Source: Slackia heliotrinireducens DSM 20476 (GTDB taxonomy: Bacteria; Actinomycetota; Coriobacteriia; Coriobacteriales; Eggerthellaceae). Taken from it: a stretch of 64,000 bases of DNA. Numbering within the stretch: position 1 is the first letter of the stretch; each line of letters opens with the position of its first letter. Shown here piece by piece: positions 1-64,000 of this stretch. Both the position numbers and the translations under genes were made by a program. A model generated the notes under the pieces. That model did no database searches. It was not told the origin of the DNA and saw only the letters and a list, made by a program, of their open reading frames with translations. The stretch is taken from contig NC_013165.1 of the NCBI RefSeq assembly GCF_000023885.1, positions 558,001-622,000 of the forward strand, written 5' to 3'.

Positions 1-941
1 TAGGTTTTCAGACGTGTGTCTGGCCATTGCATGGACAGCGCATGCTCCACGTCGGGGCGTTCCATGGGCACTTCGGCATAGATTTCGCCGAACGTGCGCG
101 TGTCGTAACGGAAACCGCCTTCGCCATTGGGAGCAACGATCGCCGGCACGCCCAGGACGTATTCGGCGTATTTGCGGAAGCTGAAATCTTCGGCCAACGA
201 ACCAGGCACCGTATTGCAACGGACAGGATCAAGGTGGCGCCAGATTTCAGTGCGCATCATGTAATGGGGCGCCTTCTTCCCCTCAAATACCGGGGTATTG
301 TCGCAGATGAGAGCGAAGATTGGGGCAAGTACGTTCGAAAGCCGGAGCTTGCGGACGGCATCCGCTTCGCTGGTGAAGTCAATGGAAATCTGCGTCGAGG
401 CGCTGCCGCGCATCATGCGAGGGCCATACGGCGAAATGGTTGAGAGGTAGCGGTTCATGAAGTCGTAGCGGGCCTTGGGAATGAGCTCTTTATCAACCGC
501 TTTCATACTGGTGTCGTATCCGTAAGTCAGCATGCGGCATCCGTGCGGTTCGATTATCTGGGCAACGTCGTTATCGAACTGTACAAAGGCCTGCTCGACC
601 TCGTCGAGGCGAACGAAGGGGCCCGCAGACAGCTCGATTTGCGCAGCAGGCTCGATTGTGACGTTCATCTTGGGGCGTGCCAGGCCGAGAATATGAATGC
701 CGTCCTTTGTGACCTGGGGGTATGTAGCGCTGAGAGCTTCAAGGACGTCGGCCACGCCATTGGGCTGGCTGTACGTCAAAGGCTGCCCGTCGGCATCGAC
801 GATGGTGTGCTCTACTTCGACGCCGAGCGTTTCGGCCTGTTTCTTGATTCCGCTTTCGAACAGGCTCACGAGCGCCTGGATGTTCTGCTCGCGTGCGGGC
901 TGATCGGCATAGAGTGCTTGGGTGTTCGGGTGGCGTTCCAC
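1..941 (-). CDS. gshA: Glutamate-cysteine ligase, GCS2 family (3' end off the window)
   Basis: Read on the minus strand from a GTG at 941, preceded by AAGGAGG at 947-953 with 5-nt spacing. About 313 codons are visible with no stop before the left edge, so the C-terminus is missing. The protein has features of the GCS2 glutamate-cysteine ligases: VEVEHTIVD near the start, a central RMMRGSASTQISIDF stretch, and MMRTEIWRHLDPVRC. Family members join glutamate and cysteine with ATP, the first step of gamma-glutamylcysteine or glutathione synthesis, in the cytoplasm. The gene diverges from argR, and an IS1595-type element now lies between them. Its own promoter sits between the start and the IS and looks intact. 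The GTG start and window edge make the frame easy to miss. A related GCS2 ligase using another amine is possible. Confidence 0.85.
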   Translation of the reverse strand, partial: MERHPNTQALYADQPAREQNIQALVSLFESGIKKQAETLGVEVEHTIVDADGQPLTYSQPNGVADVLEALSATYPQVTKDGIHILGLARPKMNVTIEPAAQIELSAGPFVRLDEVEQAFVQFDNDVAQIIEPHGCRMLTYGYDTSMKAVDKELIPKARYDFMNRYLSTISPYGPRMMRGSASTQISIDFTSEADAVRKLRLSNVLAPIFALICDNTPVFEGKKAPHYMMRTEIWRHLDPVRCNTVPGSLAEDFSFRKYAEYVLGVPAIVAPNGEGGFRYDTRTFGEIYAEVPMERPDVEHALSMQWPDTRLKT

Positions 942-986
942 GTAGGCCTCCTTGGAAGCATACTTGATATTTCGTATTTCCAATCC

Positions 987-1015
987 AGTATACTAGAGTG
1001 CCCAAACCTTGTGAA
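987..1015 (-). promoter_or_regulatory. Sigma-70-type promoter for the glutamate-cysteine ligase gene
   Basis: On the minus strand TTCACA (1010-1015) and TATACT (987-992) are separated by exactly 17 bp, about 45 bp upstream of the GTG start. The IS element begins more than 100 bp further upstream, so the promoter core is not interrupted. Confidence 0.6.
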
Positions 1016-1210
1016 TGCACGGGGTGCACACTGAAACCATCGTGTTATGCATCAACATTCTGATTCATGACTAAGAATGTTATTTTATGCAAAAATCGGT
1101 TAGAATATGCAAACTAATAGTTAGTTTTTTCCTACAGTCAACCAACGTAGGCATGCTAGGCACTCCCGAGCAGTCGGCCGCCGTGCTGTGCAAAAGGCTA
1201 TAATGGCGGA

Positions 1211-1284
1211 GCCAAACAATGATCAGCCCAGGTGCCCATCCGGTCCATTGTTTGGCGACGATCCCGATCGGATGGGCGCCTGGG
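1211..1284 (+). other. Interleaved inverted repeats (possible pseudoknot) before the transposase
   Basis: Two inverted repeats overlap in A-B-A'-B' order. A is GCCAAACAATG at 1211-1221, pairing perfectly with 1246-1256. B is CCCAGGTGCCCATCCG at 1227-1242, pairing with 1269-1284 with one G-U-compatible mismatch. The arrangement allows either two mutually exclusive hairpins or an H-type pseudoknot in the RNA. It ends 16 nt before the ATG chosen for the transposase, so it could occlude initiation on read-through transcripts. Function is inferred. Confidence 0.6.
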
Positions 1285-1300
1285 CGGATGGGATACCGCC

Positions 1301-2299
1301 ATGTCCACCCGTACGAACCCGTTCGCGAAGCGGGTCAACGCCCTCGATGAGGGCGATTTCGCGCTCTTGCAAGAGGCCGTCGAGACGAGAAGGTGCCGCG
1401 AGTCCGTCGGCGTCGGAGATTACGACGAGGCTGCCGACGAGTGGAGGCCCCGGCCCCCGTGCCCGAGATGCGGTTCCGGCGAGACCGTCGGCCGAGGCCG
1501 CACGGGTGCCGGCCGCAGGTTCTGGGAATGCCGCGACTGCGGTCGCAAGTACACGTCGTTGGCCGGCACGATATTCGAATCCTCGAAGAAGCCCCTGTCC
1601 GCATGGGTCCTCTTCATCCGCCTCATGTGCTACAACGTGCAGCTCGACGCTGCGGCGGAGCTCTGCGGGATGTCGCACCAGACGGCCTGGGAGTGGCGCC
1701 ACCGGGTCATGAGCACGATAGACGGCTACCAGGACCGCATCGTCCTGCGGGACAAGGTCTGGATAGACGAGATGTACGTCACGGACTCCGACCTGAAGGG
1801 AGGCCCGGGCTGGAGGCCGAAGAGGGGCCTGAGCAAGGACAAGGTCTGCATAGCGGTCGCGATCGACGTCCACAAGAACGTGGTCGCCGTGCGCTGCGGC
1901 CACGGCAAGCCCTCGGCCAGGCGCATCAAGGACGCGCTGCAGGCCAGCATCGCCGAGGGCTCCGAGATCTTCCACGACATGGAGAAGTCCCACAAGTCGC
2001 TGGTGAAGGCCGTGAAGGGCGTCGACCGGCCCTACAAGGCCGACACGAAGGACCCGGAGTACCTCGAGAAGATGGCGATGGTGAACAACCTGTGCTCCTG
2101 GATCAGGCGCTACCTGCACGGCTACGTCGGCATGGACGTCAAGAACCTGCAGTCATATCTGAACTGGTACGCGTACCTGTTCAGGGTCAAGCGGGCCGAG
2201 GAGAAATGGCCCAAAGTGGAAAGGGTGCTCCGCCATTTGTTCATGGCCGACGCCACTTTCCGCAGCTCGCGCAAGCGCGGTCACGCCTACGTTGGTTGA
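1301..2299 (+). CDS. IS1595 family transposase
   Basis: 332-residue transposase. An N-terminal zinc ribbon (CPRCGS about 30 residues before CRDCGRKY) is followed by a conserved helical segment (TAWEWRHRVM). The DDE-type catalytic domain starts at KVWIDEMYV and continues through AVAIDVHKN and HDMEKSHKSL. The frame stays open upstream to a possible start at 1232, but that start lies inside the interleaved inverted repeats, and the family-like N-terminus begins at the ATG at 1301. The stop codon falls within the right inverted repeat. The enzyme cuts and joins the element ends. No internal stop or frameshift is seen, so it is probably active. Confidence 0.88.
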   Translation: MSTRTNPFAKRVNALDEGDFALLQEAVETRRCRESVGVGDYDEAADEWRPRPPCPRCGSGETVGRGRTGAGRRFWECRDCGRKYTSLAGTIFESSKKPLSAWVLFIRLMCYNVQLDAAAELCGMSHQTAWEWRHRVMSTIDGYQDRIVLRDKVWIDEMYVTDSDLKGGPGWRPKRGLSKDKVCIAVAIDVHKNVVAVRCGHGKPSARRIKDALQASIAEGSEIFHDMEKSHKSLVKAVKGVDRPYKADTKDPEYLEKMAMVNNLCSWIRRYLHGYVGMDVKNLQSYLNWYAYLFRVKRAEEKWPKVERVLRHLFMADATFRSSRKRGHAYVG

Positions 2300-2341
2300 C
2301 TGTAGGGTAGTTTTTAGATAATACTACCAATTGTTTGCATT

Positions 2342-2370
2342 TTGCTGTATGTTTTATACTTGCATATAAT
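2342..2370 (+). promoter_or_regulatory. Probable argR promoter with TGCAT-type half-sites
   Basis: A perfect TATAAT at 2365-2370 has a weak TTGCTG 17 bp upstream at 2342-2347. AT-rich half-sites containing TGCATAT or ATGCA recur here (around 2361 and 2399) and on the other side of the IS (around 1087 and 1107). They resemble ARG-box half-sites, as expected for ArgR autoregulation, but no full consensus box is clear. Confidence 0.45.
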
Positions 2371-2419
2371 ACTCGGCTGATCGAGCATTCCGTTTTCGTG
2401 CATATTCAGAGGAGTGGAC

Positions 2420-2854
2420 ATGACAAAACGCGTGGTTCGTCATGATGTTATCCGCGAAATCATTCGGCGCGGCAACTATAAAACCCAACGTGACCTGGCA
2501 GAACAGCTTCGTCTTGAAGGCTACGATTGCACGCAGGCAACGGTTTCGCGCGACATCAAGGTCATGGGCGTTGCCAAGTCGCGAGACGGCTATTACGTGC
2601 TTCCGGAGGATATGCAGCTGAAACGCATGGTTGGCGAACTGGTCGAATCCGTCGAAGCCGTCGACAATTGGCTGGTTATAAAGACGCCGTCCGGCATTGC
2701 CTCCGGCGTGACGGTCGCGCTCGACGACGCCCAGCTTCAGGGCGTGGTCGGAACCATCGCCGGCGACAACACCATTTTCGTGATGACCCGCTCCACCCTC
2801 GACGCCGAGCACATCGCCGACATCATTCGCAAGCTCCAGAACAACAGGGATTAG
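2420..2854 (+). CDS. argR: Arginine repressor ArgR
   Basis: 144 residues from the ATG at 2420. A GTG two codons upstream (2414) is possible, but AGAGGAG at 2408-2414 is better spaced from 2420. The N-terminal winged helix includes IREIIRRGNYKTQRDLAEQL and CTQATVSRDIKVMG. The C-terminal arginine-binding and oligomerisation domain includes ASGVTVALDD and GTIAGDNTIFV. Length and layout are those of full ArgR/AhrC proteins, which bind arginine and repress arginine biosynthesis genes. It is followed by a strong terminator and is probably monocistronic. The IS1595 element lies just upstream of its promoter. Confidence 0.95.
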   Translation: MTKRVVRHDVIREIIRRGNYKTQRDLAEQLRLEGYDCTQATVSRDIKVMGVAKSRDGYYVLPEDMQLKRMVGELVESVEAVDNWLVIKTPSGIASGVTVALDDAQLQGVVGTIAGDNTIFVMTRSTLDAEHIADIIRKLQNNRD

Positions 2855-2884
2855 CGACAGCCGCGTTCGTTCCGAAAGAAAACC

Positions 2885-2918
2885 GAAGCCGCCATACGAA
2901 TGGCGGCTTCTTGCTTTT
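2885..2918 (+). terminator. Rho-independent terminator after argR
   Basis: GAAGCCGCCA (2885-2894) pairs with TGGCGGCTTC (2901-2910) across a 6-nt loop and is followed by TTGCTTTT. Confidence 0.85.
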
Positions 2919-3029
2919 CAGGTTCGTTCGCGTTACGCCTCGTTAACCGAAACGTGTTTTTGAAGAGGTGGGGGACGGCCGCTGCTGCGTATCTGGTAAC
3001 ATTGGGCGCATCCAAACGAAAGGACCCGC

Positions 3030-3608
3030 ATGTCTCTACCTGCCAATAAGCGGATTTTCGCCGCACTTGCCGCTGCATTCGTGTTGTGTGCGGCGTTGGT
3101 TTCTGGATGCGCTGCCAAGGCCCAGTCCGACCAGAAGACCGACGCCCAGATTAACCGCGCCTATGTTTCCAGCGTGAACAGCATCGCCGCCGAAGCCGCC
3201 GAAGACCTGTCCGGTTTCTCCGCAGCCATCGGCGCGGGTGACGTGGCCTCTATGAAGCTTTCGGCCGATGCCGCAGCCGCCGATCTGGCGAAGATCGAAT
3301 CCCTTGAGGCGCCCGAGGCGTTTGCCGAGGTGCAGGCCGAATACGTGGAAGGTGCCCGTGACATGGGCGATGCCCTCAAGCAGTACGTCGACCTCTATAC
3401 CAAGGTCCAGTCTGCCGGTGACGACATCGAAAGCGGCGCTTACGATTCCGAAATCGCAGAAATCCAGAAGCTGTACGACAGCGGCATAGAGCACCTATCA
3501 GAAGCGGACAACAAACTGGCGACTCTCGCCGGCGCTTCAGACGAGGCTGCCGATGCGAAGACCAACGCCGGTCCAGGCTCGATATTCACGAACGACAAGA
3601 CCGAATAG
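3030..3608 (+). CDS. Putative lipoprotein of unknown function
   Basis: 192 residues with a lipoprotein signal peptide: positive residues near the N-terminus, an Ala/Val-rich core, and lipobox LVSGC placing the lipidated Cys near residue 27. The mature part is acidic, Ala-rich and predicted mostly helical, with segments such as LSGFSAAIGAGDVASMKL and ADNKLATLAGASDEA. It would be anchored on the outer face of the membrane. The family is not recognised. AAAGGA lies just before the ATG. Terminators on both sides make it a single-gene unit between argR and nrdD. Confidence 0.8.
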   Translation: MSLPANKRIFAALAAAFVLCAALVSGCAAKAQSDQKTDAQINRAYVSSVNSIAAEAAEDLSGFSAAIGAGDVASMKLSADAAAADLAKIESLEAPEAFAEVQAEYVEGARDMGDALKQYVDLYTKVQSAGDDIESGAYDSEIAEIQKLYDSGIEHLSEADNKLATLAGASDEAADAKTNAGPGSIFTNDKTE

Positions 3609-3631
3609 GGAATGAATCATCCCCGAAAAAC

Positions 3632-3656
3632 AAAGCCGCCTTCGGGCGGCTTTTTT
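3632..3656 (+). terminator. Terminator after the lipoprotein gene
   Basis: AAGCCGCC, a TTCG tetraloop and GGCGGCTT are followed by a T-run. A classic strong intrinsic terminator. Confidence 0.9.
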
Positions 3657-3810
3657 GATGCACCGCATTCGGGACAACCGTTCGCCGACCGTTTTCGTGG
3701 GCGTTTTCCGCTCGCCGATAGCTTTCCTGGGCACTTCAAAAAGCGTCCACAAACGGCTTGTTCAAACAGATTCCATCTTCAGCCAAAGCTATTTGTGCCG
3801 ACCTGCGAAA

Positions 3811-3858
3811 ACACGATAGGTGGTTAGTTTTCAACAGTCGATACACAACATATTGTGG
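3811..3858 (+). promoter_or_regulatory. Tandem NrdR boxes upstream of nrdD
   Basis: ACACAACATATTGTGG at 3843-3858 matches the 16-bp NrdR consensus (acaCwAtATaTwGtgt) at 14 positions. A weaker copy, ACACGATAGGTGGTTA, lies at 3811-3826 with 10 matches. The starts are 32 bp apart, about three helical turns, the usual spacing of paired NrdR boxes. They lie 140-180 bp upstream of nrdD. The rest of the 3657-3994 gap holds nothing else recognised. Confidence 0.78.
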
Positions 3859-3994
3859 ATAACTTCGCCAGACAAACCGCTTGAAAAAGGGTATCATGAC
3901 TCAACGCCGACGACGACCGGCGCCAATCTGAACACAACCTTCGTCAAAGCAAAACAGCGATTATCACTCTACGCCTGGGAAGGGGTTTGCGACC

Positions 3995-6208
3995 ATGAAG
4001 ATCATCAAGCGCAACGGCTCTGAAGTAACCTTCGACATCTCCAAGATCATCAACGCGATCAAGGCTGCCAATGCCGAGGTTTCCGAGAAGGAGCGCCTCA
4101 CGGAGCGTCAGGTCGTGTACGCCGCCCAGAACGTTGCCGACCAGTGCGAGGCAGCGGGCCATTCCGTCTCCGTTGAAGAAATCCAGGACATGGTCGAGGA
4201 CGAGATCATGAAGCTCGACCGCTTCGAGGTCGCCCGCAAGTACATCATCTACCGCTACGTGCAGGGCATCAAGCGCCAGAAGAATACCACCGACGACAAG
4301 ATCATGGCGCTTATCGAATGCAACAACGAAGAGGTCAAGCAGGAGAACTCCAACAAGAACCCCACCGTCAATTCGGTTCAGCGCGACTACATGGCCGGCG
4401 AGGTCTCCAAGGACCTGGCCATGCGCGTACTGCTGCCTAAGGACGTGGTCGAGGCCCATAACGCCGGCATCATCCATTTCCACGATGCGGACTATTTCGC
4501 CCAGCACATGCACAACTGCGACCTGGTTAACCTGGAAGACATGCTGCAGAACGGCACAGTCATCTCGGGAACGATGATCGAGCGCCCGCATAGCTTCTCC
4601 ACGGCCTGCAACATCGCAACGCAGATCATCGCCCAGGTGGCAAGCTGCCAATACGGCGGTCAGTCCATCAGCCTGACGCATCTTGCGCCGTTTGTCGAGA
4701 TCAGCCGCCAGCGCATTCGCAAGCAGGTCGTTTCGGAAATCCAGACCCTGGGCTTCGAGGCCGACGACGAACGGATTTCCGAAGTGGTCGAAGAGCGTCT
4801 GCGCGACGAGATCCGCCGAGGCGTCCAGACCATCCAATATCAGGTCGTGACCCTTATGACCACTAACGGCCAGGCACCCTTCGTCACCGTGTTCATGTAT
4901 CTTAACGAGGCGCGCAACGAAGCCGAGAAGCGCGACCTTGCCATGATCATCGAGGAAACCCTGCGCCAGCGCCACCAGGGCGTCAAAAACGAGGCCGGCG
5001 TCTGGATTACCCCGGCGTTCCCGAAGCTCATCTACGTGCTGGAAGAGGACAACGTTCGGGAGGGCACCCCGTATTACTACTTGACCAAGCTGGCCGCCAA
5101 GTGCACCGCCAAGCGGATGGTTCCCGATTACATCTCCGAGAAGAAGATGTTCGAGTACAAGATCAACGGCAACGGCGATGGTGACTGCTACACCTGCATG
5201 GGCTGCCGCAGCTTCCTGACCCCCGATCGCTCGGGCAACGGCTACGACAACGTTTCCAAGGCCGGCAACTACGAACCAGGCAAGCCGAAGTATTACGGGC
5301 GTTTCAACCAGGGCGTCGTCACCATCAACCTGCCCGATGTGGCGCTTTCTTCCGAAGGCGACATGGACCGGTTCTGGGAGATTTTCGACGAGCGCCTTGA
5401 GCTGTGCCACCGCGCCTTGCTGGCGCGCCACGAGCGCCTGAAGGGCACGCTGTCCGATGCGGCGCCCATCCTGTGGCAGTACGGCGCGCTTGCCCGCCTG
5501 GAGAAGGGCGAAACCATCGACAAGCTGCTGTACGGCGGATACTCTACCATCAGCCTGGGTTACGCGGGTCTGTACGAGTGCGTCAAATACATGACCGGCC
5601 ACAGCCACACCGATCCGGAGGCAACGCCGTTCGCGCTGGCCGTCATGCAGCGTATGAACGACAAGTGCGCCGAGTGGAAGATGGAGAGCAACATCGATTT
5701 CTCCCTGTACGGTACGCCGTTGGAGTCCACCACTTATAAGTTCGCGAAGGCCCTGCAGCGCCGCTTCGGTATCATCAAGGGCATCACGGACAAGGGCTAC
5801 ATCACCAACAGCTATCACGTGCATGTCACGGAGGAGATCGACGCGTTCACCAAGCTGAAGTTCGAAAGCGCCTTCCAACGCCTGTCTCCCGGCGGAGCCA
5901 TCTCTTACGTCGAGGTTCCCGACATGCAGGACAACCTGCCGGCTGTGCTGGACGTCATGGAGTACATCTACGACAACATCATGTACGCGGAGCTGAACAC
6001 CAAATCCGACTTCTGCCAGTGCTGCGGATACGACGGCGAAATCCAGATCATCGAGGAAGACGGCAAGCTGGAGTGGGAGTGCCCCAACTGCGGAAACCGC
6101 GACCAGGACACGCTGAACGTCGCCCGCCGCACATGCGGCTACATCGGCACCCAGTTCTGGAACCAGGGTCGCACCGAGGAGATCAGGGATCGCGTGCTGC
6201 ACTTGTAA
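3995..6208 (+). CDS. nrdD: Anaerobic ribonucleoside-triphosphate reductase (class III)
   Basis: 737 residues, the usual NrdD size. It starts with an ATP-cone (MKIIKRNGSEVTFDISKI to about residue 95) that senses ATP/dATP. A long glycyl-radical barrel follows, with the conserved CMGCRSFL. Near the C-terminus are the zinc-binding pairs CQCC and CPNC and the radical loop RRTCGYIGTQFW, whose Gly (about residue 715) carries the radical. The enzyme reduces ribonucleotides to deoxyribonucleotides without oxygen. nrdG, 45 bp downstream, encodes its activase. A GAAGGGG ribosome site precedes the ATG, and two NrdR boxes upstream imply repression when dNTPs are plentiful. Confidence 0.97.
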   Translation: MKIIKRNGSEVTFDISKIINAIKAANAEVSEKERLTERQVVYAAQNVADQCEAAGHSVSVEEIQDMVEDEIMKLDRFEVARKYIIYRYVQGIKRQKNTTDDKIMALIECNNEEVKQENSNKNPTVNSVQRDYMAGEVSKDLAMRVLLPKDVVEAHNAGIIHFHDADYFAQHMHNCDLVNLEDMLQNGTVISGTMIERPHSFSTACNIATQIIAQVASCQYGGQSISLTHLAPFVEISRQRIRKQVVSEIQTLGFEADDERISEVVEERLRDEIRRGVQTIQYQVVTLMTTNGQAPFVTVFMYLNEARNEAEKRDLAMIIEETLRQRHQGVKNEAGVWITPAFPKLIYVLEEDNVREGTPYYYLTKLAAKCTAKRMVPDYISEKKMFEYKINGNGDGDCYTCMGCRSFLTPDRSGNGYDNVSKAGNYEPGKPKYYGRFNQGVVTINLPDVALSSEGDMDRFWEIFDERLELCHRALLARHERLKGTLSDAAPILWQYGALARLEKGETIDKLLYGGYSTISLGYAGLYECVKYMTGHSHTDPEATPFALAVMQRMNDKCAEWKMESNIDFSLYGTPLESTTYKFAKALQRRFGIIKGITDKGYITNSYHVHVTEEIDAFTKLKFESAFQRLSPGGAISYVEVPDMQDNLPAVLDVMEYIYDNIMYAELNTKSDFCQCCGYDGEIQIIEEDGKLEWECPNCGNRDQDTLNVARRTCGYIGTQFWNQGRTEEIRDRVLHL

Positions 6209-6253
6209 TTCAGTCGGTTTTGGACTGAAATGTGCGATGTGGAAGAGCGTTGG

Positions 6254-6793
6254 ATGAAGTATTCGGCCGTGAAATATTGCGACATCGCCAACGGCGAAGG
6301 TGTGCGTACATCGCTGTTCGTCTCGGGATGTCGCAGGCATTGTCCCTTCTGCTTCAACCCGGACACGTGGAGCTTCGATTACGGCGAGGAATTCTCCCAG
6401 CAGATTCAGGATGAAATCGTCGAGAGTCTGCGTCCGCGTTACATCCGCGGGCTGTCCCTTTTGGGCGGCGAGCCGATGGAGCCGGAAAACCAGGCGGGGC
6501 TCGTCGATTTCGTCGAGCGGGTCAAGCGTGAGTATCCTGAGAAACCTATCTGGTGCTACACGGGGATGACCTACGAGGAGCTGCTGGGACGCTGCCGAAC
6601 GGAAGCGACGGATCGGCTGCTGAGCTGCATCGACATCCTTGTCGATGGGCCGTTCGTGCAGGACCTCAAGGACATCACGCTCCGGTTCCGCGGATCTTCG
6701 AACCAACGGATCATCGACGTTCCGGCGACGCGCGCAGCAGGCCAGGTGGTTCTGTGGCAGGGCGACCCGGATTTCGCGAAACATTCCATGTAA
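6254..6793 (+). CDS. nrdG: Anaerobic ribonucleotide reductase activating protein
   Basis: 179 residues. A radical SAM activase with the CxxxCxxC motif CRRHCPFC, which binds a 4Fe-4S cluster and S-adenosylmethionine, plus the GGEP motif in LSLLGGEPM. It makes the glycyl radical on NrdD. The ATG at 6254 (MKYSAVKYCDI) follows GGAAGAG at good spacing. An in-frame ATG at 6230 lacks a ribosome site. It is cotranscribed with nrdD and ends in a strong terminator. Confidence 0.95.
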   Translation: MKYSAVKYCDIANGEGVRTSLFVSGCRRHCPFCFNPDTWSFDYGEEFSQQIQDEIVESLRPRYIRGLSLLGGEPMEPENQAGLVDFVERVKREYPEKPIWCYTGMTYEELLGRCRTEATDRLLSCIDILVDGPFVQDLKDITLRFRGSSNQRIIDVPATRAAGQVVLWQGDPDFAKHSM

Positions 6794-6814
6794 GACGAAG
6801 CGGTAACGCTGTCT

Positions 6815-6854
6815 AACCCCAGAGCTCATTCGTGGCGCTCTGGGGTTTCTTGTT
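6815..6854 (+). terminator. Terminator of the nrdDG operon
   Basis: AACCCCAGAGC (6815-6825) pairs perfectly with GCTCTGGGGTT (6837-6847), followed by TCTTGTT. The remaining gap up to 7157 is AT-rich and holds the MerR gene leader, with no other gene seen. Confidence 0.85.
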
Positions 6855-7157
6855 ATGTGCGGCCGATGTGGCGCCCGTGCAGCACAGGCGCATTCTCCAA
6901 GGTGTTCAGCACACATGGCAGGAGAAAACCTACCATGTAATATGAAATATAGAATAAGCTAGATAAAATAAAAGACAAAAGGATTTATCAGGCGAAATGG
7001 TAAGTTTACGTTGAGATTCGACGATAACCCCACTCTCAAAATGCTTTCAGAGTAGTATCTTCTAACATCATGGAGGAAGCAAAACGGAGCCAATGCTCCT
7101 GTGTTGCAACGAGCTCCAGGAACCGGTTTGAGAGTTATAGGAATGCGAGGTGTCACG

Positions 7158-7499
7158 GTGAAGATTGCTGAAGTCAGCAAAAAATACGGTCTTTCGGCGG
7201 ACACGCTTCGATATTACGAACGTGCGGGGCTGTTAGGCCAGGTGACCAGAACGAAGAGCGGTATTCGCAATTACAGCGACGAGGATTGCGAACGCATCGA
7301 GTTCGTCATGACCATGCGAAACGCCGGAATTCCCGTCGAAATGCTTGCTGAATACGTCAGCTTGTTCGAACGTGGGGAAGAGGGCGCGATCCTGCGCAAG
7401 GCCGTTTTGCAGCAGCAACGCGAAATCGTTTCCAAACGAATCACGGAACTTAACGAAACACTCAAATGGATTGACGACGAAATCGAAAGCTGCGCATAG
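7158..7499 (+). CDS. MerR family transcriptional regulator
   Basis: 113 residues from a GTG at 7158 giving KIAEVSKKYGLSADTLRYYE, the standard MerR N-terminus. GAGGTG lies 5 nt upstream. The frame is open further upstream, but those residues look unlike MerR. The winged helix is followed by the hydrophobic DCERIEFVMTMRNAGIPVEM segment and a C-terminal coiled coil (LQQQREIVSKRITELNETL). There is no conserved metal-binding Cys cluster, only one Cys near the C-terminus, so a thiol, aldehyde or drug sensor is more likely than a classical metal sensor. It converges with the Rrf2-type gene. Confidence 0.85.
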   Translation: MKIAEVSKKYGLSADTLRYYERAGLLGQVTRTKSGIRNYSDEDCERIEFVMTMRNAGIPVEMLAEYVSLFERGEEGAILRKAVLQQQREIVSKRITELNETLKWIDDEIESCA

Positions 7500-7555
7500 C
7501 GCAGCTCAACGAGTGCCGGGGCGCCGCATAGGTTGGTGCCCCGGTCCGTCAGCCA

Positions 7556-7966
7556 TCAAATGACGTAATAATCGCCGGCATCGGAAGGTGTGGCCAGGTC
7601 TGCGACGGTTACGCTGTCCAGGTAACCGTTTATTGCATCGCCGAGGCCCCTCCACATGGCGGCCGTCTTCTCATTGGTGCTCTGGGATACCTCTACAGTC
7701 TGTGTCAGGCTGTCTTCGGTCAGGCGGAGCACGTCTCCAACCGTGTACAGATCGGGGTTGCGGGTCAGCTTGTAGCCGCCGCCTTTGCCACGCACGCCGA
7801 TAAGAAAACCGTTTTTGACCAGGACTTTCAGAATGCTTTCCAAATACTTTTCGGAAATGCCCTGTCGGTCTGCGATTTCTTTCAGGGGCGTGTACCCCTC
7901 GGCTTGCCGTTCTGCAAGATCCACCATGACGCTTAAAGCGTACTGGCTGCGAGTCGAAAACAACAT
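7556..7966 (-). CDS. Rrf2 family regulator, CymR-like
   Basis: 136 residues with an Rrf2 winged helix (FSTRSQYALSVMVDLAE, ISEKYLESILKVLVKNGFL, GKGGGYKLTRNPDLYTVGDVL). The three Cys that hold the Fe-S cluster in IscR and NsrR are absent. The C-terminal part (AAMWRGLGDAINGYLDSVTVADLA) resembles CymR, the master repressor of cysteine metabolism in Firmicutes, which acts with CysK. It is transcribed away from cysK. A shared 18-bp operator lies in its own leader (7991-8008), before cysK and before metY, so it is the obvious candidate repressor of all three. GAAGGGGG precedes the ATG. Confidence 0.88.
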   Translation of the reverse strand: MLFSTRSQYALSVMVDLAERQAEGYTPLKEIADRQGISEKYLESILKVLVKNGFLIGVRGKGGGYKLTRNPDLYTVGDVLRLTEDSLTQTVEVSQSTNEKTAAMWRGLGDAINGYLDSVTVADLATPSDAGDYYVI

Positions 7967-7990
7967 GGCCCCCTTCTCTGTCGTGGTTCA

Positions 7991-8008
7991 ACCTACTATA
8001 TTACAGGG
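7991..8008 (-). promoter_or_regulatory. Candidate Rrf2/CymR-like operator before its own gene
   Basis: ACCTACTATATTACAGGG. It shares the pattern ACCTACT-N9-GG with sites before cysK (8086-8103) and metY (14142-14159). It lies 25 bp upstream of the regulator's ATG and covers its likely -10 region (TAATAT or TATAGT on the minus strand), consistent with autorepression. Confidence 0.65.
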
Positions 8009-8049
8009 TTTTTCGGACGGGTTTACCGTGGATTGAGTCTTTATTGCCC

Positions 8050-8103
8050 TTGACAAAGCGAAAGAAAGTGTTTAAATACCTATAAACCTACTAGATTGGT
8101 AGG
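8050..8103 (+). promoter_or_regulatory. cysK promoter and candidate Rrf2-type operator
   Basis: A perfect TTGACA at 8050-8055 is followed 16 bp later by TTAAAT. Just downstream, ACCTACTAGATTGGTAGG at 8086-8103 is an imperfect palindrome (CCTAC-N7-GTAGG) matching the other two operator copies. Placed near +1, it would block initiation. Confidence 0.65.
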
Positions 8104-8174
8104 CAATATTGAGCCTCGGGTTGAATGGTATGATGGCAACCTGATGGCGCATTGCCACACGAAACGGAGGAAAC

Positions 8175-9104
8175 ATGACCATCTACACATCCGTCGACCA
8201 GCTGATCGGACACACCCCTCTGCTCGAGCTTACGGGCATCGAGAAGGCGTACAGGCTGAACGCCCGCATCGTCGCCAAGCTGGAATGCATGAACCCTGCG
8301 GGTTCGGTGAAGGACCGCATCGCGAAGGCCATGATCGACCAGGCCGAGGCGGACGGTCGCCTGCAGCCGGGCGGCACCATTATCGAGCCCACTTCCGGCA
8401 ATACCGGCGTCGGTCTGGCTTCGATGGCTGCTGCCCGCGGGTATCGCCTGATCATCACCATGCCCGAAACCATGTCCGTCGAACGTCGCCTGCTCATGAA
8501 GGCATACGGTGCCGAGCTTGTTCTGACCGACGGGTCCAAGGGCATGACCGGAGCCATCGCACGCGCGAACGAAATCAGCGCCGCCACGCCGAACAGCATC
8601 GTGGCCGGGCAGTTCGTCAACCCCGCCAACCCTGCCATCCATTTCGCGACCACCGGTCCGGAGATTTGGGAAGACACCGAAGGCAATGTGGACATCTTCG
8701 TCGCCGGCGTCGGAACGGGCGGCACGCTGACGGGCGTGGGCAAGTACCTGAAGTCGCAAAAGCCCGACGTGAAGGTTGTCGCCGTGGAACCTGCCAGCTC
8801 CCCGGTCCTTTCCACGGGCAAGGCAGGAGCCCACAAGATTCAGGGCATCGGAGCCGGATTCATCCCCGACGTGCTGGACACCAACGTGTATGATGAAGTA
8901 ATCACCGTGGAAAACGAAGCGGCCTTCGAAGTGGGTCGGGCCATCGGTCGCACCGATGGCATGCTGGCGGGCATCTCTTCGGGAGCCGCCACATGGGCCG
9001 CCATCGAACTGGCCAAGCGCCCCGAGAATGAAGGCAAGACCATCGTGGTGATGCTGCCCGACAACGGCGAGCGCTACCTGTCCACGGCTTTGTTTGCGGA
9101 ATAG
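8175..9104 (+). CDS. cysK: Cysteine synthase A (O-acetylserine sulfhydrylase)
   Basis: 309 residues. The PLP-binding Lys lies in [15 protein letters not shown], the substrate loop is [11 protein letters not shown], and the phosphate-binding loop is [12 protein letters not shown]. It makes cysteine from O-acetylserine and sulfide in the cytoplasm. CGGAGGA precedes the ATG. It heads a probable operon with a C26 amidotransferase (24-bp gap) and mnmA (40-bp gap), so cysteine supply and tRNA thiolation may be co-expressed. The Rrf2-type operator upstream suggests repression when sulfur is sufficient. CysK is also a known partner of CymR. Confidence 0.96.
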
Positions 9105-9128
9105 GACGACAGTTAGCAGGTTGGTTTA

Positions 9129-9968
9129 ATGGGCGAAGTTCATGATCGTCCGATTATAGGCATCGTTCCGACGCAGGATTTGGCTGCAGGACGCATCGAA
9201 ATCCGCGACGAGTATCTGGATGCAATCGTCATGGCCGGCGGCACGCCTCTGGTGTTGCCGCTGACCGAGGACACCGGCGTATACGAAACGCTGTTTCCGC
9301 TGGTGGACGGGTTTGTTCTCAGCGGCGGGCACGACATCGACCCCGCTCGCTACGGCGGCGACGCCTCAAACGACAAGCTGGGCGAGCTCACCCCCATGCG
9401 CGATGCGGTGGAATACCTGGTGCTGAGCTACGCCTATAAATACGACGTGCCAACGCTGGGCATCTGCCGCGGCATGCAGATGATGAACGTGTTCTTCGGC
9501 GGTACGCTCTACATAGATCTTGCCGATCAGTTCGACGGGCCCCAAGGCATTACCCAGGACATGCTGAAGCACCAGCAGACCATCGATTACAGCGAACCGT
9601 CCCATTTTGTCGACATCGTCCAGTCATCCAAGTTGGGAAACCTGCTGCAAACCGGTCGTATCACAACAAACTCCATGCACCACCAGGGCGTTTGCGTTTT
9701 GGCGCCGCTGCTGAACCCCGTCGCGTTCGGTCCTGACGGGCTGGTGGAAGCCATCGAGGTGAAAGATCGTTCCTTCATGATGGGCGTGCAGTGGCATCCG
9801 GAGTTCTTCGCCGGCGCCAAAAAGATGGGCTGCATTTTCGCGTCGTTGGTGGACGAGGCGGGTCTGAGCGCCATCCGCCAGCAAAACGGTCGCAAGCCGC
9901 TGCCCATCGTACCGCCGGAGGCCCGCGCGGGCGCATGGCCTGAAGTCGGACGCAGGTCCGAAGGCTAG
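9129..9968 (+). CDS. Class I glutamine amidotransferase-like hydrolase (peptidase C26)
   Basis: 279 residues. A gamma-glutamyl-gamma-aminobutyrate hydrolase (PuuD)-type fold: substrate loop LVDGFVLSGGHDIDPARYG, nucleophile Cys in LGICRGMQMMN, and catalytic His-Glu in VQWHPEF. Relatives cleave gamma-glutamyl bonds. With cysK upstream and gshA in the window, a role in gamma-glutamyl-thiol turnover is plausible but inferred. It lies 24 bp after cysK and 40 bp before mnmA. Confidence 0.85.
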   Translation: MGEVHDRPIIGIVPTQDLAAGRIEIRDEYLDAIVMAGGTPLVLPLTEDTGVYETLFPLVDGFVLSGGHDIDPARYGGDASNDKLGELTPMRDAVEYLVLSYAYKYDVPTLGICRGMQMMNVFFGGTLYIDLADQFDGPQGITQDMLKHQQTIDYSEPSHFVDIVQSSKLGNLLQTGRITTNSMHHQGVCVLAPLLNPVAFGPDGLVEAIEVKDRSFMMGVQWHPEFFAGAKKMGCIFASLVDEAGLSAIRQQNGRKPLPIVPPEARAGAWPEVGRRSEG

Positions 9969-10008
9969 CCGCACCGCATTCGACACATCAAGAAACCGAG
10001 GTTGCAAC

Positions 10009-11070
10009 ATGGTACAACGAGTTCTGGTCGGCATGAGCGGCGGCGTGGATTCCAGCGTGACGGCATACCTGCTGCTGCGTCAGGGCTACGAGGTCGTCGG
10101 CGCCACCATGAATCTGTACGACCCTGGGCGCCTCGGCGTGCCCGATGTTCGCGACGGCGAATCAAACGATCTTGAAGATGCCCGCAGCGTGGCGAATCGG
10201 CTGGGCATAGCGCATCATGTTCTCGATTTCGGGTGCGAATTCGAGAACAACGTGGTCCGCCCCTTCGCCCAGGCCTACGCGGACGGCCTGACGCCCAACC
10301 CGTGCATCGCATGCAACCGTCATCTGAAGTTCGGCCTCATGCTGAAAGCCGCCCGCGAGTTGGGCTGCGACGGCATCGCGACAGGACATTACGCGCGCAT
10401 TGCTCAGCGTCTGGACGGCCGATTTGTCCTGATGAAAGGGCTGGATGACGCGAAAGACCAGGCCTACGTCCTTTACCACATGACCCAAGACCAGCTTGCC
10501 CATACGGTTCTGCCTCTGGGCGAATACACCAAGCAGCAGGTGCGAGCCATCGCGGCTGAGCAGGGGTTCGCCAATGCCCGAAAGCACGAGAGCCAGGACA
10601 TCTGCTTCGTGCCGGACGGCGACTATGTTGGTTTTCTCGAACGTTACGCGGGGCTTGTTCCCGAACCTGGCGATGTGCTGGATGAAAACGGTGCGGTGCT
10701 CGGGCAGCATAGGGGCGCCATCCGCTACACGCTGGGCCAGCGCAAGGGCATCGGCATCGCGTCGACACAGGCGCTGTACGTAACCGCTAAAGACATGGCG
10801 GCAAACACCATTACCATGGGGCCTGCCGACGCTTTGCTGGCGGACGGCTGCACGGTGGGGAATTGGAATTGGATTCTACCTGATGAGGGGCCGGTTCATG
10901 CCATGGTGAAAACCCATTACCGGCAAAAGCCCCACGGCGCCATGGTCGTGCCGCAGGAAGACGGCACGGTGAGGTTCGACTTCGACGAGCCGTCGCGGCT
11001 GGCGGCGCCGGGGCAATCTGCCGTCGCCTACATCGGCGATACTGTGCTCGGCGGCGGCATCGTCCTGTAG
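10009..11070 (+). CDS. mnmA: tRNA-specific 2-thiouridylase MnmA
   Basis: 353 residues, full length. The PP-loop ATP site is VGMSGGVDSSVTAYLL. The catalytic Cys pair lies in NPCIACNRHLKFG and SQDICFVPDG. ATGHYAR and the C-terminal beta-barrel (YTLGQRKGIGI) are present. It inserts sulfur at C2 of wobble U34 in Glu, Gln and Lys tRNAs, using persulfide sulfur from a cysteine desulfurase not seen in this window. It is the last gene of the cysK cluster. An IS3-type element begins 25 bp after its stop. Confidence 0.96.
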   Translation: MVQRVLVGMSGGVDSSVTAYLLLRQGYEVVGATMNLYDPGRLGVPDVRDGESNDLEDARSVANRLGIAHHVLDFGCEFENNVVRPFAQAYADGLTPNPCIACNRHLKFGLMLKAARELGCDGIATGHYARIAQRLDGRFVLMKGLDDAKDQAYVLYHMTQDQLAHTVLPLGEYTKQQVRAIAAEQGFANARKHESQDICFVPDGDYVGFLERYAGLVPEPGDVLDENGAVLGQHRGAIRYTLGQRKGIGIASTQALYVTAKDMAANTITMGPADALLADGCTVGNWNWILPDEGPVHAMVKTHYRQKPHGAMVVPQEDGTVRFDFDEPSRLAAPGQSAVAYIGDTVLGGGIVL

Positions 11071-11094
11071 CGCGCAACGAACGGCCCGAAGCAC

Positions 11095-12545
11095 TGAACT
11101 GCACCCCAGTTCTTGGACGGGCAAATAAAGCGGTTCATGCCGCACGTAGGGACTGATTCCGGAATTCCTCCGGGGTCAGTCCCTTCAGTTTAACCTGACG
11201 CCTCCTCGTGTTCCAGTGGACGATGTATGCATCTAGGTCGCGCCTGAACTCTTCGAAGCTTGGCCATGTCTGGTTCCGGAAGAATTCGTCTTTCAGATGG
11301 CCGAACACCTGCTCCGTCGCGCCGTTGTCGATGCAGTTGCCTTTCCTGGACATGCTCTGCACGACGCCCGCCTCTTTCAGCCTGTTGCACCATCCAGCCT
11401 GCTGGTATTGCCAGCCCATATCGGAATGCAAGATCGGCGCGGAACCCTCCGGCATCTTGGAAAGCAGCTGGTCGAGCAGCTCAATTTGCTGGGCCATGTT
11501 GGGGTGCAGCGACGTCGGCCAGGCGACGATTACCTTGCTGCCGAAGTCGTAGACCGGGGCGAAGCAGGCCTTGCCCCAGGGCTGCTTGAACTCTGTGACG
11601 TCGGTGCCCATCTTCTCCCACGGCCCGTCGGCTGCGAAGTCGCGGCCGATGACGTTCTCGAAGGTCTTGCCGACTGCGCCCCTGTACGAGTTGTACCTGT
11701 GGTGGTCGGTCCCGCGGCGGATCCCGCAGCTGATCCCCATCTCGCGCATCATCTTGAGCACGGTCTTGTCGGCTATGCGCACGCCCTGCTCGGCGCGCAG
11801 GCACATGGCGATCTGCCTGTGGCCGCAGCCGTTGGCGGTGCGCGAGAATATCTCGGCGGCGGCCTCCCAGAGCTCCGGCCTGGTCGGGGCCTTCGGGTGC
11901 GACAGCGCGTAGTAATAGCTCGACCTGGCAAGATCGGCGCATTCCAGCAGGTCGGCGAGGGGGTATCGCCCCGAAAGCTCGCTCACGGCCGCTGCCTTCT
12001 CGCTGTTCGAGAGCGCCTCTCCGCCTTCAGGGCCATCGATTTTTTTTAGGTAGGCGTTCTCCGCCTCGGGCTTCTGTACCCGGCGTTCAAGCTCCTGCTC
12101 GCGCGTTGGTTTCTTGGGCGGGGAGGCGGATCCCTTTGGCCTTCCCTTCGGCTTGGGCCTTAGCGCCTCGGGGCCGCCTTCCCGGTATGCCTTCATCCAG
12201 TTCTTCAGCGGGGTCATCGAGGCGATTCCGAACTTCGCCATGGCTTCCGCCTTGGGCATGCCCTCGTCAACGACCGCCCGTGCCGCCGCCACCTTGGTCT
12301 CAAACGAATACCTGTTGTACTTGTGCCCCATGACCATCAGCCCCTCGATGCCAACGGATCTGTAAGTGTCGATCCATTGTCTCACGGCAGCGTAAGGAAC
12401 ATGGATTAAATCAGCAATGGAGCGGACGCCGTAACCCTCGTCGTAGAGTTCAGCAGCTCTCGACCTTGTGACAGCGTCGTACAAAGTTCTACGGGTCATA
12501 CAAAAGCCTCCCTTCTCTCATGTCCAAGAAAAGGGAGGCAGTTAA
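11095..12545 (-). mobile_element. IS3 family insertion sequence
   Basis: A 1451-bp element with imperfect 24-bp terminal inverted repeats (11095-11118 and 12522-12545, 19 of 24 matching, both containing AACTGC and TTCTTGGAC). No clear short target duplication is visible at the outer edges. It encodes one long transposase on the minus strand and separates mnmA from metY. The minus-strand coding direction is the same as metY. Confidence 0.85.
11135..12499 (-). CDS. IS3 family transposase, OrfA and OrfB in one frame
   Basis: 454 residues. The N-terminal OrfA part has two helix-turn-helix units (GVRSIADLIHVPYAAVRQW and KAEAMAKFGIASMTPLKNW) and a leucine-zipper-like ELERRVQKPEAENAYLKK. The OrfB part has the DDE core: GTDVTEFK, ILHSDMGWQYQ and GATEQVFGHLKDEFF. 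IS3 elements normally make the fusion by -1 frameshifting on an A-rich run. Here an A8 run (12040-12047, minus strand) sits exactly at the junction, but the frame continues straight through, and the other two frames stop within about 20 codons. AGGGAGG precedes the ATG. Confidence 0.9.
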   Translation of the reverse strand: MTRRTLYDAVTRSRAAELYDEGYGVRSIADLIHVPYAAVRQWIDTYRSVGIEGLMVMGHKYNRYSFETKVAAARAVVDEGMPKAEAMAKFGIASMTPLKNWMKAYREGGPEALRPKPKGRPKGSASPPKKPTREQELERRVQKPEAENAYLKKIDGPEGGEALSNSEKAAAVSELSGRYPLADLLECADLARSSYYYALSHPKAPTRPELWEAAAEIFSRTANGCGHRQIAMCLRAEQGVRIADKTVLKMMREMGISCGIRRGTDHHRYNSYRGAVGKTFENVIGRDFAADGPWEKMGTDVTEFKQPWGKACFAPVYDFGSKVIVAWPTSLHPNMAQQIELLDQLLSKMPEGSAPILHSDMGWQYQQAGWCNRLKEAGVVQSMSRKGNCIDNGATEQVFGHLKDEFFRNQTWPSFEEFRRDLDAYIVHWNTRRRQVKLKGLTPEEFRNQSLRAA

Positions 12546-12610
12546 GGGGAGGGTGCTTCGGGCCGTTCTTCATTTGGTGGCGTTCGGCGCGCAGCAGTGT
12601 TGGACCGCGG

Positions 12611-13903
12611 CTATTGCGCTACGGCTGCAAACGCCTGATCGAGGTCGTACAGGATGTCGTCGATATGTTCGGTGCCGATGGACAGGCGGATGGTGTTGGG
12701 CAGAATTCCCTGGTCAATCAGCTCTTCGGGGGTCAGTTCCGAATGGGTGGTGGTTGCCGGGTGTATGACCAGGCTCTTCACGTCGGCTACGTTCGCCAGC
12801 AGCGAGAACAGCTGCAGATGGTCGATGAACGCATGGGCCTCCTGCACGCCGCCTTTGATGTTGAAGGTGAAGATGGAGCCTCCGCCGTTGGGGAAATACC
12901 GCTGGTACAGGTCGTGGTCCGGGTGGTCGGGCAGCGACGGATGGTTCACTTTCTCCACCTGCGGATGGGCGACCAGGTATTCCACAACCTTCTTGGTGTT
13001 TTCCGCATGTCGGTCGAGCCGCAGCGACAGGGTCTCGGTGCCTTGGAGCAGCAGAAACGCGTTGAACGGCGATATCGCGGCGCCCGTGTCGCGAAGCAGG
13101 ATGGCCCGGACGTACGTGGCGAAGGCGGCCTTGCCGGCGGCGTCTGAGAACGAGATGCCGTGGTAGCTGTCATTCGCCTGCGTGAACTGGGGGAACTTGC
13201 CGCTTGCATTCCAGTCGAAGGTGCCTGCGTCCACAATGACGCCGCCCAGCGTGGTGCCGTGGCCTCCAATGAACTTGGTGGCCGAGTGCACGACGATGTC
13301 GGCGCCGTGCTCGATGGGGCGGATGAGGTACGGCGTGCCGAAGGTGTTGTCGATGGCCAGGGGAACGCCGTGCCTGTGGGCGATGTGCGCGATGGCGTCG
13401 ATGTCGGGGATGTCGGAATTGGGGTTGCCCAAGGTCTCGATGAAGATGACCCGGGTGTTGTCCTGGATGGCGTCTTCGACGGCCTGAAGGTCCTGGGTGT
13501 CGACAAAGGTGGTTTCGACCCCGAAAGGACGCAGCGTATGCTGGAGCAGGTTGTAGGTTCCGCCGTAAATCGTCTTTTGGGCCACGACATGCCCGCCGGC
13601 CTGGGCCAACGCCAGAATGGTGTAGGTGATGGCGGCTGCACCCGAGGCCAGGGCGAGCCCTGCCACGCCGCCTTCAAGCGCGGCGATGCGATCTTCGAAC
13701 ACGCTCTGTGTGGTGTTGGTCAGTCGTCCGTAGATGTTTCCGGCATCGCGCAGGCCGAATCGGTCGGCTGCATGGGCGGAGTTGTGGAACACGTAGGACG
13801 TAGTCTGGTAGATAGGCACGGCACGGGCATCGGTTGCCGGATCGGCCTGCTCCTGACCCACGTGGAGCTGCAGGGTTTCGAACTTGTACTGATGATTGGA
13901 CAT
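12611..13903 (-). CDS. metY: O-acetylhomoserine sulfhydrylase (MetY-type)
   Basis: 430 residues from the ATG at 13903 (SNHQYKFETLQLHVGQEQ). The longer frame to 13960 has no ribosome site. This is a Cys/Met metabolism PLP enzyme: the PLP Lys lies in HSATKFIGGHG, with ETLGNPNSDIPDI and TTHSELTPEEL also conserved. The length and insertions are those of O-acetylhomoserine sulfhydrylases, which make homocysteine or methionine precursors from O-acetylhomoserine and sulfide. Upstream are a Met/Cys-rich leader peptide, a long-range stem and an Rrf2-type operator over the promoter, so two layers of sulfur control are likely. Confidence 0.93.
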   Translation of the reverse strand: MSNHQYKFETLQLHVGQEQADPATDARAVPIYQTTSYVFHNSAHAADRFGLRDAGNIYGRLTNTTQSVFEDRIAALEGGVAGLALASGAAAITYTILALAQAGGHVVAQKTIYGGTYNLLQHTLRPFGVETTFVDTQDLQAVEDAIQDNTRVIFIETLGNPNSDIPDIDAIAHIAHRHGVPLAIDNTFGTPYLIRPIEHGADIVVHSATKFIGGHGTTLGGVIVDAGTFDWNASGKFPQFTQANDSYHGISFSDAAGKAAFATYVRAILLRDTGAAISPFNAFLLLQGTETLSLRLDRHAENTKKVVEYLVAHPQVEKVNHPSLPDHPDHDLYQRYFPNGGGSIFTFNIKGGVQEAHAFIDHLQLFSLLANVADVKSLVIHPATTTHSELTPEELIDQGILPNTIRLSIGTEHIDDILYDLDQAFAAVAQ

Positions 13904-13940
13904 GGTGATCACTCTTTCTGAACGCGGAATCAATGGGATG

Positions 13941-14028
13941 AAAAGGGGCCTCCCGGGCAAGGCATGCGTTCCAGAGTGGTTGTCGCAGTTAGAAACGGTG
14001 GAGCGACGGCATGCGGAATGCCCGGGAG
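13941..14028 (-). promoter_or_regulatory. Attenuator-like stem between leader peptide and metY
   Basis: In the metY leader RNA, CTCCCGGGCA (14028-14019, leader codons 19-22) pairs perfectly with TGCCCGGGAG (13959-13950). The stem can extend by GCATGC pairing with GCATGC across an internal loop. It is followed by GCCCCTTTT, a short U-run. A ribosome paused at leader codons 17-19 (Met-Met-Cys) would cover the first arm. The layout fits transcription or translation attenuation. The U-tract is short, so the exact mechanism is unclear. Confidence 0.55.
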
Positions 14029-14084
14029 CACATCATTCGCCCGGCCATCATGCAGCGCATCTGAGTGTTGAACCCGCGAGCCAT
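13989..14084 (-). CDS. Methionine/cysteine-rich leader peptide of metY
   Basis: A 31-codon ORF on the minus strand with an excellent ribosome site, AAAGGAGG at 14090-14097, 5 nt before the ATG at 14084. It ends with TAA about 85 nt before metY. Nine of 31 residues contain sulfur: Met at 1, 9, 12, 13, 17, 18 and 25, and Cys at 11 and 19, including RCMMAG and RMMCSR. The enrichment, the strong ribosome site, the position in the leader of a methionine-pathway gene and the overlap with the attenuator-like stem all point to a sensing peptide that stalls ribosomes when charged Met- or Cys-tRNA is scarce. Function is inferred; the ORF is seen directly. Confidence 0.72.
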   Translation of the reverse strand: MARGFNTQMRCMMAGRMMCSRAFRMPSLHRF

Positions 14085-14123
14085 CGCTTCCTCCTTTCCA
14101 AATTCGTTGTTTGCGATGGATGC

Positions 14124-14159
14124 ATTTTAAAACCCTATTTACCCACCTGTCAAGTAGGT
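14124..14159 (-). promoter_or_regulatory. metY promoter overlapped by Rrf2-type operator
   Basis: On the minus strand a perfect TTGACA (14148-14153) and TAAAAT (14124-14129) are 18 bp apart. The -35 box lies inside ACCTACTTGACAGGTGGG (14142-14159), the third copy of the operator found before the CymR-like gene and cysK. Binding there would block RNA polymerase. The transcript would start about 30-35 nt before the leader peptide. Confidence 0.72.
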
Positions 14160-14338
14160 ATTTTGAAAAACTTCAAGATGTGGAAGCCCGGACACATAAT
14201 GCATACACATCGCAGGGTTGGGGGTTCCTTTCGTTCGGGTTGCCCGGATTCAAACATGTGCGCAGTCACGGTTCACGAACGTAGTAGAATGAGCGGGTGC
14301 GCAAAGGGAGCACGTACCATCCAAGTGAAAGGCCAGCC

Positions 14339-14872
14339 ATGACTACTTTCGATTACGAAAGCCTCATCGTCAGCATTCCCGATTATCCCGAGCCGGGCGT
14401 CGTTTTTAAGGACATCACGCCGCTGCTCGCCGACCCCGAGGGCTTCAACGCCGTTATCGACGGCATTGCCGAACACTTCGCCGGCAAGGGCATCACCAAG
14501 GTCGTGGGCGCCGAGGCCCGCGGTTTCATGATCGGCGCGCCGGTGGCGGCCCGTATGGGCGCCGGCTTCGTTCCTGCTCGCAAGCCCGGCAAGCTGCCTC
14601 GCGAAACCGTGTCCGAAAGCTACGCGTTGGAATACGGCACCGACTCTCTGGAGATTCATGCCGACGCCCTGTCCCCCGAGGACAAGGTTCTGATGGTGGA
14701 CGACCTTATCGCCACGGGCGGTACTGCGGCTGCCCAGGTCAAACTGATCGAGTGCGTCGGCGCCGAACTGGTGGGCATGGGCTTCCTCATGTCGCTGGAT
14801 TTCCTCGAGCCTGAAAAGGTGGTCGGGGCTGTGACCGACGTGGAGATGTTCTCGCTGGTGCACGTCAAATAG
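14339..14872 (+). CDS. apt: Adenine phosphoribosyltransferase
   Basis: 177 residues from the ATG at 14339 ([20 protein letters not shown]). The frame is open to 14297 but GAAAGG fits the later ATG. The PRPP-binding motif is [17 protein letters not shown], with [10 protein letters not shown] and the flexible-loop [13 protein letters not shown] typical of Apt. It converts adenine and PRPP to AMP in purine salvage. It diverges from the metY transcription unit and is followed by a terminator-like hairpin. Confidence 0.95.
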
Positions 14873-14895
14873 GCTGCGCAACACATACATGTGAT

Positions 14896-14926
14896 GCGGC
14901 GGAGGCAAAGGCTTCTGCCGCTTTTG
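14896..14926 (+). terminator. Terminator after apt
   Basis: GCGGCGGAGGC and GCTTCTGCCGC form a GC-rich stem with some G-U pairs around a 4-nt loop, followed by TTTTG. It lies between convergent genes. Confidence 0.65.
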
Positions 14927-14991
14927 TATTATGGAACGGTGCGCGGCCTGGCTGCGCGGATTCTTCCCGATTCGGGACGTGGGAAGGCGAC

Positions 14992-15423
14992 TTATGCTTT
15001 ATGCCTGGTGGCGGCCAGCATCCAGAAGAACGCCGCTGCCATAAGGACGAGCCCTGCGCCGTCGAACACGATGAACCGCAAGATGCTCGAAGCCAGCAGA
15101 TCGTGGCCGGCGGGCAGGGTTGAAAGGATCCAGGATTCGCCGACCAGTCCGACCAACTGCTGGGCAAGCACGATCCAGCCCACCGTGCGGAATCGGTCGG
15201 GGTTGAAGATGACCAGGGGATACGTAACGTTCCACATGGCGAAGGCGATGCCGATGCCGCGGACGGCCACATCGCCCGGCACCCCCGACAGCTCATAGGC
15301 GCCCGTGTAGCCGCCGGGCCACAGCACGAACTGCACCACGCACATCATGTTGATGACGAACACCGTCAAAAAGGCAAGGCGCGCCGCCCACACCGCCGCG
15401 CCGGCTTTTCCGGAACGGGCCAT
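14992..15423 (-). CDS. Small integral membrane protein of unknown function
   Basis: 143 residues with four probable membrane segments: AAVWAARLAFLTVFVINMMC, GIGIAFAMWNVTYPLVIF, TVGWIVLAQQLVGLVG and the region GLVLMAAAFFWMLA. The layout resembles small conserved membrane proteins with a signature near NPDRFR, but no named family is recognised. GGAGG lies well placed upstream of the ATG. It is transcribed divergently from the SRAP gene, 75 bp away. Confidence 0.75.
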   Translation of the reverse strand: MARSGKAGAAVWAARLAFLTVFVINMMCVVQFVLWPGGYTGAYELSGVPGDVAVRGIGIAFAMWNVTYPLVIFNPDRFRTVGWIVLAQQLVGLVGESWILSTLPAGHDLLASSILRFIVFDGAGLVLMAAAFFWMLAATRHKA

Positions 15424-15498
15424 CTCGTTGCCTCCTGTTCACCTTGGAATACCGAAAGTATGATAGCCTAAACCGCAGCGAATTCGAAAGGGGAGGCC

Positions 15499-16161
15499 AT
15501 GTGCGGACGCTTCGCCGTGCTGACATACGATGAGGTCATGGACGTTGTCCGCAGCGTCGAGGCCCGATTGCCCCTCAATCCCATGGCCGAATGGCCGGCC
15601 ACGCGTCCCGTGGCGGCGCCCATGTCGGTGGCCCCTGTTGTGACGCCCGTCGGCGGGCAGCTGCAGATACAGGATTTGACCTGGGGGTTCTCTGTAGATT
15701 GGCGCAATGGCCCCGTGTTCAACACGCGGCTCGATTCCGCCTTGTCGGGCAAGGGCATGTGGCGGGACGCCATGCGCGAGGGCAGGTGCATCGTGCCCGT
15801 GGCTGCGTTTTACGAACCTCACGCCACCGAAACGGTGTCGAGCCCTCGGACGGGCAAGCCCGTCAAGCGGCAGTACCTGTTCGGGACGGGCGACAGCACG
15901 CCGCTGCTGTTGGCAGGCGTGCAGCGCGACGGCCGCTTCTCCATCGTGACCACCGATCCCAACCAGGCGGTTTTGCCGGTGCATGACCGCATGCCGCTGG
16001 TCCTGAGCGTACCCGAAGTGGACGCATGGCTTGCAGGGGACGCCGCGCCGCTTGCGGATCGCTCCGCATTCGACCTGGTCGCACGCGCGGTTGACCCCAA
16101 GCTCGGAGCACCGCGCCAGCCGAAACCCGCCGCCGACAGCGGCCAGATGACCTTGTTCTAA
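15499..16161 (+). CDS. SRAP domain protein (HMCES/YedK-like abasic-site shield)
   Basis: 220 residues beginning Met-Cys-Gly-Arg. After Met removal, Cys2 is the residue that forms a covalent crosslink with abasic sites in single-stranded DNA. Other conserved parts are FNTRLDSA, RCIVPVAAFYEP (catalytic Glu) and PVHDRMPLVL (His). The protein ends in SGQMTLF, which fits the bacterial sliding-clamp-binding motif QxxLF at the extreme C-terminus. GGGGAGG precedes the ATG. It lies 33 bp before larE. Confidence 0.92.
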   Translation: MCGRFAVLTYDEVMDVVRSVEARLPLNPMAEWPATRPVAAPMSVAPVVTPVGGQLQIQDLTWGFSVDWRNGPVFNTRLDSALSGKGMWRDAMREGRCIVPVAAFYEPHATETVSSPRTGKPVKRQYLFGTGDSTPLLLAGVQRDGRFSIVTTDPNQAVLPVHDRMPLVLSVPEVDAWLAGDAAPLADRSAFDLVARAVDPKLGAPRQPKPAADSGQMTLF

Positions 16162-16194
16162 CCGACGCCTTACATATATAGAAGGAAGATGCCT

Positions 16195-17013
16195 ATGGCT
16201 TCCAAAGAGCTCCAAGCGAAATACGAGATCCTGAAAACCGAGCTGCGCCGGATGGGTTCGGTGGCCGTGGCGTTTTCGGGGGGCGTCGATTCGACGCTGC
16301 TCACGAAGGTCGCCCACGACGTGTTGGGCGATGCAGCCGTCGCCGTGACGGCGCACCCCTGCGTCATGCCGGACCGTGAGCTTGACGAGGCCAAGGCCTT
16401 TTGCGCCGGCGAAGGCATCCGCCAGGTGGTCGTCGAAACCGATGTGTTCGCCATCGAAGGGTTCGCCCAGAATCCGCCCGACCGTTGCTACCTATGCAAG
16501 AAGGCTCTGTTCAATCAGATTATGGATGCGGCCGCCGCTGCCGGTGCGGTGCACGTGGTCGAGGGCTCCAACATGGACGACTTGGGGGACTACCGTCCCG
16601 GTATGCGGGCCTTGGAGGAAATGGGTGTCGAAAGCCCGTTGCGTACGGCGGAGCTCACCAAGGCAGAAATCCGCGAACTCTCTCGTGAGCTGGGGCTTCC
16701 TACGTGGAGCAAGCCGTCGTTCGCTTGTTTGGCCTCGCGATTCGTGTACGGGGAGGAAATCACCCGGGAGAAGCTTGATCGGGTGGGCGCCGCGGAACAG
16801 TTCGTCATGGACCAGGGGTTCGCCCAAGTTCGCGTCAGGATGCATGGCGACATGGCCCGCATCGAGGTGCCCGAACAGGACGTGGCGCGCATCGCCGCAG
16901 AGCCGCTACGCGCGCGCATCGCCGAACGTCTTCGCGGGCTCGGGTTCTCCTATGTGACGCTTGACTTGGCAGGATACCGTACCGGCAGCATGAACGAGAC
17001 GCTGCGGCCGTAA
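16195..17013 (+). CDS. larE: LarE-type ATP-dependent sacrificial sulfur transferase
   Basis: 272 residues from the ATG at 16195. An ATG at 16189 sits only 2 nt from GAAGGA and is less likely. The PP-loop is VAVAFSGGVDSTLLTKVA. PDRCYLCKKALF and KPSFACLASRF match LarE, the last containing the Cys that donates its sulfur in single-use LarE proteins. The family builds the nickel-pincer cofactor of lactate racemase and related enzymes with LarB and LarC. Neither partner is in this window. It lies just downstream of the SRAP gene and may be cotranscribed with it. Confidence 0.88.
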   Translation: MASKELQAKYEILKTELRRMGSVAVAFSGGVDSTLLTKVAHDVLGDAAVAVTAHPCVMPDRELDEAKAFCAGEGIRQVVVETDVFAIEGFAQNPPDRCYLCKKALFNQIMDAAAAAGAVHVVEGSNMDDLGDYRPGMRALEEMGVESPLRTAELTKAEIRELSRELGLPTWSKPSFACLASRFVYGEEITREKLDRVGAAEQFVMDQGFAQVRVRMHGDMARIEVPEQDVARIAAEPLRARIAERLRGLGFSYVTLDLAGYRTGSMNETLRP

Positions 17014-17207
17014 GTCGTGCCGTATCCGCCAGGCGGACGTTTCCAAATAAGGGGCTTCGATGCGGAAACGCAGATTGCGTTGCGTAACGCAAGGCCAACG
17101 GTTCTGTGGCATCGGGTATATGTGCAGTATAGTGGCGGTATGCAGAAGTATTGCGACGCATCGGCGGGGCCGGACCTTCCCGATGCAGCGTGAGAAAGGT
17201 AACCACT

Positions 17208-18413
17208 ATGAACGTCAGTTTCTTCTCCATGGCCTGGCAGGACGTGAAAAGCTCGCCGCGTTGGTTCGCCACAGCGCTGAAACTTGCCCTTGTGCAGATG
17301 ATCCCCGTGTTCGGATCCATGGTGTCCGAAGGCTATATCTACGGTTGGGCGCGCGAGGCTGCCTGGAACATCCATAAGCCCATGCCCACAGCCGTCTTCC
17401 ATAACGAAGACGGCACGCTGTACAAGCGCGGCGCCTTCATCTGGGTGTACGCCCTGGTATTGGGTCTCATCACCGTGGTTTTGTCCGAACTGGGCAGCGT
17501 AATCATGGGGTCGGGGGACAACGCGGCGCTTGCCGCCATCGGGCTTCTGATTTCCCTGGCCACCTTCGCCCTGGGTATTTTCCTACAGCTGTTCGTATGG
17601 ACCGGCAGCATGCGCATCGCCCTGTACAACACCCTGGGCTCCGGCTTCCAGCTGAACCGCCTGTGGAACATGATCAAGCGTGAAAGCAGCGGCATCATCC
17701 GCATTCTTATCACGTACTTCCTGGTATCTTTGGCCGTCGGTTTCATCATGGGCATTCTGCTGATGCCGATTGTCATCGGCGTGATCGCAGCCGGAGTCGG
17801 CAGCGTAGACGTGCTGGCGACTGCGGACGAATTCGCCATCTTCGGCACCATCCTGGGTGCCGGCGCCATGGCAACCATCCTGCTGATCGTCTGGGCGTTC
17901 GTGCTTATGGTCGCCACGGTCATCCTCGAGCTGGTTTCGGTTCGCGCCATCGGTTATTGGACCAGCCAGTTCGACGTGGCCATGTGGGGTGCCGAGCGGG
18001 CGCCGATGCCGTTCGAGACCGGCGCTCCTTTGGGGCAGACGTATTCCGCGGCGTATCAGCAGTACCAGCAGCCGGTGCAGACCTACCAGCAGCCAACCGC
18101 CCAGCCGTCGTACCAGACGCCCATGGCGCAGCAGAATCCGCAGGCCCAGCCTGTGCAGCAGCAGTATCAGGCGCCGGTGGCGCAGCCTCAGGTTGTCGAA
18201 CAGCCCGCGGCGGATCAGCCCTACCATCCTGCGCCCGCCGAACCGCCTGTGCAGCCGCTGGAGCCTGTGGCCCAGCAGGCCGTCCAGTCTCTGGATGGAG
18301 CCGCCGATCCGGTTCAGCCTGCAGCACCTGAAGCTCCTGCTCCCGCCGAGCCCGCTCAGCCTGCAGCGCCTGAGCAGCCCGCCGACGCGGCCGACGACGC
18401 AGATCAGAGGTAG
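17208..18413 (+). CDS. DUF4013-like membrane protein with Gln/Pro-rich tail
   Basis: 401 residues from the ATG at 17208 after AGAAAGG. The first 265 residues hold several membrane segments (WVYALVLGLITVVLSELG, LAAIGLLISLATFALGIFL, LVSLAVGFIMGILLMPIVIG, TILLIVWAFVLMVATVILEL), matching the DUF4013 pattern. The last 130 are low-complexity and rich in Gln, Pro and Ala (YQQYQQPVQTYQQ and PAAPE repeats), probably disordered. Function unknown. It ends 3 nt before the next gene, so the two are translationally close. Confidence 0.82.
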   Translation: MNVSFFSMAWQDVKSSPRWFATALKLALVQMIPVFGSMVSEGYIYGWAREAAWNIHKPMPTAVFHNEDGTLYKRGAFIWVYALVLGLITVVLSELGSVIMGSGDNAALAAIGLLISLATFALGIFLQLFVWTGSMRIALYNTLGSGFQLNRLWNMIKRESSGIIRILITYFLVSLAVGFIMGILLMPIVIGVIAAGVGSVDVLATADEFAIFGTILGAGAMATILLIVWAFVLMVATVILELVSVRAIGYWTSQFDVAMWGAERAPMPFETGAPLGQTYSAAYQQYQQPVQTYQQPTAQPSYQTPMAQQNPQAQPVQQQYQAPVAQPQVVEQPAADQPYHPAPAEPPVQPLEPVAQQAVQSLDGAADPVQPAAPEAPAPAEPAQPAAPEQPADAADDADQR

Positions 18414-18416
18414 ACC

Positions 18417-19634
18417 ATGCCTCTCGCACCAAACCAGAATCCCGCCCTTCCTGAAGGGGAGGGCGGGCGCACCATGCTCGAACGCATGAACGGCGGCCGG
18501 CACGCCCGACTGTCCGAGTGGAGCATGCCCCACATCTCGCTTCCCGCACAATCCCGCGTCGTTGACTTGGGATGCGGCGGCGGCGCCAACGTGGCGCGCC
18601 TGCTGGGCATGCAGCCCGAAGGCACCGTGGCCGGCTTGGACTATTCTCCCTTGAGCATCGAGATGTCCAAGGAGACGAACGCCGAAGCCATCGCGCAGGG
18701 GCGGTGCACCATCGTCCAGGGCGACGTGTCGGCGCTGCCGTTTGAGGACGGCGCCTTCGACGTGGCCACCGCTTTCGAAACCGTATATTTCTGGCCGAAC
18801 ATCTCGCAGGCGTTCGGCGAGGTGTTCCGCACTCTTGCCGACGACGGCGTGTTCATGGTCGCCAACGAGGTGGACGGATCGCTTCAGTCGGATTACGATG
18901 TGCTGGAGCAGGTCGAAGGCATGAGCATGTACGCCCCCGACCAGCTGGAAGCTTTCATGAGGGGCGCCGGATTCACGGACGTCCAGGTCGACGTTCACCC
19001 CGACGAGCGTTGGACCGTTGTTATCGGGCATAAACGCGTTGCCAGCGAAGGAGCAGCCATGAGCCTTAACGAACTCTACCGCACGTGCCGGACCTACCGC
19101 CTGTTCAAGCAGGATCCGCTTCCCGAGGGCCTGATGGGCGACATTATGGAGAACGTCCGCATAGCCTCGTGCGCGTCCAACGCCCAGAGCCTGAACTACA
19201 TCGTGGTGACCGACCCCGACATGGTGGCGAAGATGCAGCCGCTGGTGGCTTGGGCGGCCTATCTGCCCCGCGACGTGGCCAATCCCCGTCCGGGCGAGGA
19301 GCCCGTGGCGTTCATCGTTGTGGTGAAGAAGGAAGGTTCCGGACGCTTCGCCGACGTGGACGCGGGCATTGTGGCGAACACCATCGCAACCACGGCATGG
19401 GAGGCCGGCGTCGGCAGCTGCATTATGGCCGCCATCAGGCGCAAGGCACTCGCCGAGCTGTTGGATGTGGCCGAGAACGACGAAGTACTGCTTGCCGTGG
19501 CGCTGGGTTATCCCGCTCACACCAGCACCATCGTCGATATGCCCGAAAGCGGATCGGTCGAATACACCGTCGACGACGACCGCAACTACTACGTTCCGAA
19601 GCGCGCGCTTGAGGACATCGCCCGATTCGTCTAA
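18417..19634 (+). CDS. SAM methyltransferase-nitroreductase fusion
   Basis: 405 residues. The first half is a class I methyltransferase: SAM loop VVDLGCGGGANVARLL at about 48-63, and GDVSALPFEDGAFDVATAFE. The second half, from about residue 215 (MSLNELYRTCRTYRLFKQDP), is an FMN-dependent nitroreductase-fold domain ending near LAVALGYPAHTST. The boundary has a strong internal ribosome site and ATG, so the second domain could also be made alone. The two parts look like formerly separate genes joined by loss of a stop codon. The substrate of neither domain can be assigned. Confidence 0.82.
   Translation: MPLAPNQNPALPEGEGGRTMLERMNGGRHARLSEWSMPHISLPAQSRVVDLGCGGGANVARLLGMQPEGTVAGLDYSPLSIEMSKETNAEAIAQGRCTIVQGDVSALPFEDGAFDVATAFETVYFWPNISQAFGEVFRTLADDGVFMVANEVDGSLQSDYDVLEQVEGMSMYAPDQLEAFMRGAGFTDVQVDVHPDERWTVVIGHKRVASEGAAMSLNELYRTCRTYRLFKQDPLPEGLMGDIMENVRIASCASNAQSLNYIVVTDPDMVAKMQPLVAWAAYLPRDVANPRPGEEPVAFIVVVKKEGSGRFADVDAGIVANTIATTAWEAGVGSCIMAAIRRKALAELLDVAENDEVLLAVALGYPAHTSTIVDMPESGSVEYTVDDDRNYYVPKRALEDIARFV
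19047..19061 (+). promoter_or_regulatory. Internal ribosome binding site and ATG at the domain boundary
   Basis: GAAGGAG (19047-19053) lies 5 nt before an in-frame ATG at 19059, exactly where the nitroreductase-like domain begins. Initiation here would give a separate 191-residue protein from the same message. Confidence 0.6.
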
Positions 19635-19670
19635 CCTGACCAGCGGTTTCGTCTGTATTCCGAGCTTTCG

Positions 19671-19705
19671 AAGAGCCGGATGCCCGTACGGGGTCCGGCT
19701 CTTTT
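19671..19705 (+). terminator. Terminator after the methyltransferase-nitroreductase gene
   Basis: AGAGCCGGA pairs with TCCGGCTCT across a 13-nt loop, followed by TTT. It separates this gene from the FemAB-ATP-grasp gene. Confidence 0.8.
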
Positions 19706-19830
19706 CGACTCACGGGGCACTAGGCCGCACGCCTGGGTTTCTGTTAGCTTGGCGCAGTTCCGCCGCCTGCAGCAAGGTCGCGGTACAATGATTGCTTACC
19801 TGTCCGACTCCGTTTCATGGGAGCTCACGT

Positions 19831-22092
19831 ATGATGAATGTGAAGGACATATCCTTCGACGAACTTACCGCTCACGCCGCCAGGCTTGGGCTTGCCTTGC
19901 CTATCGAGCAGACCGAAGTGTGGGCCCGCTATCAGGAAACGATTCCCGGTCGCACGCCTTGGGGCGTAATCGCCGTGTGCGTGGGGGACACCCCCATCGC
20001 CTTCGCGTCCCTGTTCAAGTACGCCATGCGCGGCTACACGTTCCTGCGTTCGCACCATGGCCTGCTGTGGGCCTACGAGCCCTCCGAACAGGAGGAGCGT
20101 GACGCGCTTGAGGCCGTGGCGAAACACGTGCATGCCCGGGAGCGCGGCTTGGCGTTCATTCGTTTCGGGGTGCTGCATGACCTGGACATATGCCGTCCAG
20201 TGCTTTCATCCATCCCATACGACACCACCGTGGTAATGGACATTTCCGGCGACCAGGACGAAATTATCGGCCGCATGAAGAAACGCGGCCGCCGCGACGT
20301 GCGCAAAGCGCTGCGTGAAAGCCCCATCGTCTGCACCGACGAAACCGAAGCGGGCATGCAGGACTTTTCCGAGTACTACGACGTCATGCGCGAAACCGCC
20401 GAGCGCGACGGGTTCTCGCCGTCACCCATGAGCGACTACCAGGACATGCTGCGCATTCTGGGGCCCGACCACGTCCGCCTGTTTGTTGGCCGCATCGAAG
20501 GCAAGGTTGTGAATTGGGAAATCGACACCATGAACGACGGCCATGCGGTGCGCTACTACGCCGCCAGCCGCAGCGAGTTCGCGCGTCTGCTGGTGGCCGA
20601 CCGCCTGCTGCTGCACGCCTGCGTGGAGCTGTCCCGCCTGGGATGCACCACTTTGGACCACATGGGCATGGGCAGCGACGCCTTCCCAGGTCTGAACAGC
20701 CTCAATACCTTCAAGACGAAATTCAGCGAGAACGTGGCGCACGTGGCGCCCGACCGCGACCTTCCGCTTCGAAAGGGGTTCTATACCATGCTGAGCACTG
20801 CCAAATCCACCGTCGCGAGCCATCGCGAGAAGGCTGCCGCCGAAGCGGCCGCGCCCGCCGCGAAGGGTCCCCGCGAAGATTTGATCTCCGTCATCATCGG
20901 CGGCGACATCGGAGCCTACGCCCTGGGCCGCGAGATGCATGAGGCCTTCGGCATCAAGAGCATCTGCCTGGCATCCGCTCCCATCGGAGCCATCAGCCAT
21001 TCGAAGATCTTCGACGTAAAGTTCATCGAGCGCATCAGCCCCGAAAACATCATTGCGGCGGCCACCGAGATCGCCGAGGCCAATCCGGACAAGAGCATCT
21101 TCCTGTACGGCAACACCGATTCCACCATTGTGGCCATCAACGGCGCCCAGGACCGTCTGCCCGCCAACGTGTACAGCCCCGTGCCGCCTAACGACGTGGT
21201 TGAGCAGGTGTCCGACAAGGTCACCTTCCATACGCTGTGCCAGAACGTGGGTATCGACGTGCCCAAGACCGAAGTGGTCAAACTGGCCGGCACCGACGCC
21301 ATTCCCGCATCCGAAATCCCCTTCCCGTCGGTGGCCAAGCCGGCCGCCTCGGCGAAGTACGACCACCTGTACGCCAAGGGCTTCAAGAAGGTCTATTACG
21401 TACATGAGCAGGCAGAACTCGACCAGCTGTGGAAGGATCTGCGTGAGGTCGGCTTCGAAGGCGACTTTTTGGTGCAGGAGCTCATCGGCGGCGACGACAC
21501 CTGGATGGACTCGCTGTCGCTTTACGTTGCCGAAGACGGAACACCCATCATGTTCGGCTCCTCCCAGGTGCTTCTGGAAGATCACGCGCCCACCATGCTG
21601 GGCAATCCCGTGGCCATGATCACACGCCCCATGCCCGAGCATTGGGAAAAGGCGGCGCGCCTGCTTACCAGCATAGGCTACAAGGGCTTCTGCAATATCG
21701 ACATCAAGCGCGACCCAGCCACCGGGCGCGTGCTGTTCCTGGATCTGAACCCCCGCATCGGACGCAATTCCTATTACAACTGCGCTGCGGGCGTCAACCC
21801 CATGGAGGTGGCGGTGCTCGACCTGATCGACCATGCGGCCGCCAAGCGGTACGAGGTCAAGGAGCGCATCCTGTATACCCTGGTGCCCCTGTCGCTATTG
21901 GACGACCGCTACCTGTCGCCTGAACTGGTGGCCGAGGTCAACCAGCTTAAGGCCGAGGGCAAGGTCTTCGACCCGCAGCGCTACGACAAGGACGCCGGTA
22001 TCCGCCGCATGATTGACGTCGAGCTTACGGAACGCAACCAGATCCGCAAGTTCGGCCAGTTCTACCCGAAGGCAACCGAGACCTCGTTCTAG
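19831..22092 (+). CDS. FemAB-like aminoacyltransferase fused to an ATP-grasp ligase
   Basis: 753 residues from the ATG at 19831 (GGAG 7 nt upstream; another ATG follows at once). Residues 1 to about 325 are a FemAB/MurM-type GNAT domain (IEQTEVWARYQE, IIGRMKKRGRRDVRKAL, VRYYAASRSEFARL, NTFKTKF). These enzymes use aminoacyl-tRNA to add cross-bridge residues to peptidoglycan precursors. After an Ala-rich linker (about 327-347), residues 348-753 are an ATP-grasp carboxylate-amine ligase (SVIIGGDIGAYALGREM, SVAKPAAS, LDLNPRIGRNSYY), reminiscent of D-aspartate ligase. One protein may thus combine two ways of building peptidoglycan side branches. The substrate is unknown. A thioesterase gene follows 21 bp later. 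Confidence 0.82.
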   Translation: MMNVKDISFDELTAHAARLGLALPIEQTEVWARYQETIPGRTPWGVIAVCVGDTPIAFASLFKYAMRGYTFLRSHHGLLWAYEPSEQEERDALEAVAKHVHARERGLAFIRFGVLHDLDICRPVLSSIPYDTTVVMDISGDQDEIIGRMKKRGRRDVRKALRESPIVCTDETEAGMQDFSEYYDVMRETAERDGFSPSPMSDYQDMLRILGPDHVRLFVGRIEGKVVNWEIDTMNDGHAVRYYAASRSEFARLLVADRLLLHACVELSRLGCTTLDHMGMGSDAFPGLNSLNTFKTKFSENVAHVAPDRDLPLRKGFYTMLSTAKSTVASHREKAAAEAAAPAAKGPREDLISVIIGGDIGAYALGREMHEAFGIKSICLASAPIGAISHSKIFDVKFIERISPENIIAAATEIAEANPDKSIFLYGNTDSTIVAINGAQDRLPANVYSPVPPNDVVEQVSDKVTFHTLCQNVGIDVPKTEVVKLAGTDAIPASEIPFPSVAKPAASAKYDHLYAKGFKKVYYVHEQAELDQLWKDLREVGFEGDFLVQELIGGDDTWMDSLSLYVAEDGTPIMFGSSQVLLEDHAPTMLGNPVAMITRPMPEHWEKAARLLTSIGYKGFCNIDIKRDPATGRVLFLDLNPRIGRNSYYNCAAGVNPMEVAVLDLIDHAAAKRYEVKERILYTLVPLSLLDDRYLSPELVAEVNQLKAEGKVFDPQRYDKDAGIRRMIDVELTERNQIRKFGQFYPKATETSF

Positions 22093-22113
22093 TCGCAACC
22101 GAAAGGATGCCGC

Positions 22114-22551
22114 ATGCCCCAGCTCGACCTGACCAATGCCGCTCTTCCCGAAGGTGCCACCCTCGAAGAGGTGCAGGCTGTGTTCGTTCGCGACCGCTTC
22201 GCGCAGACCGCCTGCAACGAACCGGAGATCCTTATCGCCGAGAAGGGCCACGCCAAGGTGCGCATGGACGTAACAGAGGACCACGTCAACGTGAAGCGGA
22301 CCGTCATGGGCGGCGCCATGTTCACGCTGGCGGACTACGCCTTCGCCATCGCATCCTGCATCGGCCAGGCGCCCACGGTGTCAGTAACCTCCACTATCGA
22401 GTTTCTGAACGCCGGCACCGGCAACGAGATGTATGCGGAATGCACGATGGACAAGATGGGCCGCAGCATGTGCTACGCCGATGTCAAAGTGACCGACGAG
22501 AACGACCGCGTGCTGGCCATCGTGAAGATGACCGGGTACCGCCTAGGCTAA
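22114..22551 (+). CDS. PaaI-type hotdog thioesterase
   Basis: 145 residues. A single hotdog fold of the PaaI/YdiI group, with the core KRTVMGGAMFTLADYAFAIA and the strand SVTSTIEFLNAG. Relatives hydrolyse acyl- or phenylacetyl-CoA thioesters. The start follows AAAGGA. The 3' 255 bp of the gene plus its terminator are repeated, 97-98% identical, at 25729-26050 on the far side of the adhesin gene. The last residues differ between copies (ending Leu-Gly here, Leu-Lys there). Confidence 0.88.
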   Translation: MPQLDLTNAALPEGATLEEVQAVFVRDRFAQTACNEPEILIAEKGHAKVRMDVTEDHVNVKRTVMGGAMFTLADYAFAIASCIGQAPTVSVTSTIEFLNAGTGNEMYAECTMDKMGRSMCYADVKVTDENDRVLAIVKMTGYRLG

Positions 22552-22618
22552 CGGCTCCTATTCCGCAACCCGAACACCGATCAGCAGCCCCGCAGCCGCG
22601 GGGTTGCTGCTTTTTGGG
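22297..22618 (+). repeat. 322-bp direct repeat, copy A
   Basis: Matches 25729-26050 in the same orientation at a constant offset of 3432 bp, with about 8 mismatches, six of them clustered around the stop codon. It covers codons 62-145 of the thioesterase gene and its terminator. The two copies bracket the adhesin gene. Recombination between them would release a 3432-bp circle and leave one intact thioesterase gene. Confidence 0.93.
22582..22615 (+). terminator. Terminator of the thioesterase gene (copy A)
   Basis: AGCAGCCCCGC and GCGGGGTTGCT form a long stem with an AGCC loop, followed by GCTTTTT. Confidence 0.88.
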
Positions 22619-22745
22619 ACAAAGGGGACAGTCCCCATTGTCCCACTAGACACATCGAGGGATAGGGGGCGGTTCCCCTCCCTTTGCCCCAATTGCATAA
22701 AGAACGATACCGATGTGTCAAAAGGAAACGTACCTATTGACACAT
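22616..22745 (+). repeat. Cluster of three short inverted repeats upstream of the adhesin gene
   Basis: Hairpin 1: GGGACA and GGGGAC (22616-22629) pair with GTCCCC and TGTCCC (22631-22644). Hairpin 2: AGGGG (22664-22668) with CCCCT (22675-22679). Hairpin 3: ATGTGTCAA (22713-22721) with TTGACACAT (22737-22745), perfect. They look like a compound intergenic repeat. The TTGACA within the last arm could also be a -35 box, but no good -10 follows. Nothing else is recognised between 22746 and the adhesin start. Confidence 0.6.
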
Positions 22746-22949
22746 TGCCGACACGGTGGGGCATGTCTGTTGTGTGGTGTTTTGCCCGGTTGGGCGCACG
22801 CTACGAATGGCGGGGTTGGTGAGCGATTCGTATCCCTTTGGTAATTACTCTTGTTTGCGGGCTACGCATGCAGGCTGGTCCGCAGGGCATGGCGAGCGCC
22901 TAAAACAGACGCGAAGCCAGGGGTAAAAAAGACCACAACGGAGGAATAC

Positions 22950-25601
22950 ATGAACACAAGGAAACGGGGACCGCGCCTTGTCGCGTCGCTGCTCAGCGTT
23001 CTGCTTGCGGTAAACTGCCTGAGCGTTGCAAGCTTGGCATTCGCATCCGAACCGCTTGATTCGGAAGAGCCTGCGGCTGTCGTACAGCCTGTCGATGGGG
23101 ATACTGCTGTTTCGACGCTGGAAACGGCCGAAAGTGACGAGGCCGAGCAGTCTGCAGCCCAGGACCAGCCGGTTGGAGCCGAGGTCGAGGCTGACACCGA
23201 CGCCGCAGCCGCAGCCGCTGCGGAAGGCGATTCCCGAAGCCAAGAGGCCGCCGACGAGCAGCCCAAAGCGGAAGCGTCCGACGCCTCTGATGCAAACGAC
23301 GAGGCCGTGACCGTGCAGGCGGAAGGAACCGACGATTCCGCCGTTGTGACGCTTGCGGTTCAGAACAACGTCATCACCAGTTTCGAAGCTTTGCTTCAGG
23401 ACGGAAGCGGGCCTGTCGGCAACGTGAGCCAGTGGCAGGTCTTCCGCATGAAAGGCAACTTCGAGCTGCCTAACGGGCAGGTGCATGCAGGCGACACTAC
23501 CACCATCACCCTTCCCGAAAAGCTGAAATTCAATCAGACCGCGGCATTCGACATCACCGACGAGAACGGCAATGTCATCGGCCAGGCCGTTATTGACGGA
23601 GCGAACAAAACCGTGACGATCACCTGGACCGATTTCGCCGAAACGCATTCCGATGTGTCGGGCGACTTTTATTTCTACGTCCAAATTGACCGCAATATGG
23701 TGGATGAGGCGGAGGACATCCCGCTGAATTTCGACGTGAGCGGCAACGTGGTGTACGGCGGCGACATCCACTTCATCGGCATTCCCGATCCTGCTCCGTA
23801 TTACATGAGCAAGAACGGATATCAGGTCCAGGGCAAGCCCAGGTACATCCATTTCCAGATTCCGATCAACACTATCGGTGCAGATATCCAGAACGCGAAG
23901 CTGACCGACGGGGTAGTGAACCCCGGCCTGACCATCGACGCGAGTTCCTTCAGGATTCTGGAAGGCACGTGGGTCAAGATCAAGGGCGACTGGGAACTGC
24001 AGAACAGGACCGATGTCACGTCCAACTACACGGTTCAGTTCTCCGACGATATGAGGTCATTCACCCTCGACATGGGTACCATTTCCGCCAGCCAGGGCTT
24101 CTACGTCATCTACGATACGGTGGCATCCTACGACCTGGTAGACGGCGAGGTCATCCGCAACGACGCGACCTTCACCGGCAACGGCTCGGAGCTGCGTCAC
24201 ATATCTGCAACGGCCACGTACTTTGAAGCCGGCGGATCGGCTGTCGGATACGTGTACGCCATCAACGTGCGCAAGGTGGACGAAGACGGAGCCGCGCTTG
24301 CGGGAGCCCAGTTCAACGTGGTGCGCGTAGCCAACGGAGCCGTCGTGGGCACCATCACCACCGACGCGAGCGGCAACGGCTCGCTTTCCGGCCTGCTGAA
24401 GGACGACTACCAGCTGGTCGAAACCGTGGCGCCTGTGGGATACACCCTGCTGAGCGAGCCGGTCGACGTGTCGGCAGGTTCGTTCGACAGCAACAAGACG
24501 GCCAACGTGGTTGTCGAGAACAGCCTGGAGAGGACGTCCATCCCCGTTTCGAAGGTGTGGGTCGGACCCGCAGCGGGTTCCGTCACCATGAGGCTGATGG
24601 CCGACGGTGTCGAAACGGACTCTCTGGTCCTTTCCGAGCGGAACAACTGGCAGGGGTCCTTCGACGACCTGCCGGTGTACGACCCGGTGGACGGGCATGA
24701 GATCACCTATCTGGTGACCGAAGACGACGTGGACGGCTATTCGCAGGAATTCACGGTGGCCGAAGATGGCTCGTACGTGTTCACCAACACGAATAACGAA
24801 ATCGTAATTGTGAACGGCACGAAGACCTGGGACGACGCCGACGACCAGGACGGCATGCGCCCCGAAAGCATCACGGTCCGTCTTTTGGCCGACGGAGTTG
24901 AGATAATGCAGGATACCGTTGGCGCCGAGGACGACTGGTCCTGGGAGTTTGCGGCTCTGCCCAAATATGATCTGGTCGACAATCACGAGATTGCCTATAC
25001 CGTGACCGAAGACGCAGTTGAGGGGTATTCCCCCGAATACAACGGGTTCAACGTTACGAACAAGCACACCCCGGACAAGACCAGCGTCACCGTTGTGAAG
25101 GCGTGGGACGATGCGGACAACAAGGACGGCATCAGGCCTGACCAAGTGACGGTGCGCCTGCTGGCCAACGGTGAGGACACGGGCAAGAGCGTCGTGCTGA
25201 ACGCCGAGAACAACTGGGAGGCCAGCTTCGGCGACCTGGACCTCAAGGCCGGCGGCACGGCCATCGTCTACACCGTGGCCGAGGATGAGGTCGACGGCTA
25301 CACCGCTGTCATCACGGGCGATGCGCAGACCGGATTCGTTATCACGAACACCCATGAGCCGGTTGTTCCGCCTACGCCGCCGAGTGTGGAGAAGCCGACG
25401 GACACGCCGAAGGATACTCCGAAGGACATGCCGAAGAAATCGGTCGAGCAGCCGAAGACCAAGTCCAAGGCAAAACCGTCGATTCCCAAGACCGGCGATG
25501 ATCTTGCACCCGGCATGCTCGCCCTTGGTGCATTGGCCGTGGCTGGAGCCGGTTGCCTTGTTTGGGCTCGCAGAACGAAGCGCAACCTGCAGGATAGGTA
25601 G
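22950..25601 (+). CDS. Sortase-anchored CnaB-repeat surface adhesin
   Basis: 883 residues from the ATG at 22950 after GGAGG. A Sec signal peptide ends near residue 32 (SLAFA-SEP). A low-complexity acidic Ala/Glu region (35-130) precedes an adhesin domain (about 131-430, with LPEKLKF and YVQIDRNM), like the collagen/fibrinogen-binding domains of Gram-positive adhesins. Then come an SpaA-like domain (about 433-530, NVRKVDEDGAALAGAQF) and three CnaB-type domains (about 530-800; VSKVW, NGTKTWDDADD, VVKAWDDADN) with Lys and Asn placed for isopeptide bonds. A Pro/Lys/Thr spacer leads to IPKTG (about 845), a membrane segment and RRTKR. IPKTG replaces the usual LPxTG; no sortase gene is in the window. 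The gene lies between two 322-bp direct repeats. Confidence 0.9.
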   Translation: MNTRKRGPRLVASLLSVLLAVNCLSVASLAFASEPLDSEEPAAVVQPVDGDTAVSTLETAESDEAEQSAAQDQPVGAEVEADTDAAAAAAAEGDSRSQEAADEQPKAEASDASDANDEAVTVQAEGTDDSAVVTLAVQNNVITSFEALLQDGSGPVGNVSQWQVFRMKGNFELPNGQVHAGDTTTITLPEKLKFNQTAAFDITDENGNVIGQAVIDGANKTVTITWTDFAETHSDVSGDFYFYVQIDRNMVDEAEDIPLNFDVSGNVVYGGDIHFIGIPDPAPYYMSKNGYQVQGKPRYIHFQIPINTIGADIQNAKLTDGVVNPGLTIDASSFRILEGTWVKIKGDWELQNRTDVTSNYTVQFSDDMRSFTLDMGTISASQGFYVIYDTVASYDLVDGEVIRNDATFTGNGSELRHISATATYFEAGGSAVGYVYAINVRKVDEDGAALAGAQFNVVRVANGAVVGTITTDASGNGSLSGLLKDDYQLVETVAPVGYTLLSEPVDVSAGSFDSNKTANVVVENSLERTSIPVSKVWVGPAAGSVTMRLMADGVETDSLVLSERNNWQGSFDDLPVYDPVDGHEITYLVTEDDVDGYSQEFTVAEDGSYVFTNTNNEIVIVNGTKTWDDADDQDGMRPESITVRLLADGVEIMQDTVGAEDDWSWEFAALPKYDLVDNHEIAYTVTEDAVEGYSPEYNGFNVTNKHTPDKTSVTVVKAWDDADNKDGIRPDQVTVRLLANGEDTGKSVVLNAENNWEASFGDLDLKAGGTAIVYTVAEDEVDGYTAVITGDAQTGFVITNTHEPVVPPTPPSVEKPTDTPKDTPKDMPKKSVEQPKTKSKAKPSIPKTGDDLAPGMLALGALAVAGAGCLVWARRTKRNLQDR

Positions 25602-25651
25602 GTGCTGCGAGGCGTAGATCGCTTTGCGCCCGGCGCTTGAAGCCGACCGAA

Positions 25652-25690
25652 GGCTGCATCCCCTGAACGAACGGGGGATGCAGCCGTTTT
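25652..25690 (+). terminator. Terminator after the adhesin gene
   Basis: GGCTGCATCCCC pairs with GGGGATGCAGCC around a 10-nt loop, followed by GTTTT. Confidence 0.9.
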
Positions 25691-25728
25691 GCATGTTGCC
25701 GGCAACGCCAATGGGGCCAGTGCGTTGT

Positions 25729-25983
25729 CGGACCGTCATGGGCGGCGCCATGTTCACGCTGGCGGACTACGCCTTCGCCATCGCATCCTGCATCGGCCAG
25801 GCGCCCACGGTGTCAGTAGCCTCCACTATCGAGTTTCTGAACGCCGGCACCGGCAACGAGATGTATGCGGAATGCACGATGGACAAGATGGGCCGCAGCA
25901 TGTGCTACGCCGATGTCAAAGTGACCGACGAGAACGACCGCGTGCTGGCCATCGTGAAGATGACCGGGTACCGCTTGAAATAG
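25729..25983 (+). pseudogene. 5'-truncated second copy of the PaaI-type thioesterase gene
   Basis: Holds the last 84 codons of the thioesterase at 22114-22551, nearly identical in sequence, but lacks the first 61. The frame runs open upstream into the adhesin terminator with no ribosome site. Without the N-terminal strands the hotdog fold would be incomplete. The arrangement of intact gene, cassette and 5'-truncated copy is what a single-crossover (Campbell-type) integration of a circle would leave. The last residues (Leu-Lys) differ from copy A and may be the original ones. Confidence 0.85.
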
Positions 25984-26013
25984 CGGCTCCTATTCCGCAA
26001 CCCGAACACCGAT

Positions 26014-26047
26014 CAGCAGCCCCGCAGCCGCGGGGTTGCTGCTGTTT
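26014..26047 (+). terminator. Terminator after the truncated thioesterase (copy B)
   Basis: The same stem as at 22582-22615, but the T-run is interrupted (GCTGTTTGG). The remaining stretch to 26189 holds no recognised gene. Confidence 0.75.
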
Positions 26048-26189
26048 GGGGGCATTTCAGGTGCGCCATGCGTCTCGTTCTGCCGACATGGGCACGTCCG
26101 GGCATGCGAGCCGTGCCAGCTTGCGATACACTGATGGATGTGCAAGGGGATATATATTTCGATACTGCCACGTGAGAAAGGGCATGCCC

Positions 26190-27167
26190 ATGAAAGCCGT
26201 GCATATCATCATGAAAGTTGTCGGGGCGTTGGTTGCCGTCATCTGCCTGCTGGGTTTCTTCGGCGGTGTGGGAACCATGGTGCAGGGCGATACGGATTTC
26301 GATGTTGTGATGCTTACGGCGATGCTTTTCGTCGGCGTGGTCTGCGGTGTCGTGCTGTTCCTGCACGAGCGCATAGGGAACGCGGTCGCTTCGAAAGGGG
26401 CATCGAACGCGACGCCGAATGCGGCTCGGGCGCAGAAGCAATCCAAATACCCCAGCGGCATGCTGTTCTTCTCCCTGTACGGCCTGGTTCTCGGTGTGGT
26501 GTTGTTCTCGACGCTGGCCATACTTGCCGTCGTGAACCCCGACGCCATCGCGGCACCGATTGCGGTGCTGGTCATGATGGCCATAGCGGTGCTCCTCGTA
26601 ATCCTGGGCATCCGAGGCGTCCTGAGCTACAGGAACCAGAAGCGGATGAACCCCTCCATGAAGCTGCATCCGTTGGCGATTTTCTTTATCGCGTTGCTCG
26701 GCATCGGCACGGTGGTTTCCATTCCCTCTGCACTGTTCGGCACCTTTGAGGAAGCGAATCTGGGCCGGGCGCTGGGCCCTTACGTACAGGAGTCATTCTC
26801 CGACGAGGGCATCCCTATGCCGGATGACCCGCATTTCGTGTTCTACGATGCGGACACGCATTCCTTCAGTGTGCCGAACCGAAACGCATTTCCACAAGGA
26901 ACCGACGACCCGGACGAGGTCAACGTAGTGGTCGTCTACGATGTGGGATTGACCACCATCGGCGAGTGGGTGACGGCGGATACCGGCGAGTACGTGAAGG
27001 ATGCGGAGGCCCAATATGCCACCATCCAAATCGTTCGGTTGGAAGACTGGGCGCTCATCAGCGAAACCACCGTGTATGAGGACAAGGACTTCGACGAAGG
27101 CCAGGGAACCTATTCCCTCGAAGGTATGCACGAAGCGGTGCGGTACATCAACTCGGCCATGGAGTAG
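26190..27167 (+). CDS. Membrane protein of unknown function
   Basis: 325 residues from the ATG at 26190 (GAGAAAGGG about 8 nt upstream; an ATG at 26184 is closer). Five or so membrane segments fill the first 190 residues: VVGALVAVICLLGFFGG, VVMLTAMLFVGVVCGVVLF, GMLFFSLYGLVLGVVLFST, PIAVLVMMAIAVLLVILG and PLAIFFIALLGIGTVVS. A soluble C-terminal domain of about 130 residues follows, rich in Asp and Glu (DDPHFVFYDADTHSFSV, VVVVYDVGLTTIGEWV). No family is recognised. The unrelated frame upstream is open through the truncated thioesterase but is not coding. Confidence 0.72.
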   Translation: MKAVHIIMKVVGALVAVICLLGFFGGVGTMVQGDTDFDVVMLTAMLFVGVVCGVVLFLHERIGNAVASKGASNATPNAARAQKQSKYPSGMLFFSLYGLVLGVVLFSTLAILAVVNPDAIAAPIAVLVMMAIAVLLVILGIRGVLSYRNQKRMNPSMKLHPLAIFFIALLGIGTVVSIPSALFGTFEEANLGRALGPYVQESFSDEGIPMPDDPHFVFYDADTHSFSVPNRNAFPQGTDDPDEVNVVVVYDVGLTTIGEWVTADTGEYVKDAEAQYATIQIVRLEDWALISETTVYEDKDFDEGQGTYSLEGMHEAVRYINSAME

Positions 27168-27275
27168 CACGGCGCCTTCCGCGAGGTGTCCGGCGTGCAT
27201 GCGGGAACGGGCCGTTCCGATGTGGCATAATGCACGATGCGACAGCATATTCGAAACGATGCGGAAGGACGCGCC

Positions 27276-28604
27276 ATGGACGCTTTGCAGACTACTCAGG
27301 AATTGATTCGGTTCATCGAGGAGTCACCGACGGCGTTTCATGCGGTTGCTGCTATCCGGCAGCGCCTTGACCAGGCGGGGTTCGTCTATCTGTCCGAATG
27401 CGACCCGTGGGGTGTCGTGCCGGGCGGCCGGTACTACACGGTGCGCAACGGCTCCAGCCTTGTCGCGTTCGCGGTAGGCGAAAGCGTCCGGCCCGACGAT
27501 TTCCACTTCCAGATGACCGCGGCCCATACCGACAACTGCACCTACAAGGTGAAAGCGGTGCCTGAGCTGGAAGGCCCCGAAGAATATCTGCGCTTGAACG
27601 TCGAGGCCTACGGCGGGATCATCGACGGCTCTTGGCTGGACCGGCCGCTGGGGCTGGCGGGACGCGTCATGGTGCGCGAGGACGGTCGCGTGGTCAGCCG
27701 TCTGTTGGACATCCGCAAGGACGTGGCCATCATCCCGAGTGTGGCCATCCACATGAACCGCGACGTCAACAAGGGTGTGGCCTTCAACCGCCAGGTGGAT
27801 CTGTGCCCGCTGTTTTCCGCAGGTTTGTTGAAAAAGGGCGCGTTCCTGCAGATGGTAGCCGGCGAGCTGGGTGTCGCGCCAGACGATGTGCTGGGTTTCG
27901 ACCTGTTCCTGGTGAACCATCAGCCGGCCAGCGTGTGGGGCTGGGCGGGCGAGTTCGTCTCGGCGCCGAAGCTGGACGACTTGCAGTGTGCCTATGCCTC
28001 GCTTGTGGCTTTCACGGAGACGGATGCGCCTGCCACCTCGATAAACGTGTATGCCGCCTTCGACAACGAAGAGGTCGGCTCCAATACCAAACAGGGGGCC
28101 ATGTCCACGTTTTTGGTCGACGTTCTGACCCGCGTCAACGCCGCGCTGGGCGGAGCAGATGAGCAATACCGCCGCGCTGTCGCGAAATCGTTCCTCGTGA
28201 GCTGCGACAACGCCCATGCGGTGCACCCGAACCACCCCGAGAAGACCGACGCCGAGAACAAAGCGCTGCTCAACAGCGGTATCGTCATCAAGGAGGCGGC
28301 CAACCAGAAGTACACCACCGATGCGTTCGGGCGGGCGGTGTTTATGGACATCGTCTCCAGGGCGGGCGTGCCGGTGCAGGTGTTTGCCAACCGCAGCGAT
28401 TCCGTAGGTGGGTCAACTTTGGGAAATCTGTCGAATATCCAGGTCAGCGTGCATGCGCTGGACATCGGTATCCCTCAGCTGGCCATGCATTCGTCCTACG
28501 AGACGGCAGGCGTGGCAGATACCCGTTATGCCGTCGAGGCGCTGGCGGCTTTCTTCGGCGCGGACATCCAGATCGAGTCTGCAGATTTCGCTGTCATCGG
28601 CTAG
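27276..28604 (+). CDS. M18 family aminopeptidase (aspartyl aminopeptidase-like)
   Basis: 442 residues from the ATG at 27276 after GGAAGGA. Metal-site motifs of M18 peptidases are clear: TAAHTDNCTYKVK (His-x-Asp), FDNEEVGSNTKQGA (Glu-Glu pair), SCDNAHAVHPNHPEK and QLAMHSSYETAG (terminal His). These are two-zinc enzymes, usually dodecameric and cytoplasmic, that remove N-terminal acidic or other residues. Flanked by its own terminator, it is probably monocistronic. Confidence 0.93.
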   Translation: MDALQTTQELIRFIEESPTAFHAVAAIRQRLDQAGFVYLSECDPWGVVPGGRYYTVRNGSSLVAFAVGESVRPDDFHFQMTAAHTDNCTYKVKAVPELEGPEEYLRLNVEAYGGIIDGSWLDRPLGLAGRVMVREDGRVVSRLLDIRKDVAIIPSVAIHMNRDVNKGVAFNRQVDLCPLFSAGLLKKGAFLQMVAGELGVAPDDVLGFDLFLVNHQPASVWGWAGEFVSAPKLDDLQCAYASLVAFTETDAPATSINVYAAFDNEEVGSNTKQGAMSTFLVDVLTRVNAALGGADEQYRRAVAKSFLVSCDNAHAVHPNHPEKTDAENKALLNSGIVIKEAANQKYTTDAFGRAVFMDIVSRAGVPVQVFANRSDSVGGSTLGNLSNIQVSVHALDIGIPQLAMHSSYETAGVADTRYAVEALAAFFGADIQIESADFAVIG

Positions 28605-28627
28605 CTGCCGGACATAGGATGCCTTGC

Positions 28628-28664
28628 GGTCCTGGACACGGTCGCCGTGTCCAGGACCTTTTTG
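28628..28664 (+). terminator. Terminator after the M18 aminopeptidase gene
   Basis: GGTCCTGGACACGG pairs with CCGTGTCCAGGACC, a 14-bp stem, followed by TTTTT. Confidence 0.92.
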
Positions 28665-28743
28665 CTGGATGGGCTGTTGCATCTGTAGTCGATTTGGTTT
28701 TGGGATTGGCGTGAGGGGTTGTTGGCAAGCGGCATCATACACA

Positions 28744-28775
28744 AAGAGGGCGTCGGCATATGCCGACGCCCTCTT
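28744..28775 (-). terminator. Palindromic terminator of the CDF exporter gene
   Basis: A perfect 32-nt palindrome (centre GGCATATGCC). Read on the minus strand it ends in a short T-rich run, 25 bp after the exporter stop codon. It faces the aminopeptidase terminator between convergent genes. Confidence 0.8.
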
Positions 28776-28800
28776 GGGATTGCGCATGTGTGCGGACGGG

Positions 28801-29856
28801 CTACATCAGGTCGACCGCACGGGTGTAGCGCAGGCTCTCGGTTTCGATGAAGACGCGGGTCACGTCGGGGAAGCGTTCCACGATACGGCCCTCGATCTCG
28901 TCGACGGCATCTACGATGTCGTCGCGGCCGGCGGTTTCGACGAAGGTGGCGTCGATGGTCAGCAGCACGTCATGGGGACCCATGTACAGCGACAGCACGC
29001 GGCCGCACTCGATGACCTGGTCGTTGGCCTCGACGATGGCCTCGATTTCGCGGACCTCGGAGCTCTTCATGCCCTCGCCGATGAGCAGGCCCTTCGTCTC
29101 GCGTAGCAACACGATGGCGACGGTGCAGAGCAGAAGGCCGATGAGGATGGATGCGGCGCTGTCCAGATACGGGTTGTCCAGCAGGTGGCTGAAGAAGACG
29201 CCCGCCAATGCGATGACCAGGCCCAGGAGGGCGGCGGAGTCTTCGAACACCACGGTGAACAGGCTCGGGTCCTTCGCCTCACGGATGAACTGCATGGGCT
29301 TGATGTCGCCGCGGGCCTTGTTGAAGTTGCGCAGCGCCACGGAAAGCGATGCGCCTTCTAGAATGATGGAGGCGCCGATGACGATGTAGTTCATGGTGGG
29401 GTTGCCCAGCACGGTGTCGGGGCCGACTTCGCGCAGATGGGTGTAGCCCTCGTAAATGGAGAAGCCGCCGCCCAGGGCGAAGATCATGATGGCCACGACC
29501 AGCGTCCAGAAGTAGAGCTCGGTGCCGTAGCCGAAGGGGTGTTCCTGGTCGGCTGCGCGTTGTGCTTTCTTCAAGCCCAACAGGATGAGCATGCCGTTGC
29601 CGGAGTCGACGATGGAATGGATGCCCTCGGAAATCATGGCCGAAGACCCGGAGATGCCGGCGGCTATGAACTTCACGATGCCGATAAGGATGTTGGCGGC
29701 GATGGCGGCCAGGACGGACGACGTGCTTTCGACGTGCTCTTCGGCGTTCGGATTGCGGTGCGACTGCCCGTCGGGGGCCTCGTAGTCGGCGTCGGCGACG
29801 GCCTTGGCGGCGGCAGCTTTGGCCGCGGCTTTGGCGGCGGCGGTTGGCGTGGTCAT
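28801..29856 (-). CDS. Cation diffusion facilitator metal exporter
   Basis: 351 residues. The N-terminus is Ala/Lys-rich low complexity, then six membrane segments follow in CDF order (SVLAAIAANILIGIVKFIAA; ELYFWTLVVAIMIFALGGG; ALLGLVIALAGVFFSHLL; ASILIGLLLCTVAIVLLRE). SEGIHSIVDSGN carries the first metal pair and VVFEDSAALLG the second, with Glu/Asp where many zinc exporters have His/Asp. A C-terminal cytoplasmic dimer domain ends the protein. It exports divalent metals (Zn, Mn, Fe, Co) in exchange for protons. The variant second site suggests Mn or Fe rather than Zn, but this is tentative. Confidence 0.9.
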   Translation of the reverse strand: MTTPTAAAKAAAKAAAAKAVADADYEAPDGQSHRNPNAEEHVESTSSVLAAIAANILIGIVKFIAAGISGSSAMISEGIHSIVDSGNGMLILLGLKKAQRAADQEHPFGYGTELYFWTLVVAIMIFALGGGFSIYEGYTHLREVGPDTVLGNPTMNYIVIGASIILEGASLSVALRNFNKARGDIKPMQFIREAKDPSLFTVVFEDSAALLGLVIALAGVFFSHLLDNPYLDSAASILIGLLLCTVAIVLLRETKGLLIGEGMKSSEVREIEAIVEANDQVIECGRVLSLYMGPHDVLLTIDATFVETAGRDDIVDAVDEIEGRIVERFPDVTRVFIETESLRYTRAVDLM

Positions 29857-29931
29857 GATGCTCCTAACATCGGGGTTTACATGCCATTATTGTAACGTTT
29901 GTTTCGTCTGCGCGCAGGGGCGGACGGACAG

Positions 29932-31029
29932 TTACGCGAAGTTGTTGATGCCCTCCATGATGCCTGGGATGTCGATGCCTTGCGGGCAATGCTCGGTGCA
30001 GGCGCCGCAGCCGATGCAATCCTCGGCGGTGTTGGGGCCCAAAGCGGCACGCACGTGGCGGGAGCGCTGCGCGGGCCGCATGGGAAGAGCCTCGTTGTAC
30101 AGGTCCATCATCGCGGGGATGTCGATCTGAGCAGGGCAGTTGTCCGTGCAGTAGCGGCAGCCCGTGCAAGGTGCGAGCTTCGGGTTGTGCGAGGCGCGGA
30201 AGGCCTTCTCTAACAGCTCCAACTCGTCTTGGTCCAAAGGTCCAAGCTCGGAGAAGGTGTGCACGTTGTCTTGGATCTGCGACAGGGCGCCCATGCCGCT
30301 CAGGATCACTTTGACCTGAGGCTTCGACATAAGGAAGCGGAACGCCCAGGAGGGGATGCTGTTTTCGGGCTCGCGGGCGCGCAGCATGGCGTCGCCCGCC
30401 TCGCCCAATGTGACCAGCTTGCCGCCGCGCAGGGGCTCCATCACCATGATGGGCAGATTGAATTCGCAGGCGATGTCGTAGAGCTGGGCCGCCGTGCCGT
30501 CGAACCAGTCCTGGTAGTTGAGCTGCAGCAGCACGAAATCCCAGTCGTGGTGAGCGGCGAACTTGCGCAGGTTCTTCGGGCTCATGTGGGAGGAAAAGCC
30601 CAGGTGGCGGATGCGTCTGGCCTCCTTCTGCTTCATCAGGTACTCGATGGCCCCGGAATGGGTGTAAATGCCGCGGGTCAGGTCCATGACGCTGTGCACC
30701 AGGTAAAAGTCCAAGTAGTCGAGCTGCATCTTGCGCAGCTGCTTCTCGAACACCGATTTGGCGGTCACGCCGGTGGCAATCATGAACTTGGTGGCGATGT
30801 GGTAGCTGTCCCTCGGATATTTCCGCAGGCAGCGGGCCAGCACGGTTTCGGAATTGCCGCCGTGGTAGATGTAGGCGGTGTCGAAGTAGTTCACGCCGTG
30901 GGCCATGGCGTAGTCGATGATCTCCTGAGTGGCCTCCTCGTCGATTGAGCCGCCTTTCGTGGGCAGCCGCATGGCGCCCATGCCCAGTCTGGAAAGGCTT
31001 TCGCCCTGAATGTCGGTGTACTGCATCAA
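29932..31029 (-). CDS. Aldo/keto reductase with C-terminal 4Fe-4S domain
   Basis: 365 residues. The aldo/keto reductase barrel is followed, from about residue 285, by a ferredoxin-like domain with CTGCRYCTDNCPAQIDIP and CIGCGACTEHCPQGIDIP (two 4Fe-4S sites). Barrel hallmarks are MGAMRLPTK, GVNYFDTAYIYHGGNSE and DYLDFYLVHSV. These enzymes are common in anaerobes, but their substrates are unknown. GAGGGGG lies before the ATG. A paralogue, broken by a stop codon, lies at 42983-44116. Confidence 0.9.
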   Translation of the reverse strand: MMQYTDIQGESLSRLGMGAMRLPTKGGSIDEEATQEIIDYAMAHGVNYFDTAYIYHGGNSETVLARCLRKYPRDSYHIATKFMIATGVTAKSVFEKQLRKMQLDYLDFYLVHSVMDLTRGIYTHSGAIEYLMKQKEARRIRHLGFSSHMSPKNLRKFAAHHDWDFVLLQLNYQDWFDGTAAQLYDIACEFNLPIMVMEPLRGGKLVTLGEAGDAMLRAREPENSIPSWAFRFLMSKPQVKVILSGMGALSQIQDNVHTFSELGPLDQDELELLEKAFRASHNPKLAPCTGCRYCTDNCPAQIDIPAMMDLYNEALPMRPAQRSRHVRAALGPNTAEDCIGCGACTEHCPQGIDIPGIMEGINNFA

Positions 31030-31289
31030 ACCCCCTCAATATATAAATGATTCCGTAGGGTAGCGCATTGCGGCTGGCCAGGGGTTCGCGGCGGGCGTCT
31101 GTCACCAAACGGTATTGTCTGGCTGACCGCAGGCATGCGTCCTGTTTGCGCTCCCGGATTCCGGAGCGGATCGCGAACCGTCGGCCCCGGAAGCTTCGGC
31201 GGATATGAAATAAGTTAACTTTGACATACTTTAACCTTGTTCGGGTTCGGCCAATAAAGTAAACTAGGGCTAACTATTGTCAGATCACG

Positions 31290-32157
31290 CATCAACAACT
31301 GGTCACGAAGGATGCTGCGCCCGTGGTGTAGGATCCGAAGGCAACCATCGACGGCGTTGTGACCGCCGAATCCACACAGGTGGACTTCACGCTGGCCAAC
31401 CTTCCCGAAAATGCGCTCGCGTTCGTGAAGTCGTTCGCGCCTGATGAGGAAGTCGCGTACGGCAACGGCGAGAACCTGGCCGTGTTCAGCCCGTACAACG
31501 GCTCCGCGCCGGCCGAAGGTGCGCGAGGGCGTTCCCGCATCCCAGTTGGGTGTTCGCAAGGCGTATGCGGCATCTGACAAGGGCTTCGGCTACGTTGAAG
31601 GTCAGCTATCCATTCCCGCAACGCTCAAGGATCTGAAGGCGCAGGCCGCCGGCGATACGCTTACCGTCACGTGGGCCGCTCCGCAGTCCGAATTCAACGT
31701 GCCTGATTCCGCTTCTTACACCGTTGAGCTGCTGAAAGACGGCGCTGTGGCGAAAACCGTCGTGGTGGACGCTGCCGAAGGCACAGCCAAGGCCGAGTTC
31801 TCCGGGCTCGCAAAGGGCGACTACACCGTGAAGGCGTTCGCAACGAACATCGTCGGACGCAGCGACAAGGTGTCCGTCCAGGCGCATGTGCCCGGTAAGG
31901 CGGCGACCCCCGAGAACGGTTGGGCAAAGCAGGACGGCGTATGGTACTACTTCAAGAACGGCGCCAAGGCCACAGGCTGGCAGAAGGTGGGCAACGACTG
32001 GTACTACTTCGCCGGCAGCGGCGCCATGAAGACCGGATGGCTGAAGGTCGGCGGCAGCTGGTATTACCTGAAGTCCTCGGGCAAGATGGCCACGGGCTCC
32101 CAGGTGATCAACGGCAGGGCGTACTACTTCGCCTCCAACGGCGTGTGGCGCGGATAG
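31290..32157 (+). pseudogene. Remnant of a cell-wall-binding surface protein
   Basis: The protein can be followed only by crossing a TAG at about 31321 and a frameshift near 31520. The first readable part (TAESTQVDFTLANLPENA...) lies in one frame. The rest (GVPASQLGVRKAYAAS onward) lies in another and contains a fibronectin-III-like domain (LKAQAAGDTLTVTWAAP ... YTVELLKDGAV) and about three cell-wall-binding repeats (GWQKVGNDWYYFAGSGAMKT type) to the end. Such repeats bind teichoic acids or choline-like groups. No start codon or signal peptide remains; only the 3' end of a larger gene is present. Confidence 0.8.
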
Positions 32158-32170
32158 TTTTCTAACGTAC

Positions 32171-32208
32171 GGACGGCGGGCTGCGTTTCCGCCGTCCGTT
32201 TCCCGTTT
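32171..32208 (+). terminator. Terminator after the cell-wall-binding remnant
   Basis: GGACGGCGG and CCGCCGTCC form a 9-bp stem with a 9-nt loop, followed by GTTTCCCGTTT. Confidence 0.8.
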
Positions 32209-32226
32209 GGCCCCAAGCGGCAGGCG

Positions 32227-32619
32227 GGGGTCTCCTTCGAGGACTGCTACGCCATCTTGAAGGAGGGATTTGAAAACAAGCGGGGCTTGGCGTCGATGTT
32301 CTTGGGCACCGGCGAGGCCTATGTGAGCAAGAAGAAGCTTCCTGGCCGCCTGAAGTGGGCCGAAAAGACCCACCGTCGCGAATATCCCAACGACTGGGTG
32401 GTGGACATCCGCCAAGACGTGACCGACGCCGATTACGCCATGGACTATACGGAATGCGGCATTTGCAAGCTTTGCCGCGACGAAGGCGTTCCTGACCTGG
32501 CGAAATACCTCTGCAAACTGGATTACGTGTTGGCGGACCTCATGGGTCTTGCGCTGACGCGGACCACGACCATAGCCGAAGGCGGCACCTGCTGCGACTT
32601 CCGTTACAACCTCCGCTAA
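32227..32619 (+). pseudogene. 5'-truncated ATC-hydrolase-like gene
   Basis: About 130 codons matching the C-terminal two-thirds of the L-2-amino-thiazoline-4-carboxylate hydrolase-like protein at 56948-57574. Both share REYPNDWV/REYPMDWV, ECGICK, an internal Cys-Asp region, and LTRT...GGTCCDF versus IRTKTLGQGDDCCDF. It begins abruptly after the previous gene's terminator with no ribosome site, so the N-terminal third is lost. Together with the adjacent remnant it marks a decayed stretch before malic enzyme. Confidence 0.75.
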
Positions 32620-32810
32620 GCCGCGAGGCACTTTCGCCTGGCGCCTGTGCGCTACATCTCGAGTACTCATATATAATGAACGCCGCATGTGGTAACTTTT
32701 GTCGCAGGATTTCGGAACTGAAACCCAGACGCATAACGACGGGCATATCGCGCGGCTCGGCAAACCGGGCTGCGTACGATATTGCCTTGCACAACAAGGA
32801 AAGAAGCACT

Positions 32811-33983
32811 ATGGACACGAAAGAAATCGCCCTGAAGCGGCATAAGGAGTGGCGCGGCAAGATCGAAGTCGCCAGCCGGGTTCGGGTAACCAACGCCGAG
32901 GAGCTCGCCGTCGCCTACACCCCAGGCGTGGCGGAGCCTTGTTTGGAAATCGCCAAGAACGTGGACCTGTCCTATGTGTACACGCGCCGTCACAACCTGG
33001 TGGCGGTTATTACCGACGGATCGGCCGTACTGGGTTTGGGCAACATCGGGCCCGAGGCGGGCATGCCTGTAATGGAAGGAAAATGCGCCCTGTTCAAGGA
33101 GTTTGCGGACGTGGACGCCTTCCCCTTGTGCATCCGTTCCAACGATGTGGACGAAATCGTGCAGACCGTGTCGCTTTTGGCGGGCAGCTTCGGCGGCATC
33201 AATCTGGAAGACATCGCAGCACCGCGCTGCTTCGAGATCGAGGCCAGGCTGAAGGAAATCTGCGACATCCCGGTGTTTCACGACGACCAGCACGGCACTG
33301 CCGTGTGCTCGGCGGCTGCGTTGCTGAACGCCTGCAAGTTTACCGGTCGCAAGCTCGAGGACTGCAGGGTGGTGTTCAGCGGAGCTGGCGCGGCGGGCAT
33401 CGCCATTGCCAAACATTTCATGCGCCTGGGCGTGAAGGACATCGTCATGGTGGGCCGCCACGGGGCCATTTACCAGGGCAATCCCGCCAACACCGAGCCT
33501 CAAGAGGAAATAGCGAAGGTCACCAACCTGGATCGGCGGCACGGCTCGCTGGCCGACATGCTGACAGGCGCCGACGTGTTCGTGGGCGTAAGCGCGCCGA
33601 ACTTGGTCACCGAGGAGATGGTGGCCTCCATGGCAAACGACCCCATCGTGTTCGCCATGGCCAACCCCGTGCCGGAGATCATGCCTGACCTGGCACTTGA
33701 GGCGGGTGCGGCCGTTGCGGCCACGGGACGTTCCGACTTCCCCAACCAGATCAACAACGTGCTGGCGTTCCCCGGTATCTTCCGCGGCGCGCTGGACGTG
33801 CACGCTTCGGACATCAACGAGGACATGATGGTTGCTGCGACGTATGCCATCGCGGGCCTTATTGCCGAGGCGGACGTTTCCTCAACGAACATCATCCCCG
33901 AGGCCTTCGACCCCCGCGTGGTGCCTGCCGTGGCTGCGGCCGTCGCCCAAGCCGCCCGCGATAGCGGAGTGGCCCGCATCTAA
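32811..33983 (+). CDS. Malic enzyme, NAD(P)-dependent
   Basis: 390 residues from the ATG at 32811 after GGAAAGA. The open frame further upstream is non-coding in appearance. It has the prokaryotic short malic enzyme layout: YTPGVAEPCLEI, ITDGSAVLGLGNIGPEAGMPVMEGK, FHDDQHGTA, the nucleotide-binding loop VVFSGAGAAGIAIA, and GRSDFPNQINNVLAFPGIFRGALD. It decarboxylates malate to pyruvate in the cytoplasm and generates reduced cofactor. No phosphotransacetylase-like extension is present. Confidence 0.95.
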   Translation: MDTKEIALKRHKEWRGKIEVASRVRVTNAEELAVAYTPGVAEPCLEIAKNVDLSYVYTRRHNLVAVITDGSAVLGLGNIGPEAGMPVMEGKCALFKEFADVDAFPLCIRSNDVDEIVQTVSLLAGSFGGINLEDIAAPRCFEIEARLKEICDIPVFHDDQHGTAVCSAAALLNACKFTGRKLEDCRVVFSGAGAAGIAIAKHFMRLGVKDIVMVGRHGAIYQGNPANTEPQEEIAKVTNLDRRHGSLADMLTGADVFVGVSAPNLVTEEMVASMANDPIVFAMANPVPEIMPDLALEAGAAVAATGRSDFPNQINNVLAFPGIFRGALDVHASDINEDMMVAATYAIAGLIAEADVSSTNIIPEAFDPRVVPAVAAAVAQAARDSGVARI

Positions 33984-34044
33984 GTTCCAGCTGCTGTGCG
34001 CAGCGCGCATTCGGTTGCCGTGCACAGGGAAACAACCAGACTAG

Positions 34045-34072
34045 AAAAGCCGTCCATGTGGCGGCTTATTCT
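34045..34072 (+). terminator. Terminator after malic enzyme
   Basis: AAGCCG and CGGCTT flank a 9-nt loop, with AA on the 5' side and TTATTCT downstream. A modest hairpin. Confidence 0.6.
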
Positions 34073-34201
34073 GGTCTGACGCTGCATTCGCTCCCGTCGA
34101 CCTGGTCGACCATGCCGAGCACCTTGCATTGTTTTTTAAGTTGGCGCGATAGCTCGGACATGGGACAATGGCGACGAGGCCGTTGTTGCGGAGGAGTTGA
34201 A

Positions 34202-34528
34202 ATGTACAAGCCAAAAGAGAGCGACTGGAAGTTATTGCGGAAGAACCTTCCTGACTGGCAGGAGGCATGCATGGATAAGCTCCTTAAGGAGTACGCCCAG
34301 ATCATCGCGAAGGACAGTTTGCCGTCCGAGCGTTGGTGGGAGCTGGAAAAGCGGGTCCGGAAAGACAAAAGGAATAGCGGCGTGATCGTCGAAGGCCTGA
34401 GCCGCTCAAAGCTTCTTTCTATTCTGCAAAATCTATATGCGGATGGCGTCATCGGCGACGAGGACCTGAAAGAGTTCAGCGACGAGCTGCAAGAGACGAT
34501 GAGGACTTGGGCAAACTTGGGCAGATAG
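34202..34528 (+). CDS. Small conserved protein of unknown function
   Basis: 108 residues from the ATG at 34202 (YKPKESDWKLLRKNLPDWQE), with GGAGGAG upstream. The protein is charged, probably all-helical and soluble. It contains WWELEKRVRKDKRNSGVIVE, SRSKLLSILQNLYADGVIG and DLKEFSDELQETM. The compact helical pattern and ribosome site support it being real. I have seen the MYKPKESDWK-type start in small anaerobe proteins but cannot assign a function. It converges with the radical SAM gene. Confidence 0.72.
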   Translation: MYKPKESDWKLLRKNLPDWQEACMDKLLKEYAQIIAKDSLPSERWWELEKRVRKDKRNSGVIVEGLSRSKLLSILQNLYADGVIGDEDLKEFSDELQETMRTWANLGR

Positions 34529-34579
34529 CTCCGGCGCCGTTCATCTGGCATTCAACAAGCCTTGGCTCGGTCGAGGCTG

Positions 34580-35953
34580 TTAGATGTGGCAAGTGTCGTC
34601 GAAGTCGGTTGCGTCGACAATGTCAAGAGCAAGCTCGCGGAGGCGCGACGGTCGACCAGATTGCCCCCTTTCGTCAATGTTGTAAGAAATGGCCAGCTCG
34701 GCGTCGGGGACTACCGGGCACAGCATACGGGCCAGCGAGGGATGGAACGTCACGATGCCGTCGTCAAACGCCCATCGGTCGCATCGTATGCCTTCATATC
34801 CAAGCTTCGCCGCTGCGCGCTGCGCGTCCTCGCCGAACAGCTTGCAGGTCTTCAGGAAGAAGTCATGTTCGGATAGCTGGTGCATGGGCGTCGCTTCGGC
34901 CATGGGGCGGTTCGCAAGGTTCACCTGGCTGGAGAACTTGTTCTCCAGCGAGCAGTAGTGCACGCCCATGCGCAGGTTTGCGTCCGTTGCGAATTCCAGC
35001 AGATCAAGACAGGTATCTTCGCTGCCGGCAATGGGCAGTCCGCCAGCGTACTCCCAGTTGTAAGCAATGCGGTACGGCGGATTTTTCACCTGATAGCCGC
35101 GATGTGCGAACGCCTCCCAGTTGTGCATGGGAAAACACAGCTCCAGCAAGTTGATGCCATCGCAGCCCCGCCCGTCCAGCGCTTGAAGCAGCTGCTTCAT
35201 ATTCTCGACATCGCCGGGGAGCACCGGCATCTCAACCATAACGCGAGGAAGATAGCGCCTCGCCTCGGAAATGCGCTCGAGCACGGGGTCGCCCATGTAG
35301 CCCTCGGGGTCGTCCTGTTTCACGCTGAAGCGGATCTCCTGCAGCCCCGCCTGCGCCAGCGACGCCAGCACGCCTGCGTCCGCGAAGTCGCCGTTCGTAT
35401 ATAGCCTTGTGTACGCATCAGGAAACAACTGGTTTGCCAAACGGAAAAACTCGATGGTCTCTGAGCGATGCAGCAGGGGCTCTCCACCTGTCAGCGCGAT
35501 GTCGCGCAGCTTCTCGCTGCGTTGGGCGCGTAGACGCAGCTGGGTGGCCAAATCGTTCGTTTCACGACATTGCTTCTGGTAGTTGCGCTGGTTTGGGTTG
35601 AAGCAGAAGAAACAGTTGCGGTTGCATGCCACATCGAACAGAAACGTGGTAGTGCCTTCGCCCTTTCGACAAGCCTGGCATGACGGGGAAAGCCAGCCGC
35701 AGCACAGGCTTCGACGGTTGTTGCGCACGGCGATGCCGCGTTCCGTCATTTGCGCCTCATCGTCGGTGAAGGCAAGAATCGGGCTGGGGCGTTCGGGCTC
35801 GATGTCGACGCCCATGTTGCGGATCTGCTGCACCAGGTCGTGTTCGATGTCTACGTAGGTTTGTGCGTATCGGGCCAGTTCGGGCGTTTGGATTTGTGCA
35901 ATGGTTCTCGCACTTGCGCGATACGGCAAACGTTGTCGGCTATCGGTCTTCAT
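34580..35953 (-). CDS. Radical SAM protein with extra N-terminal Cys cluster
   Basis: 457 residues. The radical SAM site CNRNCFFC is at residues 110-117, and ALTGGEPLLH follows. Just before it, CC at 84-85 and CxxC at 92-95 (LCCGWLSPSCQAC) could bind zinc or a further Fe-S cluster. The C-terminal 130 residues contain CSLENKFSSQVNLAN and a Trp/Asp-rich region. Radical SAM enzymes cleave S-adenosylmethionine to start radical chemistry; the substrate here is unknown. It is divergent from a LysR regulator, which may control it. Confidence 0.88.
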   Translation of the reverse strand: MKTDSRQRLPYRASARTIAQIQTPELARYAQTYVDIEHDLVQQIRNMGVDIEPERPSPILAFTDDEAQMTERGIAVRNNRRSLCCGWLSPSCQACRKGEGTTTFLFDVACNRNCFFCFNPNQRNYQKQCRETNDLATQLRLRAQRSEKLRDIALTGGEPLLHRSETIEFFRLANQLFPDAYTRLYTNGDFADAGVLASLAQAGLQEIRFSVKQDDPEGYMGDPVLERISEARRYLPRVMVEMPVLPGDVENMKQLLQALDGRGCDGINLLELCFPMHNWEAFAHRGYQVKNPPYRIAYNWEYAGGLPIAGSEDTCLDLLEFATDANLRMGVHYCSLENKFSSQVNLANRPMAEATPMHQLSEHDFFLKTCKLFGEDAQRAAAKLGYEGIRCDRWAFDDGIVTFHPSLARMLCPVVPDAELAISYNIDERGQSGRPSRLRELALDIVDATDFDDTCHI

Positions 35954-36051
35954 ACAATATCTCCCCTTGAAGACGATGGCGCATCGTTCGGTCTGTTTGC
36001 GTTAAATCCGACCAATGCGCTTTTGTCTGCTTGTTCCAGCGTACTTTCGTC

Positions 36052-36081
36052 TTGACATACAGATTATCTGCCTCGGATAAT
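36052..36081 (+). promoter_or_regulatory. LysR gene promoter with LysR-type inverted repeat
   Basis: TTGACA (36052-36057) and GATAAT (36076-36081) are 18 bp apart. Inside, ATTATC-N7-GATAAT (36063-36081) is a perfect inverted repeat containing T-N11-A, the usual LysR recognition pattern, overlapping the -10 box. It could serve autoregulation and control of the divergent radical SAM gene. Confidence 0.65.
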
Positions 36082-36119
36082 AAATTCAAATACATTTGTT
36101 CATAGGAGGTAATAACCTA

Positions 36120-37013
36120 ATGTCTATGATTAGCAACAATGTGAAGGTGTTCGTGGCCGTGGCGGAAGCCAAAAGTGTCACTGTGGCGGCAAAGCGCCTC
36201 TATATCTCGCAGCCAGCAGTGAGCAAAGCGGTCAAAACTTTGGAAGACGATCTGGGCACCAAGCTGTTTCGCCGCAGCAAGCGTACTGGGCTTGCGCTTA
36301 CGACTGCCGGCGAGGACATCTTGAAACTTGCATACGCGCTTATACGCACGGAAAACGATATGTATCAAACCGCGTTTCGCGAGAACAACGTCATCGGCGG
36401 TCGCGTGACCGTGGCATCGCTTCCCATTACCACCACCATGTGGCTCGCACCCGCTCTTCAGCGATTCAAAGCGCGGTATCCGCAGGTCGCAGTTGCTATT
36501 CGCGAGGATGGGGTGGAAGAGATCGAAACCATGGTAAAGGACCAGGTGGCCGATTTCGGTCTGGTGGATTACACCGATCAGGAGCTCGAACATCGCACAT
36601 TGCTGCCTGAGCAGTTTTGCGGCGTTGTTTCGTCGAAATCGCAGGTGACGAGCGTGAGCCTGGTTGACGACCAAGATCGTCTGATCATGAACGACATGTC
36701 ACGCGACTTCCTGATTCCGCTTCTGCCGCCTGACGCCGGGCATTTCGAGACAAGCCTCATTGTGCGCGAGCCCGAATCGGTCATACGCTTGGCCGAGCAC
36801 GAGTGCGGCATAGGCATCGTGGCGCCGTTCGTTATCGCTGCGTCGGGGCGTGACGTGAGTGCTATACCTATCACTCCGGCTGTGTACATGGATTTCGGTA
36901 TTGTGGCGAACTCGTTCGAGTCCTTGAGCCCGGCAGCTGCCGAGTTGGTGCGTTTTATCGAGGAGGTTGCGACCGAACAGCTTGAAAGCGGTCTCATCCA
37001 ACGGCTTGGCTGA
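36120..37013 (+). CDS. LysR family transcriptional regulator
   Basis: 297 residues from the ATG at 36120 after AGGAGG. The N-terminal winged helix (FVAVAEAKSVTVAAKRLYISQPAVSKAVKTLE) is typical. The C-terminal periplasmic-binding-protein-like effector domain begins near VTVASLPITTTMWLAPALQ. It has two close-by divergent or downstream candidates: the radical SAM gene (divergent, shared intergenic operator) and the molybdoenzyme operon beyond its terminator. The divergent gene is the more likely target. Confidence 0.93.
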   Translation: MSMISNNVKVFVAVAEAKSVTVAAKRLYISQPAVSKAVKTLEDDLGTKLFRRSKRTGLALTTAGEDILKLAYALIRTENDMYQTAFRENNVIGGRVTVASLPITTTMWLAPALQRFKARYPQVAVAIREDGVEEIETMVKDQVADFGLVDYTDQELEHRTLLPEQFCGVVSSKSQVTSVSLVDDQDRLIMNDMSRDFLIPLLPPDAGHFETSLIVREPESVIRLAEHECGIGIVAPFVIAASGRDVSAIPITPAVYMDFGIVANSFESLSPAAAELVRFIEEVATEQLESGLIQRLG

Positions 37014-37159
37014 CGTTTCGTTCGGCCGGGCTGGCGTCGCGAAAAGTCTGCACCGGGCATCGGCAAGCATGGACCCAACGCCCCATGTCATCGAGGTGGC
37101 GTGGGGCGATTTGTGCCCGTTGCGCCAACCGAAGCGAAGGTTTGGACACTCGATATGTT

Positions 37160-37204
37160 AGAGCCCGAAGCCAGGCTTTTGCCAGGAGCTTCGGGCTCTT
37201 TGGG
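37160..37204 (+). terminator. Terminator between the LysR gene and the molybdoenzyme operon
   Basis: AGAGCCCGAAGC pairs with GCTTCGGGCTCT around a 16-nt loop, followed by TTGGGG. It can serve both converging transcripts. Confidence 0.8.
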
Positions 37205-37228
37205 GAGGGGATTTGTGCTAATCGCAGC

Positions 37229-37846
37229 TTACAGCAGGTAGAACACTGAGGGATTCGTGCCGGCCTCGGGCATCAGCTGCTCGTTTTCGCGTTCTGCGAT
37301 AGCGCGGCTCACGGCGCTATCAGGATCGTCCAAATCGCCGAAGATGCGAGCGCGCGCCGGGCAGAGCACCATGCACGCGGGCTCTTCGTCACGTTCGAGG
37401 CGCTGGTGACAGAACGAGCATTTCTCGACGGTGTTCTCACGATGCGTCGGGGCGTCCGCGAAGCCGGTTGCGACGTCGATGTCCCATGCGGGAGGTTCGG
37501 CCAGGTAGGTGCGCACATTGTAGGGACATGCCTGGATACAGCTTTGGCAGCCGATGCACAGCTCGCCGTCGACGATGACGACGCCGTCCTCAAGCTTCTG
37601 GGTGGCGCCGACGGGGCACACGGCCTCGCACGCGGGGTTCTCGCAGTGTTGGCACGCTACCGGGCGAAACGCCATGGCGGGTTCGTCCGTCGTGCCGCCA
37701 GCGGCGTCGGTGTAGCTGCCCGCTTCGTTGTCGATGCGGTTATACCACACGTTTTTGGGCAGGTTGTTAGCCGATTTGCAGTACACGGCGCAGGTTTGGC
37801 AGCCCATGCAGCGGGCAAGGTCGATGACCATTCCGTAACGAGTCAT
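37229..37846 (-). CDS. 4Fe-4S ferredoxin subunit of a molybdoenzyme (DmsB-like)
   Basis: 205 residues with four 4Fe-4S motifs of the DmsB/NrfC type: CMGCQTCAVYCKSANN, CQHCENPACEAVCPVGA, CIGCQSCIQACPYN and CSFCHQRLERDEEPACMVLCP. It carries electrons to the catalytic subunit encoded directly upstream. Its ATG lies 3 nt after the catalytic subunit's stop, and its AGGAGG is inside the end of that gene, so translation is probably coupled. No membrane-anchor (DmsC/NrfD) gene follows, so the electron donor is unclear. Confidence 0.93.
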   Translation of the reverse strand: MTRYGMVIDLARCMGCQTCAVYCKSANNLPKNVWYNRIDNEAGSYTDAAGGTTDEPAMAFRPVACQHCENPACEAVCPVGATQKLEDGVVIVDGELCIGCQSCIQACPYNVRTYLAEPPAWDIDVATGFADAPTHRENTVEKCSFCHQRLERDEEPACMVLCPARARIFGDLDDPDSAVSRAIAERENEQLMPEAGTNPSVFYLL

Positions 37847-37849
37847 GGT

Positions 37850-40423
37850 TTAAGCCTCCTGGTACTTCTCGATTTGGCACAGGCAGTCGTAGTAGTTCTC
37901 GCTGGCGTCCAGTTGGTGCGTGGCGCGCGAGGACAGGTTGGAATAGTGACCCTTGATAAAGTCGCCCTCCTGCCAGCCATGGGGCACGTTCACCGTGCCA
38001 GGGAACAGGCCGGCGTCGAAATGCGCGGTCAGCACCACTTCGCCGCGATCGTTGAACGCGCGGACCACGTCACCGTCGGCAATGCCGCGGGCTTCGGCGT
38101 CGTCGGGGTTCACGTAGATCACGGGCTCGGGGTACAGCTCCTTCAGCCACGGGGAGTTGCTGTACGTGGTGTGGATGCGCCAGCGGGAATGGCACGACAG
38201 GAAGATGAGCGGGTACCGTTCGGCCAGCTCGTTGGCGGGGAAGTCTGCCGATCCCACGTTCCAGGCCTCGGCCGGCGGCGCGAAGTAGGGAAGGTGCTCG
38301 TCGGGCATCTCCTCGCCCCAATCCAGACGCGGCGCCGGGTTCTCGACGTAGAAGTTGAAGCGACCCGTGTCGGTGGCGCACACGTCCGTTCCGTCGTAGT
38401 CGTCGTCCTTGGCCAAGCGGATCTGGCCTTCGGCAGCCAGGCGGTCGAAGGTGATGGCCTCGCCGTTCACGTCAACGGCCTCGGCACCGTCGATCATGTT
38501 CTTCAGGACCTCTTCCTGGGTCTCGTCGTAGAACTCGCCGAAGCCCATCTGCGTGCCGATAAGCTTGCAGATGTCGAAGTCGCTCAGGCTCTCGCCAATG
38601 GGGTCGATGGCCGCGGGCCCGTAGTGCACGTAGTGCTGGCGGTTGGGCTTGAACTCTTCGGGCTGCTCGAACCAGAAGGAGCAGGGCAGCACGATATCGG
38701 CGTAGCGGGCCGTTTCGCTCATGACGAAGTCGACGACGACCAGGTAGTCGAGCTTCTGCACGGCGCCCAAAATGGCCTGACGATCGGGGATGTTGGCCAA
38801 GGGGTTGGCGGAATGCACGATGGCGCCGCGGATGGTTGCGGGCTGTCCGCCGTAGGTGCCCTCGCTCATGATTTCGGGGAACTTCAGGACCGAATAGGCG
38901 GGGCCGCGACGGTTCTCGGTGGCGCCTTCGATGGTGACGGCGCCGGTCTCGTCGGTGACGACGTTGCTGGCCTCGGGGTATCCGTAGTAGTCCTTCGCCA
39001 TGAAGCGCTCGTCGGAGCTGTAGAACGAAAGGCCGGTGCCGGGCTTGCCGATGTTGCCGGTCAGCGTTACGAGCGTTGCCATGGCCTGAATGGCAGTATG
39101 GCAGTTCAGTGAGTGCGACATACCCAGACCGGGCTTGATGAGCGTGGGCTGCTCGGCAATGATGTCGGCCAGCTGTTTGATCTCGTCTTCGGTCAGGCCG
39201 CACACGTCGGAGGTACGGTCCAGCGGCCACTCGGCGGCGCGGGCGGAATACAGGCTGAACGCGGTGGTGCACTCGATGCCTTCAACCGTGTAGGTGCCGG
39301 TCAGCGCCGGGTCGGAGGCGTCGCTGGCGGGCGCGGCGGCGTCGGCTGCGGCGTCCCAGACCACGTAGTCCCAGTCGTGGCGCGGGCTGCCGTCGGGCTC
39401 GGTGTTCGCGGCGGTCAGATTCACGTCGGCTGCGCGCAGGTAGGCACCGGTGTCGCTGCGGACCAAGAACGCCCCGTCGGAGTACGATTTCATGAACTCG
39501 GCGTCGTACTTCTCGTTTTCAATCAGGTAGTTCGCAATCCCTAAGCATAGCGCGGAGTCGGAATTGTAATGCGGGCGCAGATGGATGTCGCCCTGAGCTG
39601 CGGTGCGGGTGAAGCGCGGGTCCACGACGACGATCCGGGCGCCAGCCTCCTTGGCATCGCAGATGTAGCGCCAGGTGTGCTGGTAGCAGACCGAGGTGTC
39701 CTCGCCCCAAATGACGATGTTCTTGCAGCGGTGCAGGGCCGACGTGCTGTCGCCGTAATGCCACTTGCTGACGTTGAAGCCAACGGGGTACATGAAGCCC
39801 CAGTCGGCGCCGGTGGTCAGCTGCGAGCAGCCGGTGAAGAACGCCAGGCGGCTCCAGCAGGAACCGAATGCGCCGTTGAGCTGGCCGAACTGTCCGAAGT
39901 TGGTCCACTTCGCAAAGGCGGCGGGGCCATCCTCGTCAATAATCTGCTGCCACTTTTCGACAACTTCGGCAATGGCTTCGTCCCAGCTGACGCGCTCCCA
40001 TTCGCCCGCCCCGCGCTCGCCGGTGCGGCGCATGGGATAAAGGATGCGCTCGGGGTCGTATTCGCGCTGCACGTTGGACAGGCCGCGCAGGCAGATGCGC
40101 GAACGCCCCTTGGTTTCTGCGTCAGCGTCAGCATAGATCTTCGGCTCGACGAACGTCACGTTGCCCTCGCGCACGGTGAGCTTGTAGGCGCAGCCGGAGT
40201 CGCCGCAGTTACAGCGGCAGAACGAGTCGTAAGTCTCGCCCTCGTCGACCGGCGCGGCAGCGGTTCCGGTACCAGGTTCTTCTGCATTGACACTCTCGTC
40301 ATCTGCCTGGTCGGGTGCACAAGCGGCAACGCTCGCCAAACCAGCGAGTGCGACCGTCGCTGCAGAGCCCTTCATGAACGAGCGCCTGGAAACAGCGCGC
40401 TGAGGTATTGCAGTATGCGTCAT
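37850..40423 (-). CDS. Molybdopterin oxidoreductase, DMSO reductase family, Tat-exported
   Basis: 857 residues from the ATG at 40423 after AAAGGGAGA. The N-terminus has a twin-arginine signal (SRRSFMKGSAATVALAGLA) and a possible lipobox-like ASVAACA. It is followed by the Cys motif of the 4Fe-4S cluster (FCRCNCGDSGC...RICLRG). The body has the fold markers of the family (VSWDEAIAEV, IVIWGEDTSVCYQH, IVVVDPRFTRTAAQGDIHL, and the C-terminal cofactor-binding WQEGDFIKGHYSNLS). Such enzymes reduce or oxidise small molecules outside the membrane in anaerobic respiration; Eggerthella-type gut bacteria have many with diverse drug, bile-acid or catechol substrates. The substrate is unknown. The B subunit follows. 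Confidence 0.93.
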   Translation of the reverse strand: MTHTAIPQRAVSRRSFMKGSAATVALAGLASVAACAPDQADDESVNAEEPGTGTAAAPVDEGETYDSFCRCNCGDSGCAYKLTVREGNVTFVEPKIYADADAETKGRSRICLRGLSNVQREYDPERILYPMRRTGERGAGEWERVSWDEAIAEVVEKWQQIIDEDGPAAFAKWTNFGQFGQLNGAFGSCWSRLAFFTGCSQLTTGADWGFMYPVGFNVSKWHYGDSTSALHRCKNIVIWGEDTSVCYQHTWRYICDAKEAGARIVVVDPRFTRTAAQGDIHLRPHYNSDSALCLGIANYLIENEKYDAEFMKSYSDGAFLVRSDTGAYLRAADVNLTAANTEPDGSPRHDWDYVVWDAAADAAAPASDASDPALTGTYTVEGIECTTAFSLYSARAAEWPLDRTSDVCGLTEDEIKQLADIIAEQPTLIKPGLGMSHSLNCHTAIQAMATLVTLTGNIGKPGTGLSFYSSDERFMAKDYYGYPEASNVVTDETGAVTIEGATENRRGPAYSVLKFPEIMSEGTYGGQPATIRGAIVHSANPLANIPDRQAILGAVQKLDYLVVVDFVMSETARYADIVLPCSFWFEQPEEFKPNRQHYVHYGPAAIDPIGESLSDFDICKLIGTQMGFGEFYDETQEEVLKNMIDGAEAVDVNGEAITFDRLAAEGQIRLAKDDDYDGTDVCATDTGRFNFYVENPAPRLDWGEEMPDEHLPYFAPPAEAWNVGSADFPANELAERYPLIFLSCHSRWRIHTTYSNSPWLKELYPEPVIYVNPDDAEARGIADGDVVRAFNDRGEVVLTAHFDAGLFPGTVNVPHGWQEGDFIKGHYSNLSSRATHQLDASENYYDCLCQIEKYQEA

Positions 40424-40442
40424 GGTCTCCCTTTCTAGAATT

Positions 40443-40487
40443 ACGCAAGCCCTGATCGGCGCCGATACATAATCTCTGTGCTTGCGT
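40443..40487 (-). other. Hairpin in the molybdoenzyme leader
   Basis: ACGCAAGC (40443-40450) pairs with GCTTGCGT (40480-40487). Inside lies the perfect 12-bp palindrome ATCGGCGCCGAT (40455-40466). It lies 20-64 bp upstream of the catalytic subunit's ATG, so it is either an operator or a structure in the leader RNA. Confidence 0.5.
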
Positions 40488-41129
40488 TCCCCCTGCAAAG
40501 GCCTGTTTAACCTTTGCGACGGGAAGAAGGTACCAAGTGAAGAACATCACATCAAATACATAAGCATCTATTAGTTCATAACCAGTAAGTTAATTTTTTT
40601 AGTGAATTGGGCAATGTGCCGAAAGTAATCCTCTGACGTCGTCTTTTCGCCGTCGGGAAACACAGGTTCAAGCTTCTTGTATATGCGCCTCGAGCAGATG
40701 GGGCTCGTGAGCCACCTCTGCTCCTGGATCCACAGACGCGTGAGCAGTTCGCATGTGTGAAATCGGGCAATTTGCAAGCCTGTCTGGACCGGTTCGTCTG
40801 CCTGCATCGCGTTCAAAGGGAAGAGGAGAAGTGCTGGTGACCGCGAACAGCACCGCGACCAACGTGATTGCGTCCATGGGGACGAGGGGAAGTGGCCCGT
40901 TGAGGAAAGGGTAGTTCGCCACTTGGCCTTATCGGGCGGCGCTTGCTTGCGCAAATGGTAATAATTCATCACCCGACTCGCAGTCCCTTATATTTGGGGC
41001 ATAATGACGCCTCGAGGTTTGAACTACTACGCGCTTGATTGACCAGGCGATGTTTGCAACCATATCCGAGTGGTTCAAAATATATGCAGGCCATTGCCCT
41101 GAAACCTATGATGCTCAAGGAGTTTGAGA
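40488..41129. other. Intergenic stretch with no convincing gene
   Basis: Open frames on the minus strand (40571-40972 and 40668-40922) have no ribosome site, odd composition and no recognised domain. One contains a hydrophobic run (DAITLVAVLFAV) and could be a decayed gene. The sequence is more AT-rich than its neighbours. The upstream region of the molybdoenzyme operon and of the phosphatase gene must lie here, but no firm promoter was identified. Confidence 0.4.
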
Positions 41130-41585
41130 ATGATCCGTATCCTGTTCGTGTGCCACGGCAACATCTGCCGGTCGACGATGGCCCAGTACGTTTTGCAGGA
41201 TATGGTGGACAAACGCGGTCTGACCTCGCAGTTCGCCATCGATTCCGCAGCCTGCCGCAACGACGAGATAGGCTCGCCCGTGGACCCGCGCACCCGCCGC
41301 ATGCTGGAATCGCAAGGCGTGCCCTGCGGCAACCATATCGCCCGCCGCCTGCGCCGCGACGAGGCCGCCGACTGGGACATGGTCGTCGGGATGGACGGCG
41401 AGAACATGCGCGACTTGAAGCGCCAGCTTCCTTCCGACGCTCAGGCGAAGTGCTTCAAGCTTATGGAATTCGCAGGTCAGAGCCGCGATGTGGCCGATCC
41501 TTGGTATACGCTGAACTTCGACGAAACCTACGACGACGTAGTCGCCGGCTGCCAGGGCCTGCTGTCCTACCTGGGGATCAAGTAG
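41130..41585 (+). CDS. Low-molecular-weight protein-tyrosine phosphatase
   Basis: 151 residues from the ATG at 41130 (MIRILFVCHGNICRS), with AAGGAG 6 nt upstream. The CX5R catalytic loop is VCHGNICRST (residues 8-16), and the acid/base Asp lies in VADPWYTL. It removes phosphate from tyrosine or arginine residues, or acts in polysaccharide regulation. Its stop codon overlaps by one base the GTG of a very small basic ORF. Confidence 0.95.
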   Translation: MIRILFVCHGNICRSTMAQYVLQDMVDKRGLTSQFAIDSAACRNDEIGSPVDPRTRRMLESQGVPCGNHIARRLRRDEAADWDMVVGMDGENMRDLKRQLPSDAQAKCFKLMEFAGQSRDVADPWYTLNFDETYDDVVAGCQGLLSYLGIK

Positions 41586-41746
41586 TGCGCCCGGAACGTG
41601 ACAAGAAGGCGTGGCTCGAAGCCGCCCGCGGCAAGGCGGCCGGCTCCCGCGGTCCTGCGGCGGGCCGAAACGCCAAGGGCATCGGCCCCAACAAGGCATC
41701 GGGACATAAGGGCGGCATCTCGCGCCAAGGCTCGAAGCGCGGCTGA
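41585..41746 (+). CDS. Small basic Gly/Lys/Arg-rich protein
   Basis: 53 residues from a GTG at 41585 that overlaps the phosphatase stop (TAGTG), suggesting translational coupling. About a third of the residues are Lys or Arg, with many Gly and Ala (RPERDKKAWLEAARGKAAGS and a C-terminal HKGGISRQGSKRG). It is probably disordered and could bind nucleic acid or be a phosphatase-linked substrate. No ribosome site is visible beyond the overlap. It is not recognised; the frame is also open further upstream, so coding status is uncertain. Confidence 0.45.
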   Translation: MRPERDKKAWLEAARGKAAGSRGPAAGRNAKGIGPNKASGHKGGISRQGSKRG

Positions 41747-41856
41747 TTCGCGTTTATCATTGCGACACAAATGGTCAGGCGATTGGTTTCCTTCGGCATG
41801 AGGCCTTCGTTGCGTGTCGCCCTATAGTATACCTATAAAGCATAGTAAGCTATCAA

Positions 41857-41885
41857 GTATAAGTATTTGTTTATACAAGCGCTTG
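41857..41885 (+). promoter_or_regulatory. Two adjacent palindromes upstream of the SDR gene
   Basis: GTATAA (41857-41862) and TTATAC (41871-41876) form an inverted repeat. Directly next to it is the perfect 10-bp palindrome CAAGCGCTTG (41876-41885). The surroundings are AT-rich. They are likely operator or promoter elements for the SDR gene 130 bp downstream; the cognate regulator is unknown. Confidence 0.45.
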
Positions 41886-42011
41886 GGATTACGATGATGT
41901 TGCGGCTCGAATCGAGCTGAAGCCGGTGAGATGCACCGGCGCGACTCGGGTCCTGGTAAGAACCCGATTCAGATTCACGCATGCATACGCAATCGAATGA
42001 AAGGCGCGACA

Positions 42012-42782
42012 ATGGAAGCGAAAATGCTTGATGGCAAGGTAGCAATCATCTCGGGGGCCAGCTACGGCATGGGATTGACGATGGCGGAGCTGTTCGCCAA
42101 AGAGGGGGCGAAGGTCGTCATGACGGCTCGCGGCCCCGAAAAACTGGACGCGGCCGTGAATAGCCTGCGTGAACAGGGGCTTGAGGTTACCGGCGTTGTG
42201 GCCGACAACAAGAACCTCGATGATGTGAAGAAGGTCATCCAAACAGCCCTCGACGTGTACGGCGACTTGGGCATCGTCATCAACAACGCCGCCATCGGCG
42301 AGCAGAAGATGATTGACGAAACCGATGACGAGTGGCTGGAGCACGTGTATCAGACCAACGTGTTCGGTCCCTTCCGTTTCATCCGCGAAGCCTTGAAGGT
42401 ATTCATGCCGAAAAACGAAGGCTGCATCATCAACATCTCGTCGGTCAACGGCGAGCGCCCGTTCTGCGGTGCGTCGTACACGTCTTCGAAGGGCGCCATC
42501 AACACCCTGACCAAAAACGTGGCGATGCGCCTGATCGACACGAATATCCGCATCAACGCGGTAGCTCCCGGTGCAACGGTCACGCCTGCGCACCTCGCGA
42601 ACAAGGCGGGGGAGCAACCTGGCGGTGCGAAGATGCTCGAGTACAGCAAGCATTTCGTGTACTTCCCCGGTCCCGAATGCGACCCCATCGACCAGGCGAA
42701 CGCATGCCTGTTCCTGGCGTCTGACATGGGCAAACATGTAAAAGGCCAGGTTATTCAGGTGTGCAACGGCGCTTTCCTGTAA
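42012..42782 (+). CDS. Short-chain dehydrogenase/reductase
   Basis: 256 residues from the ATG at 42012. The Rossmann motif is ISGASYGMGLTMAE (TGxxxGxG type), with IVINNAAIGE, catalytic Ser in INISSVNGER and YTSSKGA (YxxxK). The substrate could be a steroid, acyl or polyol compound; gut Coriobacteriia use such enzymes on bile acids and steroids, but nothing here decides it. Palindromic elements lie upstream. It is alone, with 200 bp before the next gene. Confidence 0.9.
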   Translation: MEAKMLDGKVAIISGASYGMGLTMAELFAKEGAKVVMTARGPEKLDAAVNSLREQGLEVTGVVADNKNLDDVKKVIQTALDVYGDLGIVINNAAIGEQKMIDETDDEWLEHVYQTNVFGPFRFIREALKVFMPKNEGCIINISSVNGERPFCGASYTSSKGAINTLTKNVAMRLIDTNIRINAVAPGATVTPAHLANKAGEQPGGAKMLEYSKHFVYFPGPECDPIDQANACLFLASDMGKHVKGQVIQVCNGAFL

Positions 42783-42982
42783 GGTGTACGGGGCTTCGAA
42801 GCGCCTTTCCGTCAGGTGAATTCGTTGCTCCATTGGCGATATCCTGGGTCTGAGGGTAGAATGCATTGCATGATCGGCGAAAGCGGGCTCACGGACGCGA
42901 TGCGTGAAAGCCGCAAGAAGGCGGACCGCACGGTCTTTTATGGTCCACGAGCGAAACGTATAAGATATCAAGGGGGAACTTT

Positions 42983-44116
42983 ATGATCTACAGGGATTTT
43001 CAGGGGATGAAGCTGTCTGAGCTGGGCTTCGGCGCTATGCGTCTGCCGGTTATCGACGGCGACGACAGCAGGATCGACGAGGCTGCAACCCTGCGCATGG
43101 TCGATACGGCCATGGAAAACGGGATCAATTACTTCGACACCGCATGGGGTTATCACGGGGCGAACTCCGAGCCCGTCATGGGCAAGGCGCTGGCCCGCTA
43201 TCCGCGCGACAGCTACTACGTGGCCACGAAATTCCCCGGATACGATTCCGCCAACTGGGGCAAGGTGGAGGAGATCTTCGAGCAGCAGTTGGAGAAGCTA
43301 GGCGTCGACTACTTCGATTTCTACCTGTTCCACAACGTATGCGAGATGAACATCGACGCATACCTTGACGATGAATAATACGGTATTTACAGCTACCTGA
43401 TGGAGCAGAAGCGCAACGGACGTATTCGTCACCTGGGCTTTTCCTGCCACGGTAGCATGCCTGTGCTCAAGCGTTTTCTGGACGCCTACGGTAAGGACAT
43501 GGAGTTCTGCCAGCTTCAGCTGAATTATCTGGATTGGACCTTCCAGGACGGTCGTGAGAAGGTGGCCCTTCTCGATGAGCTGCAGATTCCCGTGTGGGTG
43601 ATGGAGCCTTTGCGCGGCGGGAAGCTGGCGGGTTTGGCTCCAAAGGCCGAGGCGCAGCTGAAGGAGCTTCGTCCGGACGAGGAAATTTACGCATGGGCGT
43701 TCCGATTCTTGCAGAGCATTCCTTCGGTTACGGTCGTCCTTTCGGGCATGTCCAACCAGGAGCAGCTGGAAAAGAACCTGGCCACGTTCGCGGAAGACAA
43801 GCCGCTGAGCCAGACGGAGATGTCCGCGCTGCTCGGCATTGCCGACGAGATGCTCCACGAAGGCACGGTGCCTTGCACGGCATGCCACTATTGCGTGAGC
43901 CACTGTCCGCAGGAACTGGACATTCCCACCCTGTTGAACCTGTACAACGAGCATGTGTACACGGGCGGCGGGTTTATCGCGCCTATGGCGCTCGGCGCGC
44001 TTCCGGCCGACAAGCGGCCTGAAGCCTGCATCCAGTGTCGGAGCTGCGAAGACGTTTGCCCGCAGCAGATCAAGATTTCGGAGGTTCTGGAAGACTTCGC
44101 CGCGCGGCTCGGATAG
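42983..44116 (+). pseudogene. Aldo/keto reductase with 4Fe-4S domain, split by one TAA
   Basis: One frame of 377 codons encodes a full enzyme like that at 29932-31029, except for a TAA at codon 132 (43376-43378) between AYLDDE and YGIYSYLMEQKRNGR. There is no frame change. The barrel (GFGAMRLPV, GINYFDTAWGYHGANSE, DYFDFYLFHNV) precedes the stop; the rest of the barrel and the ferredoxin part (CTACHYCVSHCPQELDIP, CIQCRSCEDVCPQQIK) follows. A good ribosome site (AAGGGGG) precedes the first ATG. No strong restart is seen after the stop. This is probably a recent nonsense mutation or a sequencing error. Confidence 0.85.
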
Positions 44117-44182
44117 GATCGTCGGACGGAAGACGTCGGGCCGGAATCCGTCGGTTACAGCCATCGGAATCCTGAACAACGA

Positions 44183-44217
44183 AAAGCCCCCGGCCAGCCG
44201 GTCGGGGGCTTCGCTTT
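44183..44217. terminator. Bidirectional terminator between convergent genes
   Basis: AAGCCCCCGGCC and GGTCGGGGGCTT form a GC-rich stem flanked by AA on one side and TCGCTTT on the other, between the aldo/keto reductase and the minus-strand lipoprotein gene. Confidence 0.85.
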
Positions 44218-44236
44218 GCGGAGTTGTTCGAAGCGC

Positions 44237-44605
44237 TTATTGCTTCTCGAAGTGGATGACCACGCCGTCCTGGTCGATGGTCAATCCACCGTTGCCGTCG
44301 TCGGTGAACTCGATGCTCTCGTCGGTGTTGTCGGTCACGATGACGCCGGATTCGGTCTCTTCCCACTCGCCGGTGGCGTTTTCGCCATCGACCACGACGT
44401 CGACGGAGCCGTCGGCATTCAAGGTGAGCTCGAAGGTGCTCATGACTTCGGCCACATCGACGCTCATGCCCTCATACTCGGCGGTCGTTGCGGCCCAGTC
44501 GCCGACGTAGGGGCTGTCGGCGTACTTGTCGCCACCGCAGCCGACCAGGCAGAACGCCATGACGGACAGGCACACGGCCAAAGCGAGAATCAGCTTGTTC
44601 TTCAT
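44237..44605 (-). CDS. Small lipoprotein of unknown function
   Basis: 122 residues from the ATG at 44605, after a well-placed GGAGG. Signal peptide KNKLILALAVCLSVMAFCLVGCGG has lipobox LVGC (lipid Cys at about residue 23). The mature domain is acidic, starting KYADSPYVGDWAATTAEYEG, with alternating beta-type segments (FELTLNADGSVDVVVDGENA, GVIVTDNTDESIEF). The length and pattern resemble small lipocalin-like or DUF4923-like outer lipoproteins. Function unknown. Confidence 0.85.
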   Translation of the reverse strand: MKNKLILALAVCLSVMAFCLVGCGGDKYADSPYVGDWAATTAEYEGMSVDVAEVMSTFELTLNADGSVDVVVDGENATGEWEETESGVIVTDNTDESIEFTDDGNGGLTIDQDGVVIHFEKQ

Positions 44606-45020
44606 ACATACCTCCTTGTGTATTTTCAAGACAACTTCATTGTAGCGTCAACACGAAGCCAATCCGGGGGACATGTGGCGCATTTTGGGGAGCGGACCGT
44701 CTGGTTCGCTTTTCATCCTCGCGAAACGCCGAAAAGAGCAGGTTTAATTAGGCATTTTGGCAACAGTGTCGTACGAAACGGCTCTCGGCAGCGTGGGACG
44801 GGCACCGAGGTATGCGGCCTGCAAGCGATTCGACTGCGAGACGGCGGCAGGCTGCTCAGCGTTCGCAAAGACGCCGGTACCAACTCGGAAACGACGTTTT
44901 GTCATGCCGACCAGGTCGTCGGCGGGGCTTCTGCAATCCGATCGGCGCTTGGGAGGCTGCCGGGGGAATGCGTTTCCGTCCGATCGGCGCCATGGAGGAC
45001 ATAGGCAATGCTCCTCATCC
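44606..45020. other. Intergenic stretch without a recognised gene
   Basis: No frame has a ribosome site or protein-like composition. The 11-bp word CCGATCGGCGC occurs twice about 50 bp apart (near 44938 and 44989). The start of the lipoprotein's promoter region lies at its left end. Confidence 0.4.
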
Positions 45021-45214
45021 CGAAAATCGCCTTTTGTGCCAAGAATTTCCCGTCATGTACGACTTGGGAGAGGCCATGTGGCGTGGGTTCTCTGGCTGCC
45101 AAAGTAGTCGTATGCAAAATACCAGTTCAGGGGCTCGATGCAGTTTAGGCGCGAAACGGAGCGTTCGCGAAGTCGTGCATAACTCGATTTTCTTGGCGCA
45201 AAAGGCCCTTTTCG
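45021..45214. repeat. 194-bp element with 45-bp imperfect terminal inverted repeats
   Basis: The arm at 45021-45065 matches the reverse complement of 45170-45214 at 36 of 45 positions, including TTCTTGGC and CAAAAGGC. The interior is 104 bp and carries a further copy of AGTCGT followed by ATGCA (near 45108). No ORF is present. The layout is that of a non-autonomous transposable element (MITE) or an extended RNA hairpin. Confidence 0.7.
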
Positions 45215-45300
45215 GGAAAAGTTGCAGGCATGCCGGGCCCACGGCGCCGTTACGAAGGAGGCGCGTCCGTAAAGGTTCGGGAACGTGCTGCGCGCGAACG

Positions 45301-45328
45301 AAAAAGGCCCCGCCGTAACGGGACCTTG
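45301..45328 (-). terminator. Terminator after the holin-like gene
   Basis: On the minus strand AAGGTCCCG and CGGGGCCTT surround a 5-nt loop, followed by TTT. It is 40 bp after the stop codon. Confidence 0.75.
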
Positions 45329-45367
45329 GAGGATGTGCCGAGAGGGCTCGGGCGGGTGCCGAAGGGG

Positions 45368-45739
45368 CTACTCGTCGAGGCCGGCCACACTGTTGACGAT
45401 GGCGCTCACGATGCTGATGACGATGGCTGCAAAGAACGCCGAGCCGAACGAGTTGATGTAGATTCCGATGCCGAACATGCCGTTGGACAGCCAGCCTGCA
45501 AGCATGAGCACCAGCGCATTGATCACGATAGAGAAAATTCCCAAGGTGAGCAGCGTCAACGGGGTGCCCAGAAACTGCATGATGGGTTTGATGGAAACGT
45601 TCAAAAGTGACAGCACGAACGCCAGAACGCCTACGGCGACCAGCGTGTCGGTGGTGGCCGCAACGGAGATGCCGGGCACGATCCAAATGGCGGCGGCAAC
45701 CGCGATTGCGGTAACAAGCCAACGTACGATGAAGCTCAT
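45368..45739 (-). CDS. Phage holin superfamily IV-like (YvlD-type) membrane protein
   Basis: 123 residues from the ATG at 45739 (SFIVRWLVTAIAVAAAIWIVPG). Four membrane segments: FIVRWLVTAIAVAAAIWIV; LVAVGVLAFVLSLLNVSIKP; LGIFSIVINALVLMLAGWLS; and SAFFAAIVISIVSAIVNSV. The SLLNVSIKPIMQFLGTPLTLLTLG region is diagnostic of the family. In bacteria these are small housekeeping or envelope-stress membrane proteins, not true phage holins. No phage genes are nearby. A frame extension to 45826 has no ribosome site. Confidence 0.85.
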   Translation of the reverse strand: MSFIVRWLVTAIAVAAAIWIVPGISVAATTDTLVAVGVLAFVLSLLNVSIKPIMQFLGTPLTLLTLGIFSIVINALVLMLAGWLSNGMFGIGIYINSFGSAFFAAIVISIVSAIVNSVAGLDE

Positions 45740-45897
45740 GGCGACTCCTATCAGGAGGTGCGCGCGAGCAGGAAACAATCGCGACGCACAGTGAATCACA
45801 GGTTTCCTGCATGCATAGCATCTCATATTCCGATGATTTCGCGGGGCGGTTTTGCCGAGCCGTTACCGATGCCGCCATCTCGTTACAATGCTGAACC

Positions 45898-47103
45898 ATG
45901 AAGAAGAAGCCGACATACTCCTGTCCCATCGACAACCGCTGCGGCGGGTGCTCTTGGCTGCGCGTGCCCTACGGCCAGCAGCTGGCCCGCAAGCAGCAAC
46001 ATGTCGACGAGCTGTTCGCCGACCTGATTGATGACGGGACCCAATGCCTGCCCATCTTGGGGATGAAGGTGCCGCTGCACTACCGCAACAAGGTGGTGTC
46101 GCCCTTCGTGGGCATCTACGACAAGCGCACCAGACGCCGCCGCATCCTGTGCGGCATGTACGAGCGCGGCACCCACTGGGTTATCGACTCCAGCGAGTGC
46201 CTGATTGAAAACGCCCAGGCCAAAGCTATCATCCTGACGATTCGCGACCTCATGCCGAAGTTCCGCATCGAGCCGTACGACGAGGACCGCGACGAAGGCT
46301 TCCTGCGTCACGCCCAGGTGCGCGTGGGGCACAATTCCGGCGAGGTCATGGTCACGTTGGTGACCCGCACCGAGCAGTTCCCGACCGCGAAGAAGTTCGT
46401 GCGCGCCCTGGTGTCGCGCCATCCCGAGATTACCACCGTGGTGCAGAACGTGAATTCGCGAAAGACCAACGTCATCATGGGAGACAAGGAACGCAAGCTG
46501 TACGGGCCGGGGTTCATCCTAGACACGCTGTGCGGGCTGTCGTTCCGCATTTCATCTACGTCTTTTTACCAGGTCAACTCTACACAGACCGAGGTGTTGT
46601 ACAGCACGGCCATCCGTATGGCGAAGCTGACCGGCACCGAAACCGTCATGGACGCGTACTGCGGCACGGGCACAATCGGCCTGGTGGCGGTCCGCGGCAT
46701 CAATGGCGAGCCGGGCGCGGCGAAGCTCATCGGGGTGGAGGAGCGGGCCGACGCCGTGGCTGACGCTCGCAACAACGCGCGCCACAACGGCATCGACAAC
46801 GCCGAATTCGTGGCGGCAGATGCGGGCGCCTACATGCGCGAGCAGGCCGAACAGGGACGCAGCGTCGACGTGCTGTTCATGGATCCGCCTCGTGCGGGTT
46901 CCACGCCCGACTTCCTGAAGGCCGCCTGCAGCATCTCGCCGAAACGCATCGTATATATCAGCTGCAACCCCACGACGCAGGCCCGCGACGCGAAATACCT
47001 GATCGAGCATGGGTATCGCATCGACGTGCTGCAGCCTGTCGACATGTTCCCCCATACCGACCATGTGGAGTGCGTCATCTCGATGTCACGAAGTGCGCTG
47101 TAG
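45898..47103 (+). CDS. 23S rRNA (uracil-C5)-methyltransferase, RlmD/TrmA family
   Basis: 401 residues. The N-terminal CxxC-type 4Fe-4S site is in CPIDNRCGGCSW, with a further Cys near SSECLIE. The SAM-binding part includes VMDAYCGTGTIGLVA and VLFMDPPRAGSTP. The catalytic nucleophile is in YISCNPTTQARD. It methylates U in 23S rRNA (RlmD/RlmC type) or tRNA; the exact target cannot be read from sequence. It has no TRAM domain before the cluster, unlike E. coli RlmD. Confidence 0.92.
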   Translation: MKKKPTYSCPIDNRCGGCSWLRVPYGQQLARKQQHVDELFADLIDDGTQCLPILGMKVPLHYRNKVVSPFVGIYDKRTRRRRILCGMYERGTHWVIDSSECLIENAQAKAIILTIRDLMPKFRIEPYDEDRDEGFLRHAQVRVGHNSGEVMVTLVTRTEQFPTAKKFVRALVSRHPEITTVVQNVNSRKTNVIMGDKERKLYGPGFILDTLCGLSFRISSTSFYQVNSTQTEVLYSTAIRMAKLTGTETVMDAYCGTGTIGLVAVRGINGEPGAAKLIGVEERADAVADARNNARHNGIDNAEFVAADAGAYMREQAEQGRSVDVLFMDPPRAGSTPDFLKAACSISPKRIVYISCNPTTQARDAKYLIEHGYRIDVLQPVDMFPHTDHVECVISMSRSAL

Positions 47104-47202
47104 TCGCGGCAATTTCGGAAGTTCTACCGCCATTCGATAGCCGGCCGGTTGTGGAGCCGCCGGCCGAGCCCTACAATTCCAGATGTGAGGAGCGTGGTGG
47201 CA

Positions 47203-48513
47203 ATGAACGATTATGCATTCGGGAACTACATCTTCCATCTGCGGAAACAGGCGGGACTGACACAGGCGGAACTCGCCAAGCTGGTCGGGGTGACCAACAA
47301 GGCGGTATCCAAATGGGAGGTCGGCAAATCGAAGCCGAGCGTCGAATCGGTTCGGAAGCTGTCGGGGCTGTTCCACGTCAGCGTGGACGAGCTGCTGAGG
47401 CAGAGGGACGCCGGGCGCAGGGCGGAAATAACCAAGGTCGTCATCACGGGAGGTCCCTGCGCGGGCAAGTCCACGGCTATGAGCTGGGTGCAGAACGCGT
47501 TTACCCAGATGGGGTACGTTGTGTTGTTTGTTCCGGAAACCGCTACCGAGCTGATTACGGGCGGCGTGGCTCCCTGGACCTGCGACTCGAACAGCAGCTA
47601 TCAGAAGTGCCAGCTCCGTTTGCAGTTCGAGAAGGAGAAGGTTTTCGAGCAGGCGGCGGAAACGATGGATGCGGACAAGGTGCTGATTGTGTGCGACCGC
47701 GGCACCATGGACAACAAGGCCTACATGGATGATTTGGAGTTCGCCCAGGCCCTCGAGCACTTCGGCACGAACGAAGTTCAGCTGCGCGACAGCTATGACG
47801 CTGTGTTTCACCTGGTGACGGCAGCAAAAGGTGCAGAGGAGTTCTATACGAAGTCGAATAACGCCGCCCGTACCGAAACGGTGGAAGAGGCGGCGGACCG
47901 TGATGACAAGCTGATCGCGGCCTGGACCGGCCATCCGCACCTGAGGGTCATCGACAACTCCACGGATTTCGAAGACAAGATGCGGCGGCTGGTCGCGGAA
48001 ATCTCGTCGTTTCTCGGTGAGCCGGAGCCTTACGAGATCGAACGCAAGTTCCTGATCGAATACCCCGACGTCAAGTGGCTGGAATCGCTGCCGAATTGCC
48101 AGCGCGTGGAAATCATCCAAACGTACCTGCGGTCGGACAGCGACAAGGAGGTCCGCGTCCGCCAGCGGGGATTCGAGGGGCATTACATATATACCCAGAC
48201 CACGAAGCGGACCATCAGCGACGTGAAGCGCGTGGAGGTGGAGCGCAGGCTTTCGGAGGGGGAGTACATTCGCCTGCTGATGAGCGCGGACACGAGCCGG
48301 CGCCAGATTCGCAAGGACCGGTATTGCCTGACGTACGAGAACCAGTATTTCGAGATCGACATTTTCCCGTTTTGGCACGACAAGGCGATTGCCGAGATCG
48401 AGCTCAGCGACGAGAACGCGGACATCGCATTCCCAAAGCAGATCAAGGTGATCAGGGAGGTTACCGACGACGAGTCGTTCAAGAACGCTTCGCTGGCGAA
48501 AATAGCCGACTAG
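47203..48513 (+). CDS. XRE HTH - AAA NTPase - CYTH domain fusion
   Basis: 436 residues from the ATG at 47203 after GAGGAG. Residues 1 to about 62 are an XRE helix-turn-helix (LRKQAGLTQAELAKLVGVTN, KAVSKWEVGKSKPS). About 68-270 is an AAA_28-type nucleotide-binding domain (Walker A GGPCAGKST at 83-91; LIVCDRGTMDNKAY). About 275-436 is a CYTH domain beginning EIERKFLI, with charged beta strands (EVRVRQRGFEGHYIYTQTTKR, RVEVERRLSEGEYI). CYTH domains act on triphosphates such as tripolyphosphate, thiamine triphosphate or ATP; AAA_28-CYTH pairs are known. The added DNA-binding domain suggests a regulator that reads a nucleotide or polyphosphate. Function inferred. Confidence 0.85.
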   Translation: MNDYAFGNYIFHLRKQAGLTQAELAKLVGVTNKAVSKWEVGKSKPSVESVRKLSGLFHVSVDELLRQRDAGRRAEITKVVITGGPCAGKSTAMSWVQNAFTQMGYVVLFVPETATELITGGVAPWTCDSNSSYQKCQLRLQFEKEKVFEQAAETMDADKVLIVCDRGTMDNKAYMDDLEFAQALEHFGTNEVQLRDSYDAVFHLVTAAKGAEEFYTKSNNAARTETVEEAADRDDKLIAAWTGHPHLRVIDNSTDFEDKMRRLVAEISSFLGEPEPYEIERKFLIEYPDVKWLESLPNCQRVEIIQTYLRSDSDKEVRVRQRGFEGHYIYTQTTKRTISDVKRVEVERRLSEGEYIRLLMSADTSRRQIRKDRYCLTYENQYFEIDIFPFWHDKAIAEIELSDENADIAFPKQIKVIREVTDDESFKNASLAKIAD

Positions 48514-48564
48514 GGTTCGGAGGTGCGGTTCGGTAAGGCAAGCGGCGGGAGACCGGGGGCGAAT

Positions 48565-48963
48565 GTGGAGCAGAGAAAAGAATACAACGACCTGTGGATG
48601 ATTCTGCAGCATATGGATAAGGCCGAGGTCGATCTGCTGCCGGACAGGTATCTCGCGTTTGTCGAAAAAGCCATGGTGCCCGGCTGGAAATCGGACATCG
48701 ATCCGGACATCCCTATCGACCACCAGCCGATCTCGTCTAAGACCAGGGACGTTTTGGCATGTCTGAACTTGACGTACTGGGCGAAAAGTCCCCAAGAACG
48801 TCGCGAGTTCGCCGAAAGGCTCAACGCGAATGAACGGGCGTATGCCGGCAAGGAGCCCGGTCCGATGACCGAAGAGGAATACCAGGACCTGTTGGAGGTT
48901 TTCGACGACTGGAACGACATGTTCGGCCCGATTCCCTTCTGGTCTGAGAGCCGAGGTCGGTAG
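48565..48963 (+). CDS. Conserved protein of unknown function
   Basis: 132 residues from a GTG at 48565 (EQRKEYNDLWMILQHMDKAEVDLLPDRYLAF). A GTG at 48523 extends it by 14 residues; the ribosome site there overlaps the preceding stop region and neither start is certain. The protein is soluble, acidic and mainly helical, with Trp-rich segments (VPGWKSDID, LNLTYWAKSPQERREFAERLN, VFDDWNDMFGPIPFW). It follows the XRE-AAA-CYTH gene closely and may be cotranscribed with it. The family is unknown. Confidence 0.72.
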   Translation: MEQRKEYNDLWMILQHMDKAEVDLLPDRYLAFVEKAMVPGWKSDIDPDIPIDHQPISSKTRDVLACLNLTYWAKSPQERREFAERLNANERAYAGKEPGPMTEEEYQDLLEVFDDWNDMFGPIPFWSESRGR

Positions 48964-49303
48964 CCGGCGTTTCGTCGGTGTGGCGTTCGCGGGCGGGCGT
49001 CGTTCGAGAAGTCGGCGATTTGTCGGTTCGGACGCGTCGAATCTTAGTTCAGGTGCTCCAAGGATTGAAATTTCGTTGCAGGATGGGATTGCCGGTGCTT
49101 GATAAGGCCATGCGGCATGGTGATATGCAACGCAGCTCGGGTTCATGCAGCCCGCGCGCGGTTCCGTACGACGCGAAATATCCGGCGAGCATCTTGCCGA
49201 AGCCGGGTTGTTTAGTCATGGGGCGCATTCGCTTGAGCTGGGTGTTCGGTCTGCGTTCGGCGCAAACAGCAGCTCATCTTCCGGGGTGCATCCGTAAGCG
49301 GTA
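48964..49303. other. Intergenic stretch without a recognised gene
   Basis: No frame in either strand has both a ribosome site and protein-like composition. No inverted-repeat element was seen. It ends at the promoter of the small Cys-rich gene. Confidence 0.4.
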
Positions 49304-49332
49304 TTGTTTTGACAGGCTCGGTCTCGTAGAAT
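49304..49332 (+). promoter_or_regulatory. Candidate promoter of the small Cys-rich protein gene
   Basis: TTGTTT (49304-49309) and TAGAAT (49327-49332) are separated by 17 bp, 53 bp before the ATG at 49385. Confidence 0.5.
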
Positions 49333-49384
49333 TGACCGAATACGCCAGTCCGACGTTGGCGAATCGGAAGGGGATAGAAGCGCA

Positions 49385-49663
49385 ATGGACGAATATACCG
49401 AATGCGACCAATGTAACAGACGGTGTCCTGTGGACGCGCTGCGGTGCGGACGCGGCCGTGCGCGCTATACAGAACTAACGGGGAAGGAATACACCCCGAC
49501 CAAACCCATCGAAGAGGACGACGGCGAGGCGTACCGTCGCATGATTCGTGAGCGGCGTGCCCGCAGGATGAAGAAAGCCCAGGTCGGACAGCAGGCAGAC
49601 AATGCCGATTTGGTTGTGCGGGACGTGGCCGAGGCCGCATCTTCCCAAGGCGATTCGGCGTAG
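49385..49663 (+). CDS. Small Cys-rich zinc-ribbon-like protein
   Basis: 92 residues. The N-terminal 24 residues hold four Cys: CDQCNRRCPVDALRCGRG. This fits a small metal-binding knuckle, as in short proteins next to regulators in related anaerobes. The rest is charged and Arg-rich (YRRMIRERRARRMKKAQ), probably helical. AAGGGGATAGAAGCGCA lies before the ATG. The next gene starts 28 bp after it. Function unknown. Confidence 0.65.
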   Translation: MDEYTECDQCNRRCPVDALRCGRGRARYTELTGKEYTPTKPIEEDDGEAYRRMIRERRARRMKKAQVGQQADNADLVVRDVAEAASSQGDSA

Positions 49664-49690
49664 GAGAGCAAACGCGGGAAGGCGAGCGGC

Positions 49691-50353
49691 ATGCGGGATG
49701 CAGCGAACAGGATCGTGTCTGAGTGGCGGAGCAGCTATCTGTTCCAAACGCTGCTGTCCTCGTCGTTCTCCACGGCAGCTACCGCGGGGTTCGCCCTGTT
49801 CAACGGCGCCCTGGGTGTCATGCACCAATCAGCCTGGTGCTATGCCATCGCACTGTATTACTTCATCCTGACCGTCATCAGGCTGGGCATCCTGCGCTGC
49901 GAGGTCAAAGGCCGCAGTGAGACCGCCCGCCATTTCGAAACCAGGCAGAGGCGCACCTTCTTCCGTACGCACATTGCATTGCTCCTGATGAACGTCTCGA
50001 TGTTCGGGCCGGTCATCCTTATGGTGAAGGGTGACCACACCTTCACCTTCGGCCTGATACCGGCCATCGCCATGGCTACGTACACGACTTACAGGGTCAG
50101 CAAAAGCATCTTCCACCTGCGCAAAGCGAAGCGGTCGGACAACATTATGGTTGCCGTGCTGCGGACCATCGACTTTCTCGACTCGATGGTCGCCGTGTTG
50201 GCGCTGCAGAACGCGATGATTTACGCAACGGAAGGCATGAACGCTGAGATGCAGACGCTCTCGGGCGGGACGAGCACGGGCATCCTGCTGGTCATGTTCG
50301 CGATGACGGTGCTGTCGTTTCTGAAATACCGTAAGCTCTGGGCGACTCGATAA
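49691..50353 (+). CDS. Integral membrane protein of unknown function
   Basis: 220 residues with five or six membrane segments (SSSFSTAATAGFALFNGALG, SAWCYAIALYYFILTVIRLG, HIALLLMNVSMFGPVILMV, FTFGLIPAIAMATYTTYRV, LDSMVAVLALQNAMIYA, STGILLVMFAMTVLSFLKY). A basic cytoplasmic loop (RQRRTFFRTH) separates the halves. The start follows GGAAGGCGAGCGGC. It lies 28 bp after the Cys-rich gene and may share its promoter. The family is not recognised. Confidence 0.78.
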   Translation: MRDAANRIVSEWRSSYLFQTLLSSSFSTAATAGFALFNGALGVMHQSAWCYAIALYYFILTVIRLGILRCEVKGRSETARHFETRQRRTFFRTHIALLLMNVSMFGPVILMVKGDHTFTFGLIPAIAMATYTTYRVSKSIFHLRKAKRSDNIMVAVLRTIDFLDSMVAVLALQNAMIYATEGMNAEMQTLSGGTSTGILLVMFAMTVLSFLKYRKLWATR

Positions 50354-50449
50354 CGGCGCGCCGCGTGCGGTCGCGGACCGTTTTTTGCAGGTCTGAGGTC
50401 TGCGTGGTATGGTTCGTCCGAGCACGAATCTGACGAAAGGAGTCTGGGC

Positions 50450-51106
50450 GTGGGTACACGTCAATACGGAAACCAAGATGAGCGGGAGAAGTCGCGGCCG
50501 TTGTCGCAGGCGGAACAGAAGAGGCTCCAGAAGTTCGAGGCACTGTCCGATCAGATGGTGGGCCAGGGGTTTCGTCGCGTGAATCTGACTATCAGCATCG
50601 TGAAGGCGAACATGTTCGCCATCGTGTTCCTTATTCCGGTGGCGATTGTCGGCATGGTGCTGTTCTTCCTGGTCAACAAGGAATCCGCCAATTTCGACGG
50701 CATCCCGTTTCTCGTGTTTATCCTGCTGTTCCTGGTACTTGTCGTGGTGCACGAGCTCATTCACGGGGCCAGCTGGGCGCTGTTCACGAAGGGGCACTTC
50801 AAGGACATCGAGTTCGGGTTGATGAAGAAGTACCTGACGCCGTACTGCACCTGTACCGTGCCGCTTGAAAAGGGACAATACATCTTCGGTGCGCTCATGC
50901 CGTTGGTGCTGGTGGGCCTTGTGCCGCTGGCAGCGGGCGTCATTTCGGGTAGCTTTCAGGTGTTGCTGCTGGGTATCATCATGACGGATGCCGCGGCGGG
51001 CGACATCATGCTCGTTTGGGAGCTGCTCAGGTACAAGACCCAAGCTGCCGAACTGGTATGCATGGACCATCCGACCCAAGCAGGCTGCGTCGTGTTTGAG
51101 CGTTAG
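50450..51106 (+). CDS. DUF3267-like membrane metalloprotease-family protein
   Basis: 218 residues from a GTG at 50450 with AAAGGAG 7 nt upstream. Four membrane segments: ANMFAIVFLIPVAIVGMVLF, GIPFLVFILLFLVLVVV, FGALMPLVLVGLVPLAAGV and QVLLLGIIMTDAAAGDIML. VVVHELIHGASW contains the HExxH zinc-protease signature of DUF3267. A basic cytoplasmic N-terminus (about 40 residues) precedes. Proteins of this family are predicted intramembrane zinc metalloproteases; target unknown. Confidence 0.85.
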   Translation: MGTRQYGNQDEREKSRPLSQAEQKRLQKFEALSDQMVGQGFRRVNLTISIVKANMFAIVFLIPVAIVGMVLFFLVNKESANFDGIPFLVFILLFLVLVVVHELIHGASWALFTKGHFKDIEFGLMKKYLTPYCTCTVPLEKGQYIFGALMPLVLVGLVPLAAGVISGSFQVLLLGIIMTDAAAGDIMLVWELLRYKTQAAELVCMDHPTQAGCVVFER

Positions 51107-51250
51107 CTTCCGTCGCTTTGCCTTGTCGACAATTCGGCTCCATTGACGCAGGTCCGATGCGCAGGCGCGTGCATCCGTGGTACAAACGAGCAGGCAGGCC
51201 GGCATCTTTAGGCTGCTTCACCATTGGACACCCAGGGGATGGACGGTGCT

Positions 51251-52084
51251 ATGGACAAAGAGCTGATCCGCCAGGCTGCGGCGGAGCTTTACAAGCAGCT
51301 GCCAGGCAACATTCTTGACGAAGCCATGGACATCTTGCCCGAGCATGTGGGCACCCGCATGTTCGACGAGCCCCTCGTGGGGTTCGGCGGGGCGGACGAC
51401 GCTCTGTTCGACGAGTACAAGAAAGTCGGCGTCATCGGGCCGTGGCACATGAGCCCCGCCGAATGGCTGCCCCAGGCGAAAACGGTGGTCTCGCTGTTCT
51501 TTCCCGCAAGCCTCGAGGTGCGCCAAAGCAACCGACGCGCCAAAGAGAAGGCTTCCGACCTGTGGGCGTACGCCCGCATCGAGGGGCAGGCGTTCATCGG
51601 GTCGTACATGGCCGCGCTGCAAGGGTGGTTCCGGGAGCTCGGCGTCGAAGCCTGCGTGCCTGCGCTTGATCCGCGGTGGCTGGCCGTGCGGGCAGGCGAA
51701 GGCATCGAGGGCTATCCGGAGATTCGCGAAGACACTTACGGCAGCAACTGGTCGGAGCGCCACGCGGCGTACGTGTGCGGGCTGGGCACCTTCGGTCTGT
51801 CCAAGGGCCTCATTACGGAAAAGGGCATGGCGGGCAGGTTCGGAAGCATTTTGATAGATGCGAAATTGGCTCCTGACCTGCGGCCTTACTCGGGTATTTA
51901 CGATTACTGCACCCGGTGCGGAGCCTGCATCAAGCGCTGCCCCGTTGCGGCCATCGACTTGGAGCACGGTAAGGACCACACGGTCTGCGGGCCGTTTCTT
52001 GCGCTGTCGCGCACCCTGCTGGCGCCCCGCTACGGATGCGGATTATGCCAGACCGGCGTGCCCTGCGAGACCCGGATTCCATAA
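51251..52084 (+). CDS. Ferredoxin-domain protein of the epoxyqueuosine reductase-like group
   Basis: 277 residues from the ATG at 51251 (DKELIRQAAAELYKQLPG); an ATG at 51239 is also possible. The C-terminal 4Fe-4S sites are CTRCGACIKRCPVAAIDL and CGLCQTGVPCETRIP. The N-terminal two-thirds match the QueG-like double-cluster fold (YGSNWSERHAAYVCGLGTFGLSKGLI, AGRFGSILIDAKL). True QueG proteins bind cobalamin and finish queuosine; this shorter form probably reduces something else. Its substrate is unknown. Confidence 0.85.
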   Translation: MDKELIRQAAAELYKQLPGNILDEAMDILPEHVGTRMFDEPLVGFGGADDALFDEYKKVGVIGPWHMSPAEWLPQAKTVVSLFFPASLEVRQSNRRAKEKASDLWAYARIEGQAFIGSYMAALQGWFRELGVEACVPALDPRWLAVRAGEGIEGYPEIREDTYGSNWSERHAAYVCGLGTFGLSKGLITEKGMAGRFGSILIDAKLAPDLRPYSGIYDYCTRCGACIKRCPVAAIDLEHGKDHTVCGPFLALSRTLLAPRYGCGLCQTGVPCETRIP

Positions 52085-52189
52085 GATTCGCGGCGGCGTG
52101 GGCACCTTGTAGCCGTCGATGCGGGTGTTATAATCGCGTTTATGCAATCGTGCCGAAGGCGCGGCGCCAGGGAATCGGAATGCCGGGAG

Positions 52190-53065
52190 ATGGATCGTTT
52201 GGACAAGAAAGCCCTCGTCAAGTACCTGTGCGCCCTTCTGCTGTTCGGTTCCAACGGCGTCGTGGCCAGCCGTATCGCAATGGGCAGCCACGAGATAGTC
52301 TTCCTGCGAACGCTCATCGGCAGCGTGTTCCTGATTGCCGTGTTCCTTCTGGGCAAGGGCACCTTCCATATTCGGGAATACAAGCGGGACGCCCTGTTCA
52401 TCGTGCTGTCAGGCGCCGCCATGGGCCTGAGCTGGCTATTCGTGTTCGAGGCGTATCGCCTGATCGGCGTTGGGTTCAGCACGCTGCTTTACTATTGCGG
52501 TCCGGTCATCGTGATGATCCTTTCGCCGGTCATCTTCAGAGAGAGACTTACGAAGCCGAAGGTCGTCGGGTTCGTCATCGTGCTGGTTGGCCTGGTGCTC
52601 GTAAACGGAAAACTGGTCGGGACGGGCAATGTCTGGGGGCTGTTCTGCGGCGCCATGTCCGCGGTCATGCTGTTCCTCCTTATCACGTTCAACAAGCAGA
52701 GCACGCACATCGTGGGGATGGAGAATTCGGTCATCCAGCTGACGGCGAGTTTTCTGACCGTGGCGGTGTTCGTGTGGGCCAAACAGGGCTTCGCCTTGGA
52801 CGTACCTGCCGGATCGTGGCTCTGGGTTTTGATGTTGGGCCTGGTCAACACAGGGCTCGGATGCTATCTGTACTTTTCGGCGCTGTCGAAGCTGCCGGTG
52901 CAGACGGTGGCGGTGTGCGGCTATCTGGAGCCGCTGTCGGCAGTGGTGTTCTCGGCGGTGCTTTTGGGCGAGCGCATGACCCCGTTGCAGGTGGTCGGCG
53001 CGGTCTGCATCATCGGCGGCGCCATGATCGGCGAGCTGGTGAAAGAGCGGGCGAAACGACCGTAG
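52190..53065 (+). CDS. EamA/DMT superfamily permease
   Basis: 291 residues from the ATG at 52190 (DRLDKKALVKYLCALLLFGSNGV). Ten membrane segments arranged as two EamA repeats of five, as in 10-TMS drug/metabolite transporters. Conserved signatures include FEAYRLIGVGFSTLLYYCGP near the middle of the first repeat and GLGCYLYFSALSKLPVQTVAV in the second. The substrate cannot be predicted (amino acid, nucleotide sugar or drug export are typical). The frame is open upstream to 52142. Confidence 0.9.
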   Translation: MDRLDKKALVKYLCALLLFGSNGVVASRIAMGSHEIVFLRTLIGSVFLIAVFLLGKGTFHIREYKRDALFIVLSGAAMGLSWLFVFEAYRLIGVGFSTLLYYCGPVIVMILSPVIFRERLTKPKVVGFVIVLVGLVLVNGKLVGTGNVWGLFCGAMSAVMLFLLITFNKQSTHIVGMENSVIQLTASFLTVAVFVWAKQGFALDVPAGSWLWVLMLGLVNTGLGCYLYFSALSKLPVQTVAVCGYLEPLSAVVFSAVLLGERMTPLQVVGAVCIIGGAMIGELVKERAKRP

Positions 53066-53231
53066 ACTCGGTCGCGGCGCCTGCGGTGCCTGCCGGGGCG
53101 TTTTCCGCACCTTGCGTCAATCGGCATCGGGGCGCTGGTATCATGGTGTCGTGCTTTATGGAAATGCCGCTCAGGCTTCTGGCTTCGGCGGTTTTCAAGG
53201 GGAATCGCACGCGACCGCAAAGAGGTGACGC

Positions 53232-53924
53232 ATGAAAGAAGAATGCCTGATCTGCAAGGCGCCGCTGGAATATCTCGAGGCCGACGAGCTGATGGAGTGC
53301 GCTATCTGCCACAAGCAGGAACCGAGCAAGACCCGCTGCGTCGAGGGCCATTACGTGTGCAACGAATGCCATACCGCCGGGCTGGATTCCATCGTCGGGG
53401 TGTGTTTGGACGAAACGTCGAAGAACCCCATTGAGATTACGAACAGGATGATGGCCCTGCCGTTCTGCCATATGCATGGGCCCGAACACCACGTCATGGT
53501 GGGTGCGGCGCTGCTGACGGCGTACCGCAACGCCGGCGGCGATATCGACCTGCCGCAGGCTCTAGGGGAAATCATGAGCCGCGGCCGGCGCGTGCCTGGT
53601 GGCACCTGCGGGTTCTGGGGCGCGTGCGGTGCGGGCATCAGCTCCGGCATGTTCGTGTCTATAGTGACGAAATCCACACCCCTGGCCGAAGAGCCTTACG
53701 TGCTGTGCCATCGAATGACGGCAAAATCGCTGGATGCCATAGCCGACATGGGCGGTCCGCGCTGCTGCAAGCGGAATTCGTACATAGCCATCCAACAAGC
53801 CATCGATTTCGCGAAAGAGCAGCTCGGGATTGAAATGGAGTCGCAGAAGGTCGTTTGCGAGTACTCGCGGCAGAACAACCAGTGCATCGGGAGGCGCTGC
53901 CCGTTCTCGAAGGCCAATGCGTAG
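53232..53924 (+). CDS. DUF5714 domain protein with Cys-rich N-terminus
   Basis: 230 residues. The N-terminal 50 residues bind metal (CLICKAPLEYLEADELMECAICHK, CVEGHYVCNECH). The DUF5714 core follows with HGPEHHVMVGAALLTAYRNA, GGTCGFWGACGAGISSGMF, and GGPRCCKRNSYIAIQQAI. DUF5714 proteins often sit beside methyltransferases and may take part in metal or sulfur compound handling; function is unknown. GAGGTGACGC precedes the ATG. A hairpin (AAAGGTCC/GGGCCTTT) follows its stop. Confidence 0.85.
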   Translation: MKEECLICKAPLEYLEADELMECAICHKQEPSKTRCVEGHYVCNECHTAGLDSIVGVCLDETSKNPIEITNRMMALPFCHMHGPEHHVMVGAALLTAYRNAGGDIDLPQALGEIMSRGRRVPGGTCGFWGACGAGISSGMFVSIVTKSTPLAEEPYVLCHRMTAKSLDAIADMGGPRCCKRNSYIAIQQAIDFAKEQLGIEMESQKVVCEYSRQNNQCIGRRCPFSKANA

Positions 53925-54055
53925 CAAAGGTCCTGGTAGCGGGCCTTTCCGATTGACGTTCGGGGTCTGGCGGCGGTGCCGCCCGTTTCCGCAGGAATGG
54001 GTCGGCGTACACGCAACCTGCGCCAAGATGCGCAGGCGAACAAGAGGGGGAATCC

Positions 54056-54463
54056 ATGTTGTTTACGCCCGAGATGGTGGCGCCATGCGGTTTGGACTGC
54101 AGCCTATGCGCCCAGGCCCAGCTCAAGGACGGTCCGTGTCCGGGTTGCAAAAAGGATGACGACAACAAGCCGTATTTCTGCGCGGTGCTGTGCGAGATCA
54201 TCAACTGCGAAAAGCGCATTCAGAGCGGGTACGCGTATTGTGACGAGTGCCCTGATTTTCCATGCGAGCATGTGATGGAGAAGGAGACGCGCTACACGTC
54301 GGCGTATCCGCGGCGCGAGTCTCCCCTTGAGAACCTGCAGATCATTCGCGAACTGGGGATGGATGAATTCTTGCGGCAAGAGCGGGAGCAATGGACCTGT
54401 AAGTCCTGCGGCGGACCCATCAGCGTGCACACGGGGGTCTGCTCTGCCTGCGGCGGCAAATAA
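54056..54463 (+). CDS. DUF3795 Cys-rich protein
   Basis: 135 residues. The DUF3795 pattern is clear: APCGLDCSLCAQAQ, GPCPGCKKDD, CEIINCEKRIQSGYAYCDECPDFPCEHV. An added C-terminal zinc ribbon ends it (CKSCGGPISVHTGVCSACGGK). Fourteen Cys in 135 residues suggest several metal sites. AAGAGGGGGAATCC precedes the ATG. Function unknown. It follows the DUF5714 gene by 131 bp. Confidence 0.85.
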   Translation: MLFTPEMVAPCGLDCSLCAQAQLKDGPCPGCKKDDDNKPYFCAVLCEIINCEKRIQSGYAYCDECPDFPCEHVMEKETRYTSAYPRRESPLENLQIIRELGMDEFLRQEREQWTCKSCGGPISVHTGVCSACGGK

Positions 54464-54633
54464 GCGCGCCACGTGCGCCTGCGGCGGAAACCGAAACGAT
54501 GATGCATAAGCTGCGGCGTCGGTCGGCTGGGGCTGACGCGGCATCGCTTCGGCGCGCCGGCTTTGGCGCCTTCGCCCGAGTATGTTGACGATATCGTAGG
54601 ATTGTCCATCCAACCAAGGTATGCGGTCTTACT
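54464..54633. other. Intergenic stretch, nothing recognised
   Basis: No ORF with a ribosome site. It leads into the 217-bp inverted-repeat element. Confidence 0.4.
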
Positions 54634-54850
54634 GTGCAACGAGATTTCGATTTCGTGCGCACTTAGGGGGATAATCTGCGCAATTCGGTCTGTTTCTTGC
54701 CGCCTGCAAGAAACCTATTTTTTCGTGACCTGGGATTATGTAAAAACGGAAACTTGTGTTTCTGCCGAGAACCCGTAAAAAACCGTTTCGCAGGGGCGTT
54801 TTCGGCGGATTATCCCCCTAAGTGCGCACGAATTCGCATCCCCGTTGCAA
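54634..54850. repeat. 217-bp inverted-repeat element, copy 1
   Basis: Terminal repeats at 54634-54679 and 54805-54850 match at 39 of 46 positions. Their inner 25-bp core (contains CGCACTTAGGGGGATAATC) is perfect. A second element with the same termini and 218-bp length is at 62780-62997, but the two 125-bp interiors share no obvious similarity. The GTGCGCAC within each arm is itself palindromic. No coding potential. It resembles a MITE family or a repeat-bounded regulatory RNA. Confidence 0.8.
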
Positions 54851-54863
54851 GTGCGGTTGAATC

Positions 54864-54944
54864 TGACAAGAAAACTTGGCAAATTGTATTGACAAGTGTA
54901 CTTGGCATGCCTATGATGCAAACTGTGACAAGTTTACTTGGCAA
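54864..54944 (+). promoter_or_regulatory. Promoter with three XRE-type operators
   Basis: TTGACA (54889-54894) and TATGAT (54912-54917) are 17 bp apart, a near-consensus promoter. Three copies of TGACAAG-N4-ACTTGGCA (54864-54882, 54890-54908, 54926-54944), each with an inner CAAG-N4-CTTG palindrome, lie upstream, over the -35 box and just after the -10 box. The operon's own XRE protein is the natural candidate to bind them. Confidence 0.8.
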
Positions 54945-54962
54945 ATCGTAGGAGGTGTCATT

Positions 54963-55283
54963 ATGGATAAAGAGCAGATTCTAGAAATGAGCCGACAAGA
55001 GAACAGGAACCGAGATGAGATGGAGCAGGCCACATTCCATAAAGCCGGGCAACGGGCGGTGGCCGTCGGCGGCCTGGTGTGCGCGGTCATCATCGTTCTG
55101 GAGTGGCTGCTGGCCAATCGCGTCAGCCTCAGCATTTGGGCGGTGTACCTGTCCATGACGGGCACCATTCTCCTGACCAAGTACTTCACCCTGAAAAAGC
55201 CCCATGAACTGGTGTTCGGCATCGTGCAGTTGGCGTTGGCGGCAGTGTTTCTAGTCCTGCACGCCATGCAGATGGCGGGGTAG
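54963..55283 (+). CDS. DUF6442-like small membrane protein
   Basis: 106 residues from the ATG at 54963 after AGGAGG. The N-terminal 30 residues are charged (DKEQILEMSRQENRNRDEMEQ). Three membrane segments follow (AVAVGGLVCAVIIVLEWLLA, SIWAVYLSMTGTILLTKYF, VFGIVQLALAAVFLVLHAM). This matches the pattern of DUF6442-type proteins found with XRE regulators in Gram-positive anaerobes. Function unknown. The XRE gene begins 3 nt after its stop. Confidence 0.82.
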   Translation: MDKEQILEMSRQENRNRDEMEQATFHKAGQRAVAVGGLVCAVIIVLEWLLANRVSLSIWAVYLSMTGTILLTKYFTLKKPHELVFGIVQLALAAVFLVLHAMQMAG

Positions 55284-55286
55284 GCC

Positions 55287-55493
55287 ATGGACGACAAATT
55301 GGTTCTCAAAAACCGGTTGAAGGAAATCCGCGCCGAGCAGAAGTTGTCGCAAGCGCAGCTCGCCGCAATGGTGGGCGTTTCCCGCAACACCATTAGCTCC
55401 ATCGAAACGGGCCAGTTCAACCCCACAGCGAAGCTTGCCTTGGTCCTATGCATTGCCTTGGACAAGAAGTTCGAAGACATCTTCTACTTCTAG
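55287..55493 (+). CDS. Small XRE family transcriptional regulator
   Basis: 68 residues, essentially one helix-turn-helix (LKEIRAEQKLSQAQLAAMVG, VSRNTISSIETGQFNPTAKL) plus the C-terminal helix and DIFYF end typical of the short YozG/YvaO-like XRE regulators. It probably represses its own operon by binding the three upstream operators. Translationally linked to the preceding membrane protein. Confidence 0.92.
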   Translation: MDDKLVLKNRLKEIRAEQKLSQAQLAAMVGVSRNTISSIETGQFNPTAKLALVLCIALDKKFEDIFYF

Positions 55494-55649
55494 CGGCTTC
55501 TGCAGGGCAGCCGTGTAAGCGTCGGCCGGATCGTTTCCAGACGCAGGCAACGGCGTTTCAACTGCCAAGGAACCTGGCGCGCTGCTATACTTTTGCGTTG
55601 GATATATAGGCTTGCCGCCTTGCGTTTGGCATGGCTGATCGGAGACGTT

Positions 55650-56657
55650 ATGAAGAACATCCTCATCATCTACACCGGCGGAACCATCGGCATGGTGCGC
55701 ACGCCCAACGGCTACGCGCCGCAAAGCGGGTATTTCCTGTCCGAGCTGGAGGCCATACCAGCGCTGCGCTCGCCAGAAATGCCCAGGTGGGAGCTGCACG
55801 AGATGTCGCCGCTACTGGATTCGTCGAACATGACGGTGAAGGAATGGAACGAGGTGGCCCAGCTCATCTACGACAACTACGGCGCCTACGACGGCTTCGT
55901 TGTGCTGCACGGCACCGACACCATGGCCTATACCGCCTCGGCGCTGTCGTTCATGCTTGAGAACCTGGCCAAGCCCGTGGTGCTGACCGGTTCGCAGATT
56001 CCCCTGTGCGAGGTGCGCAGCGACGGCGCCGACAACCTGATAACGTCGCTGCTCATTGCGGCGGACGATCGCGTCCACGAGGTGTGCCTCTACTTCGGCG
56101 GCAATCTGATGCGGGGCAACCGCACGACCAAATATTCCGCCGACGGGCTGGCCGCGTTCCATTCACCCAACTTCCCGCCGCTGGCGGAGGCAGGCATCAC
56201 CATCCGTTACAATCCGACCGCGCTGCGCCCAGAACCCGAGGGTGACCTGCGGCTTCAGCTTATGGAGAACGTGCCTATCGGCGTTATCAAGGTGTTCCCG
56301 GGCATCCAGTTCTCGCTGTTCGAGCAGATCATGACTGAGAAGCTTCGGGGTATCGTCATCGAGACGTTCGGCGCTGGCAACATCCCTGGCGATGGAAGCG
56401 CGCTGCTGCCCATCATTCGCCGCGCCTTCGAGAACGGCACGGTGCTCACGGTGTGTTCGCAATGCCCGCAAGGCGCGGTGTCGCTTGGGGCCTATGAGGC
56501 CAGCAGTTCCCTTAAAGGCGCGGGTGCCGTCAGCGGTTTGGACATGACCACCGAGGCGGCCGTAGCCAAGCTGTATTACCTGTTCAGCTGCGGTTACGAC
56601 AAAGACACGGTCAAACAGATGATGGGTTGCGACCTGCGCGGCGAGATGACCGTGTAG
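55650..56657 (+). CDS. ansA: Type I L-asparaginase
   Basis: 335 residues from the ATG at 55650 after GGAGA. First catalytic Thr in YTGGTIGM; second in VVLHGTDTMAYTAS; VLTGSQIPL and CPQGAVSLGAYEASS are also conserved. No signal peptide, so a cytoplasmic type I enzyme that hydrolyses asparagine to aspartate and ammonia. A TATACT with upstream TG (55583-55591) is a likely extended -10 promoter. Confidence 0.94.
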   Translation: MKNILIIYTGGTIGMVRTPNGYAPQSGYFLSELEAIPALRSPEMPRWELHEMSPLLDSSNMTVKEWNEVAQLIYDNYGAYDGFVVLHGTDTMAYTASALSFMLENLAKPVVLTGSQIPLCEVRSDGADNLITSLLIAADDRVHEVCLYFGGNLMRGNRTTKYSADGLAAFHSPNFPPLAEAGITIRYNPTALRPEPEGDLRLQLMENVPIGVIKVFPGIQFSLFEQIMTEKLRGIVIETFGAGNIPGDGSALLPIIRRAFENGTVLTVCSQCPQGAVSLGAYEASSSLKGAGAVSGLDMTTEAAVAKLYYLFSCGYDKDTVKQMMGCDLRGEMTV

Positions 56658-56696
56658 GTTCTGCCGACAGATTTCGCGGCGTTCGACGTACACAGG

Positions 56697-56731
56697 GGCG
56701 GTCATCTGCGAGCCAGATGGCCGCCTTTTTT
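56697..56731 (+). terminator. Terminator after asparaginase
   Basis: GGCGGTCATCTG and CAGATGGCCGCC pair around a 5-nt loop, followed by TTTTTT. Confidence 0.9.
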
Positions 56732-56876
56732 GCGGTTGACAATTAAATCGCGTGCAGATGCATCCGAACCCATGGCAACTGCGGTTTCGACATGCCCCGC
56801 ATGTCGTTCTAGACGCTTGCCGGGTGCTTGTCGTGCCGTCGCATGCTCCCGCCGTGGCGAACCTCGGGTCAGAATA

Positions 56877-56915
56877 TGGTATAACGTGAAAAGTAAGTCG
56901 AGACATACAACTTAC
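56877..56915 (+). promoter_or_regulatory. Promoter and operator of the ATC-hydrolase-like operon
   Basis: An extended -10, TGGTATAAC (56877-56885), is followed by GTAAGT-N11-ACTTAC (56893-56915), a perfect inverted repeat covering the likely start of transcription, about 33 bp before the first gene. This is typical of a repressor operator; the repressor is not identified. Confidence 0.55.
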
Positions 56916-56947
56916 ACCAAAACCGGTACGGAATGAAAGGACGGGTC

Positions 56948-57574
56948 ATGAAGTACGGTTTGATTGGGTCGTTGGTTCCGATGCTGTTCGACAGGACGGC
57001 CTACGGCTACACGCAGCGTGTGCTTCCGGAACTCGACATGAAGGCGTTCAAACGGGCGCATCATCAGGAGTATCGCGAAATGGTCGAACGGACGCCGGGC
57101 GTGGGCTCGATGAAGGACAATATGTTTGCCATGGTGATGTACATGGCGTGCTACGGATTCAGCTATTACAAAGCCTCGCCCGACGTCATGACGCTGGAAA
57201 TCTTCGACGGCATGATCGATGCGCTCTGCACCAGCGACATCATGAAGCGGGCGTACAAGAACAAGGACTGTTTCGACCAGAAGGAAATCGACAAGTACTT
57301 GCGCGGCGCGGCTCGGTCGCAAAAGCGGGAATACCCGATGGACTGGGTGTTCGACTTCTCGTACGACCTGTCGGTGCCGGAGTATTTCGTGACGCATCGC
57401 GAATGCGGCATCTGCAAAATCGCGCAGCAGGAGAACATGACGTTCCTGACGCCGCACATGTGCGTGATGGACTATCCGACCATCGAGTACAAAGGCGGCC
57501 GCCTCATCCGGACGAAAACCCTGGGGCAGGGCGACGACTGCTGCGACTTCCACGTGGTGCGCAAAGCAGATTAG
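56948..57574 (+). CDS. ATC-hydrolase-like protein
   Basis: 208 residues from the ATG at 56948 (KYGLIGSLVPMLFDRTAYGY), with AAAGGA 6 nt upstream. It matches the L-2-amino-thiazoline-4-carboxylate hydrolase (ATC hydrolase) family pattern: a helical N-terminus, then REYPMDWVFDFSYDL, RECGICK, and RTKTLGQGDDCCDFHVV near the end. Named members open a thiazoline ring in cysteine synthesis, but most are of unknown function. It heads a four-gene operon with two hydrolases. A truncated relative lies at 32227-32619. Confidence 0.82.
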   Translation: MKYGLIGSLVPMLFDRTAYGYTQRVLPELDMKAFKRAHHQEYREMVERTPGVGSMKDNMFAMVMYMACYGFSYYKASPDVMTLEIFDGMIDALCTSDIMKRAYKNKDCFDQKEIDKYLRGAARSQKREYPMDWVFDFSYDLSVPEYFVTHRECGICKIAQQENMTFLTPHMCVMDYPTIEYKGGRLIRTKTLGQGDDCCDFHVVRKAD

Positions 57575-57630
57575 CTGCAGATCAGGGGTTGGAAGCGCAT
57601 CATTCGGAGTTTTGAGAAAGGCTCGGCGCT

Positions 57631-58380
57631 ATGAACGTGCATGAATTCGGACAGAAAAACGAAAAGGTCGTGGTCCTTATCCACCCCTCGATGGTGGCGT
57701 GGGATTATTTCGAGCGGGTTATCCCTTTGCTCGAGGATGAATTCCGCGTGATGGTGCCGGCGGTGCCTGGCATGGACCTGACCGACGACTCGGAGTTCAC
57801 ATCCGTCGAGGCCATCGCGACGGATCTCGAAAACTACCTTTTGAACAGGGGCATTCGTGACGTGCGCGCGTTGTACGGGTGCTCCATGGGTGGAAGCATG
57901 GTGCTGCGCATGGCCGCCAACGGCCGTCTGAACGTGGCCCACTACATTATGGACGGCGGCATCACGCCGTACCAGCTGCCCAGGATTTTGACCCGGTTCA
58001 TCGCGGTCCGAGACTTCTGCACGATTTACTCCGGCAAGCTCGTGAGCGAAAAGATGCTCATGCGGGCGTTCAGCTCCACAGAGTACAGCGACGAGGATGT
58101 CAAATACATCGCAAACGTGCTCAAGCACTGCACCGCGAAAACCATCTGGCGGGTTTTCGATTCCTGCAACAATTTCGCGATGCCTAAGGAGCCGATGCGT
58201 TTCGACGGTGTCATGCACTATTGGTTCGGCGAAGGGGAGCGGAAGGCCCGCGACTGGGACATCAAATACATGCGGAAATTCGTTCCCGACACGATGTTTC
58301 ATGAGATGAAGGGCGTCGACCACGGTGATTTCGCATACTTCCAGGCCGAGCGGCTGGCCGAGGCCATTCGGCAGCTGTAG
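57631..58380 (+). CDS. Alpha/beta-fold hydrolase
   Basis: 249 residues. The nucleophile elbow is LYGCSMGGSMVLRMAA (Ser), the oxyanion part is VLIHPSMVAWDY, and the catalytic His lies in KGVDHGDFAYF. A lid region spans about 125-185. The substrate is unknown. It lies 56 bp after the ATC-hydrolase-like gene and 21 bp before the MBL gene, in one operon. Confidence 0.88.
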   Translation: MNVHEFGQKNEKVVVLIHPSMVAWDYFERVIPLLEDEFRVMVPAVPGMDLTDDSEFTSVEAIATDLENYLLNRGIRDVRALYGCSMGGSMVLRMAANGRLNVAHYIMDGGITPYQLPRILTRFIAVRDFCTIYSGKLVSEKMLMRAFSSTEYSDEDVKYIANVLKHCTAKTIWRVFDSCNNFAMPKEPMRFDGVMHYWFGEGERKARDWDIKYMRKFVPDTMFHEMKGVDHGDFAYFQAERLAEAIRQL

Positions 58381-58401
58381 ACGCGCACGGAGGTTGGGCC
58401 C

Positions 58402-59118
58402 ATGAAGATCATCAACGCCGGCGATCGCATCATGAACACTTGGGTTTACAGCATTCCCGAAGGGTTCGTCATGGTGGACACGGGCTATCCAAACAAGCTG
58501 AGCAACGTGGAGAAACGGCTGGCTTCGCATGGTATATCCTGGCCAGACGTCAAATACGTGTTCGTGACCCATGCCCACGACGACCACGTGGGCTTCCTGA
58601 ACGAGCTGCTTGGGCGCTGCCCCGACATCAAGGTGATTTTGAACCCGGCGAGCATGACGGTGCTGCGTCGCGGTCAGAATTCCTTCGAAGGCGGTTACAG
58701 CACGTTGGGCGCGTACCTGTTCAGCGGGGTGCTGGCCTTGTGGGGTAAGGGAAAACACCTGTTCCCGCCGCTGGAAGAGCGCTTCGACGACCGGCTGCTG
58801 TTCATTACGGACGAGAGCAGGCGGGCGCTCGAGGGGCTTTTGCGCGGTAGGATTCTTTTCACGCCAGGGCATACGGGAGATTCCGTATCGCTGCAGGTCG
58901 GCAATGTTGTTTTCTGCGGCGACGCGGCAATGGAGGGCTATCCGAGCAGCCACCACGTGACCATTTGGGTGGAAAACGTGGCTCAGTTCGGACGGTCTTG
59001 GGACACGTTGTGCGAAGGCGGAGCCGAAACGGTGTACCCCGCGCACGGCAAGCCTTTCGACATGGGCGAACTCGCCGAGTGCCGGAGCTTTGTCGACAGC
59101 GTGAAACTGCGGAGTTAG
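58402..59118 (+). CDS. Metallo-beta-lactamase fold hydrolase
   Basis: 238 residues with the MBL metal motif HAHDDHVGF (residues about 57-65), plus FTPGHTGDSVSL and VVFCGDAAMEGY, and the terminal AHGKPFD. This is the standard two-metal hydrolase core. GGAGG precedes the ATG. Part of the ATC-hydrolase-like operon. The substrate is unknown. Confidence 0.9.
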   Translation: MKIINAGDRIMNTWVYSIPEGFVMVDTGYPNKLSNVEKRLASHGISWPDVKYVFVTHAHDDHVGFLNELLGRCPDIKVILNPASMTVLRRGQNSFEGGYSTLGAYLFSGVLALWGKGKHLFPPLEERFDDRLLFITDESRRALEGLLRGRILFTPGHTGDSVSLQVGNVVFCGDAAMEGYPSSHHVTIWVENVAQFGRSWDTLCEGGAETVYPAHGKPFDMGELAECRSFVDSVKLRS

Positions 59119-59163
59119 GCGCGCGATCCCATTGGTTCGGCCCGTGTTCGGAAAGGATATCTC

Positions 59164-59658
59164 ATGCTGGCGTTAAGAGTTGTGATTGAGGGACTTGGCC
59201 TGGGATTTCTGCTCTGGCTTGTGTGCGCCGCGGGCATTCGCAACGGCGCGGTTGGCATGGTCCACCTGTACGGGCAGGACGTGCAGGACCGTGTGGTGGC
59301 GTTGGGTCTGACGACAGCGGAGGCTATCCGCAGGCGCGGCATTGCGTTCAGGTCCTTGTGCCTGCCCGGCTACATCATCTACGTGCTGACCTGCGTGTAT
59401 GCCTTCAATGGGGCGCACGGGTTCTTCGCCGGCTTTTGGCAGATGTTCGCGATTCTTTCCATCATGAACCTGATCGACCGCTTGCTGATCGACGATTACT
59501 GGGTGGGCCGCACCGACGCCTGGATCATCCCGGGGACGGAGGACCTGCGCCCTTACATCACGGTTCAGGACAAGAAGCAGAAGTGGGTTATGGGCACGGT
59601 GGGCATGGCGGCGGTCTCGGCGCTGCTTGCAGGCGTGATGTGCCTGTTCGTCGGTTAG
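59164..59658 (+). CDS. Membrane protein of unknown function
   Basis: 164 residues with four membrane segments: IEGLGLGFLLWLVCAAGI, LCLPGYIIYVLTCVYAF, FFAGFWQMFAILSIMNLI and MGTVGMAAVSALLAGVMCLF. A conserved-looking loop, DDYWVGRTDAWIIPGTEDL, lies between the third and fourth. GAAAGGA precedes the ATG. It is the last gene of the probable operon (45-bp gap). No named family is recognised. Confidence 0.75.
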   Translation: MLALRVVIEGLGLGFLLWLVCAAGIRNGAVGMVHLYGQDVQDRVVALGLTTAEAIRRRGIAFRSLCLPGYIIYVLTCVYAFNGAHGFFAGFWQMFAILSIMNLIDRLLIDDYWVGRTDAWIIPGTEDLRPYITVQDKKQKWVMGTVGMAAVSALLAGVMCLFVG

Positions 59659-59813
59659 CGCTGGCGTTTGGACTGCGTGCGCGGCAACCTTCGCCGAGCG
59701 TTCATGCGGCCGCTTGCGTGGATTTGCGGAAACGGGGATGATAGGATACCCTTGTGAGGAAGGGCCGCCGAACGGCTCGGCTGCCGAACGGTTCGATGGA
59801 AGCGAGGGTTGCC

Positions 59814-60245
59814 ATGGAGCTGGTTTCGAAGTACTTCAACGAGCTCACAACGACGGAACTCTACGAGATTCTGAAGGCTCGCGTGGCCGTGTTCGTCGTG
59901 GAGCAGACCTGCCCTTATCAGGAGGTCGACGGCAACGATTACGATAGCCTGCATGTGTTTTATGAAGAAGAAGGCCAGGTCAAAGCCTATCTCAGGTCGT
60001 TTTTCATTTCGGACGACGTCGTGCAGATGGGCCGTGTGCTGACAATCGACCGCGGTACGGGGCTTGGCGGCAGGCTTCTGCGGGAAGGCATCGAGCAGAT
60101 TCGCGAGAAGCAGCATCCGCGGCGAATCTACATCGAGGCCCAGCGCTACGCGACGGGATACTACGAGCGGGAAGGGTTCGAAATCTGCTCGGAGGAGTTT
60201 CTCGAAGACGGCATTCCCCATGTCCAGATGATATTGGATTTGTAA
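59814..60245 (+). CDS. GNAT family acetyltransferase (ElaA-like)
   Basis: 143 residues from the ATG at 59814 (ELVSKYFNELTTTELYEILK); an in-frame ATG at 59796 is possible. KARVAVFVVEQTCPYQEVDGND is the hallmark of the ElaA subgroup, with the acetyl-CoA loop GRVLTIDRGTGLGGRLL. ElaA-type proteins transfer an acyl group from acyl-CoA to an unknown acceptor. Alone, followed by AT-rich DNA. Confidence 0.88.
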   Translation: MELVSKYFNELTTTELYEILKARVAVFVVEQTCPYQEVDGNDYDSLHVFYEEEGQVKAYLRSFFISDDVVQMGRVLTIDRGTGLGGRLLREGIEQIREKQHPRRIYIEAQRYATGYYEREGFEICSEEFLEDGIPHVQMILDL

Positions 60246-60265
60246 ATAAAACAGCATACAAGTAT

Positions 60266-60279
60266 TGTTCGTACGAACA
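60266..60279. promoter_or_regulatory. 14-bp perfect palindrome upstream of the aminotransferase gene
   Basis: TGTTCGTACGAACA, followed by ATGCGAAC. It lies 180 bp before the aminotransferase ATG in AT-rich DNA. It is not the LexA Cheo box (GAAC-N4-GTTC), because the half-sites are reversed. Likely an operator of unknown specificity. Confidence 0.45.
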
Positions 60280-60457
60280 TGCGAACTACAGATATGTGTG
60301 CATACGCTTGATTAGAGTGCCAAAACAGATTAAATGATTTGTAAATCAGTCTAAAGATATACCTTTGAACCTCGGTACGTTCTCACGTAGTATGAACCCA
60401 TCGGAAAACGCGACAGCAGGCGAGGGAGTGCTCGCTACGAGAGATGAGGAATGCGCC

Positions 60458-61591
60458 ATGAAGATTGCTGATTTCAAAGTTGAACAGTGGATGAACGAAT
60501 GGGAAACCAAGTGCACCTACAATGTGGCTGAAACTTGCACGTACTCGGTAACGCTGGATCAGCTGTTCGAGATTTGCGGGGGCAGTCGCGAGGAGTTCAT
60601 GGACCGTTTTGCCGAGCGTCGCCTGACCTACGGCGACATTGAGGGCAACCCGAAATTCCTCGAGGGCATCTGCGGGCTGTACGAAACCGTCAAGCCTGAG
60701 CACGTCATTCCCACCCACGGAGCCGCCGGCGCCAACCATCTGGTGCTGACCACCCTGGTCGAGCCTGGCGACGACGTCGTCTCCATCATGCCCACCTACC
60801 AGCAGCTCTATTCCATTCCCGAGATGTGCGGCGCCAACATGCACATCCTGCACCTGGAGAAGGAAGACCACTACCACGTGGACGCCGCCAAGTTGGACGC
60901 GATCTGCGACGAGAACACGAAGGTCATCTGCATCAACAACCCCGACAACCCCACGGGCGCGCTGCTGTCCAAGGAGGAGATCCAGACCATCGTGGACATC
61001 GCCCGCAAGTACGACGCCTGGCTGGTCTGCGACGAGGTGTACCGCCTGCTGGTTCAGGATTCCGACGCCTTCACCACCAGCCCCGTTGACCTGTATGACA
61101 AGGCTGTGGTCGTGTCCTCCATGTCCAAGGTGTGGAGCCTGGCTGGCATCCGTTTGGGTTGGTGCATCACCAAAAGCCAGGAGCTGCGCCACGACCTGCT
61201 GAGCCACCGCGACTACGATCTCATTTCCTGCGGCATGTTCGACGAGGAGGTCGCAGCCTACGCCCTTGAGCACGCCGACAAAATCCTGGAGCGGAGCCGC
61301 CGCATCGTGCGCCAGAACCTGGCTGCCGTCGACGAATGGATCGCGTCCGAGCCGCACCTGTCTTACGTCAAGCCCGAGGCCGGCACGACCTGCCTGGTCT
61401 ACTACGATTACGACATAGACTCCTACGATTTCTGCATCAACATGATGAAGACCACGGGAGCTTTGGTCACGCCGGGCGACGCCTTCGAAGAGCCCCGGTC
61501 TTTCCGCCTGGGCTACGCCTACAGCGACAACACGGACGACCTGAAGCAGGGTCTTGCCGCCATCAGCGCGTTCTGCCGCACGTTGGAATAG
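60458..61591 (+). CDS. PLP-dependent aminotransferase class I/II
   Basis: 377 residues from the ATG at 60458 (KIADFKVEQWMNEWETKC). GAGG lies upstream. PLP Lys in SSMSKVWSLAGIRLGW; substrate-binding NNPDNPTGALLSK; C-terminal Arg in RSFRLGYAYS. The protein has Cys-rich surface positions but no extra domain. Substrate not certain; amino acid or cysteine-sulfinate types are possible. It is 55 bp upstream of a hisC-like gene and may form an operon with it. Confidence 0.88.
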   Translation: MKIADFKVEQWMNEWETKCTYNVAETCTYSVTLDQLFEICGGSREEFMDRFAERRLTYGDIEGNPKFLEGICGLYETVKPEHVIPTHGAAGANHLVLTTLVEPGDDVVSIMPTYQQLYSIPEMCGANMHILHLEKEDHYHVDAAKLDAICDENTKVICINNPDNPTGALLSKEEIQTIVDIARKYDAWLVCDEVYRLLVQDSDAFTTSPVDLYDKAVVVSSMSKVWSLAGIRLGWCITKSQELRHDLLSHRDYDLISCGMFDEEVAAYALEHADKILERSRRIVRQNLAAVDEWIASEPHLSYVKPEAGTTCLVYYDYDIDSYDFCINMMKTTGALVTPGDAFEEPRSFRLGYAYSDNTDDLKQGLAAISAFCRTLE

Positions 61592-61646
61592 ACGATTCCT
61601 GCCCCGGGGGTGAGCCTTCGGGGCCGATGATTTGAAAGGAGTTGTT

Positions 61647-62717
61647 GTGGCCAGCCCGTTTCTGAACAGCCGTTATGCCGACATTACTCCGTATGTGCCC
61701 GGCGAGCAGCCCAAAGATCGCGCGTATGTGAAGCTCAACTCCAACGAGACGAGCGTGGCGCCGTCGCCTGCGGTTCGCGCCGCCTTGGACGACGCCTTGG
61801 TGCGCGGGCTCGGTCGTTACGCCGACCCCCATTGCATGCCGCTGCGCGCGGCGGTTGCGGAGCATTTCGGCGTCGATGCAGCGAATGTGTTCGTGGGCAA
61901 CGGTTCCGACGAGGTGCTCGGGTTTATCTTCTTGGCGTTCTTCGGCGGCGACGCGAAGGTGTGTTTTCCCGACGTGACCTACGGTTTCTATCGCGATTAC
62001 TGTGGCACGTTCGGGGTGGATTACCGCGAGGTGCCTCTGCGCGAGGATTTTTCGCTGGACGTCGAGGCGTTTGTCCAGGCTGAAGAGCATGTGGTCATCG
62101 TGAATCCCAATGCCCCGACAGGCCTCGCCATTTCGGTGGCCGACATCGCGCGCATCGCCGAGGCGCACCCCGACCGCCTGCTGGTGGTGGACGAGGCCTA
62201 CGTGGACTACGGTTGCGAGACCTGCGTGCCACTGGTGGCAACCCATCCGAATCTGATTGTGGTGCAGACTATGTCGAAGTCCCGTAATCTGGCCGGCGCG
62301 CACATTGGGTACGCCATCGCAAGCTCCGAAATCGTGAGCGACCTGAACGATGTCAAGTTCAGCTTCAATCCTTTCAACATGAGCGATCCCACCATGGTCA
62401 TCGGTATTGCCGCCATGAAAGACGTCGATTACCTGCGGGAATGCACGAGCCGTGTCATCGACGAGCGCCAGCGAACCACAGCTGAGCTGGAGCGGCGAGG
62501 GTTCACTGTGCTACCTTCGCTCACGAACTTCGTTTTCGCGACGCATCCGACGCTGCGCGCTGCAGACTGGAATGACGGCTTGCGGCAACGCGGTGTGCTG
62601 TGCCGCTACTATGCGCAGCCGCGGATCGACAACTGGCTGCGCATAACCATCGGTACGACCGATGAGATGGATGTATTTCTCGCCGCCACCGACGAGGTGC
62701 TCGCGACGCTTGCGTAA
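61647..62717 (+). CDS. Histidinol-phosphate aminotransferase-like enzyme
   Basis: 356 residues from a GTG at 61647, 5 nt after AAAGGAG. A TTG at 61632 is in frame but inside the ribosome site. The HisC pattern is clear: VKLNSNETSVAPSP, VFVGNGSDEVLGFIFLAFF, NPNAPTG, DEAYVDYG, and PLP Lys in TMSKSRNLAGAHIGY. HisC converts imidazole-acetol phosphate to histidinol phosphate. Other histidine genes are not in the window, so a broader-specificity aromatic aminotransferase is possible. Followed by a terminator. Confidence 0.88.
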   Translation: MASPFLNSRYADITPYVPGEQPKDRAYVKLNSNETSVAPSPAVRAALDDALVRGLGRYADPHCMPLRAAVAEHFGVDAANVFVGNGSDEVLGFIFLAFFGGDAKVCFPDVTYGFYRDYCGTFGVDYREVPLREDFSLDVEAFVQAEEHVVIVNPNAPTGLAISVADIARIAEAHPDRLLVVDEAYVDYGCETCVPLVATHPNLIVVQTMSKSRNLAGAHIGYAIASSEIVSDLNDVKFSFNPFNMSDPTMVIGIAAMKDVDYLRECTSRVIDERQRTTAELERRGFTVLPSLTNFVFATHPTLRAADWNDGLRQRGVLCRYYAQPRIDNWLRITIGTTDEMDVFLAATDEVLATLA

Positions 62718-62739
62718 TGCGGTTCAATCACAATCAAAC

Positions 62740-62772
62740 GAGGGCCGAGGCAATGTCTCGGCCCTCTTTTTG
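62740..62772 (+). terminator. Terminator after the hisC-like gene
   Basis: GAGGGCCGAG and CTCGGCCCTC form a 10-bp stem with an 8-nt loop, followed by TTTTTG. It directly abuts the second inverted-repeat element. Confidence 0.9.
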
Positions 62773-62779
62773 TCTCCCC

Positions 62780-62997
62780 GTGCAACGAAAATCTGGTTTC
62801 GTGTGCACTTAGGCGGATAATCTGTAAAATCAGACGCCCTCAGATGCTGTATGCTCCCGCAATTCACCTCACTATGGTTAAATATGTGGCGTAACTCACG
62901 CTCAAACTCCATGCGAGCCCTCGATGGTGCGCCTCAAAGTGGTCTTGGATTGCAGATTATCCCTCTAAGTGCACACGAATTGGATTTCTCGTTGCAC
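62780..62997. repeat. 218-bp inverted-repeat element, copy 2
   Basis: Terminal repeats at 62780-62825 and 62952-62997 share GTGCAACGA and a core containing TTCGTGTGCACTTAG and GGATAATCTG with the copy at 54634-54850. Size (218 versus 217 bp) and termini match, but the interior is unrelated. No coding potential. It sits between the hisC terminator and the final gene. Confidence 0.8.
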
Positions 62998-63015
62998 AAG
63001 TGACCTTGGAAACTC

Positions 63016-63975
63016 TCATATGACGAACGAGGGTGCCTGATACAAGGGGAACGAGCCCGGAGTCAAGAGGTCCGGATGGACAAACTCCTGTTTTGGGAGG
63101 ATGAGCTCGCGCAGGTCGTCGCGCATCATCAAGGACGCGTGGGATGGTGTACGCTTTCTTAGCTGCAGGGCGTTGAAAAGATCCCGCGCTGCAAGGTCCA
63201 TTGCCTTTCGGTTGTACACGTCTGCTGAGGTGACTCGCTGCACGATGCATCCCTTGGAGGTGAGAATTCTGTCTTTTCGTCCGTCGCGGATGCTGGCATC
63301 TTTCGTGAAGTGCTGTCCGCCGTCAAACTCCCAGATGGCAATGATTTTGGTGCCATCCGGCAAAGTCCGCTCCCATACGATGTCCCCGTCGAATCCGGTG
63401 CGTCCGTCGTAGGGCCGCTCCGACTCGCTCAGGCCAAACCATTTGTTGCACACCGGGATGGGTGCGCCGTAGCCTCCCATTCTGACCGGAAGGCAAACGA
63501 TGATTATGACTTTGGTTTCCATGGGTGACCAGGAGTTCTTAACTACGAACTTCAGGGCATGCATGGCCCTGGTACTTCCTCTTGTGCCCGGGAATCGCTT
63601 GATGAACGCCTCGATCTTGGCGGGTGTTGTCAGCGGGGCGGGCCTGGGTCCGTTGGGAAAATAGTATGGGCCAACAGTGTACGACCCGCACAATTCCATG
63701 CCAAGCTCAACAAGTTTTGCTTCGGGAAGCTTCAGCGCATATAGCAGATAAAGGAACTCGGGCGTAGGAATGCAGAGGTCATTGTCTACAATGCGGATCA
63801 TGTCTCCTGTGATTTCTCCTGTCCAAAGACGATATTTGAAATCGTCGCTTTTGCGTATGGCAGATTCATCCGTGACAAGGACGGTCGTGTTGGGGAAATC
63901 ACAGATGGCATTGTGTCTGGCAAGGTTGACATCCGACAGTTCGGACAGCGTTGCGTGTGCGTTGATATCCTTCAT
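63016..63975 (-). CDS. Putative PD-(D/E)XK nuclease-like protein, start uncertain
   Basis: 319 residues from the ATG at 63975, but the frame stays open to the window edge and no ribosome site is seen before this ATG, so the true start may lie outside. The C-terminal 120 residues have IIAIWEFDGGQHFTKDASIRDGRKDRILTSKG and VQRVTSADVYNRKAMD, the spacing of DUF559/VSR-type PD-(D/E)XK nucleases (E-x-DGGQH ... D). The N-terminal 190 residues, including CDFPNTTVLVTDESAIRK and ELGMELCGSYTVG, resemble proteins of the AbiEi-like antitoxin/abortive-infection type. A defence or transcription role is possible. No partner is visible. Confidence 0.6.
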   Translation of the reverse strand: MKDINAHATLSELSDVNLARHNAICDFPNTTVLVTDESAIRKSDDFKYRLWTGEITGDMIRIVDNDLCIPTPEFLYLLYALKLPEAKLVELGMELCGSYTVGPYYFPNGPRPAPLTTPAKIEAFIKRFPGTRGSTRAMHALKFVVKNSWSPMETKVIIIVCLPVRMGGYGAPIPVCNKWFGLSESERPYDGRTGFDGDIVWERTLPDGTKIIAIWEFDGGQHFTKDASIRDGRKDRILTSKGCIVQRVTSADVYNRKAMDLAARDLFNALQLRKRTPSHASLMMRDDLRELILPKQEFVHPDLLTPGSFPLYQAPSFVI

Positions 63976-64000
63976 GAGGAGGCGGGCCTCGCGGCCATGC

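Follow-up and report, generated by a model that had tools for sequence, protein, structure and literature searches.

A candidate ribosome-mediated attenuator upstream of metY in Slackia heliotrinireducens and related leaders in Coriobacteriia, Clostridia and Anaerovibrio

Introduction

Does the short Met- and Cys-rich open reading frame (ORF) that lies ahead of metY in Slackia heliotrinireducens DSM 20476, and overlaps one arm of an inverted repeat, tie expression of the gene to the supply of sulfur amino acids? Control of sulfur metabolism in Clostridia, Anaerovibrio and Coriobacteriia is generally attributed to SAM riboswitches, T-boxes and DNA-binding repressors. The trp, his, leu and thr attenuators combine a short translated leader, control codons, an antiterminator opposed to an intrinsic terminator, and a downstream gene of the same pathway. 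The original prediction for this locus, made from its sequence, was attenuation of this kind, with the stem as the attenuator and a ribosome stalled on three late codons of the ORF as the agent that breaks it. Here, the leader was compared with those of related and more distant genomes.

Results

The metY leader

The window, meaning the whole 64-kb stretch of DNA analysed, carries metY at 12611–13903 on the minus strand, as do all leader features below. The product is of the O-acetylhomoserine sulfhydrylase type, and a Cys_Met_Meta_PP match (PF01053, 1.9e-137) confirmed the gene assignment. The leader ORF (MARGFNTQMRCMMAGRMMCSRAFRMPSLHRF, containing CMMAGRMMCSRA; 13989–14084) has 31 codons, follows the Shine–Dalgarno sequence AAAGGAGG (14090–14097) and has homologues in the leaders of relatives. 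Seven Met (start included) and two Cys account for the nine such residues first reported. Among the 25 ORFs of 20–60 codons in the window that are led by a Shine–Dalgarno sequence, it is the richest in Met and Cys beyond the start codon (fraction 0.27, the next being 0.14). About 40 nt 5′ of the ORF is a sigma-70-like putative promoter, TTGACA-18-TAAAAT (14124–14153), which agrees with the consensus at 11 of 12 positions.

Codons 19–22 form the 5′ arm, CTCCCGGGCA (14019–14028), of a 10-bp stem without mismatch, and the 3′ arm is TGCCCGGGAG (13950–13959). The perfect stem was borne out by the sequence, as were its extension by an inner helix, P2 (GCATGC at 14009–14014 with GCATGC at 13962–13967), and the run that follows it, CCCCTTTT. 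P2 occupies the same topological place as ATGGC:GCCAT in Clostridia. A CGA-AUG core (Arg16-Met17, 14034–14039), also found in relatives, precedes the 5′ arm, and Cys11-Met12-Met13 (14046–14054) are, from the position of the corresponding codons in relatives, the likely sensor codons of the window.

The -35 region is held in a palindrome-like sequence, ACCTA..TTGAC..TAGGT (14141–14159), that was also seen by eye at the metY promoters of loci L069, L071 and L076. It is a candidate operator, and is present in L076, whose metY is without a leader. An IS3-like transposase ORF (11135–12499, minus strand), accompanied by a strong terminator hairpin (12539–12506), is found between an mnmA-like ORF and metY. 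The cysK-like and mnmA-like ORFs (8175–11070, plus strand) make this a sulfur gene neighbourhood; these three ORFs were assigned by eye.

Leaders of metY in the same family

When the MetY protein was used to search 138 genomes of the same bacterial family, 29 contained an orthologue at E<=1e-150. Reading the 29 upstream regions gave 14 leaders, one relic (L067, with CGAATG retained and the arm gone), 13 regions without a leader, a count that speaks against the mechanism proposed below, and one (L079) without upstream DNA. The metY of L080 has no leader. A similarity search of 138 genomes with the leader DNA matched the genome of origin alone.

The 14 coriobacterial leaders share CGA-AUG (CGA-CUG in L069), 5 nt and then CUC[CU][CU]G, in frame in a short ORF. 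Alignment of these Eggerthellaceae metY leaders spoke for the predicted stem. Both arms pair in all of them (110 of 110 cells, representing 11 distinct arm pairs from the 14 protein-selected leaders), and changes on both sides were seen at five of the ten pairs (5, 7, 8, 9 and 10). With the arms re-dealt among leaders the mean was 100.5 and the maximum 108, and none of 2000 deals reached 110; the 3′ arm was picked for best complementarity over a 130-nt range, a choice that favours pairing. The gap from CTCCCG to CGGGAG was 22–104 nt (ten leaders). The expected conservation of leader Met/Cys codons was found in part, with Cys no more than three codons before CGA in 12 of the 14, the exceptions being the window itself and G004. 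In one genome (G102), the same leader stands before an MFS-transporter-like gene assigned by eye (L043) as well as before metY.

Leaders in other bacteria

The core CGA-AUG-N5-CUCCCG occurs in short ORFs of Clostridia, Anaerovibrio and Coriobacteriia, where the genes that follow are metY, metA, those for C-S lyases and those for ABC transporters of Met and amino acids. The exact pattern gave at least 118 stretches over the named genome collection, 80 of them readable. A filter for an ORF of <70 aa with a start codon and a T-run of 4 within ~45 nt of the arm retained 63 of the 80 loci, and two of the 17 that failed it (L140 and L146) also precede metY. Among the matches listed, the 63 leaders belong by title to Coriobacteriia (6), Anaerovibrio (3) and Clostridia or unspecified Bacillota (54), many of them Lachnospiraceae. 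Again among the matches listed, 54 of the 63 have Cys no more than three codons before CGA, the 5′ arm is inside the ORF, 31–67 nt before the stop, and the median distance from leader stop to 3′ arm is 29 nt. In the more frequent form, runs of Cys immediately precede CGA, and the peptide is otherwise little conserved upstream.

Among the same listed matches, the downstream gene was metY in 35 (counted as such at >=75% identity to the MetY of the window) and another gene in 24, and four had no gene in the locus. Profiles (Pfam/NCBIfam, with several NCBIfam matches below that library's cut-offs) were scanned for 15 of the 24. They assigned SBP_bac_3-NlpA fusions (L112, L118), MetQ/NlpA (L128), SBP_bac_3 proteins (L158, L159), amino-acid ABC permeases with cystine permease among the near-equal matches (L147, L161), an ABC ATPase nearest MetN (L177), another ABC ATPase as third gene (L179), homoserine O-succinyltransferase (metA; L180), a PatB C-S lyase (L153), a Cys/Met PLP enzyme (L178) and a YeiH-type protein (L152). 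Some are not plainly sulfur genes, namely Fe-ADH (L122, and by eye L182) and GST_C proteins (L117, and by eye L174).

Alignment A1 combined 12 coriobacterial leaders with 51 references, taken from a prepared set of 62 after removal of apparent near-duplicates. Helix 1 was 97.6% paired in the 63 aligned leaders (among the matches listed), with its first seven pairs partly fixed by the search patterns, and pairing of the whole structure was lower when it was slid. The covariance model R1 was built from alignment A2, comprising 36 of 48 non-coriobacterial rows (Clostridia and Anaerovibrio) picked for complete tails. Its best match in the 64-kb window was the leader (13941–14051, 22.1 bits, E 0.0025), and the second was the same near-palindromic place on the other strand. 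In the whole 3.17-Mb genome the leader was the only match at E<=1 (E 0.12). R1 recognized the metY leader of G010 at 1.5e-14 and those of G002, G004 and G005 weakly (E 0.023, 0.29 and 0.0056, respectively). With stricter filters, a model search of 137 genomes at E<=0.01 found 11 and missed the window's own genome. In a sample of 199 Bacillota genomes the model found only its seed genome, so the leader family is patchy.

A chance origin of the leader and stem was also considered, and is ruled out by conservation, covariation and the covariance-model match. Because the stem is conserved with compensatory changes and a model free of Coriobacteriia scores this site highest, the arrangement in the window is, on sequence grounds, not fortuitous.

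A stem-only pattern lacking CGAATG matched 13 of 250 Lachnospiraceae genomes; its reversed control matched none. In 12 of these 13 stem-selected leaders CGAATG is exactly 11 nt before the arm, and in the 13th it is further upstream. All 13 have Cys no more than three codons before CGA in a short ORF, and in all 13 the Arg codon of the core is CGA and no other. When 30 Lachnospiraceae metY loci were picked by protein score, nine matched the model, three had a second form (see below) and 18 had neither. A stem-terminator pattern without CGAATG matched 17 of 395 genomes of the order, including five with known leaders (G042, G046, G102, G115 and G123, all of the window's family). The reversed control matched more often, so this pattern is uninformative for the rest of the order.

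Rfam, with its T-box, SAM riboswitch and other families, gave no matches (window 10000–18000 at E<=5, 10 loci at the gathering score and five loci at E<=0.5). None of six leader peptides matched NCBIfam at E<=1, and in Pfam one of the six had two matches, both below the curated cut-off, with none above.

Terminators and the polarity of the switch

A U-tailed terminator, built from the 3′ arm and sequence further downstream, is visible in ten of the 14 coriobacterial metY leaders (G010, which is of the same genus as the window, L062, L063, L066, L101, L069, L070 and L071-L073), with an interrupted T-run in L101 (G114). In G010, the 3′ arm forms part of another, T-run-bearing hairpin, CCGGGAGtcCTGTTGCAGgCTCCCGGTTTTTT, which makes a textbook terminator. 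As the 10-bp stem competes with the terminator for the 3′ arm in relatives, it is read here as an antiterminator and not as the attenuator it was first taken for. Nor is the stall site put forward at Met17-Met18-Cys19 supported: a ribosome halted there would mask the 5′ arm and thereby promote termination, the opposite of what induction by starvation requires. The conserved Cys codons sit just upstream of CGA-AUG, where a stalled ribosome would leave the arm free. What stands of the original prediction is the look of a leader attenuator for sulfur amino acids, conserved and covarying in relatives; its polarity and stall site find no support.

The overlap of terminator and antiterminator, clear in those ten leaders, is weak in the window, where the alternative hairpin GCCTT..GAGGC followed by CCCCTTTT (13941–13963, -6.6 kcal/mol folded alone) may be a degenerate terminator. 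No clear U-tailed terminator was found in the window, G002, G004 or G005 leaders, which are four of the five from the genus Slackia. Judged by its sequence, the window leader is a derived Slackia form with stem and core intact, terminator weak and Cys codons displaced. For the 63 leaders of the pattern search a T-run was a selection rule, and the presence of terminators there is no test.

Folds of L050 and L032 gave the long stem with the 5′ arm present and a terminator from the 3′ arm region alone. Folded from just past a ribosome stalled at Cys11, the window leader gave the long stem (-39.6 kcal/mol), and with the 5′ arm removed it gave the P2 helix or the weak GCCTT/GAGGC hairpin. The whole window leader folded alone had a minimum of -74.4 kcal/mol, compared with -69.1 with the long stem forced; in the minimum-energy fold, ~5 kcal/mol better, the 5′ arm pairs with a candidate protector strand just upstream (14038–14047). 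Among the matches listed, the arms are joined in the minimum-energy fold in 44 of 63 leaders, and the long stem is likewise not the minimum in the other 19.

Proposed mechanism

With its ORF, its covarying stem, the overlapping terminators of its relatives and its sulfur-gene context, the leader probably works as a transcription attenuator mediated by the ribosome, and the family to which it belongs appears to be undescribed. In this scheme, RNA polymerase would make a leader coding for a short peptide. If Cys-tRNA, and probably also Met-tRNA, were scarce, the ribosome would stall at the Cys/Met codons just upstream of CGA-AUG, with its leading edge ending about where the 5′ arm CUCCCGGGCA starts. 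The free CUCCCGGGCA arm could then pair with the downstream UGCCCGGGAG to form the antiterminator, with the inner helices, keeping the 3′ arm from the terminator so that metY would be transcribed. If charged tRNA were plentiful, the ribosome would run over the 5′ arm, the 3′ arm would fold with the sequence beyond it and transcription would stop. This non-starved state must rest on timing, as a finished ribosome at the stop codon would cover neither arm.

The leading edge of a ribosome lies ~15 nt past the first base of the P-site. When the A site holds the last Cys codon, this edge would stop 1–2 bases short of the 5′ arm, a geometry that would account for the 11-nt spacer. A ribosome at Met17, Met18 or Cys19 would sit on the 5′ arm in part or in full, and the fitting stall codons in the window are likely Cys11, Met12 and Met13. 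Cys seems best placed to be the sensed amino acid, and Met is abundant. In an untranslated window leader, the 5′ arm would be hidden in a local hairpin with codons 13–16 that a stalled ribosome would open; one stalled at Cys11-Met13 would cover most of 14038–14047, as with a classical protector hairpin. Given the weak intrinsic terminator of the window, the end step may be Rho-dependent or incomplete.

A sub-case of the attenuator, not exclusive of the reading above, is that the Slackia leader acts through metY translation or Rho termination. This seems possible, if rather less probable than not. The U-tailed terminator is weak or absent in four of the five Slackia-genus leaders, and the cys leaders of other Actinobacteria are also terminator-less in the part of the literature that describes them (PMC1262725), but G010, from the same genus, retains its textbook terminator.

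The CGA-AUG core and a conserved peptide

A candidate '1:2' helix between CGAAUG and downstream CRUUCG was assessed by duplex energy. In 48 non-coriobacterial leaders the mean z was -1.27 (se 0.27), and 22 of the 48 reached -8 kcal/mol or better, against 2 to 7 of 48 (z 0.02 to 0.37) in four controls. At the same place in 15 coriobacterial leaders it was unsupported (z 0.08), and further on in these leaders the signal was weaker (z -0.64, 4/14). A fixed-column pair count showed no excess (52.3 vs 52.5% in shuffles), and covariation is hardly testable because one side is nearly invariant. A CGAAUG:CRUUCG helix in about half of the clostridial leaders is plausible. In the window fold the protector (14038–14047) differs from this helix.

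One sub-class of leaders encodes LLRxNFRxGRM. Of 14 rows, 13 were counted (the misframed L163 was left out, and L148 and L184 are near-duplicates): Arg is at -7 in 12 (CGC, CGG, CGA or AGA), Arg at -3 in 13 (all four CGN codons) and Asn at -5 in 13. Two of the 13 (L297 and L298) came from a pattern in which Arg -3, Gly and CGAATG were preset, and three more such leaders were reached through metY alone. This conservation of the peptide with varied codons hints at a nascent-chain role in that sub-class.

A second leader class, LLRxN[FYC]RFGRMC, was seen at Lachnospiraceae metY loci (L297, L298, L299, L301 and L302). Five of seven matches to a pattern for it were ~60–120 nt before metY, with Cys not clustered in all, and no U-tailed hairpin was found in three that were folded. 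At L291, metY is preceded by a Met/Cys-rich leader of another type (MMMCCMDGMMCM...), which has a strong terminator and lacks the CUCCCG arm.

A more speculative reading, to which we give only a modest chance, is that ribosomes pause at CGA-AUG in a programmed way. Together with the CGA codon and a GUCGAAUGC:RGGYRUUYGRY helix, the nascent chain (CRM or LLRxNFRFGRM) might turn the ribosome into the detector of a sulfur metabolite. Class I would couple this to a terminator, whereas class II would lack one and lie near the start of metY, and the device would operate in both Bacillota and Actinomycetota. That arrest by a nascent ..GRM/..CRM peptide on a sulfur metabolite is the main event, with tRNA charging secondary, is unlikely. 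Synonymous variation in the LLRxNFRxGRM sub-class favours it, but the commoner leaders have Cys runs before CGA with little else conserved upstream, and the window peptide has only GRM-x-x-SR in common.

Discussion

The attenuator reading places the 10-bp stem as antiterminator. There is very little likelihood that the stem is itself the terminator, broken by a ribosome stalled at Met17-Met18-Cys19. In the window no mismatch interrupts it and GCCCCUUUU comes next, but ten of 14 coriobacterial leaders have their U-tailed terminator further 3′, with another partner for the 3′ arm. No U-run comes right after the stem in G002, G004 and G005, and the 22–104 nt between the arms (ten leaders) is long for an intrinsic terminator loop. 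Least probable of all is an RNA element (riboswitch or protein site) that overlaps the ORF incidentally: CGAAUG is fixed at the nucleotide level (CGA in 13/13), but the core is in frame in a short ORF in 14 protein-selected and 13 stem-selected leaders, the Cys codons are mostly at a fixed place, the arm gap varies in length and Rfam gave no match.

The metY leaders resemble the trp, his, leu and thr attenuators in having a leader ORF, control codons, competing hairpins and a downstream gene of the same pathway. They are unlike them in concerning sulfur amino acids, in the fixed CGA-AUG core beside the control codons and in the arm lying inside the ORF (31–67 nt before the stop in the 63 leaders among the matches listed). 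Mycobacterial polycysteine leaderless sORFs reportedly mediate Cys-responsive attenuation (Canestrari, 2020); they are similar in using a short ORF, but are said to be leaderless and polycysteine, without the CGAAUG/CUCCCGGGCA architecture. Candidate cys leader peptides of Mycobacterium, Propionibacterium and Bifidobacterium also have runs of Cys codons in a leader ORF before sulfur genes. They are set apart by their description, as far as the relevant part of that source goes, which places the Cys runs near the stop codon and reports no conserved terminator hairpin (PMC1262725). The His leader peptides of Firmicutes, upstream of hisS paralogues and hisZ, share leader-peptide attenuation in Gram-positive bacteria and differ, in the portion of the account concerned, in responding to His and not to sulfur amino acids (PMC2965389). 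As of 2013, the amino-acid attenuators in Rfam were those for His, Leu, Thr and Trp, according to the section that lists them (PMC3766115).

We found no description of a CGA-AUG/CUCCCG leader family in a search of mainly open-access papers. The novelty originally supposed for Coriobacteriia holds to that extent, but the leader is not special to them and recurs in Clostridia and Anaerovibrio. As the sampled leaders match nothing in Rfam or NCBIfam and nothing above the Pfam cut-offs, the targets of the switch have probably escaped annotation. Whether it senses tRNA charging or the nascent chain is the question posed by the fixed CGA-AUG core and by the sub-class whose peptide is conserved. Many gut and rumen Clostridia, as well as relatives of S. 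heliotrinireducens, carry the candidate switch, which seems not to have been described before. Clostridia, Anaerovibrio and Coriobacteriia thereby gain a sequence-defined and testable candidate for a switch that would respond to the supply of Cys and Met, placed before metY, metA and genes for Met and amino-acid transport.
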